Below are positions 1 to 46,581 of a DNA stretch of 46,581 nt, one piece after another. Position 1 is the stretch's first letter. Each line of letters starts with the position of its first letter. The stretch is from an uncultured Alphaproteobacteria bacterium (lineage in GTDB: Bacteria; Pseudomonadota; Alphaproteobacteria; Rs-D84), in NCBI GenBank assembly GCA_947305255.1, contig CAMZDE010000003.1, positions 1 to 46,581 of the forward strand. Direction: 5' to 3'. The translations under genes were made by a program, and so were the position numbers. Under the pieces are notes generated by a model. That model did not search any database, had not been told where the DNA came from, and saw only the letters and a list, made by a program, of their open reading frames with translations.

Positions 1-253
1 GATAACGCCCCATCACGTCACCAACGATACGCGCAGATTTCACAGTTGATTTTGTCGCCGGCGCAACATCGTTCATAACATACAAAATACGACGATGCAC
101 TGGTTTACAACCGTCGCGAACATCCGGCAACGCACGATCAACAATAACCGACATTGCGTAATCCAAAAATGATGTTCGCATTTCGTGTTCAATCGGGGAA
201 GTTGGCACCCGAATTTCATTTAATTCGTTATTTGTTTCAATTGTTTCAGACAT
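1..253 (-). CDS. gyrA: DNA gyrase subunit A, N-terminal part (runs off window start)
   Basis: Reverse-strand translation from ATG at 253: [65 protein letters not shown]...[12 protein letters not shown]; classic GyrA N-terminal motif. Confidence 0.9.
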
Positions 254-396
254 TACTTTTTCCCTTATTTTTAAGATACATAAACCCTAGCAATTTTTAC
301 CATTTCGGTCAAGGGATAAAGCATAAAAAACGTCGATTTTTTTCATAAAAATTTGACGCGACAAAAACTTGACAAAACAAACAAAGGTATTAAAAT

Positions 397-522
397 ATGG
401 CAAAAAGGCAAAAAAATATGGAAACTTCTGAAATGATAATTTTACATTTATTGGCGGCATTTTTCACGTTTTATTTGTTTGAACAATTCTTAAAATCGTT
501 CGGCATAATAAAAAGTAAATAA
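397..522 (+). CDS. small hydrophobic protein (41 aa), possible single-TM peptide
   Basis: ORF MAKRQKNMETSEMIILHLLAAFFTFYLFEQFLKSFGIIKSK; internal hydrophobic stretch; upstream AAAGGT-like RBS. Confidence 0.45.
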   Translation: MAKRQKNMETSEMIILHLLAAFFTFYLFEQFLKSFGIIKSK

Positions 523-578
523 AATAGTTGCGTTTTCATAAAACGTATGATTAAATATAGGGGCAAAAGGATTTAATT

Positions 579-731
579 ATGGCAACAAAAAGAACATATC
601 AACCATCGAAAACCCGTCGTGTAAAAACACATGGCTTTCGTGAAAAGATGGCAACAAAAAGCGGACGCGATGTTTTGAATCGTCGTCGTGCTGCGGGCCG
701 CAAACGTTTGGCGGTATCCGCAATCAATTAA
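579..731 (+). CDS. rpmH: 50S ribosomal protein L34
   Basis: [51 protein letters not shown]34 signature. Confidence 0.96.
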
Positions 732-757
732 AAAATCGCCAATCGGCGATTTTTTTA
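731..757 (+). terminator. intrinsic terminator after rpmH
   Basis: AAAAATCGCC-AATC-GGCGAT + T7. Confidence 0.85.
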
Positions 758-775
758 TTTGCTATTCCCCCCACA

Positions 776-1297
776 TCATTGTGCGGTCGCAGTAATCAAT
801 GGAACCTCCGCCGTCGCACTGCTACTGTCATCGTCCCATGTTGTGTATATTTTGACACGTTGACTTAATATTCCTTTCGCCACCGCTGCTGCCGTAATCA
901 AACTTTCATCCCATGCCCACGAATCAACTCCAGCCTCATAGTCATCTATAAAAAGTTCTTGTCCAATAACATGATTTAATTGCAATAGTTCGTAACCTTC
1001 TCCCGATAGTTTTAATAACTGTTCTTGTTTTCGGTCAGCTAGATCAAAAGAGGTTTTATTTAGTGCCGCAATCACATCGTTATATGCACCCTTAACATAG
1101 GCAGTGGTGGCAATATGTTCTGCATCAGCGTTCGATATATCCGCTTTTTCATAAAAGGGATTATCTGTTGCCAACTCAACTTTCTCGTAATCATCATCAA
1201 ACTCACCGTTTGGACCTACATGATTTTCGGTTGCATTTACCGCAAACGATAGTATCGATATTATCGCAATCACTGACAATATTCGTTTCGCTTTCAT
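776..1297 (-). CDS. small secreted protein, 'IATTAYVKGAYN' family (copy A)
   Basis: Signal peptide MKAKRILSVIAIISILSFAVNA; motifs HIATTAYVKGAYND and SQRVKIYTTWD shared with ORFs at 7665, 27412, 31834. Confidence 0.8.
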   Translation of the reverse strand: MKAKRILSVIAIISILSFAVNATENHVGPNGEFDDDYEKVELATDNPFYEKADISNADAEHIATTAYVKGAYNDVIAALNKTSFDLADRKQEQLLKLSGEGYELLQLNHVIGQELFIDDYEAGVDSWAWDESLITAAAVAKGILSQRVKIYTTWDDDSSSATAEVPLITATAQ

Positions 1298-1371
1298 TTT
1301 TTCTCCTTTCGTATTATTTGGTTTACCCGTATCCGCTTAGGCGGGCCGCGGTTGTTGTGTCCGTTGGACAC

Positions 1372-1566
1372 AACAAAAGACCACCAAAAATTGGTGGTCG
1401 GGGAGTTGGTGTCAACAAGTGAATGTTTCCGCGCCTTGCGGCTAACGGCTCCCCGACCATTAGTCAGGGACGATAACGGTGCAAAAACACCGATACATCT
1501 TTTTAACGATGCTTTCGCACCGCACTTGTAGGCCACCACAGCCCCGAACCCAATTATTCAGGTTCG
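1372..1566 (-). ncRNA. structured leader RNA with terminator (copy A)
   Basis: TATAAT (rc of 1572-1577), GAACC..GGTTC 5' hairpin, GTCCCTGACTAATGGTCGGGG hairpin, then CCCCGACCACCAATTTTTGGTGGTC terminator; same architecture at four other loci. Confidence 0.8.
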
Positions 1567-1620
1567 TGATTATTATAACACATCTGAAAAACTTTGTGTA
1601 TATAAAAATTATTTCCAATT

Positions 1621-1646
1621 AAAAAATCGCCAAACGGCGATTTTTT
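1621..1646 (-). terminator. intrinsic terminator for acyl-ACP thioesterase gene
   Basis: AAAAAATCGCC-AAAC-GGCGATTTTTT. Confidence 0.75.
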
Positions 1647-2373
1647 ATATCTTGTCCCAATAACACACTATTTTTGCATGCTCAATTTCATCTGTCATTA
1701 TTTTGTGACGTGAAACTGTTTCTTCTTTGGCAACCTCTATACGCACAGTTGGTGTATTCGGATTGATTTCATGTTCAAAATATATTTCCATGCCACGCAA
1801 TTTATGTTCGTTGCGAAAATTAAAGCCAACTGATTCAGTTGCCCATACCGCATAGACCGCGTTGTTTATATGCTGGTTCACGTCAACGTCATCAAAACGA
1901 CATGCCATCACACTGGATTTAGTCGGCACAAAGTCAGGACATTTATCAAATTCGCGTTCCCAGACACGTTCTGGCAATCCGGTCCATTCGGGGAACCATT
2001 CAGAAATACGCATTGGGCGACGTGTTTGTAAATCAATCAACACCCATTGTGATATTGCACGAATTTTTAATTTGCCGTTTTCATCACGGATTTCGAAATC
2101 ACGTTCTGATTTTACCGCACCCGATACCGACGGCCACGTAGAATATGTTAACTGTTCACCGCTGTGTGGCATATCGATTATATCAATGAAATAATGTGTG
2201 ACAACCCATGCAATACCGTGCGCAATACAATAATCACGCCCTGCCCCCAACATAGTTGCATGTTTGTCCGCCAATCCCTGCAATTCATTCATCAACATAA
2301 TTGGCCGCATAAAACCATAGCGGTCACATTGATACGCTTTTAATGCATGTGTTTCAACCAGTTTTGATACCAT
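1645..2373 (-). CDS. acyl-ACP thioesterase family (hotdog fold)
   Basis: Two hotdog-like halves; VNQHINNAVYAVWATESV, WVLIDLQTRRPMRISEWFPEW as in bacterial acyl-ACP thioesterases. Confidence 0.8.
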   Translation of the reverse strand: MVSKLVETHALKAYQCDRYGFMRPIMLMNELQGLADKHATMLGAGRDYCIAHGIAWVVTHYFIDIIDMPHSGEQLTYSTWPSVSGAVKSERDFEIRDENGKLKIRAISQWVLIDLQTRRPMRISEWFPEWTGLPERVWEREFDKCPDFVPTKSSVMACRFDDVDVNQHINNAVYAVWATESVGFNFRNEHKLRGMEIYFEHEINPNTPTVRIEVAKEETVSRHKIMTDEIEHAKIVCYWDKI

Positions 2374-2396
2374 AATCTCCCCCCGTGGTTATGATT

Positions 2397-4799
2397 TTAC
2401 TGTTCATTATTTTGTGCAACAACAAAATCGATTTTGTCACCCAAAATGATTTCGTTCGCACGCGATGCAGATTTAATCAGCCCATGTAAAATTTCCGGTG
2501 TATCCGATGGAATTGTTAAAGTTTCCAATTTTGCGCCGTTACCAATTTTACGTTCTGTACGCAACCCGCGAACATTTTTCAAAATGTTCAATGCGATATC
2601 CATTTGTGAAACGTCTGTATCGTATTCAGATTTTACCTCTGGGTATGCGGTCAAGTGTAATGTTTCGCCGCCTTCGTATTCACGATAAATCTTTTGCCAT
2701 AATTCTTCGGTAATAAATGGAACAAATGGCGCATACAGACCAATTATCGTACGCAACACAGTGAACAATGTCCATTGTGCCGCCAATTTAGATTCGGCAC
2801 TATATTTTTCAGGCGACCAAAATCTGTCTTTGATAAATTCAATGTATTGGTCACAGAATATATCCCAAAAGAACGTATCAATCGCAGACCGCGCATTATA
2901 ATTATCATATTTATCCAAATTCTTACGCGTTTCTGCAATTGCATGATTCAATTCAGACAAAACCCATCTATCTTCGACAAAGCGATTTTCAACAGAAACC
3001 GCCGACGCAGTTTTCGGATCAAAATCTGTCAAATACATCAACACAAATTTCGCAACGTTCCATAATTTAGTCAATAATTTTGAACCGCGTTTTACTTCGT
3101 CATCGCTGTATCTTAAATTCGTTCCGATTGGCGCAGTCGCAATCCAATAGCGCAATGCGTCGGCACCAAATTTTTGAACTGCATCTAATGGGTCGGTTCC
3201 GTTGCCCTTGGTTTTCGACATCTTTTGTCCCTTAGAGTCCAAAACCAAACCGTGGAAATTCACAGTATGGAATGGAACGTCGCCCATAACATACATCCCC
3301 ATCATCACCATACGCGCAACCCAAAAGAATATAATATCCGCCGCAGTGTACAACAAATCAGTCGGATAATATTTCTTTAATTCGTCTGTCACATCTGGCC
3401 AGCCCAATGTCGAAAACGGCCACAATCCAGACGAAAACCAAGTATCCAAAACGTCTGGGTCACGTGTTAATGTTTTTCCGCCCGATTGTTTGATTGCTTC
3501 TTCTTCGCTTTCTGCGACATAAACATTTCCGTCTGCGTCATACCATGCAGGAATATGATGTCCCCACCACAACTGACGCGAAATAGTCCACGGGCGAATT
3601 TCACGCATCCATGCCATAAACAAATTATAACGATGTTCCGGCAAGAACTTTATTTTGCCCGCCTCTACCGCCGCAATTGCAGGTTGTGCTAACTTTTCAG
3701 CGTCCACAAACCATTGTGTCGTCAAAGTTGGTTCAACCGGAACCTGACCACGTTGTGAATATGGCGTTGGAATGATTTTATCTTCTATCTTGGTCATCAG
3801 GCCGGCCGCCTCTATATCTTCAACAATAGCCTTGCGCGCAACATACCTATCCATGCCGCGATATTTTTCAGGTATCACAGATTCATTATTCAATTTCGCG
3901 TCCGGCGTCAAAATGCAAAGCGGTTCCAGATTATGGCGAACCCCTACTTCCCAGTCATCAAAATCATGTGCCGGTGTAATTTTCACCGCACCAGTTCCCT
4001 TTTCTGGGTCGGCATGAACGTCACCGATAATTGGGATTTCAATATTTGTTAACGGAATAATCGCCTTTTTCCCAATCAAATGTTTCAATTTTTCGTTTTC
4101 AGGATGAATTGCAATCGCTTTGTCCCCGAACAAAGTTTCAGGACGCGTCGTCGCAATTTCAATAAATCCACCATCTTTTAACGGATAATTGAAATAATAA
4201 AATTTTCCGTGTTCTTCGCGCGTTTCGATTTCCAAATCAGACACAGACGTTTGCTGTTTTGGACACCAATTTACAAGACGCTTTTCGCGATAAATTAAAC
4301 CTTCGTTATACATTTTGACGAACAATTTAGTGACGGCGCGCGACAAACCTTCGTCCATAGTAAATCTTTCGCGTTTCCATACCGGCGTCACGCCCAAGAT
4401 ATGTAATTGATTCAGGATTTGGCCACCTTTGTCCGCTTTCCACTTCCATGCGTAATCTAATTTTTCATTCAACGATAGTGCATGTGGGTTTATGCCACGT
4501 TTTGACAAATCACGTTCTACTAATAATTGGGTTGCGATTGATGCATGATCAGTCCCCGGTTGCCACAACACATCAAACCCAGCCATACGTTTATATCTGC
4601 AAATAATATCAGTCAACACGTTATCAAGCGCATGCCCCATATGCAAATTTCCCGTCACGTTTGGTGGCGGCATCATAATACAGAATGGGCGTTTATTACT
4701 ATTTACATCATTTTCCCAAAAATTATTAGAATCCCAAAAGTTTTGAATTCTGGTTTCTAAATCACGCGTATCTATGTTTTTACCTAAATCGATATTCAT
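2397..4799 (-). CDS. valS: valine--tRNA ligase
   Basis: PPPNVTGNLHMGHAL (HIGH), KMSKTKGN (KMSKS), SRQLWWGHHIPAWY, ATTRPETLFGD. Confidence 0.96.
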   Translation of the reverse strand: MNIDLGKNIDTRDLETRIQNFWDSNNFWENDVNSNKRPFCIMMPPPNVTGNLHMGHALDNVLTDIICRYKRMAGFDVLWQPGTDHASIATQLLVERDLSKRGINPHALSLNEKLDYAWKWKADKGGQILNQLHILGVTPVWKRERFTMDEGLSRAVTKLFVKMYNEGLIYREKRLVNWCPKQQTSVSDLEIETREEHGKFYYFNYPLKDGGFIEIATTRPETLFGDKAIAIHPENEKLKHLIGKKAIIPLTNIEIPIIGDVHADPEKGTGAVKITPAHDFDDWEVGVRHNLEPLCILTPDAKLNNESVIPEKYRGMDRYVARKAIVEDIEAAGLMTKIEDKIIPTPYSQRGQVPVEPTLTTQWFVDAEKLAQPAIAAVEAGKIKFLPEHRYNLFMAWMREIRPWTISRQLWWGHHIPAWYDADGNVYVAESEEEAIKQSGGKTLTRDPDVLDTWFSSGLWPFSTLGWPDVTDELKKYYPTDLLYTAADIIFFWVARMVMMGMYVMGDVPFHTVNFHGLVLDSKGQKMSKTKGNGTDPLDAVQKFGADALRYWIATAPIGTNLRYSDDEVKRGSKLLTKLWNVAKFVLMYLTDFDPKTASAVSVENRFVEDRWVLSELNHAIAETRKNLDKYDNYNARSAIDTFFWDIFCDQYIEFIKDRFWSPEKYSAESKLAAQWTLFTVLRTIIGLYAPFVPFITEELWQKIYREYEGGETLHLTAYPEVKSEYDTDVSQMDIALNILKNVRGLRTERKIGNGAKLETLTIPSDTPEILHGLIKSASRANEIILGDKIDFVVAQNNEQ

Positions 4800-4943
4800 T
4801 TGTGTCCTCTGATATTTATAAACACCTAGATTTTACACAATAAAAAACGCAAAATCAAGTGGTTGAAAAACAAAAGATTCCTAGTGAAAAAACGCTTTGA
4901 AAAGCATACTATTTCAACGAAACGAACAGTGGGAGAAAATAAT

Positions 4944-5306
4944 ATGAACAAAATCCTGAAAATACTTATCAAAGAATCTATTCACAACAATTTGTTGACG
5001 CATATAAAAAACAGCACTGGCGATAAATACGTAATTTTTAATCGCGACGGACGCGAAATATTGTCCGTAGATAATGGTTGGGCGACAAACAATTATAGTA
5101 TTTATGTGAACGGAAAAAATTTGTTGTCTGTGAAATGGGACGAAACAAATTCACGACCACTGGACGGCAATCAAAAAGACATGTTGGACATCATCAATGT
5201 TTGCAAAGAAAAAATAGATTTGCAAGAAACCGTTCAAACAATGAATTCAAACGAATTAGAAACCGCAAATTTTTTACAAAAATCTTTGTGCAATGTTACA
5301 AATTAA
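4944..5306 (+). CDS. hypothetical protein
   Basis: ORF with GGGAGA RBS before ATG at 4944; no family recognised. Confidence 0.6.
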   Translation: MNKILKILIKESIHNNLLTHIKNSTGDKYVIFNRDGREILSVDNGWATNNYSIYVNGKNLLSVKWDETNSRPLDGNQKDMLDIINVCKEKIDLQETVQTMNSNELETANFLQKSLCNVTN

Positions 5307-6025
5307 ATCGAATGAACAACGCGACAGAACGAAACAGCGTACACAGCGGTCGCGCCCGCATTACGTAAAATGCGATTTAATTCATAAAATGTTGCACCCG
5401 ATGTCATAACATCGTCAACCAACAAAATCTTTTTACCTTTGATTTTATTTTTATCAATAATTTTGAAAACACCATGCACATTTTGACGACGCTGTTTTGT
5501 TGTTTTATGTCCCATGTCCGGTTTATATTTACGCGAAATCGAATCAACATCTAAAAAGGCATTAAAATGTTTTGCAATCGGACGTGCCAATAATGTCGCC
5601 TGATTATAGCCACGATAAAACAATCGACGCCATGCCAAAGGTACCGGAATTACAACGTCTATATTCAAATTCAAATCATGCAAAACATTTATCATCGCGC
5701 GCGACATCATTGTTTGATATTTTAATTGTGACGCATGTTTAAACGGTAACATAATATTTTTAGAAACATCATCATAAACACATGCAGAACGAATAAAATC
5801 TAAATCACATTCGCCGGCCGCACAATGTGGGCAAAGCGGCCGCGCCCCCAAATCCAAATCCGCAGGAAACGGATAACCACATTTGAAACATTTTGGGTTT
5901 GATATCCAATTAAAAGATTTCCAACAATTCGCACAAATTGTCCCGTGCGACATAACGCTTTCACCACATATCGGACAAATCGGCGGATAAAGGAAATTAC
6001 AAAGACGATTAAATATTTTTACCAC
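5303..6025 (-). CDS. comF: ComF family phosphoribosyltransferase-like protein
   Basis: N-terminal CPIC..CANCW..C..CG zinc-ribbon Cys pairs; ILLVDDVMTSGATFYE PRTase motif. Confidence 0.9.
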   Translation of the reverse strand: MVKIFNRLCNFLYPPICPICGESVMSHGTICANCWKSFNWISNPKCFKCGYPFPADLDLGARPLCPHCAAGECDLDFIRSACVYDDVSKNIMLPFKHASQLKYQTMMSRAMINVLHDLNLNIDVVIPVPLAWRRLFYRGYNQATLLARPIAKHFNAFLDVDSISRKYKPDMGHKTTKQRRQNVHGVFKIIDKNKIKGKKILLVDDVMTSGATFYELNRILRNAGATAVYAVSFCRVVHSI

Positions 6026-7278
6026 GCCATACTTTTGTATGTTTTCTTAGAAATACTATCCCCGAACATATTACGTTTTTGTTGGGTCAATGTTTCAAAA
6101 GTATCACCTGATATAATACGCAATACAAAAACATCATCACTGCGTTGCGACAATACCGGCACAATACGTTGGTCGGCAACACCAGTGTCGCGTAAAACCT
6201 GTTCAACAATCGCCAATCTGCGCGCCGCCAATTTACGCGCATCTTTGCTATGAGTCACAGATTCAGGAATCGCAATTTGTATCGCACGTTTCGGATTATT
6301 CACAACGATTGACGCAGTTTCACTAAGCAGTGTGTAATTATCGCGTGACAAACCCGCATCGCCATTCATAAACGATATTTTGATTTCCAATGGGCGAACA
6401 CCACTGTCCATTTCAGATAAATCGCGTTGCGCGGAAAATCCTTCTATTTCCGATGTCATATCACTGGCCACGTCATAGCGGTCATCGATTTGGTATGTCG
6501 ACAAATGTTTGTTTTCAGAAAGGTAAGTTTTCTTAAACGCCTTTTTCAATTCGTTCGGCGACATTTTCGACATCTTGTTATCCGTCGCAACAATCTTTGG
6601 TTCCGTATTTTTCGCCGCCACAGAACGCATAACAACATCGCGTGTTGTTTCCATCGGAACAATTTCACGACGAACATTTACGCCGTCTGTGCGTGGTTTT
6701 ACCATAGTTTCCATCGCGATTGTTTTTTCAGGCTTTTCAGAATTACGTTCACGAACCATCGCAATATTCGCCTCTGTCTGTTTTTGACGTTCGTTCAAGC
6801 GCGCAATTTCATTACGCAATGCATTTAATTCATCTAACGTTTCACGCGTTGCAATCGGTGTCTTGTTTTGCGCAACGCGCGGTGTCGGTTTAGAATCCAA
6901 ACTTTCTTCGGGTAATAATGCCTCTGAGCGCATGACAGCGATTTCGTCCATACGTGGCATACGCAACGGCGCATCATTGTTCGCCCACAAATCAGAACTG
7001 GGGCGCAAAGGTTTTAATACATCACCTGCAAATTTTTGTTCACCTGTTTTTTTTGCAGTGCGCGCGACAACTTTTTTTTCTGACTTTTTTTCAGAATTTT
7101 TTGCGACCGATTTTGGCAATGGCGTAACCGCGACGCGCGACGGTTGAATTATTTCTTCGCCGAAAATTGCACGCGCAGATATTGAACCATTCGAAACGTC
7201 AACAACCGGCAAATTCGGCCCTGCAAAGGCATTTGCATAAACACAAAAAACAAATAAAAATATAGTGAAACGTTGCAT
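6019..7278 (-). CDS. secreted/periplasmic protein with possible OmpA-like C-terminal domain
   Basis: ATG at 7278 (MQRFTIFLFVFCVYANAFA signal peptide); C-terminal DARKLAARRLAIVEQVLRDTGVADQRIVPV resembles OmpA-like region. Confidence 0.65.
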   Translation of the reverse strand: MQRFTIFLFVFCVYANAFAGPNLPVVDVSNGSISARAIFGEEIIQPSRVAVTPLPKSVAKNSEKKSEKKVVARTAKKTGEQKFAGDVLKPLRPSSDLWANNDAPLRMPRMDEIAVMRSEALLPEESLDSKPTPRVAQNKTPIATRETLDELNALRNEIARLNERQKQTEANIAMVRERNSEKPEKTIAMETMVKPRTDGVNVRREIVPMETTRDVVMRSVAAKNTEPKIVATDNKMSKMSPNELKKAFKKTYLSENKHLSTYQIDDRYDVASDMTSEIEGFSAQRDLSEMDSGVRPLEIKISFMNGDAGLSRDNYTLLSETASIVVNNPKRAIQIAIPESVTHSKDARKLAARRLAIVEQVLRDTGVADQRIVPVLSQRSDDVFVLRIISGDTFETLTQQKRNMFGDSISKKTYKSMAW

Positions 7279-7415
7279 GTTCCTTTCCTTCCTGATTTCA
7301 TCATAGAACAAATCGCGAAACCGTGGCAAGCAAAAAATACACCCCGAAAGTTGTTTTTTGTATTTATGGAAATTTTTATATACAAAAATGTTTTCAGATG
7401 TGTTATAATTGACAT

Positions 7416-7645
7416 CGAACCTAAGGGATTGGGTTCGGGGTCTTAGAAAAACCTTACAACTTCGGTGTAAAGGCATCGTAATCTAAAAAGTTTCCGATGT
7501 TTTTATGTCGTTAATATCCTTGACCTAGCGGTCGAGGATTCCGTAATGTATGTCCAAGGGGCCAACCCCGAAAGATTACGGAGAGCACTAAGTTGTTGCT
7601 TTTTCTAGTCCTCGACCACCTATTTTTGGGTGGTCTTTATTTTTA
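7416..7645 (+). ncRNA. structured leader RNA with terminator (copy B)
   Basis: TATAAT at 7404-7409; GAACCTAAGGGATTGGGTTCGGGG; CCTTGACCTAGCGGTCGAGG hairpin; CCTCGACCACCTATTTTTGGGTGGTCTTT terminator; helices covary with copies A, C, D, E. Confidence 0.8.
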
Positions 7646-7664
7646 ATAAAAAGAGGGAAAGAAA

Positions 7665-8267
7665 ATGAAAGCAAAACGAATTTTATCAATCGCAATTATC
7701 GCCGCATTACCGTTCGGGGCACATGCAACCGATCCGGTTGTTGCCGTCGGGCCGGCACATGCGTCATCAAATCCGGTTGTCGCAACCGCCAACGCACCAT
7801 ACGTGACCGTAACCCCGACTCAGGCGGACGAATCACATATCGCCACCACCGCGTATGTTAAGGGGGCCTATAACGATGCCATCGCCGCAGTGAATAAAGT
7901 GGATGAAACTGTTGGTGAACAAATAGATAATGTTGTTGAACAGTTTCAGCGTGAAGATGCTGATTTGTATGAAGCTTTACATGCTGAAATTGAAAATACA
8001 AACAGTTCGTTTGACGACAAACAAAATAAATTTATTTTGGTTAGTAATCAAAGTAGCGGTGTGTCCGAATATGTGTTAGATAAGTCAGCGTTTTCTAATG
8101 AAATTCGAAACGGGTATGTTGCAAGTGTGGTTTCAGAAGATTCTAGTTTGGTTACTGCGGGGGCCGTGGCGGATGTATTTGCGTCGCAACGTGCCACGAT
8201 ATATACAACATGGGATACCAACGCCACGACTCAGGTTCCATTATCTTTTGTCCCTGTGCAGCCGTAA
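7665..8267 (+). CDS. small secreted protein, 'IATTAYVKGAYN' family (copy B)
   Basis: MKAKRILSIAIIAALPFGAHA signal peptide; HIATTAYVKGAYNDAIAAVNK; ATIYTTWDTNATTQVPL. Confidence 0.82.
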   Translation: MKAKRILSIAIIAALPFGAHATDPVVAVGPAHASSNPVVATANAPYVTVTPTQADESHIATTAYVKGAYNDAIAAVNKVDETVGEQIDNVVEQFQREDADLYEALHAEIENTNSSFDDKQNKFILVSNQSSGVSEYVLDKSAFSNEIRNGYVASVVSEDSSLVTAGAVADVFASQRATIYTTWDTNATTQVPLSFVPVQP

Positions 8268-8344
8268 CCCCCACTGTCGCTTTTGCCCCGCCATTGCGGC
8301 GGGGCCGACGAGATAAGCCCTTTGGCGTAATCGAGTCGGGGGCG

Positions 8345-8447
8345 GGTCTAAGGATTTTCAGAAAAAATAAATAATCCAAACAAATGACATTTAACCCGTC
8401 CCCGCATCGTGCTTCGTTTTACTCGCACTCTGCGACCCCGCCGCAAG
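8345..8447 (+). repeat. 103-nt intergenic repeat / possible sRNA (copy 1)
   Basis: Same length, about 8 differences, as the reverse complement of 28378-28480; contains GGATT..AATCC and (C)GGGT..ACCCG pairing. Confidence 0.75.
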
Positions 8448-8476
8448 GGCGGGGTTTGTTTTTCGGCGGCGGGGAA

Positions 8477-9523
8477 TTACTTTGTCACGACGTCGGCGAT
8501 TTTTTGAACCGCCAGATTTTCTACATACGATTTTTTCGCCATTTTATCAAGGCGTGACGGATTATCAAATAATTCGTCTAATGTTGCGGTCAACCATTTC
8601 GCCGAAAATTTATCCTGGGCCACATCAAAACCACCACCCAATTTTGCAAATGATGCCGCGTTTGCCGCCTGATCGGGGTTGATATTCAACGGAACCAAAA
8701 TCGCAGGCCGCCCGATTGTTTCCAATTCTATGACCGTGCTGGCACCGCTGCGTCCGATTACCAAATCAGAATCGACTATCGCGCCGGCCATATCGTGAAT
8801 AAACGACAACACATTTGCGCGAATTTTGTGTTCCGCATAAAAACGTTGTAATTTTTCGACGTTTTCAGGACGCGTTTGATGCGTTATAAATATTTTTTTG
8901 TTTTTCATTTTTGCAACTGCAACTGGGACTATTTCGTCCAAAATCTGGGCCCCCAATGAACCGCCGGTCACCAATATTTTATTTTCGTGTTTCAACGGCG
9001 CGTTTGACGATTTCAAGAAATCAGAACGCACCGGCAAACCGGTATAAATGATTTCTGCGGTTGATTTGTTCGGCATACCGGAAACGTTTTGAAAACTAAG
9101 CATCAAAGTTTTAACCCAGCGCAACGAAAATTTATTCGCGCGACCGATTGCCGCGTTCTGTTCGTGCAAATATGTTGGTATTTTCCACAAATGCGCTGCG
9201 AATACCGCCGGCACAGATGCATATCCGCCAAACGCAACCAATCGTTGTGGTCGAAAAATCATAAACCGCAACGATAACGCGATTGCAGATAAACCAATCT
9301 TTGACAACGCGATAATTTGTTTGATTTTTGATTTTGCACCGACGCCAGACGCCCAAACAAACGCCATTTTTGCAGACTTTGGTTTTCCGTCACGAACCAT
9401 TTTCACAACGCGGCTATCGCATGATATAGTTATTTTATGTCCGCGATTTGCTAATTCATTTGCGACACTAAGCGCGGGAAAAACATGTCCGCCGGTGCCA
9501 CCTGTTGCAATCCATATTTTCAT
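8477..9523 (-). CDS. murG: UDP-N-acetylglucosamine--N-acetylmuramyl-(pentapeptide) pyrophosphoryl-undecaprenol GlcNAc transferase
   Basis: MKIWIATGGTGGHVFPALSVANEL; HEQNAAIGRANK; GGSLGA; IGRSGASTVIELETIGRPAILVP. Confidence 0.95.
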   Translation of the reverse strand: MKIWIATGGTGGHVFPALSVANELANRGHKITISCDSRVVKMVRDGKPKSAKMAFVWASGVGAKSKIKQIIALSKIGLSAIALSLRFMIFRPQRLVAFGGYASVPAVFAAHLWKIPTYLHEQNAAIGRANKFSLRWVKTLMLSFQNVSGMPNKSTAEIIYTGLPVRSDFLKSSNAPLKHENKILVTGGSLGAQILDEIVPVAVAKMKNKKIFITHQTRPENVEKLQRFYAEHKIRANVLSFIHDMAGAIVDSDLVIGRSGASTVIELETIGRPAILVPLNINPDQAANAASFAKLGGGFDVAQDKFSAKWLTATLDELFDNPSRLDKMAKKSYVENLAVQKIADVVTK

Positions 9524-9540
9524 TATTTGCCCCCTTAAAT

Positions 9541-10686
9541 TTAATTATTCCATGTATCTTCGCGTATTAATGCCAACGTTATACCAAACAGAATGCAAAA
9601 TACAACGAAAGACACACCACCATATGAAACAAAAGGCAACGTCATTCCTTTGTCAATTACCAAATGCAATGCCGTCATCAAATTAAAGCAAATTTGTCCG
9701 CCGAATAATGCCGCCGCACCCGCCACAGCATAGACAACAAAATCATCTTTGGCCATCGATGCGTGTTTAATCAATTTACTTAAAATCACGAACAGCAACA
9801 CAACCAATGCACAGGCACTGATTGCGCCCCAATCTTCGGCAATCGCAGAATAAACAAAATCGTTCGTTGATTCAGGTAATACTTCTTTGACGTATGCTTC
9901 TTCACCACTGCCGAATAATCCGCCATGACGAATAGAATTGATTGAATACCATGCCTGACTATCGCGGGCAATATCAAATATATGCGCTGCACGTTTTTTA
10001 ATATGCGGCATAAATGTCAATGCAGCAACGGCCATCACACCAAATACACTGAATATCACCGGTAAGAATTTATATGGGAAACCCGCAACAAATAACATTA
10101 TCGCCAACACACCGGTGTATAGCAAAGCAGTTCCAACGTCGGGATGCATAAATATCAGCGCTATACAAATTGCGAACAATATAGCATATGGCCACCAACT
10201 TATCAGTTTGAATTTGAAAGCGTCTTTGTTCATAAAAATATCACTGCCGTAAACTTTGTGCATTTTTGATAAAAACCACGCAGTCAACACGACAAAAAAT
10301 GGCTTTAAAAAATCAGACGGCATAAAACTGAATCCGCCCATATAGAACCAGCGCAAACTACCGTTTTTTGGGTGTTTATTGATAAACGTGAATAACAGCG
10401 CGATAATACCCAACACTAATCCGACAATCGATATTCGAATCACTTGTTTTTTATTCAACATACTGAATCCGAACAGCGCGACAAAACCCATAGAATACGG
10501 CAACAAAGCCTTTTTAAGAAAGAAAAACCATGGGTCGCCCTTATGCGCGGCTTCGGCCGCTCCGACGGAAACGACCGCCAATAAACCAATCACTATCAAT
10601 ATAAGAATGCACCCCAACAGACCACGATCTATTTCAAAATACCAACTGGTTAATTTGCTTTCTTCGCTGCGTGTGATTCTTAACAT
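9541..10686 (-). CDS. ftsW: FtsW/RodA/SpoVE family lipid II polymerase, likely FtsW
   Basis: Ten-TM-like protein, GLFGSGEEAYVKEVLPESTNDFVYSAIAEDWG, LPFVSYGG; next to murG and mraY. Confidence 0.9.
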   Translation of the reverse strand: MLRITRSEESKLTSWYFEIDRGLLGCILILIVIGLLAVVSVGAAEAAHKGDPWFFFLKKALLPYSMGFVALFGFSMLNKKQVIRISIVGLVLGIIALLFTFINKHPKNGSLRWFYMGGFSFMPSDFLKPFFVVLTAWFLSKMHKVYGSDIFMNKDAFKFKLISWWPYAILFAICIALIFMHPDVGTALLYTGVLAIMLFVAGFPYKFLPVIFSVFGVMAVAALTFMPHIKKRAAHIFDIARDSQAWYSINSIRHGGLFGSGEEAYVKEVLPESTNDFVYSAIAEDWGAISACALVVLLFVILSKLIKHASMAKDDFVVYAVAGAAALFGGQICFNLMTALHLVIDKGMTLPFVSYGGVSFVVFCILFGITLALIREDTWNN

Positions 10687-10708
10687 CGTGGTTAAACCTT
10701 TCTGTGAT

Positions 10709-11842
10709 TTATGCAAATTTTAACAAAACCAAGGCCAAACCCGAAAACAATATAGATAACACAAAAAATCTATCTACTATCTTTGTTTCCGGCCAACCCA
10801 ATTCTTCGAAATGATGATGCAACGGCGCGCGCAAGAACACACGACGTCCCGTTCCCGTGATTTTACGCGTTATTTTGAAACACATTGTTTGAATAAACGA
10901 AGACAGCAAAATCAAAACCATCATACCTGCGGCAACGCCCATAATGATTTCAGATTTTAATAACATCGCAACAGTTCCCATAAATCCACCCAATGCCAAA
11001 GATCCAACGTCGCCCATAAATATAGATGCAGGTTTTGCATTGAACCACAAAAATCCAGCTACCGCGCCAAACGCCGCACCCAACGGGGCGTAGAGCGCGC
11101 TGGCTTCTGGTAAAAACATAACTGCGTCCATGAAACCAATTCTGGTTGCGCCATATAACGCGACCGTCAAAACAATCAAAACCGGCAGATATAATTTTGA
11201 TAACATTCCGTCCAGACCGTCTGTGATATTCGTCGCATTTGCAGAACCACATATAACGAAATACGCAAACACGTAATACAAAAATCCCAATGTTAACGGG
11301 ACACCAAATATGAAACCAATTGTCCAACTATCCAACGGTAAAACCACACTGGAACCCAAAACTATCGACAAATTCGGCACATAGCCCGGCATAGTTTTAT
11401 TTATAAAATAAGCCAATGCGATTACACATATCGCCTCTAATCCTAAACGCATTGATGGTGACAAACCGTTTGCTGCTTTCTTGGATTGGCTTTTGATTTT
11501 TTTATAATCATCTGCAAAACCAATGAAAGAAAACATCAAAAGTGCAGCAATCGCAATCCAACCCGTTGTATTATTCATCGGCATAAACAGCAGCGCAGAC
11601 ACCAACATAGCAATTATTATCAAAATCCCGCCCATTGACGGTGTGCCTGCTTTCTTGCGATGTTCAAGTGGGACATTTTCGCTGATTGGTTGACCATGGC
11701 CCTGAATTTTACGCATCAAACGGATAAAACTATTTCCGAATATCAACATAATCAGGAAAGACATTCCAAACGCGGCCGCGAATTGCACCCAACCGCTTAC
11801 AAAAAATTGATAACCGCGATTTATCATAAAATCAGTCAGCAT
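10709..11842 (-). CDS. mraY: phospho-N-acetylmuramoyl-pentapeptide transferase
   Basis: KKAGTPSMGGI, GFADDYKK, NATNITDGLDGM, APLHHHFEELGWPETKIV. Confidence 0.95.
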   Translation of the reverse strand: MLTDFMINRGYQFFVSGWVQFAAAFGMSFLIMLIFGNSFIRLMRKIQGHGQPISENVPLEHRKKAGTPSMGGILIIIAMLVSALLFMPMNNTTGWIAIAALLMFSFIGFADDYKKIKSQSKKAANGLSPSMRLGLEAICVIALAYFINKTMPGYVPNLSIVLGSSVVLPLDSWTIGFIFGVPLTLGFLYYVFAYFVICGSANATNITDGLDGMLSKLYLPVLIVLTVALYGATRIGFMDAVMFLPEASALYAPLGAAFGAVAGFLWFNAKPASIFMGDVGSLALGGFMGTVAMLLKSEIIMGVAAGMMVLILLSSFIQTMCFKITRKITGTGRRVFLRAPLHHHFEELGWPETKIVDRFFVLSILFSGLALVLLKFA

Positions 11843-11921
11843 AAAAATCTCCTTTTACTTCTATGTTGAATATTTTATCATAAAAATCAATCTAAATAAA
11901 AGAATATATGTATAATATTTT

Positions 11922-13976
11922 CTAAAATATTCCGCCAAGCATAGGTTTTTGATTTGTATCATCTGATACCTTGGCCGGATTTGGTTTTTGCCCAGATTTG
12001 AACGCTTCGTTTATAATAATACCGTTTGGATCCTGCGCAGCCGCAACCCCAGAATTACGGTTCACACGAACAAATGTTAATCCATCAGGCACAGGAAACG
12101 GTTGATTGCTTTCATTTTGTAATGCTGTTTTCATAAAATCAGCAAACACGCGTGCCGCCATGTGCGAACCGGCACCTTTGCCCAATGGTTCGGGCGTATC
12201 ATAACCCAAATAGACGCCAGCTATTAAATTTTTAGAAAATCCGACAAACCAAACATCTTTGACCTGATTCGTTGTCCCTGTCTTGCCCGCGATAGTATGC
12301 CCCGAAACACGTGCCTGTTTCCCAGTGCCGCGTTCCACCGCACCTTGGAGTATCGAAACAATTTGATATAAACTTTGCGCATCAGATAATGGTTCGCCAA
12401 ATTCATCTGATTGTGGCGGCAAAAGTTCTGGATTCCATTCGATTTGTTTATGCGATTGCCCACCAATGACATTACCGTATCTATCTTCTATGTAATCAAC
12501 CATTCGTGGTTGGACAGCGCGTCCGCCATTAACAAATGCGGAATATCCCAAAACTAACTTTTCCAACGTCGTTTCACCCGACCCCAACGCCAAAGATTCG
12601 TTTAACCGGCCGCCCTCTAAATTTTTAGGATAAACCCCGAAACGTTGCGCTGTTTCAATTGCATCACGAACACCAATATCTTCGACAAGGCGCACCGTTG
12701 GAACATTCCGTGACGTTTCTAATGAAAAACGCAAAGTAATATCGCCTAAAAATTTTCTATCGTAATTTTCAGGTTTCCATTCTTTGTTATTTTCACGCCA
12801 ACCAACAACCGGCGCATCTAATATCAATGTTTGTGGGCCATAACCTTTTTCCAGCGCAGCCAAATACACAAATGGTTTAATCGTAGAACCAATTTGACGA
12901 TACGCCTGAGTTGCACGGTTAAAAGAACTTTCAATAAAAGAACGTCCCCCAACCATCGCCAAAATGCGTCCCGTATGTGGATTCATCGCAATAATTGCGC
13001 CTTGGAGTTTTTGTTCGCCGTCCCCCCTATTTTTATTAAAAGCATCTAATTCTTTGGCCAACGCGGTTGCCGCCGCACGCTGGTATTCAGGTATAATTGT
13101 TGTTTTTATATATAAACCTTCGTTATAAAGGGTTTCACGACCGATTTGATCCAACAAACTACGCCGAACATCTTCCGCAAAATATTGGAAATCCATTTCC
13201 ATTTGTTCAGTAAATCCTGAATTTATATTTAATGGTTCAGCCGCCGCAATATCCGCCTCTTGTTTTGTGATGAATCCGTCTTTGACCATACGACCCAAAA
13301 CATAATTACGACGTTCAACTGCACGATTTCTATCATTTGGTGCCTTTGGCAATGACGCCAAAAATGCACATTCAGATAACGATAAATCTTTGACCGGCTT
13401 ATTAAAATACATCAAAGCCGCCGAACCAACACCATATGCACGTGCGCCTAAAAATATCTGGTTCAAATATAATGTCATTATGTGTTGTTTTGAAAAACTA
13501 CGTTCCAGACGCAGGGCCAATATAGCCTCTTTAATTTTTCGTGATATTGTTCGATCAGATGTTAAAAAGAAATTTTTTGCAACCTGTTGTGTGATGGTCG
13601 ATGCACCAGTAAATTTTTTATTAAACCCAAACAAACGCATTGTATTATTCAATGTCGCACGCACAATTCCGCGCATATCAATCCCAGGGTGCGTCCAGAA
13701 ATTTTGATCTTCGGCCGCAACAAAAGCATTTATCAACTGTTTCGGCATATCTTCAAAATCAATGAAAACACGGCGTTCTGCGGCATATTCAATCAACAAA
13801 GAACCGTCCGCAGCATAAAGACGTGTCGCCACAGGTGGTGCATATGTTGCAAGGTTTTTATAATCAGGCAAATCATTCCCATATATCAAAACCAGTGTCG
13901 CCAATCCGGCGATTGCCGCGACGAAACACCAAAATATCACACCGATAACATAATGAAAAATCTTATTGAATTTCAT
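11922..13976 (-). CDS. mrcA: penicillin-binding protein 1A (transglycosylase/transpeptidase)
   Basis: FVAAEDQNFWTHPGID, GASTITQQVAKNFFL, ILALRLERSFSK, QIGSTIKPFVY, KTGTTNQVKDVWFVGFSKN. Confidence 0.93.
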   Translation of the reverse strand: MKFNKIFHYVIGVIFWCFVAAIAGLATLVLIYGNDLPDYKNLATYAPPVATRLYAADGSLLIEYAAERRVFIDFEDMPKQLINAFVAAEDQNFWTHPGIDMRGIVRATLNNTMRLFGFNKKFTGASTITQQVAKNFFLTSDRTISRKIKEAILALRLERSFSKQHIMTLYLNQIFLGARAYGVGSAALMYFNKPVKDLSLSECAFLASLPKAPNDRNRAVERRNYVLGRMVKDGFITKQEADIAAAEPLNINSGFTEQMEMDFQYFAEDVRRSLLDQIGRETLYNEGLYIKTTIIPEYQRAAATALAKELDAFNKNRGDGEQKLQGAIIAMNPHTGRILAMVGGRSFIESSFNRATQAYRQIGSTIKPFVYLAALEKGYGPQTLILDAPVVGWRENNKEWKPENYDRKFLGDITLRFSLETSRNVPTVRLVEDIGVRDAIETAQRFGVYPKNLEGGRLNESLALGSGETTLEKLVLGYSAFVNGGRAVQPRMVDYIEDRYGNVIGGQSHKQIEWNPELLPPQSDEFGEPLSDAQSLYQIVSILQGAVERGTGKQARVSGHTIAGKTGTTNQVKDVWFVGFSKNLIAGVYLGYDTPEPLGKGAGSHMAARVFADFMKTALQNESNQPFPVPDGLTFVRVNRNSGVAAAQDPNGIIINEAFKSGQKPNPAKVSDDTNQKPMLGGIF

Positions 13977-14027
13977 AAAATGAATTTTATGTTAAATATT
14001 TATAATTTGCAAGTAATGTTTCAATAA

Positions 14028-14052
14028 AAAAAACCGGCAACGCCGGTTATAA
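14028..14052 (-). terminator. terminator-like hairpin downstream of the IMPase-like gene
   Basis: AACCGGC-AAC-GCCGGTT followed by U-run on minus strand. Confidence 0.65.
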
Positions 14053-14054
14053 AT

Positions 14055-14774
14055 TTATATTTCTACGATTCCATTCATTGCGATTATGTCGCCGGCGCGT
14101 TCAAATACTTTGCCGCCCGCCTCACGAACCAATAATTCGCCCGCCGCCATTTCCGCATAATCCAACGGATCAGACACAAATGCGTCCATTTTACCAGCAG
14201 CGACCCATGCAAAATCCAATGCAGGGCAACCTGTTTCACGCGCATTGCCCGCCACAACAGGACGCACACCAATCGTATTATATCCGATTGTCAAATCGCC
14301 TGCTTCTTTCAAATTAGACACGCGAATCTTTTCAGAATGATATGCAGAAAACACATATGCACCGTTGCCCGCTTCGGCATAATACAACCGTTCATCAATT
14401 GGTGAATAAACCAACGCGATTTTTGTTTCACCGTTTGTACGCAAAGCCAGCGAAATTGCAAAATGCGAATTACCACGAACAAAATTTGCCGCCCCAGACA
14501 AGGCCAACACAAATTCATCGCGTCCGTCGCCTGTTTTCGACACATTCGGCGTCAACAAACCGGCACTTGGGCGAACCAGTTGCAAATCGTTAAGAATGCT
14601 TTCTTCGATTCGATTCGACGCTTTGGCTACAAAATCACGCGCCCCAGATAAAGATTGCTGAAGATTTTCAACTTCGCCGAAATCGTGGCGCAAACCAGAC
14701 GCAGTGTTTTGCAACGCCGCAAACATCTTGTTTAATTCCGTTGAACCTTTAATCAGCAAATCCATATTTCGCAC
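14055..14774 (-). CDS. inositol monophosphatase-family protein (active site appears degenerate)
   Basis: C-terminal AAGELLVREAGGKV typical of the IMPase family; DPxDGTxNF position reads LALSGAANF. Confidence 0.75.
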   Translation of the reverse strand: MRNMDLLIKGSTELNKMFAALQNTASGLRHDFGEVENLQQSLSGARDFVAKASNRIEESILNDLQLVRPSAGLLTPNVSKTGDGRDEFVLALSGAANFVRGNSHFAISLALRTNGETKIALVYSPIDERLYYAEAGNGAYVFSAYHSEKIRVSNLKEAGDLTIGYNTIGVRPVVAGNARETGCPALDFAWVAAGKMDAFVSDPLDYAEMAAGELLVREAGGKVFERAGDIIAMNGIVEI

Positions 14775-14786
14775 CTGAAATTAAAT

Positions 14787-14999
14787 TTAGAATTTAAATC
14801 CTGCAAATTTGCTTTTGAATTCTGCCGCGCGTTTACCTTTGACACCTTCGTTATTACGTTGGCCAGTCCACGCCGGATGATTCAAATTATCCGTGGATAA
14901 AACCAAATCTTTTTTAACCGAAGAATACATTTTTACAGTCTTTCCGTCGGTTGTTGTGACGTTTATTTCATGATATTCTGGATGAATTCCTTGTTTCAT
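14787..14999 (-). CDS. rpmE: 50S ribosomal protein L31
   Basis: MKQGIHPEYHEINVTTTDGKTVKMYSS...NHPAWTGQ. Confidence 0.92.
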   Translation of the reverse strand: MKQGIHPEYHEINVTTTDGKTVKMYSSVKKDLVLSTDNLNHPAWTGQRNNEGVKGKRAAEFKSKFAGFKF

Positions 15000-15085
15000 C
15001 GTATATGTCCTTTGTTTATTTATTACATTGAATAGCGCAAGGATTATACCTGTTTTTTTCGTAAAATCAAGTTAAATTAAAAAAA

Positions 15086-15598
15086 TCAATATTGCCCGAT
15101 ACAGCCCAAATATGAATTCCCAGTAGATTCCAAAATATTTATAAATTGGTTCTGATTTTTACCAGAAAACAGTGCCAATATAGTCCCCGCATCAGTGGCC
15201 AACATATCTGCAACAGTCGCGATAGACGAATTCATTTTCTTGAAAAATCCACTGGTTGGATGGATTTCGGCTGCCAACAATTGGTTGGTCCCATGTAATT
15301 TGACGTTTTCTTCGGCAACAATCACCATTAATTGGCATTCGGGCGATACGATTATCTTTTCCACAATGACGCCACCACCACCCAATAATTCGCCCCACCA
15401 ACCCGTCGATTCGCAAAACACAGGATAATATATGGTTGCATCTGGGTTTTTATCGAAAATAGCAGCAATATCTAAATCGTCACAAACAACGTCCGGCATC
15501 AGCCCAGTTGCCGCATTTATAACCTTACGCGATAACTGGTAATCCGCATCACCAGTTGTTTTTTGTGGCCAATAAAGAATCGGAAACTTTCTCATCAC
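15086..15598 (-). CDS. hypothetical protein
   Basis: 170-aa ORF, no recognised family. Confidence 0.55.
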   Translation of the reverse strand: MMRKFPILYWPQKTTGDADYQLSRKVINAATGLMPDVVCDDLDIAAIFDKNPDATIYYPVFCESTGWWGELLGGGGVIVEKIIVSPECQLMVIVAEENVKLHGTNQLLAAEIHPTSGFFKKMNSSIATVADMLATDAGTILALFSGKNQNQFINILESTGNSYLGCIGQY

Positions 15599-15663
15599 TG
15601 TGAATTATATCAGATTCGGTTTGAATAAAAAAGTGGGGGTTGTTAAATAAACTACTTGATTTT

Positions 15664-16956
15664 TTATTTTTTTATGGCGTCCGCCCATTTTTTAAGGTTT
15701 TTCCACATTAAATCTAAATCTTTTTTTGCAGTTTGATAGTATTTATCTGAGATTTTTATGTTAAACAGCATTTCTGTCAATTGCGGTATCATCGTCATAA
15801 ACATAGCAATAAATATACCCATCAGAATCGCTGTGATAATGCTGTCATTCTGTAAAACCAAGCCGTCCATCAAAATTTTCGAATCGTTTTGTGCAATTGC
15901 ATTGGCCAAAACATCTGCCCCAGACCAACTACCAAAAGATGCGTTCAAAAACATAATTGAAAACGCCAAAAACACCACTGTCAGTGCGATTCCGACAACC
16001 GCTTTGATTACATCATCTATCATTTGGCGAATCGTCTGGCCACCTTTTGGAAATACAGCAAACGCGTCTTCGTCAAACATCCATGCCATTAACATCAAAG
16101 GCAACATTACTAAATCCAGAGATAATTTTATAAAAATCTCTAAGAAATATAACGGTATTGGCAAAAGCGCGTAAAAATACAACGCCAATATCAAAAACCC
16201 AGCCAATATTAATGGAACATTTGGAAATATAGGAACATTCGATAAAATCTTATGCTGGTATTCTTCATTGAATGCCATATTCATAATTGTCCAACCAACG
16301 GTCATTCCTAGACCTGTTATTTGGTGAACATTTGCAACCTGACATGCCAATTGGTGCCGCAATTTCGGCGAAAAAGCACCGTATTCGGACGCCGCACTTG
16401 ATACAGATACAGGATCTGCAATTGCAGACGCAATCATACATTCAGAAAAAGTATCATTATCCGAAACTATGTAATCAAACGACGTACCAATGGTTAATGC
16501 AGGTTCAATAAAAACATTCGTTATCAAACGCGGCAACGGCATCACCAGTAAACCAATCAATACAGTCATTTTTACGACATACGTGCTGAAATTCCCGATA
16601 ATTTTGGAACTATCTTCCATTTTTCTGTTTATCATATTAGAAGACAAACGCCATGCGATTAAAATCGCCAACAATGTTGCAGACATTGGAATAACAACCA
16701 ATCCCAACGCGTGATATACCCCCGGCAATAAATTAGACATTGAAATCATAACATCTGAGAATATTTGGCACGTCCAACACGATGAAAAGAAATCCAATGC
16801 GTCCTGCATATTAACGGGGGAAACGCTGCGCCATATAGAAACACCAACAATCCCGACGCCGGCCGCAATTGCGCCAATGGCCAATGGTGCCAACGCCCAT
16901 GCGCCACATGGAAACAGTGCAATCAAAAACGCCCAAAACTTTTTTAACGATTTCAT
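15664..16956 (-). CDS. multi-TM VirB6/TrbL-like protein
   Basis: MKSLKKFWAFLIALFPCGAWA signal plus several TM segments; gene context of four further similar membrane proteins. Confidence 0.6.
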   Translation of the reverse strand: MKSLKKFWAFLIALFPCGAWALAPLAIGAIAAGVGIVGVSIWRSVSPVNMQDALDFFSSCWTCQIFSDVMISMSNLLPGVYHALGLVVIPMSATLLAILIAWRLSSNMINRKMEDSSKIIGNFSTYVVKMTVLIGLLVMPLPRLITNVFIEPALTIGTSFDYIVSDNDTFSECMIASAIADPVSVSSAASEYGAFSPKLRHQLACQVANVHQITGLGMTVGWTIMNMAFNEEYQHKILSNVPIFPNVPLILAGFLILALYFYALLPIPLYFLEIFIKLSLDLVMLPLMLMAWMFDEDAFAVFPKGGQTIRQMIDDVIKAVVGIALTVVFLAFSIMFLNASFGSWSGADVLANAIAQNDSKILMDGLVLQNDSIITAILMGIFIAMFMTMIPQLTEMLFNIKISDKYYQTAKKDLDLMWKNLKKWADAIKK

Positions 16957-17025
16957 GATTTTAATTATACCATAAATTATTATAAATGTGATATAATTCA
17001 ATAAACAAAATATATAAAAGAGAGA

Positions 17026-18336
17026 ATGTTTAATTCAAAACCGCACATATCGCGATTTTTTCGGCGTATCCCAATAATTATTGGGGCGGTATTTTTTGCG
17101 TGCGGTTTATTCATGGAACCGGCACATGCAAATATACTGGACGCATATAATCTGGCACCGTTTGTTCCTTTGGTCCTTGAATCAATGATGAACATCGCAA
17201 CATCGCTATATAAATATTTCGTTGGCAACGGAACAGGATTAATCTATATCTTGATTTATGCGTTTTTGGGTTTTTATATCGGATTGTATCTTGTAAAATT
17301 ATATTTACCAAAAGATTGGCTTTCTTTTCTAGGTTTTTCAGATGGCGGTGAAATGTGGGGCGGAAAACTGACCGGATGGTCTGTGGCTGAAAATGTGACG
17401 AAACCGTGCATTCGTGCCATTGTTGCGATTGTTGTGTTGTTACAAATCAAACCTATATACGTGACCAATTGGTTGGTTAATCCTTTTCTGGAATTTGGTT
17501 CCATATACACAGAGAGCATTTTAAAAACAATAAACCATTCAACTTTTGATGCCGCAGATGCACCGGCATGTCCTGCATCTATCGAAGAACAGGGTTGGAT
17601 TTCCAAACGCAGTTGTGATTTTTTGGTTCAACCTGTGTATATCATTTCAAAAGAAAACAATCGCATCATAAAATATGGCTTAGATTTTTTAAGAAGCGGT
17701 CTGGCCGGTTTGATGACTCTGATTCCGCACGGCGGCGAAAGCATATTAAATATTATCACGGGTATAATGCTGCTTAGTGCGTTTATATCTGCGAATTTAT
17801 TTATGGCGCTGCTTATCATTCAGGCGATATTTGATTTTTGTTTATCACTGATTATGTATCCGTTCAATGTGTTGGTATGGGTGGCAAAAAAATCAGACAA
17901 ATGGATTGATGTATTGCCAGCGTTCAGTCAAATCATAGACGCACTGAAAAAATTGGTTATTACCATGATTGCATGTGCATTTATATTGTGCATAAACATC
18001 GCATTGGTACGTGCATTGTTTAATTGGTCATCATCTGTATTTGTTGTTGCCGCCGGTGGCGTTGCGTCTTCTAATGTTCCTGCGATTACAAATACGGCTA
18101 TGAATTTTGGGCAACATTCTATTTTGTGGATATCGTCATTATTAACGTTCTTTTTGATGCAAAACATTTTCAAAAAGACACGCGAAAGATTAGATTTATA
18201 CACCAAAGGAACATCGCGTAATCTTTACAACAATGTGACAGGGGACGCGAAAGTAATATGGGGCAAAGCAAAATCGGCCCCAAGCACAATAAAAAACATT
18301 TGGCAGGCAGGCAAAAAGATAGCAGGAAAGAAATAA
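17026..18336 (+). CDS. multi-TM VirB6/TrbL-like protein
   Basis: TM-rich 436-aa protein; FCLSLIMYPFNVLVWVAKKSDKW resembles VirB6/TrbL cores. Confidence 0.6.
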   Translation: MFNSKPHISRFFRRIPIIIGAVFFACGLFMEPAHANILDAYNLAPFVPLVLESMMNIATSLYKYFVGNGTGLIYILIYAFLGFYIGLYLVKLYLPKDWLSFLGFSDGGEMWGGKLTGWSVAENVTKPCIRAIVAIVVLLQIKPIYVTNWLVNPFLEFGSIYTESILKTINHSTFDAADAPACPASIEEQGWISKRSCDFLVQPVYIISKENNRIIKYGLDFLRSGLAGLMTLIPHGGESILNIITGIMLLSAFISANLFMALLIIQAIFDFCLSLIMYPFNVLVWVAKKSDKWIDVLPAFSQIIDALKKLVITMIACAFILCINIALVRALFNWSSSVFVVAAGGVASSNVPAITNTAMNFGQHSILWISSLLTFFLMQNIFKKTRERLDLYTKGTSRNLYNNVTGDAKVIWGKAKSAPSTIKNIWQAGKKIAGKK

Positions 18337-18342
18337 AACATT

Positions 18343-19530
18343 ATGCAAGATATAGGCAATTTATTTGTTGGAAATGTTGTTCAATGCTGGGCATGTGGCG
18401 TGTTCGACAATCTGTTTTCTATTGTGTCGAACGCCGGCGCAGCAATGTATCAAAAATTGACTGTTTTTGGCATTCTTATCTTTTGCGTGTTATTTACATT
18501 CTATGTTATCAATGTCGTATGGCAAAATTTAAAAGCCCCGAAAACAGATGCGTTGTTCACAAAATCTATTAAACCTGTTTTAATAAAATCTTTGGTTGCA
18601 TTATCATTATTGGGGTTGGGGTTAACGGTTCCAAAACTTATTTCAAAGATAACATTCGAACCTGTTGCGTTAGTGACATTGGGTTTTTCACAAAGCATGT
18701 TGCCACCTGATTATGTTGTTGCCACAGATTACACACCAATTCAATTAGACAATAATGGATTTTTTACCCCGCAATTGCGTGACACTGTTTTACAACTGAT
18801 TCAAACCAGTATTACTAATTTCCAAGTTTATATAAAAATGGGAATCGGGATTATTGATGCTTCGTTTTCTATATCAGATTTATTATGGATTGGGTCACTT
18901 ATAAAACATATAATTGTATGTTTTATCGGATTGTTGTTGACGTATAATTTTGTCCGATTATTTATTAAATATTCTTTCTGTTTTATGGATATAATTTTAG
19001 CAATGGCATTGTTCGCATTCTTTTTCCCATTGTCATTGGTTTTCTTTATATTCAAAGGCGCATCTAATTTACCGGGCTGGATGAAAAGTTTAGGCGGGGA
19101 TTTAGGTTCTGGCCAAATAAAAAATCTGATAAATGCAATTGTGTCTGTGGCATCAACTATTTTAACATATACTATCATAATGATGATTATCAGCGGATTT
19201 TTGAAATCAAATGGAATGGACCTAAATTCAATGAACGCATCATACGAATCACTGTTCGATTTTGATTTAGAAAATTCAAATGCAATGCAAATTACTTTTG
19301 CGGGTGCTATTGTTTTGGTTTATGTGATACGATATATTGCAGATCAAATTCCCGAAATTACAAAAAAGATTTTGTCTGTATTTAATCTGTCACAAAACGA
19401 TTCGTTATCCAAAGAAGCAGGCGAAAACATGTTAAAATTGACATCGTTGATTGCAGATAATGCGAAAAAATTGGCAACAGCCGTGATAAATCCTGATTCT
19501 GTTAAAACATCGGAAGAAAAGAAAAAATGA
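18343..19530 (+). CDS. multi-TM VirB6/TrbL-like protein
   Basis: TM-rich; FCFMDIILAMALFAFFFPLSLVFFIFKG core, 7 nt after previous ORF. Confidence 0.6.
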   Translation: MQDIGNLFVGNVVQCWACGVFDNLFSIVSNAGAAMYQKLTVFGILIFCVLFTFYVINVVWQNLKAPKTDALFTKSIKPVLIKSLVALSLLGLGLTVPKLISKITFEPVALVTLGFSQSMLPPDYVVATDYTPIQLDNNGFFTPQLRDTVLQLIQTSITNFQVYIKMGIGIIDASFSISDLLWIGSLIKHIIVCFIGLLLTYNFVRLFIKYSFCFMDIILAMALFAFFFPLSLVFFIFKGASNLPGWMKSLGGDLGSGQIKNLINAIVSVASTILTYTIIMMIISGFLKSNGMDLNSMNASYESLFDFDLENSNAMQITFAGAIVLVYVIRYIADQIPEITKKILSVFNLSQNDSLSKEAGENMLKLTSLIADNAKKLATAVINPDSVKTSEEKKK

Positions 19531-20963
19531 TAAAAAAATGGTTGATTGAAAAAGGTTTCAAAATCGTTATAGGCGCAATTATATTGGGCGTCGGGATTTG
19601 GTATTTGTCGTCGTCAATTGGTGGCGCGTCGTTATCGTACACCAGCGTTGATAATTTTATGCATCAAATAGAATCTACACGTCCGATTGAAACAGGTGTC
19701 CCAGGGTGTTTCTTATGTGGATATATCGCCGATTTGTTTGCAGTTTTAGGGCGCACCACAGAAATGTTTTGGCAAGGAATTGTTCATACGTTATGGATAT
19801 TGATGGCGGTTGGGTTTGGAATTTTCATAATATTTCATACTGTGCAATTCTTTCGCGAAAACGCGACCAGCAAAGATATCACTGATTTAACAAAAAACAC
19901 ACCTAAATTAAATTTCAAAAAATGGTTCGACAAGATATGGAAAAATGGCGTCCGTATTTTAATTGCAGGTGCATTGATTGGCGCATTAAACTGGTCGGGG
20001 ACTGGGGCGTTACGAACAACAACTAATTTAACAGTGACACCGGTTATGTATATCGGTTCTATGTTATCAATGGCGGCAACTGGCGTTGTCAGCGGCGGTA
20101 AATGTGATATGGCGACAACTGCGCAATCAGACGAAGATATTTTGAATCCTGTATTAAAACCATTTATGTGTGTGATTGGGAATTTGAATACTGTGATGTT
20201 GGCGGGCGCTGGCGGCGGGTTTGCTTTAATGAATTATGCATGGATGGACATGGGCGGTGGTGTTTTCACGTGGATTGCCGGTTTATCATTGGTAATAATG
20301 TTTTTAATCATCGGATTTAATTTGTTATTCGAAGTTTTAAGCGTGATTTTCAAATTAATATTCATAATTATATTTATGCCGCTTTTGTTGGCCGCGGCCG
20401 CATTTGAACAAATCTGGAAACTGGCCAAAGGATTATTAAATTCTGCGATATCTATGTTGATAAATTCCGCGGTCAGCATAATTAAAATCAGTCTGAAAAT
20501 TTGTATTATATATGCGATTGTATATTTTTCAGCAACCGAATATGGATTCACAACTATTTTACCACCACTGTTGAATAATGCCCAAAACGAAACATTATCA
20601 GGACAATCTGCGGCCGTGTATGATGTATTTTCTTATTGCGAACACGCGTCCATTATCGACGGTAACATAGATAAAGCGACATTCAAAAACTGTTTCGATA
20701 ATAAACGCGCAGTGGTTGAAGCAAAATATCCACACGCATTTGATTTTATGGACGACGGATTTAATTTCTTGCTGTTTATGATTGGTGTTGCGCTGTTGTA
20801 TTTTTGGATTATATCACCACAAATTGATAAACTATTGACGCCGGTTGGCAAAGAAAAATTCGATTATGGTCAATGGCTGAAAGATTTTGGTAAAACAACC
20901 GTGAATGCGCCGTATAATATATATGCCAAGGTCAAAGAGACAATCGACAAAGGGAAAAAATAA
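19527..20963 (+). CDS. multi-TM VirB6/TrbL-like protein
   Basis: TM-rich; overlaps previous ORF stop by 4 nt; VIFKLIFIIIFMPLLLAAAAFEQIWKLAKG. Confidence 0.6.
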   Translation: MIKKWLIEKGFKIVIGAIILGVGIWYLSSSIGGASLSYTSVDNFMHQIESTRPIETGVPGCFLCGYIADLFAVLGRTTEMFWQGIVHTLWILMAVGFGIFIIFHTVQFFRENATSKDITDLTKNTPKLNFKKWFDKIWKNGVRILIAGALIGALNWSGTGALRTTTNLTVTPVMYIGSMLSMAATGVVSGGKCDMATTAQSDEDILNPVLKPFMCVIGNLNTVMLAGAGGGFALMNYAWMDMGGGVFTWIAGLSLVIMFLIIGFNLLFEVLSVIFKLIFIIIFMPLLLAAAAFEQIWKLAKGLLNSAISMLINSAVSIIKISLKICIIYAIVYFSATEYGFTTILPPLLNNAQNETLSGQSAAVYDVFSYCEHASIIDGNIDKATFKNCFDNKRAVVEAKYPHAFDFMDDGFNFLLFMIGVALLYFWIISPQIDKLLTPVGKEKFDYGQWLKDFGKTTVNAPYNIYAKVKETIDKGKK

Positions 20964-20964
20964 A

Positions 20965-22254
20965 ATGCAAATAATAAAAAAACTTAAATCTTTATTGATT
21001 AGCGTTTTATGCGTCGTTTGCATTTGCGGTGCAACCTATGCCGCAGGTAACGAACCGTTGGGCGATGTCGGCGAATATGGTGCATGGATTAACCAAGATA
21101 ATATGGAAAAATTTTCAGAATCTCTGTCTTCTGATGTCACGCAATTTCAAAACAAGTTTGAAACAGATATCAAATCACCAACCTTTGTCCCAATCGAAGT
21201 TAAAATCGGTCTGGCGTTGATGAAGGCACTTTATGATATAAACGGCATATTACAGATTTCACTTGTTCCTTTTGCAATAATATTTTTATTTGTTATGTAT
21301 GCGCTTTGGATTGGATTAGAGGCATACAAATTAATTCGTGATTCAGGTAATTATAAAAAAACATTATACGATATATTCAAAACAGGCATCATTATCGCCG
21401 TATGGATGATGATTTTGGATTATGGGCCGGCAAAGATATTCGCTATGATAATCGGGCCAATTATGTCAATCGGAACATATCTGTCTGATTTTATTTTGAA
21501 CACTACGGGCCAGATGTATAATGTCGATATTCCTGATACGTGTGCGGTTATACATCAATATGTTGACGCACACAATACTGGCAAATTATTAATAGATGCA
21601 AATGCGGCTGCAAACATTATGTGTCTGCCGGGGCGCATATCGACATATTTTTATCATGCCACCGCCACAGGCTTTCAATGGATGCTGTACGGATTCACAC
21701 ATAGCATTACTGCGATATTTATTGGCGCAGTATCAATATTCGTATTTATAAAATGTATTTTCAAATATGCGTTTATGACATTGGGTGTTGTGACAGATTT
21801 ATTTTTGAAACTTTTGATGTTACCGTTCACTGCCATTTCAGAATCGTTGCCAAAAACATCTGAAAGCAATTATGCAGGCCAACTGTTCACTGGTTTATCA
21901 AAAATATTTAATAGTGCGAATTTCAAATTGTCTGATGTGATTGCTGCGTTTATAAATGCGACAATATATTTTGTCAGTTTATCAATTATTATTTCGATAT
22001 GCGCGGTATTATTGTCAAATATTATCGCATTAAACGGCGACCATACATATTCTGTGGCCGCATCTATGACCGCGTTATTAACAGGTTGTTTGGTGTTATA
22101 TTTGGCAAACAAAGCCGACGAATATTCAAAGAAAATTGGCGGCAAGATTGATAATTCTTTTGGAACCAAATTACAAAGCGATGCAAAAACATTATTGGGT
22201 GACGCTAAAAAAATTGGTGGAATGTTTTTCAAAGATTGGATTAAGAAAAAATAA
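20965..22254 (+). CDS. multi-TM VirB6/TrbL-like protein
   Basis: Signal peptide MQIIKKLKSLLISVLCVVCICGATYA; DLFLKLLMLPFTAISESLPK core; adjacent to previous ORF. Confidence 0.6.
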   Translation: MQIIKKLKSLLISVLCVVCICGATYAAGNEPLGDVGEYGAWINQDNMEKFSESLSSDVTQFQNKFETDIKSPTFVPIEVKIGLALMKALYDINGILQISLVPFAIIFLFVMYALWIGLEAYKLIRDSGNYKKTLYDIFKTGIIIAVWMMILDYGPAKIFAMIIGPIMSIGTYLSDFILNTTGQMYNVDIPDTCAVIHQYVDAHNTGKLLIDANAAANIMCLPGRISTYFYHATATGFQWMLYGFTHSITAIFIGAVSIFVFIKCIFKYAFMTLGVVTDLFLKLLMLPFTAISESLPKTSESNYAGQLFTGLSKIFNSANFKLSDVIAAFINATIYFVSLSIIISICAVLLSNIIALNGDHTYSVAASMTALLTGCLVLYLANKADEYSKKIGGKIDNSFGTKLQSDAKTLLGDAKKIGGMFFKDWIKKK

Positions 22255-22257
22255 TTT

Positions 22258-24360
22258 TTATATAAACTTAACAAAATTTCGCGCGACGTTTTTTATACCC
22301 TTGGTCTTAAAAGCAATTGTTAAGATATCGCCATCTTCAGCAATTACAACACCCGACCCCATTTCGTTATGCAAAACCATTTTTCCCACAGCTGATGATT
22401 TAATCGTCGTATTTTTGCGACGCGAATGACGTGGTGCAGGTTCGTCGTGTACGGTGTGTTTTTCCCCGTTTACATTTACAAAACGTTCATCTATTTCACC
22501 AATAAAACGCGATGGCGATTGATAAAGACGCTGTCCAAACATAGACCGCACCATCGCGTTCGTTATAATCACACGCACACGCGCACGCGTTATCGCGACA
22601 TATGCCAATCTGCGTTCTTCTTCTAAATCGCCTTCTTGGGTGGATTTTTCATTTGGGAAAATACCCTCTTCCCATGCAGGCAAAAATACAGTATTAAATT
22701 CTAGACCTTTGGCGGCATGAATTGTCATTATTGAAACAACATTTTTATCTTCGATTTCATTATCATTGTCGTCCGTCATCATCAATGCAGCATGCTCTAA
22801 AAATTCTGGCAACGAATCATATTTTGCAACAACCGACGAAATCAGTTCACGAATGTGTTCTATACGTTCGTTCGCATCAACATCTTTGGATTGACGCCAC
22901 ATATTTATATAGCCCGAATTTTCCAACAATTGTTGCACCGCATCTTTTGGGGCCATATTCTGCCAATCAAAATCAAACGCATGCAAAAATTCATCTGCCT
23001 TGGCCCGTTGAGAATTTGACAGTTTTGCATTTTTTAATCCGTCCATTAAATTCGTCCCGCTATCACGCAGTTTCGCAATCGCCGCATCACCAAAACCACG
23101 CCGCGGTTTAGAAATAATTCTTTCGAAAGATAAATTATCAAACGGATATACCAACAAACGCACATACGCAATTGCATCGCGTATTTCCATTCTGTCATAA
23201 AATTTTGTTGCACCGACCAATTTATACGGAATCTGTTTAGACGAAAATTCTTCTTCGAATGTTCGCGACAAAGACCCCGCGCGAATCAATATCGCAAATT
23301 CAGAATAATTATTCGCGTTATTTTTCATGATGATATCGGCAATAAAGCGCGCTTCGTCCCAATCAGACGCCACAGTGAACACATATAAGCATTCGCCCAT
23401 ATCAACATTCGGTGCCGTTCGTAAATCTTTGCCTAATCGGCCTGTATTATTTTTTATCAACGAATTTGCGGCACCCAGAATATTCCCAGTACTGCGATAA
23501 TTTGTTTCCAGGCGAATTATTTTTGCATTTGGATAATTTTTTTCAAATTCTAAAATATTTTTTATTTCGGCGCCACGCCATGAATATATAGATTGATCAT
23601 CATCGCCGACACAACAAATATTCGGATTATCAACCCCAGCTGTTAACATTTTCAGCAATGCCATTTGCGCCGCATTTGTATCTTGGAATTCATCGACCAG
23701 AATATATTTGAATTGCCGCTGGTATTTATTCAAAACATCAGGGCTGGATTCAAACAATCGCAACACGTATAAAATAATATCACCAAAATCAATCGCATTT
23801 GCACGCACCAATTCATTATTATATTCGACCAAAATTTTACGTGTATTTTCCCCCAGCGACATTTTATTAAAATCGGTGATTCCTTTGTCTTTAATCCCAG
23901 AAATTGTATCGACCCAATCTGATGGATTATATTCTTTGGTATCCAACCCCAGATTTGTTATCACGCGTTTAAGAACGGCCCGCTGTTCATCTTCGCCATA
24001 AATTAAAAAATCACGTGTTAATCCTGCGAACGCGCAATTAGACCGCAAAATACGCAAACAAATTGAATGAAACGTCCCCATCCATAAATCAGCACACAAA
24101 TGCGCGACATCTGAATATTGTGCGACACGAAAACGCATTTCGTTTGCGGCCTTGTTCGTGAAAGTCAAAGCCAATATCTGCCATGGGGTTGCCGAATTAG
24201 TATGCAATATATGCGCAATTCGCGATGTTAAAACGCGTGTTTTTCCGGTTCCTGCACCAGACAACACCAACAACGGCCCGTTTAATGTTGTGACCGCCAT
24301 TTTTTGTTCGTCGTTCAAATTATCCATATAATCCATAGTGTCTTTTTTCTGATTTTCCAT
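22258..24360 (-). CDS. uvrD: UvrD/Rep/PcrA-type superfamily 1 DNA helicase
   Basis: LSGAGTGKTRVLTSRIAHIL (Walker A), LVDEFQDTN, GDDDQSIYSWRGA, TIHAAKGLEFNTVFLP, RRLAYVAITRAR. Confidence 0.93.
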   Translation of the reverse strand: MENQKKDTMDYMDNLNDEQKMAVTTLNGPLLVLSGAGTGKTRVLTSRIAHILHTNSATPWQILALTFTNKAANEMRFRVAQYSDVAHLCADLWMGTFHSICLRILRSNCAFAGLTRDFLIYGEDEQRAVLKRVITNLGLDTKEYNPSDWVDTISGIKDKGITDFNKMSLGENTRKILVEYNNELVRANAIDFGDIILYVLRLFESSPDVLNKYQRQFKYILVDEFQDTNAAQMALLKMLTAGVDNPNICCVGDDDQSIYSWRGAEIKNILEFEKNYPNAKIIRLETNYRSTGNILGAANSLIKNNTGRLGKDLRTAPNVDMGECLYVFTVASDWDEARFIADIIMKNNANNYSEFAILIRAGSLSRTFEEEFSSKQIPYKLVGATKFYDRMEIRDAIAYVRLLVYPFDNLSFERIISKPRRGFGDAAIAKLRDSGTNLMDGLKNAKLSNSQRAKADEFLHAFDFDWQNMAPKDAVQQLLENSGYINMWRQSKDVDANERIEHIRELISSVVAKYDSLPEFLEHAALMMTDDNDNEIEDKNVVSIMTIHAAKGLEFNTVFLPAWEEGIFPNEKSTQEGDLEEERRLAYVAITRARVRVIITNAMVRSMFGQRLYQSPSRFIGEIDERFVNVNGEKHTVHDEPAPRHSRRKNTTIKSSAVGKMVLHNEMGSGVVIAEDGDILTIAFKTKGIKNVARNFVKFI

Positions 24361-24421
24361 ATTGTAATTTATAAAAGATTTCTATACAATCATTTTGTTA
24401 TCTCAAAAGGATTATTTTACT

Positions 24422-25102
24422 ATGGCCCGAATCATTTGTTTTGACATTGAAACCACAGGTTTTGAATATATGCGTGGTGACCGCTGTATTGAAATCGGCG
24501 CGGTCGAATTGATTGATGGGAAATTGACCGACAATACTTTCCACGAATATATAAACCCAGAGGGAAAAATCATTCCGCCTGAAACATATATGGTTCACAA
24601 AATTTCAAATGCTTTCTTGGAAGACAAACCGACCATGGCGGTTGTTGCACCAAAATTTTTGGAATTTGTTGGGGATTCGCAAATTGTCGCGCATAATGGA
24701 TTGGATTTCGACTTTCCGTTTATAAATTATGAATTGAACAAATTAAAATTAAAGCCGATTCCGCGTTCCCAGATGTTGGATTCTATCGTAATCGCACGTA
24801 ATCGCGTCTATGGCCCCAAGGCTTATACACTGGACGCATTGGCAAAATGGTTTGGCGTATCTTTGACGGCACGTGCAGATGCACACGGCGCGTTAATTGA
24901 CGCTGAAATTTTAGCGCACGTATATCTGGAACTTGAAAATACTGCGCCGGCGATGGACATAAATGAATTAATGGATAAACAGCACGATGCTTTCTTGAAA
25001 ACACCAAAGATTGGAAACGATTTTCCAAAGCGCACGTTTGAAATACCGGCCGACGAATTACAAACACATAATGAATTTATGGAAAAAATATTAAACGCTT
25101 AA
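24422..25102 (+). CDS. dnaQ: DNA polymerase III epsilon subunit (3'-5' exonuclease)
   Basis: MARIICFDIETTGFEYMRGDRCIEIGAVEL; VAHNGLDFDFPFINYEL; HGALIDAEILAHVYLEL. Confidence 0.92.
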   Translation: MARIICFDIETTGFEYMRGDRCIEIGAVELIDGKLTDNTFHEYINPEGKIIPPETYMVHKISNAFLEDKPTMAVVAPKFLEFVGDSQIVAHNGLDFDFPFINYELNKLKLKPIPRSQMLDSIVIARNRVYGPKAYTLDALAKWFGVSLTARADAHGALIDAEILAHVYLELENTAPAMDINELMDKQHDAFLKTPKIGNDFPKRTFEIPADELQTHNEFMEKILNA

Positions 25103-25112
25103 ATGAAATTTT

Positions 25113-27293
25113 TTAATTATGGCCGCCCGTGGCACAGCCTGAATTTTCCATAGAATTTGCGGTTCCACCATTTGCAACGTATCCTGAATCACATTCAGAA
25201 CACGCACCCAACGTGTTACGATATTCGTTTGTCGCACATGATGCCAAACACGCACCGCCCCACACAGTATAACCTTCATTACATCTGCAACGCGTGTTAA
25301 CGTACCCACCAATAGTTCTGTTCGGTGACACAACCTGTTCGCCCAGCGCGATAAAACTGGAATTGCTGGGGCATAATAACGATTGATAGAACAATTCAGA
25401 AACGCCCATAATCAAATCTGTTGGGCCGCCGGCCAAAACAGTTTCATCATATGCAAACACCGCATAACCGCATGTCAACGCAACATTATAGCAGGCCCCC
25501 GTCATAACATTATAAATACTGTTCACGTTTGCAGCCGTTGTATAAGAATTTATCTGGGTCACCTGTTGATTATAACAATCAGAAACATCCGCCAAACAAC
25601 TGGACGCATAATCAGAAATCAATTTTGCCTGTGCCGCCTTGATATTTACCATCGCGCGTTGAACATAATTCACAATAACATCATTATATGGTTTATATGT
25701 CGCCGTTTTGCCGTTTAAATTATATGTAAAATCTTGGCATTTATCCAACACAGGGCGACACAATCCGCCGTCTTTGACCGATTGACCGGTTCCAATTTTA
25801 GTCATCAAATAATTCACAATGCACGCGCCATCGCCTTTCTTGCAATCCGTATCAGTCATTGCAGTTTGAATAAATCCTGCATCTATCTTGGAATTATCAT
25901 ATTCTTCCATAAATGCCATGATTTGCGATATGTCATTACCTAAAACAACATTACCGTTTTCATCAATATATCTTTTCGTTGGATCCAGACATTTCAAATA
26001 GCCTTCGCCACAAACCATATCGTCCAACATACAATTTTCCAGCGCACCAATACACCCACGTGCATCATATTGATTCTTGTTTTGCAGAACCGACAAACGA
26101 CCCTTTTGCAGCATTAAATTTGCACTGCGGACATTTGATATCAATTTTTGGTTCAAATTAGTCAGACCTTGTTCATACGCGGCACAATCTTTGGAAATTG
26201 CCAAATCATAGTTCCCAGAAATCTGAGATTCTGTGGCACCGGCATCTTTGCATTGATTCAATACAGTTTTGCAACGTTTGGTTGCTTCCTTGTACAAATC
26301 CCTGCCACGTTTTGAAGATATATCATTCGAAGATGTAAATAATTCCAATCCGAACATCTCAGACGAATCTGATGAAAAATCCAAATCCATATCCAACAAA
26401 GAATTATTTTCAGACAAATACGACATAGATTTTGACGATGTCGGATCTTTAATCATATCGGCAATATCGTCCAACATAGAACGTGTTTGCGAAGTATCTT
26501 TGTTTTTTGATAATTCTAATTCCGCCTCTGTCGCGTTCATAATCGCGCGGATTTCATCGGCCGACAACCCCAGATATCTGATATTTTGGGCAACATCATT
26601 TAATTCAGCGTTTGCATCTTCGACCGCCTGTTGCACTTTGGCATATTTGGCCAGATTTTCTGAACATGAACAACGTTTTTGATTTGCATCAACCACCATA
26701 CAGAATTGATCCATGCAATCATTGTATTGCTGTTGACAAGTGCTATTTAAATCCGCAGTCTTTTCCAGCACGTCTTTGGCGGCCGCAATAGATTCCGCAG
26801 TTGGTGTAATCTGTTTTTTTGTTCCCAATGTCAATACGCGTTCTTGGATATTGCGTGTATCCGTATCAGATTCAACCGATTGACGCGTGTGTTCGGCGGT
26901 ATCAGTATTTTCAGAACGCGGCATAATTCTGGCACGATGAACAACAACACCATTATTCGTTGAATCAGTCCGCATTCCGCGCGTCACAACATTTGCATTT
27001 GATTCAGATGCCGAACGCGTAGCATTTTTTTGCGCCCCACGTGCCACAACATTTGTATTCTGTGAACCCGCACGCGATATAATATTCCCAGATTTTTGCT
27101 TATTCGCATCAGATGTTGAACGTGGTGTATTACGTGTGGCCACGCCACCGTCACGTGTCGCGCGATTTTTTGAAACAACAGTTTCAACATCACTTTTGTT
27201 TTTTGTCTGATTTGTGCGTGTCACAGACGTTGCCGCGAAAGAATCGGCGGCAAACAACACGGCCATAAAAAGACATAACGAAAATTTTCTCAT
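25113..27293 (-). CDS. large Cys-rich secreted protein with Arg/Ser/Thr-rich N-terminal region
   Basis: Signal peptide MRKFSLCLFMAVLFAADSFA; CQQQYNDCMDQFCMVVDANQKRCSCSENLAKY motif shared with ORF at 32730; C-terminal CRCNEGYTVWGGACLASC. Confidence 0.7.
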   Translation of the reverse strand: MRKFSLCLFMAVLFAADSFAATSVTRTNQTKNKSDVETVVSKNRATRDGGVATRNTPRSTSDANKQKSGNIISRAGSQNTNVVARGAQKNATRSASESNANVVTRGMRTDSTNNGVVVHRARIMPRSENTDTAEHTRQSVESDTDTRNIQERVLTLGTKKQITPTAESIAAAKDVLEKTADLNSTCQQQYNDCMDQFCMVVDANQKRCSCSENLAKYAKVQQAVEDANAELNDVAQNIRYLGLSADEIRAIMNATEAELELSKNKDTSQTRSMLDDIADMIKDPTSSKSMSYLSENNSLLDMDLDFSSDSSEMFGLELFTSSNDISSKRGRDLYKEATKRCKTVLNQCKDAGATESQISGNYDLAISKDCAAYEQGLTNLNQKLISNVRSANLMLQKGRLSVLQNKNQYDARGCIGALENCMLDDMVCGEGYLKCLDPTKRYIDENGNVVLGNDISQIMAFMEEYDNSKIDAGFIQTAMTDTDCKKGDGACIVNYLMTKIGTGQSVKDGGLCRPVLDKCQDFTYNLNGKTATYKPYNDVIVNYVQRAMVNIKAAQAKLISDYASSCLADVSDCYNQQVTQINSYTTAANVNSIYNVMTGACYNVALTCGYAVFAYDETVLAGGPTDLIMGVSELFYQSLLCPSNSSFIALGEQVVSPNRTIGGYVNTRCRCNEGYTVWGGACLASCATNEYRNTLGACSECDSGYVANGGTANSMENSGCATGGHN

Positions 27294-27359
27294 CTCTTTT
27301 GAAATAATTATATCATAAAAAACATACAAAACAAAGAATATTTAGACAATAAATAAATC

Positions 27360-27382
27360 CCCGCCAATGGCGGGAATTTATT
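27360..27382 (-). terminator. hairpin downstream of secreted family copy C
   Basis: CCCCGCCAATGGCGGG followed by U-rich stretch on minus strand. Confidence 0.55.
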
Positions 27383-27411
27383 ATCGCACCCACGCAACCA
27401 ATGTGAACGAA

Positions 27412-28044
27412 TTATTGCGCGGTTGATAATTCAACCTGTGTCGTCGCATTTGAATCCCACGTAGTATAAATATCAACACGTTTTTCACCAATCATATCAC
27501 TGGCTACATCATAAGCGATATCTGAAGCAGCATCTTTAACAACTTTGCCCGCACCATGCACCAATTGCAAAACCGCACCCGATGTTATTAACATCTCATC
27601 TGGATTATTCCCAATTTCTTCTTGCAGCCAATTATACACACTTCTAAACTCTTCTTCGGACTGCGTAGTTATCACGCCACCTAGTTCTATAAAATCACCA
27701 TTACCTACATCTGTACTGGTTGACAATACATCCGCAACAATATTATCACCATCCGCATTAGTTAACTGTGCCTGTTTAGTGTTAGTGATATCGCCTACTT
27801 TGTTCACTGCGGCAATTGCGCTGTTATAGGCACCCTTTACATACGCGGTTGTTGCGATATGGTCTTGGTCGGCGGTGTCAATATTAACACGACCATATGG
27901 TGCGCCCGCGCCTGTTGTTGGCGCGGGGTGATTTGTATCTGCCACGCTTGGCGCGGTGTACATCGCCCCCGATATATTTTCAGCCATTGCACCGAATGGC
28001 AACGCAAGCATTATTGCGATTGTTAATAAGTTTCTTGTTGTCAT
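27412..28044 (-). CDS. small secreted protein, 'IATTAYVKGAYN' family (copy C)
   Basis: ATG at 28044 after AGGAGAG RBS; MTTRNLLTIAIMLALPFGAMAENISGAMYTAP...HIATTAYVKGAYNSAIAAVNK...RVDIYTTWDSNATTQVELSTAQ. Confidence 0.82.
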   Translation of the reverse strand: MTTRNLLTIAIMLALPFGAMAENISGAMYTAPSVADTNHPAPTTGAGAPYGRVNIDTADQDHIATTAYVKGAYNSAIAAVNKVGDITNTKQAQLTNADGDNIVADVLSTSTDVGNGDFIELGGVITTQSEEEFRSVYNWLQEEIGNNPDEMLITSGAVLQLVHGAGKVVKDAASDIAYDVASDMIGEKRVDIYTTWDSNATTQVELSTAQ

Positions 28045-28072
28045 AGTTTCTCTCCTTTTTTTGTTGCAACAA

Positions 28073-28248
28073 CAAAAAACCACCTGAAAATCAAAGGTGG
28101 TTGGAGGTTCGAAACAACTCAAACTGAAATTGTGCGCCTTATTCAATTTATTCGGCAGCCCTCCAACCATATAGTTGGAGATTTTAACGCTATCTCTAAC
28201 GCAGTTTGAAACGGGTTTCGACACCCCATCGGTGGAACCCCCACCGAC
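28073..28248 (-). ncRNA. structured leader RNA with terminator (copy C)
   Basis: CTCCAACTATATGGTTGGAGG hairpin; CCTCCAACCACCTTTGATTTTCAGGTGGTTTTTTG terminator; CAAACTG/CAGTTTG long-range helix. Confidence 0.8.
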
Positions 28249-28377
28249 ACAGGTATTTTATCAAAAATTACCCCCCGATGCAAATGGATTTTTTATATTG
28301 TGATAAAATCTTGCATACAACACTTTTATTCGCGGTGCCGGAAATAATTCTGCCCCACGTCGCAAAAAAAAACCACC

Positions 28378-28480
28378 CTTGCGGCGGGGTCGCAGAGTGC
28401 GAGTAAAATGAAGCATGATGCGGGGGCGGGTTAGATATTGTTTGTTCGGATTATTTATTTTTTCTGAAAATCCTTAGACC
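28378..28480 (-). repeat. 103-nt intergenic repeat / possible sRNA (copy 2, inverted relative to copy 1)
   Basis: Reverse complement matches 8345-8447 without indels, about 8 transitions. Confidence 0.75.
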
Positions 28481-28550
28481 AGCGAACGACTGCGGGAATC
28501 CAGATAATTAAAAAGATCCGTGTGGCGTGTGCCACGGTGAAAAATGGCAA

Positions 28551-28580
28551 AAAAACCCGTCGCAATTGCGACGGGTAAAA
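28551..28580 (-). terminator. terminator after rpmA
   Basis: AACCCGTCGCAATTGCGACGGGT with flanking A/T runs. Confidence 0.75.
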
Positions 28581-28598
28581 ATAAACATACGATGTTAA

Positions 28599-28859
28599 TT
28601 ATTTTTCGTCTGGAACGACCGACACAGTCTTTCTGTCGCCGTTGCCACGTTTAAATGTGACGATTCCAGCGATTTTTGCGAACAAAGTATGATCTTTGCC
28701 CATGCCGACATTCAACCCAGGGTGCACAGATGTTCCGCGTTGGCGAATAATGATATTGCCAGGAATAACGCGGCTGCCCCCGCTTTTCTTAACACCTAAT
28801 CTGCGTCCGGCCGAATCACGTCCGTTTGTTGATGCAGAACCAGCTTTCTTATGTGCCAT
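28599..28859 (-). CDS. rpmA: 50S ribosomal protein L27
   Basis: [28 protein letters not shown]...[28 protein letters not shown]. Confidence 0.96.
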
Positions 28860-28894
28860 AATTAAACTCCTTCATCTTTATTTTATCGGGCGAA

Positions 28895-29194
28895 TTAAGC
28901 CTTAATAGATTTGATTTTCAAAACAGTGATAAACTGGCGATGACCGGCAGTTCTGCGATAATTTTGGCGACGTTTTTTCTTGAACACCAAAACCTTATCA
29001 TCACGTTTTTGTTCGATTACATCGGCAACAACCTTAGCCCCCGCGATAAACGGATTACCAACTTTGTCACCAACCATTAAAACCTTGTCAAATTCGACAG
29101 AACCGGTTGCATCTAATTTTTCAACCTTTACAATGTCGCCCTCGCAAACGCGATATTGTTTGCCGCCGGTTTGAAAGATAGCATATGTTGACAT
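28895..29194 (-). CDS. rplU: 50S ribosomal protein L21
   Basis: MSTYAIFQTGGKQYRVCEGDIVKVEKLD...KKRRQNYRRTAGHRQFITVLKI. Confidence 0.95.
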   Translation of the reverse strand: MSTYAIFQTGGKQYRVCEGDIVKVEKLDATGSVEFDKVLMVGDKVGNPFIAGAKVVADVIEQKRDDKVLVFKKKRRQNYRRTAGHRQFITVLKIKSIKA

Positions 29195-29367
29195 ATTTTT
29201 TATCTCTATTGTTTGTTTAAGTTCTTGTATTATTTCGATTTGTCGAAACATTTATGCAAATTATATATATAAAATACCAAAAGTCAACATTTTTGTATAA
29301 AAATTTATGCAAATGGTTCAACCTCCCTCCCGCCCTTTGGGCGTGCCCCCCCATTGTTGTGGCAAAA

Positions 29368-29396
29368 ACAAAAAACCGCCATTGTGGCGGCAGATT
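29368..29396 (-). terminator. terminator after ORF 29412
   Basis: AAACCGCC-ATTGT-GGCGG hairpin; A-run on + strand gives U-run on minus. Confidence 0.6.
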
Positions 29397-29411
29397 TTAT
29401 GCACCCCATTA

Positions 29412-31688
29412 TTAATCCAACAGGTCGCGCAAACTAATCGATTTGTTTTGATTATTGATTTTACGTCTTTCTGACGACAATTTAGAAATTATTTCATTGG
29501 CGCACAATTTTATATTCTTCTTGTCTGTGCAAGATTTGCCAGTTTTCACGCCGTCAAAAACGCCATCTTTGGTGTATTTAATATACGATTCACAATGTGT
29601 CCATTTGCCTTTGGTTTTGACATCGCTGCCTTCGGCGGTCAGACGCGACACAACAACATCTAAATCATTTTGTAATTGAACACAGGCATCTTTGGCCGAC
29701 GTTCCATCTGCGGCACGCGCAATCGATTGCATGTTGCCGGATACACATTCAACGAACCTATCAAAATCAACCTGGTACGAACAATCAATGGCCCCTGTCA
29801 GCGCGACAGATTTATTCGCACGATTACCGCCGACCAGACCGACGCCATACGATGACGACGATTCGCCGTCGCTTTTCGCGCCTGCCGCTTCCAAAGTTGT
29901 GGTCAACACAGATTTTTCCAATTGCGTTTTCAATCTGCGCAGTGTCGCATTCAGATATTCATATTGTTTATACATCTGTTGCGAAATCACAGTCACTTTT
30001 AACGCGACCATTTCGCGGATTTCTTCGGATTGACTGATATTCGCGGTCCCCGTCATACCGACAACACCGGTTCTATCGATTGTTGGGATACCGGCATTAT
30101 ACGGATGCGTATCACAGATTGCATAAGTTCCCGCAATATACGGACAATCATCATTTTTTTCTAAATCTTTGTTTAGTTTGCGGACAACAACATCTGTGAC
30201 ACAGAATTTTGCGTCTTTGGCAGGGACAGTCCGACTGGACGCCGAAGATTGCAAGATTTTTTTATCATTTTCTTTGTCATTACTGAAACAATATTTCATA
30301 TTTTCGTTCACATCGTTACTGACACTAGGTTCGGTCTGATGCAACCATGTATCCAGCGTTTCGATATCAACCATACCCTGACCACGTTTAGTCTTGGTGC
30401 GACGCGCAAACAACTTTGACGTTTCCAGCGCACTTGATGCACACGCAACAACACGTTGATTGTCTTTCGCCTCTTTGTCCACGTCTAACCAACCGGCGTA
30501 AATTTCTTCGCCATCTGTCAAAGGTTTCAACCAAGTGCATGCACGACAAGATTTCCACCCAGATTCCAAAACGCTGGCTTCGCCGTAACAGACACGCGGT
30601 GCATCTGACACATATTCGCCACCAGGTTTAAAATAACCATATGTAATATACCAACCGTTACCAACCCCAGGGCACATATATTGAGACCAAGAACTGCACG
30701 TATCGTCCAACATCGCATAAATCTGGGATAAATCTACACCGACATTTTGTGCATTTATCAATGCGTCATAGATTTTATCAATTGTATTATCATATGGTTC
30801 CAAGAACCCAGAGGCCAATTCGCGCCATTTTTTCACGCGCTTTGGTCCCGTGCAATTATTTCCGCGCGCGTCACAACCCGCATAATCAAAAGAATTTTGC
30901 ATTGCGGTCTTGGTCGCCTTTAATGACACTTCGGCATTTTCGATTTCAGTCATAATTTGGCCGGTTATTTGTTGCCGCACTAAAATTTCACTGGATATGC
31001 CGCGCTCAATCGCCGATTCTTGGGGTTGAGTCACAGTCATAGTTTGAACCGCCGGCGAAATCGTATTTTGGGTTGACGCAGTTATATTTTGCAACGCGGC
31101 CGCGTTTTGTTCAGCCTGAGCCGCCAGTGCATCCTGTAATTGTTGTTGCGTTTGCGCGTTTTGTTGCGCCATTTGCTGTTGAATTTGGGCCATCTGGCTT
31201 TGCATATTTGCCTGCATCTGGGCAATTTGTTGCGCAGTTTGTTCGGACGCCGCATTTTGCGCAGCCGCGGCCGCAGCCGCAGCCTCAGCAGACGCAGCAT
31301 TCAATTTAGCCGTAGAATTCGCCACCAACTGGGCCGACATATACGATATTAAATCATCGCCGTATTTTTCACATACACTATTCGATTGGACACAGCCCGC
31401 AACAATTGCCGCCGCCACTTCGGAATCGACGCAACCGCCATTCGCACATTTCGGCGTCGCGCAACGCATAACCACCGCATTACAATTTCCAAAATCTGCA
31501 CGTGCCGTCGGTTGACCCGAATTATCACGAACATTCGTCAAAGTCGCCCATTGATTATTATTAGAATTGCTGGGGTTATATGCCGTTAAATTATGGCCAG
31601 CATTTGTCGCGACCACGGCATGCGCATCCGTGCCGATAAACGGCGCAGAACATAAACATATCGTCAAAATGCGCGATAATATTCTCAT
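29412..31688 (-). CDS. large secreted protein with Ala/Gln-rich coiled-coil region
   Basis: Signal peptide MRILSRILTICLCSAPFIGTDAHA; AAAAAAAAQNAASEQTAQQIAQMQANMQSQMAQIQQQ...; many Cys residues. Confidence 0.7.
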   Translation of the reverse strand: MRILSRILTICLCSAPFIGTDAHAVVATNAGHNLTAYNPSNSNNNQWATLTNVRDNSGQPTARADFGNCNAVVMRCATPKCANGGCVDSEVAAAIVAGCVQSNSVCEKYGDDLISYMSAQLVANSTAKLNAASAEAAAAAAAAQNAASEQTAQQIAQMQANMQSQMAQIQQQMAQQNAQTQQQLQDALAAQAEQNAAALQNITASTQNTISPAVQTMTVTQPQESAIERGISSEILVRQQITGQIMTEIENAEVSLKATKTAMQNSFDYAGCDARGNNCTGPKRVKKWRELASGFLEPYDNTIDKIYDALINAQNVGVDLSQIYAMLDDTCSSWSQYMCPGVGNGWYITYGYFKPGGEYVSDAPRVCYGEASVLESGWKSCRACTWLKPLTDGEEIYAGWLDVDKEAKDNQRVVACASSALETSKLFARRTKTKRGQGMVDIETLDTWLHQTEPSVSNDVNENMKYCFSNDKENDKKILQSSASSRTVPAKDAKFCVTDVVVRKLNKDLEKNDDCPYIAGTYAICDTHPYNAGIPTIDRTGVVGMTGTANISQSEEIREMVALKVTVISQQMYKQYEYLNATLRRLKTQLEKSVLTTTLEAAGAKSDGESSSSYGVGLVGGNRANKSVALTGAIDCSYQVDFDRFVECVSGNMQSIARAADGTSAKDACVQLQNDLDVVVSRLTAEGSDVKTKGKWTHCESYIKYTKDGVFDGVKTGKSCTDKKNIKLCANEIISKLSSERRKINNQNKSISLRDLLD

Positions 31689-31833
31689 CTCTCGTAATTA
31701 TGATTTTATCATAAAAAATCAGTGGTGTAAAGTAGATTTAAGGGGATTTAAGTTTTATTATACGCCTTATTATGATGACCGGCGTGGCAAAGCCACACCG
31801 AATCCACCCACACGCCGATAAACACACGACGAT

Positions 31834-32415
31834 TTATTGCGCCGTTGACAGAGCAACCTGAGTCGTGGCATTTGAATCCCACGTCGTATATATATCAACA
31901 CGTTGACTTAAAATCCCCTCTGCCACAGCTTTCGCACTTATTAAACTCGAATCATAAAAACCATCGTAATAATTATTTTCTATGTCATTATCCCTGAGCG
32001 CATCAAGAAAATTTCCAGAGCCAACAACATAGCCACCACCATTAGCACCCTCTTCATATTCCAGTCTGTCTTGTTTGTAGTCAAGATCCCTATAAGACGC
32101 ATATTGTTGTTGGTCAACAACTTTCATTGTTTCTTCTACTGCTGTTTCTATTGCAAACTCGGTCACTTTGTTCACTGCGGCGATGGCACTATTATATGCA
32201 CCCTTTACATATGCGGTTGTCGCGATATGTTCTTGGTCGGCGGTATCTATATTCACACGACCATATAGCGGGTCTGCACTGGTTGTTGGTGCAGGGTGAT
32301 TTGTGTCATAGTGTGCCGGCGCAGTGTACATCGCACCCGAGATATTTTCAGCGTGTGCAGCAAATGGCAATGCCACGATTACGGCGATTGATAATAAAGT
32401 TTTTGTTGCTTTCAT
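31834..32415 (-). CDS. small secreted protein, 'IATTAYVKGAYN' family (copy D)
   Basis: MKATKTLLSIAVIVALPFAAHAENISGAMYTAP...HIATTAYVKGAYNSAIAAVNK...SQRVDIYTTWDSNATTQVALSTAQ. Confidence 0.83.
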   Translation of the reverse strand: MKATKTLLSIAVIVALPFAAHAENISGAMYTAPAHYDTNHPAPTTSADPLYGRVNIDTADQEHIATTAYVKGAYNSAIAAVNKVTEFAIETAVEETMKVVDQQQYASYRDLDYKQDRLEYEEGANGGGYVVGSGNFLDALRDNDIENNYYDGFYDSSLISAKAVAEGILSQRVDIYTTWDSNATTQVALSTAQ

Positions 32416-32439
32416 CGTTCCTCTCCTTTATTTGTTTCA

Positions 32440-32628
32440 ACAACAAAAACCACCCATAAAAAGGTGGTTGGAGGTTCAAGACAATTTGAGTGAAATTGTG
32501 TGCTTATTCTGTCGGAATCCGGCATTATTCGCAACCCTCCAACCATAAGTTGGAGATTTTTACGTCCGTATTAAACGAACAACACTCAATCGGGTCTTGA
32601 AACCCCATCAACAGAACACCTGTTGACG
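32440..32628 (-). ncRNA. structured leader RNA with terminator (copy D)
   Basis: TATAAT (rc of 32634-32639); GTCAACAG..CTGTTGAT; CTCCAACTTATGGTTGGAGG; CCTCCAACCACCTTTTTATGGGTGGTTTTTG; TTCAAGAC/GTCTTGAA and TTGAGTG/CACTCAA long-range helices. Confidence 0.82.
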
Positions 32629-32699
32629 CTAGCATTATAACACATTTTCAATACACACACAATAATAAATTTTAGATTTTGTATATGACTTGATTACAA

Positions 32700-32732
32700 A
32701 AAAATACCGCCCGTTTGGGCGGTGTTTTTTTA
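32700..32732 (-). terminator. terminator after ORF 32730
   Basis: ACCGCCCGTTTGGGCGGT with A/T runs on both sides. Confidence 0.75.
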
Positions 32733-34880
32733 ATCTGATGTCTTTTGCTTTTTCCATCCACGCAGACAATCTTCGTTTGCCGCGGTACAAGATGTATTGC
32801 CTTCGCCAACCAAAGATTTTTGCAGACACGCTTCACGAATTGTTTTGGAATCCGTTGTTGCATCTGCGCCACTGGCCGCGCCTGTACCGTACAAGATTTC
32901 ACTGATTGTGACAACGTTACGGCATGTATTCGTTGAATAATCGTCAGTGTTGTTACATCTCGTGCTATCTGGCAAATCTATGACCGCTGTCAACTGAGTT
33001 TGCAATGGCGAACAAATCATAGTTTCATAACAATGCGGGACCTGAGACACCTGAGAACAATACGATTTTATACGTGCAGTTGTCCATTTGTCGTCATCTT
33101 CGTAATTTTCATAGCAATCCCAAATTTCGCTGATACATTCGTTGAAATTATCAATTGCAGCCGTCGCATCAGCAAATGCTTTTTCGTCCGCTTCCTGTTT
33201 GAATTCCAAACGTTTTTGTTGCAACGCCTGTTCCGCAGCGATTTTTTGATAGTTAATGTTTTGTGCCGTTTGTTTCAATTGCGCACCATAAACATCACAT
33301 GCAGAATTCGCGTCCAATAAATATTTCTGCATAATTGAACGACGGGCGTCCGCGACCGGCCCACGAACCGAATAATACGGGTCTGTGGTCGATGTCGTTG
33401 TCGTTTTTGTTCCACTGGTCGTTGTGGTTGTTGTGGTGTATCCAAAACAACTGGCCACCGAAGATTCATTCGCTGTGCTGGATCCGCGTTCGTTCAAGAC
33501 GACGTCGCCAGTGCTGGAATTAACAGAAATATAACTATTGTAATTAAACGGACAATTCGATGTCGCACTGGTTGCGCATTTCGAATGTGTTTTGCCATCT
33601 GAATCCGTCAAAGAACCCGGATTACCGCAACTTTCATAAATTCCGTTAAAGCACGAATCCAAAACGCGTCCGCAAACATTGTTGTGCGCATATTCGAATA
33701 ATTTATAACCCCATTTATTTGCCAACGAATCCAAAGACGCGATTTCTTCATCATCAGTCAACCCAATCACACCGTTTACCAGACCGCTGACCGTTGTGAC
33801 CTGAACCAACAAATTGTCATTATCGGTTATCGTATATTGTTTCGCCAAATCTTTGGCATCGGCCCATGCCTTTAACTGGGCCAATATATCAGATGATGAG
33901 CCATCAATGTTTTTGATATCAAATCCGAAACTGTTGCCCGTGCTGTTGCAATATGACGGCATCGCACATGTTGCCAAAGTTCCCGTATCAGTATATGTCG
34001 GATGTTCATCACACCATGCTTGTTTATCGGTTGCTTCTTTATAAGAAACACAATTCATAACCTTTTCCGCGTCAGTCAGCGAAAAAGCATACGATAAATC
34101 GTCACCTTTGCCTTTGGTCGCAATTAATAATGACAATTGACCCGACAATTTAATTAATTCTTCGTTGGCCGCTTCCAATGCATCTTCGGCAGCCAAGAAA
34201 TTCGTCGCACGACCAGCACAAGAACAGCGTCCCTTAGTATCACTGCGCGCGGTGCAGATTTCGTCCATACACGTATAATACGACGACAAACAATTTGCAT
34301 ATGCGTCCGCAGAAATCAAACCGGTCGAAGAATCAATAATGCTGGAATACGAACCAGAATACAATTTACTTGTCAAATAAGAATATGTCGTAGAACCCGC
34401 ACGTGTTGTACCCGTTGCCATTACATTCCCAGTCGCACTGACCCGTGAAGGTGTTGCAGATGCACGCGCACGAACCGCACGATTATTTGTGTTACGTGTT
34501 GATGGCGCCTTTTGTGTTCTGGACACAACATTACGTGACGCCGCATTTGTTGCACGCGTCGCCCCACCGGTACGTGATGCAACCGAACGCGATGCCACAG
34601 AACGCGAAACCGTCGCATTATCGGTTGTCGGTGTTGCCACAGGTTGCACAGCCGTTGTCCGCGAAGCAGTCGAACGCGACACAGTCTGTTTAGGTGTTGC
34701 ACGTTTTGTGCGCGTTGGTTGACGTGTATTACGCACAACGTTTGTATTATCGGGAACAATCGGATCTGCAAAAACAGAACGCATCGATATAAACGTAGAA
34801 CAAACAAAAAATGCAGTCGCCAAAAGGAACACCGTCCCCAGCGCATTTTTGCAAGAATCCATATTCATACGAATTTTCAT
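32730..34880 (-). CDS. large Cys-rich secreted protein with Arg/Ser/Thr-rich N-terminal region (related to ORF 25113)
   Basis: ATG at 34880; YANCLSSYYTCMDEICTARSDTKGRCSCAGRATNFLAAEDALEAANEEL aligns with the motif in ORF 25113; VSRSVASRSVASRT low-complexity repeats. Confidence 0.7.
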   Translation of the reverse strand: MKIRMNMDSCKNALGTVFLLATAFFVCSTFISMRSVFADPIVPDNTNVVRNTRQPTRTKRATPKQTVSRSTASRTTAVQPVATPTTDNATVSRSVASRSVASRTGGATRATNAASRNVVSRTQKAPSTRNTNNRAVRARASATPSRVSATGNVMATGTTRAGSTTYSYLTSKLYSGSYSSIIDSSTGLISADAYANCLSSYYTCMDEICTARSDTKGRCSCAGRATNFLAAEDALEAANEELIKLSGQLSLLIATKGKGDDLSYAFSLTDAEKVMNCVSYKEATDKQAWCDEHPTYTDTGTLATCAMPSYCNSTGNSFGFDIKNIDGSSSDILAQLKAWADAKDLAKQYTITDNDNLLVQVTTVSGLVNGVIGLTDDEEIASLDSLANKWGYKLFEYAHNNVCGRVLDSCFNGIYESCGNPGSLTDSDGKTHSKCATSATSNCPFNYNSYISVNSSTGDVVLNERGSSTANESSVASCFGYTTTTTTTSGTKTTTTSTTDPYYSVRGPVADARRSIMQKYLLDANSACDVYGAQLKQTAQNINYQKIAAEQALQQKRLEFKQEADEKAFADATAAIDNFNECISEIWDCYENYEDDDKWTTARIKSYCSQVSQVPHCYETMICSPLQTQLTAVIDLPDSTRCNNTDDYSTNTCRNVVTISEILYGTGAASGADATTDSKTIREACLQKSLVGEGNTSCTAANEDCLRGWKKQKTSD

Positions 34881-35082
34881 GAAATATCTCCTGTCATATT
34901 TTGCACGCAACAGATGCCGTTTTCCGGCAAAAATTACGAACAATTCCTTCACTTAAAAAAATTATAACATTTTTGACGCGGTCTGTAAATAACAAAAATC
35001 ATATTGTGGGTATAAAAACCGCTTTATTTTATTAGACAACAAAAACAAAAGCTCTATAATCAAAAACAAAGGAATAAAAAAA

Positions 35083-35316
35083 ATGGAACAAAAGCAAAAT
35101 ACAGATAATAAAAATCAAAGAACTTTGTTCTCTATACCAATAAACGTTATGTTGGAAATAATATTGCTGTGCGCACTTTGTGGTATCGGCATCAAAGAAT
35201 GCAAACGTGCGGATTTACGCCTGAAACGCGACAAAATTAAATACGAAAGATTTATGGACAGCATTAAAAAACACGATTCTGCGATGTGCTTTTTGAACCA
35301 AACAAATGGGAGATAA
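35083..35316 (+). CDS. small single-TM hypothetical protein
   Basis: 77-aa ORF, internal hydrophobic segment, close upstream of ORF 35320. Confidence 0.55.
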   Translation: MEQKQNTDNKNQRTLFSIPINVMLEIILLCALCGIGIKECKRADLRLKRDKIKYERFMDSIKKHDSAMCFLNQTNGR

Positions 35317-35319
35317 ATT

Positions 35320-35874
35320 ATGAAAAAACATTTAATTTCTTTCGCTGCTGCGGTATTGATGATGCCTGCTGTTGCGGACACCAACATTATGTTTGGTGAC
35401 AAAATAAATTCGATTACTTTCTATGCTGCCCAAGGTGTGGGGTCGGGCTCTCTATTAAAACTGGTTCAACCAGGTCTTTGGGATTTTGACCCACAGACAT
35501 TTACCATGCTGCAATATAGCCAACCTATTAAATTCTTTCGGTTGGATTCGCGATTGAATTTGAATATGGTACAAAATTTTGCGTATAAATCTAGTGAAGG
35601 ACTGGATTTCTGGGGTATAGGAATTTCGATTGATACTGCGCTATTGCAATACAAAGATTGGTATATGGGAATTGGTATTGGGCCATATATGCGCGATCAT
35701 ATGGACCGTTGGGTCGAAAGCCGTTTGGTGTTCGGCGAAAAGGTTTTCATTGGCAAAAACATCAATGAAGATTGGCATGTCGAATTGTTCACTATACATT
35801 TTTCAAATGGGAATTTCACACCCGCAAACGAAGGCTTTAATTTCGCAGGTTTAAGCATTGGATATAAATTTTAA
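35320..35874 (+). CDS. outer membrane protein, PagL-like lipid A deacylase candidate
   Basis: Signal peptide MKKHLISFAAAVLMMPAVA; C-terminal TIHFSNGNFTPANEGFNFAGLSIGYKF resembles the PagL H-x-S-N motif and a terminal beta strand ending in F. Confidence 0.6.
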   Translation: MKKHLISFAAAVLMMPAVADTNIMFGDKINSITFYAAQGVGSGSLLKLVQPGLWDFDPQTFTMLQYSQPIKFFRLDSRLNLNMVQNFAYKSSEGLDFWGIGISIDTALLQYKDWYMGIGIGPYMRDHMDRWVESRLVFGEKVFIGKNINEDWHVELFTIHFSNGNFTPANEGFNFAGLSIGYKF

Positions 35875-35892
35875 GAAAACGTACCTGTGGCG
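35875..35892 (+). promoter_or_regulatory. conserved upstream motif GAAAACGTACCTRTGGCG (copy 2)
   Basis: 17/18 identical to 38283-38300 and at the same 36-nt offset to a -10-like CATAAT. Confidence 0.6.
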
Positions 35893-35922
35893 CAAAAAGC
35901 ATAAAAAATGCATAATTATTAT

Positions 35923-36048
35923 TGTCCATATGCGACAGCCCCTTAAAAACAAAAAACACGAAACGGGATATATGGACACACGATGCCTTTTACCGTGGTT
36001 ATTGGCATCACATGGGTCCCATATCAAAGTGGGACCCGAGTTTTTTTT
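35923..36048 (+). ncRNA. candidate sRNA (copy 2): hairpin, ACCGTGGT-loop hairpin, terminator
   Basis: TGTCCATAT..ATATGGACA; GATGCC-TTTTACCGTGGTTATT-GGCATC; GGGTCCCA..TGGGACCC + U-run. Confidence 0.65.
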
Positions 36049-36766
36049 AATCTGAATTGCCGTTGATAATATTGTTGCCAACAAATCCGCCAATGGGCCC
36101 TATACCCACCGCAGTCCCACCATAATTCACACGATTTGACGATGTATCCTGGGCGGTATTTATTTGTGCCTGGTCGTTTTCACTGTTCAAAGCAGTCGCA
36201 CGATAAAGAGAAGAATATACACCAGCGTTTATACCTGTGTTTTCTTGGTCATATAAACCTATTTGTGCCTTGTCCATAATAATTTCGCTTTCAATACCAG
36301 GTTTCATACCCAACGCTTCTTTGCGTTCTTTTAAACTGGCGGCCAGCGCAAAATATTCACTGCGTAACTGCATCAATTTTTCATCATTTCCGCCGGGCAA
36401 CTCAACAGGCACAGTCCCAAATTTAACAGATTTTCCATCGCCATAGGAACAACGCATAGTTTCAATATATGCCGTCATATCTGTCACCGCTTCGCGATCT
36501 GCGCGTTGTTCAGCCAAACCCTGTGCCAGTTGCATACCGCCAATCCCTGTCGCCGCCACTGTTGCCGCGGCCAGCGTCCGATTTGCCAAAGATTGTTCAC
36601 GTTTTTTTGCTTCCTCGTATGCTTTTTGCAATTCTTCATATTCATGATTTATGGTCTCGGCATATTGATACAGTTCTTTAACAGACATTTTTGTCAAATC
36701 GATTTCATCAGCATAAACGCTATTTATGAGAACAACACAACAAAATAGAATAGATTTTATTTTCAT
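36047..36766 (-). CDS. secreted hypothetical protein with coiled-coil region
   Basis: Signal peptide MKIKSILFCCVVLINSVYA; overlaps upstream ORF by 4 nt. Confidence 0.65.
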   Translation of the reverse strand: MKIKSILFCCVVLINSVYADEIDLTKMSVKELYQYAETINHEYEELQKAYEEAKKREQSLANRTLAAATVAATGIGGMQLAQGLAEQRADREAVTDMTAYIETMRCSYGDGKSVKFGTVPVELPGGNDEKLMQLRSEYFALAASLKERKEALGMKPGIESEIIMDKAQIGLYDQENTGINAGVYSSLYRATALNSENDQAQINTAQDTSSNRVNYGGTAVGIGPIGGFVGNNIINGNSD

Positions 36767-38001
36767 TCTGTCACTCTTTCATCATGTTCAATTGGCTCTC
36801 GTTTTGTTTCTGTTTTTTGATAATTTCCATAAAACGATAAAGTGTGTCCATAAATGCTCCCCATAGGGATATGGTTGCTTTCCCAATCATGATACCAACC
36901 ACCGTTTTCGTTATGGTCTTGAAACTTCCCGTTTTTCGTATCAATACGATCTTGATTTTCCCAATTTCTGACCGCAGTGAAATCCTGAATCATATCATAA
37001 AAACCAACATGACAATCACAATAAATCAGAGTATCCAATTGATTTAAGGGTCCAGAACAATTACAATCGCTATACGCATCTGCATTTATATGTGTATTGC
37101 TTAACACATCATCATAGTCATAGGAAATATCAATCAGATTATCACCTGGATATTCTGTTATATTTAATTCATATTTTTCGTATTTTTCTGGTCTTTGTTC
37201 AACGTTCCAGCACCCTATCGCCACCGTTTGACACTCTTTATTATAAGGATTTATAGACCACCTTCGATGGTTTGAATTTTCATTTACTTTTAGTAAATAA
37301 TTGTATTCTTTTTCTGCTTTACGAAGTTTTTTACGTTTTTCTCTAACTTTTTTTCTGGAATGTTCAGATTTTTGTGTTTCTAATATATATTCCCGGTTTG
37401 CTTTTTCGAATTCTTCCAGGGCATTTCTTAATTCATCTGCCAAGCTTTTTATTTCATTTGTTTCTTCCAGACAATATTTTTCACAATAGATATCAACAGG
37501 GGCTTTTGCTGTTTCCTGGGCAATCAAATCATCAAATAACTTAACATCCGTTTGTTTAAAATGTCCCATTTTATCACAGGTTTTACATTTTGAACCTGCC
37601 TTGGTTATTAAATCTTTTTCAGAAAGATAAAGAGTCCTATATTTAACATCCGATGTATTAAAATAATTTGTTTCATTACCTTCTTTTTCCACCGTTACCC
37701 CATCTTTAGCGCGCATATAAATATCATCGATAAAATTTTGTTTTACTTCTTCAAATGCTATACGTGCCAGATAATTTCTTATTACCATACGTTTGGCATC
37801 AATACTTAAATTATCAAAACCAACCCAATCAAAGTCGTTATATCTTTGCTTTACCTGTTCAACCAGTTTGTCAAATTCTTCTTGGTTAATTTTCATATTG
37901 TTTTCAATTATAGATATATTTGTTTCAACATCTATATTTTCAGCATCCGCATACGAAAACACCGACAGTGTCAGAAAAAACAACACAAAAATCTTTCTCA
38001 C
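36763..38001 (-). CDS. secreted Cys-containing hypothetical protein (GTG start)
   Basis: GTG at 38001 after GGGGG RBS-like sequence; signal peptide MRKIFVLFFLTLSVFSYADA. Confidence 0.65.
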   Translation of the reverse strand: MRKIFVLFFLTLSVFSYADAENIDVETNISIIENNMKINQEEFDKLVEQVKQRYNDFDWVGFDNLSIDAKRMVIRNYLARIAFEEVKQNFIDDIYMRAKDGVTVEKEGNETNYFNTSDVKYRTLYLSEKDLITKAGSKCKTCDKMGHFKQTDVKLFDDLIAQETAKAPVDIYCEKYCLEETNEIKSLADELRNALEEFEKANREYILETQKSEHSRKKVREKRKKLRKAEKEYNYLLKVNENSNHRRWSINPYNKECQTVAIGCWNVEQRPEKYEKYELNITEYPGDNLIDISYDYDDVLSNTHINADAYSDCNCSGPLNQLDTLIYCDCHVGFYDMIQDFTAVRNWENQDRIDTKNGKFQDHNENGGWYHDWESNHIPMGSIYGHTLSFYGNYQKTETKREPIEHDERVTE

Positions 38002-38016
38002 CGTTTGCCCCCTGAT

Positions 38017-38235
38017 AAAAAATGACCACCAGAAAATTGGTGGTCGGGGAATTGCTAAATCATGTTGTTATTGACTCTGTCGCTTTCGGGTTGCCCCTAT
38101 TTTATAACGGACAGTCCCCCGACCATAAGTCAGGGATGATAACGGCGCAAAAGACACCGATAACATCATTATAACGATGCTTTCGCACCGAACAACATGG
38201 GCTTAGCATAGCCCCGAACCAATCTTTCAGGTTCA
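38017..38235 (-). ncRNA. structured leader RNA with terminator (copy E)
   Basis: GAACCTGAAAGATTGGTTCGGGG; CCCTGACTTATGGTCGGGG; CCCCGACCACCAATTTTCTGGTGGTCATTTTTT; CATGTTGTT/AACAACATG long-range helix. Confidence 0.8.
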
Positions 38236-38282
38236 ATTTGGATTCTATCATAAAAAAATAAAAATTAAAACCAAAAATTTGA

Positions 38283-38300
38283 GAAAACGTACCTATGGCG
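38283..38300 (+). promoter_or_regulatory. conserved upstream motif GAAAACGTACCTRTGGCG (copy 1)
   Basis: 17/18 identical to 35875-35892; 36-nt offset to TATAAT at 38319-38324. Confidence 0.6.
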
Positions 38301-38330
38301 GGGTGATAAAAAATAACCTATAATAAAACT

Positions 38331-38457
38331 GTCTGATGACACACGGCAACCCCAAAGAATTATTTCGACGGCGGGTTGAGGTCACAGACCATCAATGTCC
38401 CCAATAACCGTGGTGCGGGGCGTTGAAAAAATCCCGCCCATTTGGGCGGGGTTTTAT
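38331..38457 (+). ncRNA. candidate sRNA (copy 1): hairpin, ACCGTGGT-loop hairpin, terminator
   Basis: GTCTGaTGAC..GTCACAGAC; CCCC-AATAACCGTGGTGC-GGGG; CCCGCCCATTTGGGCGGGGTTTTATT. Confidence 0.65.
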
Positions 38458-38460
38458 TTA

Positions 38461-38850
38461 TTACATACCACATTCATTACATGCCGGACGAACACGAACA
38501 TATGTGTTTGACGGAACGTATTTAATTACTGGTTTATATTCTTGGATTGTTTCACGAACAAAATATTCACGATTAACAACCGCAGATACAGGTTTCATTT
38601 GATATGGACATGGACGATATGCATTCATACGTGGCGCATCCCATGTGCGTTGATAACGTGTTGTTGTGTTTATTTCTTCGTTAACGCTTTCGCATTCAAC
38701 AATAGTCACAACCGACCCAGATTCAGCCGCAGCCCTATCCAGCGCAGCACGCATTTGTTCTGCGTCGCAATTTGGAACCGTCACACGATAATAATCCGCA
38801 AATGCAACACTGGAAAACAAAGCAACAAAAACAAAAATCAATTTCTTCAT
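38461..38850 (-). CDS. small secreted hypothetical protein
   Basis: ATG at 38850; signal peptide MKKLIFVFVALFSSVAFA. Confidence 0.6.
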   Translation of the reverse strand: MKKLIFVFVALFSSVAFADYYRVTVPNCDAEQMRAALDRAAAESGSVVTIVECESVNEEINTTTRYQRTWDAPRMNAYRPCPYQMKPVSAVVNREYFVRETIQEYKPVIKYVPSNTYVRVRPACNECGM

Positions 38851-39030
38851 ATGATATCCCTTTGTTGGTGTGTTCCCAAAAACCATTCGGCAGTGGGAAG
38901 TTTTTGTTCTCTCTGCAATCCCCGTTGATTGGCATTGTATAACATATTTTTTCATCTGCAACAAAAAGATAGTTGACAAAACGCAAAAATTGTATTATAT
39001 TTAGTACATAAAGAAAAGGAAGTAATTCTT

Positions 39031-39882
39031 ATGAACGATAAAATTGATTCTGTTCGTATGATTATAAAATACAATCCGTACCGTGAATATTTTGGTTCAT
39101 GGACGCCACGTCGGCTGCAAAAAATATTCCGTGAAATATACAAAGATCCTTTTCGACCGTTGGTATATATGGGCATCGGTCAATTATCTATTGATGTAAT
39201 ATGTGATGCGTTATGGGCCGAAATGTCTTATAATCCAACACGATTTGGTTCAACAAATCCTTTCGTTTTTGATGGTGTAAAAAGCATTAAATCATTCTGC
39301 AAAAAATATAAAAATTCAAAAGCACCAGAAGACGATGTTTTGCAAAAAATCATTCGCGAATTAGAATATTTTCTATATTTTATCGGGAAATCCAACCCCG
39401 AATTTAACACAACCGGAAAAATAAAAACCGAACAAATCTTGATAAATTGTGACAGAAACAGAAAATCCGGTTATGGATACAAGGCTTTGGCTTGTTTGAC
39501 ACGCTGTATTCATTTGATTGCGACACAAAACCTTAACGATTACAGAAACAAAAAATTCCGCAAATCAATCCAAGAAGTATCTGTTGCGCGTCATCCAAAT
39601 ATGAAACGATCTAACAAATATGTGAATATTATAAAAATAGAGACAACAAAGAAAGAAGCCGATGATTTATTCAATGCAATAACAAAGAAAAACAGTGAAA
39701 TTATAGATACTGAAACACGGATTAAAAACATGAACGAATACGATCCGCCGGTTGACACGTCGCTGGAAGATTCAGAACTATCGTATAAAGCCCAAGAATT
39801 ACAAGAATTGGAAGAAAGATATGCCCGTACCAAGGCTCAACATGACAACATGTTGGCATATCAGCGTTATTACGAAAAATAA
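39031..39882 (+). CDS. hypothetical protein (no signal peptide, C-terminal coiled coil)
   Basis: 283-aa ORF with GGAAG RBS-like sequence upstream. Confidence 0.6.
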   Translation: MNDKIDSVRMIIKYNPYREYFGSWTPRRLQKIFREIYKDPFRPLVYMGIGQLSIDVICDALWAEMSYNPTRFGSTNPFVFDGVKSIKSFCKKYKNSKAPEDDVLQKIIRELEYFLYFIGKSNPEFNTTGKIKTEQILINCDRNRKSGYGYKALACLTRCIHLIATQNLNDYRNKKFRKSIQEVSVARHPNMKRSNKYVNIIKIETTKKEADDLFNAITKKNSEIIDTETRIKNMNEYDPPVDTSLEDSELSYKAQELQELEERYARTKAQHDNMLAYQRYYEK

Positions 39883-39888
39883 TTAAAA

Positions 39889-39911
39889 ACGCCCAAATGG
39901 GCGTTTTTATC
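39889..39911 (+). terminator. intrinsic terminator
   Basis: AAAAACGCCC-AAAT-GGGCGTTTTT. Confidence 0.8.
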
Positions 39912-39937
39912 AACCATAAAAAAGGAAAAAGCACCCA

Positions 39938-40447
39938 ATGCGCACAATGCAAAAATATACTATAAATCATTTTATGAAAAAACATTTTGATATCAAAGGC
40001 TCTATTATTCTGGGCATGCATGATGCGATTGTTTCGCTGACCGGTTTGATTGCAGGGTTGGCATTCGCTTTCACAGATAAAAACATTACTATTTTATCCT
40101 GTATAATATCGTCAATCACGGCGTCTTTGTCCATGGGTGCAGCAAATTATCTGGCTGTAAAAACAATAAATAAAAAGCATGCAATTCATGCTGCTATTTA
40201 CACAGGCATTTCTTACATGGCAACTTGCGCGATGTTGATTTTACCATTGATAATATTTTACAATAGGTTTATTGCACTTTCATCAGTATTTATACTTGTT
40301 ATACTTATAATTTACTTGTTTAATTTTATTTTTTACAGAAAAAATCAATTTGCGCGACATTTTTATGAAATGTTGACAATATGTTTGGGCGTATCATTGG
40401 TTGCTTTTGTAATTGGTGAAGCGGCAAAATATTATCTGGGCATATAA
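39938..40447 (+). CDS. VIT/CCC1-like integral membrane protein
   Basis: GMHDAIVSLTGLIAGLAFA and ITASLSMGAANYLAVKT resemble VIT1/Ccc1 TM1/TM2; start may be at 39974. Confidence 0.6.
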   Translation: MRTMQKYTINHFMKKHFDIKGSIILGMHDAIVSLTGLIAGLAFAFTDKNITILSCIISSITASLSMGAANYLAVKTINKKHAIHAAIYTGISYMATCAMLILPLIIFYNRFIALSSVFILVILIIYLFNFIFYRKNQFARHFYEMLTICLGVSLVAFVIGEAAKYYLGI

Positions 40448-40474
40448 GAAAACCGCCGTTGCGGCGGTTAAAAT
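40448..40474. terminator. bidirectional terminator-like hairpin
   Basis: AAAACCGCCGTTGCGGCGGTTAAAAT between convergent genes. Confidence 0.65.
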
Positions 40475-40981
40475 TTATTCTTCATCAACCAATGCCATAT
40501 TTAATCCGTATTTCTCTGCCGGACCAATAATACTATATCTTTTCTTGTTTACAAACCCCATCAGGCCGGTCTGGCCATGAAACAAATACGCATATTGGTT
40601 ATCTTGGGCCATTGTCGCCATATCTATTGGTGTTCCATTTGTATAAACCAAATCATGAACAGTATGATCTTTTACCTTTCTTTTTTGTTTCAAACGTAAA
40701 TCCGTCATAGGACACCGGTAAACCAAATTTTCTTTCTCTATTTTTGCGTTTTGTGCCGCAATATATTGCCTGCATTGCTCTTTAGTTTTTGCGCGACGTA
40801 TACATATTTGTAAATCTTCGGGAAAATCAGCAAAATCAATCTGACACGATTCAACAGTGTTACAGTTTTCTTCGGTCATTGTTCCGCGCTGATATCCAAT
40901 CACTTCGCAATCAGATACATCAACCGCCGCAAAACCCAACACTGGCGAAAAACATAACAAAATAAACAACAATTTACGCAT
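40475..40981 (-). CDS. small secreted Cys-containing hypothetical protein
   Basis: ATG at 40981; signal peptide MRKLLFILLCFSPVLGFA. Confidence 0.6.
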   Translation of the reverse strand: MRKLLFILLCFSPVLGFAAVDVSDCEVIGYQRGTMTEENCNTVESCQIDFADFPEDLQICIRRAKTKEQCRQYIAAQNAKIEKENLVYRCPMTDLRLKQKRKVKDHTVHDLVYTNGTPIDMATMAQDNQYAYLFHGQTGLMGFVNKKRYSIIGPAEKYGLNMALVDEE

Positions 40982-41041
40982 AATAAAAAATTCCTTCTTT
41001 GACAAACATTATATCATATTTTTTGCAAAATATATAATAAA

Positions 41042-41067
41042 AAAAACCGCCCATTTGGGCGGATGTT
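41042..41067 (-). terminator. intrinsic terminator after ORF 41068
   Basis: AACCGCCCATTTGGGCGG with A-run giving U-run on minus. Confidence 0.7.
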
Positions 41068-41307
41068 TTAACGACAACCTTTGGACAGTGCTTGTATCAT
41101 CATATCTTTCACAGATTGGCGTGCCACAGCAAACTGTTCAGCGGTCATATATTCTTCATCACACGAATTCATCGCATTTATAATATATGTCATACGGTCA
41201 CCAGTTGACATTTCAATCAAAGAATTATATTTCTTTTCTTGACCATTCTCCACAACAATTCTGCTTTTTTGTATTTTTTGGTTTATTGAACGTAAAAATT
41301 TGTTCAT
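41068..41307 (-). CDS. small hypothetical protein
   Basis: 79-aa ORF with AAGGGT RBS. Confidence 0.5.
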   Translation of the reverse strand: MNKFLRSINQKIQKSRIVVENGQEKKYNSLIEMSTGDRMTYIINAMNSCDEEYMTAEQFAVARQSVKDMMIQALSKGCR

Positions 41308-41328
41308 TTTTTTACCCTTTGTGTTTAT

Positions 41329-41520
41329 TTATGCGCCACGTACGCGACGCCACGAATATGACAACCCCGCATAATATGCAACGCGATCACTGGCAGACAT
41401 CATTTCAGGCGACGAGCAAAAACGATGCACAATTTGATTATTTTGCTTTTCAACAATCTCTATATTCATTGGGTTATACGATTGTAAAAAAGTTTTTTTG
41501 CCTTTTATTATAATATTCAT
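41329..41520 (-). CDS. small hypothetical protein, weak similarity to ORF 41068 (EMxSxxDRxxY)
   Basis: GGAGAT RBS before ATG at 41520; adjacent to ORF 41068. Confidence 0.45.
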   Translation of the reverse strand: MNIIIKGKKTFLQSYNPMNIEIVEKQNNQIVHRFCSSPEMMSASDRVAYYAGLSYSWRRVRGA

Positions 41521-41556
41521 TTCTATCTCCATTTTTTTATATCCCATTTTAGGGCA

Positions 41557-41583
41557 AAAAAACCGCCGAAATCGGCGGTTTAC
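41557..41583 (-). terminator. rRNA operon terminator
   Basis: AAAAACCGCCGAAATCGGCGGTTTA downstream of 5S on minus strand. Confidence 0.75.
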
Positions 41584-41613
41584 TATCGGTTTTTATACCT
41601 TTGTCTGGATTTA

Positions 41614-41732
41614 ATTCTGGCGACGACCTACTCTTCCGTGGCTTAAGCCAAAGTACCATCGGCGATACGGCTTTTCCCTGTCTGGTTCGGAATGGAACAG
41701 AGGGTTACATCCGCTCTATAATCACCAGAATT
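41614..41732 (-). rRNA. rrf: 5S ribosomal RNA
   Basis: Recognisable 5S (CTGGCGACGACCTACTCTTCCGTGGCTTAAGCC... on + strand), downstream of 23S. Confidence 0.9.
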
Positions 41733-41814
41733 AAATCCAGCGAACTCATTATAATCTCACAAATTCTATTGTCAAGAATCTTTCAACGTTCTCTTCAAGC
41801 ATAATATATGATAA

Positions 41815-44560
<2,746 letters not shown>

Positions 44561-44873
44561 TCTTATGCTTGAAGAGAATGTCTTTTAAGCACAAAACCTA
44601 AAAATAACTTGAATGAGCAGACGTTTTCACGTCTTTTAAGCATTTAAGTTGATTCTTGCTCTCTTTAAATTGAATTATCACTTTCGTGATTACTCTCTTT
44701 AGAAAGAATATTTTGAGATTACGATGTTCAACAAATCAAACTTTCGTTTAATTTGCGACATAAAAACCGATTAACAATATATTGCTATGAAAGCAGATTC
44801 CATTGGATATTCATTTGGAATATTTGGAATCAAAAATGAAAAATCATTTTTGATTTCAACCTCATCTTAAAAC

Positions 44874-44950
44874 TGGTGGGTCAGGAAGAACTCGAATCTT
44901 CGACCTTCGCTGTATCAGAGCGACATTCTAACCAACTGAACTACTGACCC
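44874..44950 (-). tRNA. tRNA-Ile(GAT)
   Basis: GGGTCAG acceptor, GTTCAGTTGGTTAGAAT D-arm, TCGCT-CTGATAC-AGCGA anticodon arm (GAT), GAAGATTCGAGTTCTTC T-arm, encoded CCA. Confidence 0.95.
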
Positions 44951-45072
44951 ATAACTAATTGAAGTTTCTGATAGGCCGCAATTCCGCTGATACCAGAATC
45001 TTCGTCCAAAAAAGAGATATTCAGACAGTCGCACTTGGATTTGACCGTTTTCGTGAAAACGGTATTCTCTAT

Positions 45073-46571
<1,499 letters not shown>

Positions 46572-46581
46572 TTCTAAAAAA

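Follow-up and report, generated by a model that had tools for sequence, protein, structure and literature searches.

A widespread family of pseudoknotted leader RNAs with competing terminator and antiterminator helices: probable transcription attenuators of reduced-genome Alphaproteobacteria

T-box leaders exchange a terminator for an antiterminator, and within one genome this arrangement recurs in front of many genes. The RNAs of type III toxin-antitoxin systems (ToxI-like RNAs) are pseudoknotted and sometimes occur in tandem, with a terminator and a gene downstream. The expression platforms of riboswitches exhibit a large sequence diversity (PMC13273304). The main text of PMC8040213, in which ToxI/ToxN is mentioned, presents candidate leader RNAs that were derived from metagenomes of human microbiomes, some of them located before HTH_XRE genes.

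The leader RNAs described here resemble transcription-terminating riboswitches in that an intrinsic terminator, with an antiterminator competing against it, comes after a conserved folded domain of the 5′ leader. The exchange of these two helices before many genes of one genome is reminiscent of T-box leaders, while a pseudoknotted RNA, sometimes in tandem, with a terminator and then a gene behind it is reminiscent of ToxI-like RNAs. The candidates in the main text of PMC8040213 are similar insofar as they are metagenome-derived leader RNAs and some precede HTH genes.

The window, i.e., the whole stretch of 46,581 nucleotides that was analysed, is one contig of a draft genome of 44 contigs and 834,574 bases, which is estimated to be 74% complete. 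It carries five leaders, named A to E. A run of genes at 15664-22254 for large proteins with multiple membrane spans, which by eye resemble VirB6/TrbL components of type IV secretion, is also found in the window, and the minus strand carries a complete rRNA operon at 41615-46574 (16S, tRNA, 23S, 5S).

Architecture of the leaders and their pseudoknots

Two covariance models were used, one built on 27 leaders from the genome of the window (R1) and one built on 110 members from other genomes (R2). The order of the elements from 5′ to 3′ is a -10-like box, P1, P2, a joining strand, P4, the mid hairpin, P6, P7, the 3′ strand of a first pseudoknot (PK1), a flank, and the terminator. Leader E (type I) extends on the minus strand from its -10-like box to the U-tail of its terminator (38017-38251). 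It was matched by R2 at 38024-38214 with an E-value of 1.4e-7, which, like all E-values of the covariance models, rests on a shortened calibration. Its fold has a z-score of -7.65, i.e., it lies 7.65 standard deviations under the shuffled sequences. The gene behind it (36763-38001, minus strand) starts with GTG and encodes a secreted protein of 412 amino acids.

All elements of leader E are on the minus strand. A -10-like hexamer TAGAAT, recognized from the sequence, is located at 38242-38247 directly before P1, and the P2 hairpin (GGGC/GCCC) at 38199-38214. The mid hairpin (CCCTGAC/GTCGGGG) spans 38117-38135, and its 3′ strand GGTCGGGG (38117-38124) doubles as the 5′ strand of the antiterminator. 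The flank CCCCGACC (38042-38049) is common to the antiterminator and the terminator. The intrinsic terminator at 38017-38045 consists of the stem GACCACC-loop-GGTGGTC (38024-38045) and an ATTTTTT tail (38017-38023). The preliminary description had located the competing structures at 38017-38100, a span that holds the terminator, the flank and the 3′ strands of the pseudoknots, while the mid hairpin lies outside.

The strand pairs on which that description was built were found in all five leaders. Leader A (type I, 1371-1565, minus strand) precedes the gene at 776-1297 and forms P1 (1546-1565), P2 (1530-1545), the mid hairpin (1450-1470) and the terminator (1371-1399); its antiterminator strands are the mid 3′ strand GGTCGGGGAG (1449-1458) and the flank CTCCCCGACC (1396-1405). 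Leader B (type I, 7417-7644) is located on the plus strand before the gene at 7665-8267, with P1 at 7417-7436, the mid hairpin at 7517-7538, P6 at 7541-7581 and the terminator at 7614-7644, and here the two strands are GGTCGAGGAT (7530-7539) and GTCCTCGACC (7608-7617). The leaders of type II are both on the minus strand and share one strand pair, the mid 3′ strand GGTTGGAGG and the flank CCTCCAACC. Leader C (28073-28247, before the gene at 27412-28044) comprises P1 (28229-28247), P2 (28213-28227), the mid hairpin (28161-28180), P6 (28136-28156), P7 (28114-28133) and the terminator (28073-28102), with antiterminator strands at 28160-28168 and 28099-28107. Leader D (32444-32626, before the gene at 31834-32415) comprises P1 (32608-32626), P2 (32592-32606), the mid hairpin (32537-32555), P6 (32501-32533), P7 (32481-32499) and the terminator (32444-32469), with antiterminator strands at 32536-32544 and 32466-32474. 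A short palindromic stretch (GTTGTTGCAACAA) is often present between the terminator and the ribosome-binding site, in the window at about 28046-28075 and similarly elsewhere.

A strict scan for sigma-70 promoters around leader E did not yield a promoter. The putative -10 box is instead suggested by its constant position across the members; in relatives the best -10 position peaks 32-34 nt before P2.

The leaders contain two pseudoknots. PK1 is formed between the loop of P2 and the segment directly before the flank (in leader E 38203-38209 and TTAGCA at 38053-38058), and PK2 between the joining strand and the loop of P7 (in leader E CATGTTGTT at 38191-38199 and the 3′ strand AACAACATG at 38061-38069). 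In the alignment of the own-genome leaders PK1 was paired in 98.5% of cases, and all five pairs had changed on both sides. Across all members, PK1 scored 7.24 compared to 3.82 ± 0.11 with swapped partners, and PK2 scored 7.05 compared to 3.40 ± 0.08, with 121 distinct duplexes. It had been proposed earlier that the G-rich 5′ strand (TCGGGG or GGGG) also competes for the flank, resulting in a three-way competition. The exchange between terminator and antiterminator withstood the analysis described below, but the third partner was weakly supported, with a score of 5.97 compared to 5.63 ± 0.07 for swapped partners (a gain of 0.34). These Gs are better explained by the local hairpin P2 (consensus GRGG/CCYC), the loop of which makes the covarying PK1 instead.

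P6 has a conserved internal loop, which exists in two versions, approximately AAUA/GAAUAA in type II and approximately AUGUCCAG/UAAAG in type I. Both versions recur in distant genomes, and they look like interchangeable sensor modules. The internal loop is the best candidate for a sensor or a ligand site, and in both versions it may sense one common ligand or protein.

Covariation of the overlapping helices and a proposed switch

The mid hairpin, the antiterminator and the terminator were compared in an alignment of 60 sequences that had been produced with a covariance model and had not been fitted to the antiterminator helix. The mid hairpin was paired in 93.3% of cells and the terminator helix in 94.4%, and in each of them 7 of 7 pairs had changed on both sides. 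The antiterminator was paired in 92.5% of cells, compared to 77% after shuffling, and 8 of its 9 pairs had changed on both sides. Its covariation score was 0.508 compared to 0.201 for the shuffled alignments. For none of the three helices was the observed score reached in 500 shuffles, which control the relatedness of the sequences only in part, and slid versions of the helices dropped to 0.01-0.21. The earlier observation that the mid 3′ strand and the segment entering the terminator change together was thus borne out well beyond the five leaders.

The simplest objection is that the flank just repeats the 5′ strand of the mid hairpin. Among 20 members whose flanks have diverged, the duplex of mid 3′ strand and flank scored 10.5, compared to 6.46 ± 0.39 for swapped partners (maximum 7.8, n = 500). 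The base after GGAG and the base before CTCC were paired in 94% of sequences, with a mutual information of 0.77, whereas the same base and the mid hairpin's own 5′ strand were paired in 55%, with a mutual information of 0.055. A base beyond the mid hairpin therefore covaries with the flank and not with its own 5′ strand, so that the complementarity does not simply follow from the hairpin, and this objection is removed. The mutually exclusive pairing of terminator and antiterminator, the central proposal of the preliminary description, has strong support from the covariation, which extends across many genera, and from the gene context, with start codons in relatives at a median distance of 27 nt behind the terminator. 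An intrinsic terminator lies between the putative promoter and the gene, and a conserved alternative helix makes use of terminator bases.

On this basis it is likely that the family is a cis-acting, riboswitch-like transcription attenuator that terminates by default. Transcription would start at P1. In the OFF fold P1, P2, P4, the mid hairpin, P6 and P7 would be tied together by PK1 and PK2; the mid hairpin would be closed and the flank free, the intrinsic terminator would form, and RNA polymerase would stop before the gene. In the ON fold the mid 3′ strand would leave its own 5′ partner and pair with the flank, and this antiterminator would occupy the bases with which the terminator stem begins, so that the gene would be read. 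Because the antiterminator crosses PK1 and PK2, the two states are expected to be incompatible, and the pseudoknots may act as a gate. The earlier label "attenuator or riboswitch" is thus the best reading of the covariation and the gene context, from which regulation in the cell, by termination and read-through, is inferred.

For the full leader the terminated state was calculated to be more stable by 11-13 kcal/mol, not counting the pseudoknots. Before the 3′ strand of the terminator exists the two states are close, with differences of +2.2 kcal/mol for type II and -0.25 kcal/mol for type I, again without pseudoknots. From these energies default termination is expected, and a signal would act during the brief interval before the terminator is completed; taken alone, the calculated energies do not favour read-through.

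A translating ribosome could also pick the fold, as in leader-peptide attenuators. Some frame with an AUG was present in 28 of 29 type II leaders of the own genome, mostly beginning at an AUG in the loop of the mid hairpin. However, an AUG was accompanied by a Shine-Dalgarno-like sequence in no more than 6 of the 29 leaders of type II and 1 of the 9 of type I. Of 110 relatives just 23 have the AUG, and neither length nor sequence of the frame was conserved. A conserved short frame with a ribosome-binding site is thus missing, and this mechanism is largely refuted and has next to no probability left.

Distribution, downstream genes and alternative functions

With R2, 52 copies were found in the draft genome of 0.83 Mb, including the five leaders of the window, which corresponds to about one copy per 16 kb. 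In the genome, 10 and 30 matches were obtained with patterns for the two types of terminators but none with reversed control patterns, and the matches are thus far beyond chance. R2 recovered all five leaders of the window, including the sequence-divergent leaders A, B and E, and types I and II are therefore most simply regarded as one family. Among draft genomes of relatives, R1 had hits in 141 of the 148 genomes from the family and in 133 of 148 from the order, and weaker ones in further families of the class. When 395 genomes from across the class were sampled, R2 matched in 38 of them; in a sample of 299 genomes of the phylum only the genus of the window and one borderline case were found, and this result is also a control for specificity. 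A pattern scan of named genomes found the family in Candidatus Enterousia and in many Alphaproteobacteria from gut, rumen and termites. Enterousia is a member of the reduced-genome order Rs-D84 (PMC12306168). The copy number, the wide distribution and the two pseudoknots had not been part of the preliminary description. One member was detected on a contig classified as viral (IMGVR_UViG_3300024303_004416, 8460-8612) before a gene resembling ABC transporters; this contig may be misclassified host DNA.

In the own genome 38 of 40 leaders are followed by a start codon at a distance of 23-96 nt, and at least 34 of the 40 examined leaders precede members of one family of secreted paralogs, which is characterized by the motifs HIA[ST]TAYVKGAYN and IYTTWDDD. 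At least 34 complete paralogs are a large expansion for a genome of 0.83 Mb; four of them are encoded in the window (776-1297, 7665-8267, 27412-28044 and 31834-32415). The family did not match any entry in Pfam, NCBIfam, PHROGs or PDB sequences, and an AlphaFold model had low confidence (mean pLDDT 65, pTM 0.35). In other genomes 60 of 95 downstream proteins looked exported in a crude test. The downstream genes there also encode an EcoRI-type methylase, GmrSD, an Mrr-like nuclease, a glycosyltransferase, a Stealth protein, an HTH protein, phage anti-repressors and a DNA methyltransferase. At three loci in distant genomes leaders stand before genes for phage anti-repressors (Ant) and another phage-type regulator, a hint that prophages may use the same switch.

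The dispersal of the 52 copies and their place, in most cases before members of a single paralog family, are reminiscent of antigenic-variation systems, and the element could be a DNA repeat or cassette for recombination between paralogous surface genes, with an incidental RNA fold. This is very improbable, because letters change while pairing stays, which indicates selection on the RNA and not on DNA identity, and because the genes behind the leaders in other genomes are unrelated.

In some relatives tandem arrays of 2-5 leaders with a spacing of about 240 nt were found at seven loci, in which every unit possesses a -10-like box and a terminator of its own. The last unit precedes a gene for an HTH-like protein of 62-68 amino acids. 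Its 63-aa version was considered as a universal trans factor and rejected, as it is absent from the own genome and present in 1 of 14 genera. No genes are located between the units of these arrays, and for 15 of 110 leaders in relatives no start was recognized within 200 nt. Both observations speak against an attenuator and would also fit free-standing, trans-acting small RNA genes with their own promoter and terminator, for which the place before genes would be incidental or would give some read-through. The -10-like box and terminator of each unit, the arrays and the units without a recognized gene behind them are in accordance with such genes, but nearly all units of the own genome have a start codon 23-96 nt downstream, a stable antiterminator that undoes the RNA's own terminator would be useless if the RNA simply ended there, and the pairing letters vary between copies, which argues against a common target. 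Small RNA genes are thus an unlikely explanation. In favour of a cis-acting attenuator, the median gap of 27 nt between leader and gene in relatives leaves little room for another promoter; against it, the downstream genes do not share a single pathway.

A more far-reaching interpretation is possible, but considerably more doubtful than attenuation as such. The RNAs could be a new riboswitch-like class with two interchangeable sensor loops. In reduced-genome Alphaproteobacteria such a class would switch surface proteins and genes related to defence or phages jointly throughout the genome, with one signal setting the read-through at dozens of leaders together, in some species via stacked tandem attenuators. 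A repeated cis-regulatory RNA before exported, defence and phage genes across many alphaproteobacterial genera would be an unnoticed regulatory layer in uncultured host-associated bacteria. The two covarying, mutually exclusive helices make the family unusually ready for experiments, as natural variants reveal the matching letters for each state. Identification of the signal would tell what metabolically reduced gut bacteria sense when they alter their surface.

Comparison with known regulatory RNAs

The window and eight leader loci were compared with all Rfam families. No match reached the gathering threshold, and matches on the leaders at relaxed thresholds scored far under the gathering scores. 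No description of the family was found in the texts of the papers that were searched. Known riboswitches differ from the leaders in that the latter have no Rfam match, precede genes without a shared pathway, and occur in 52 copies in one small genome. Also unlike riboswitch expression platforms, covariation spans the whole leader including the switching strands. Because the ligand is not known and the genes share no pathway, membership in a riboswitch class is not claimed.

The T-box covariance model did not match the window or the eight loci in the Rfam comparison, and, unlike with T-boxes, the genes behind the leaders are not amino-acid genes. In contrast to ToxI, the units have a length of about 200 nt, and the downstream proteins are mostly exported and mutually unrelated; no ToxN-like family was found among 20 downstream proteins that were scanned against Pfam. 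The main text of PMC8040213 does not name Alphaproteobacteria, and it is on this main text that the separation from its candidates is based. Taken together, the leader RNA is rated as a new RNA family whose mechanism is of a known kind. Its three-strand exchange, which is tied to pseudoknots, is unusual, and its copy number is exceptional.
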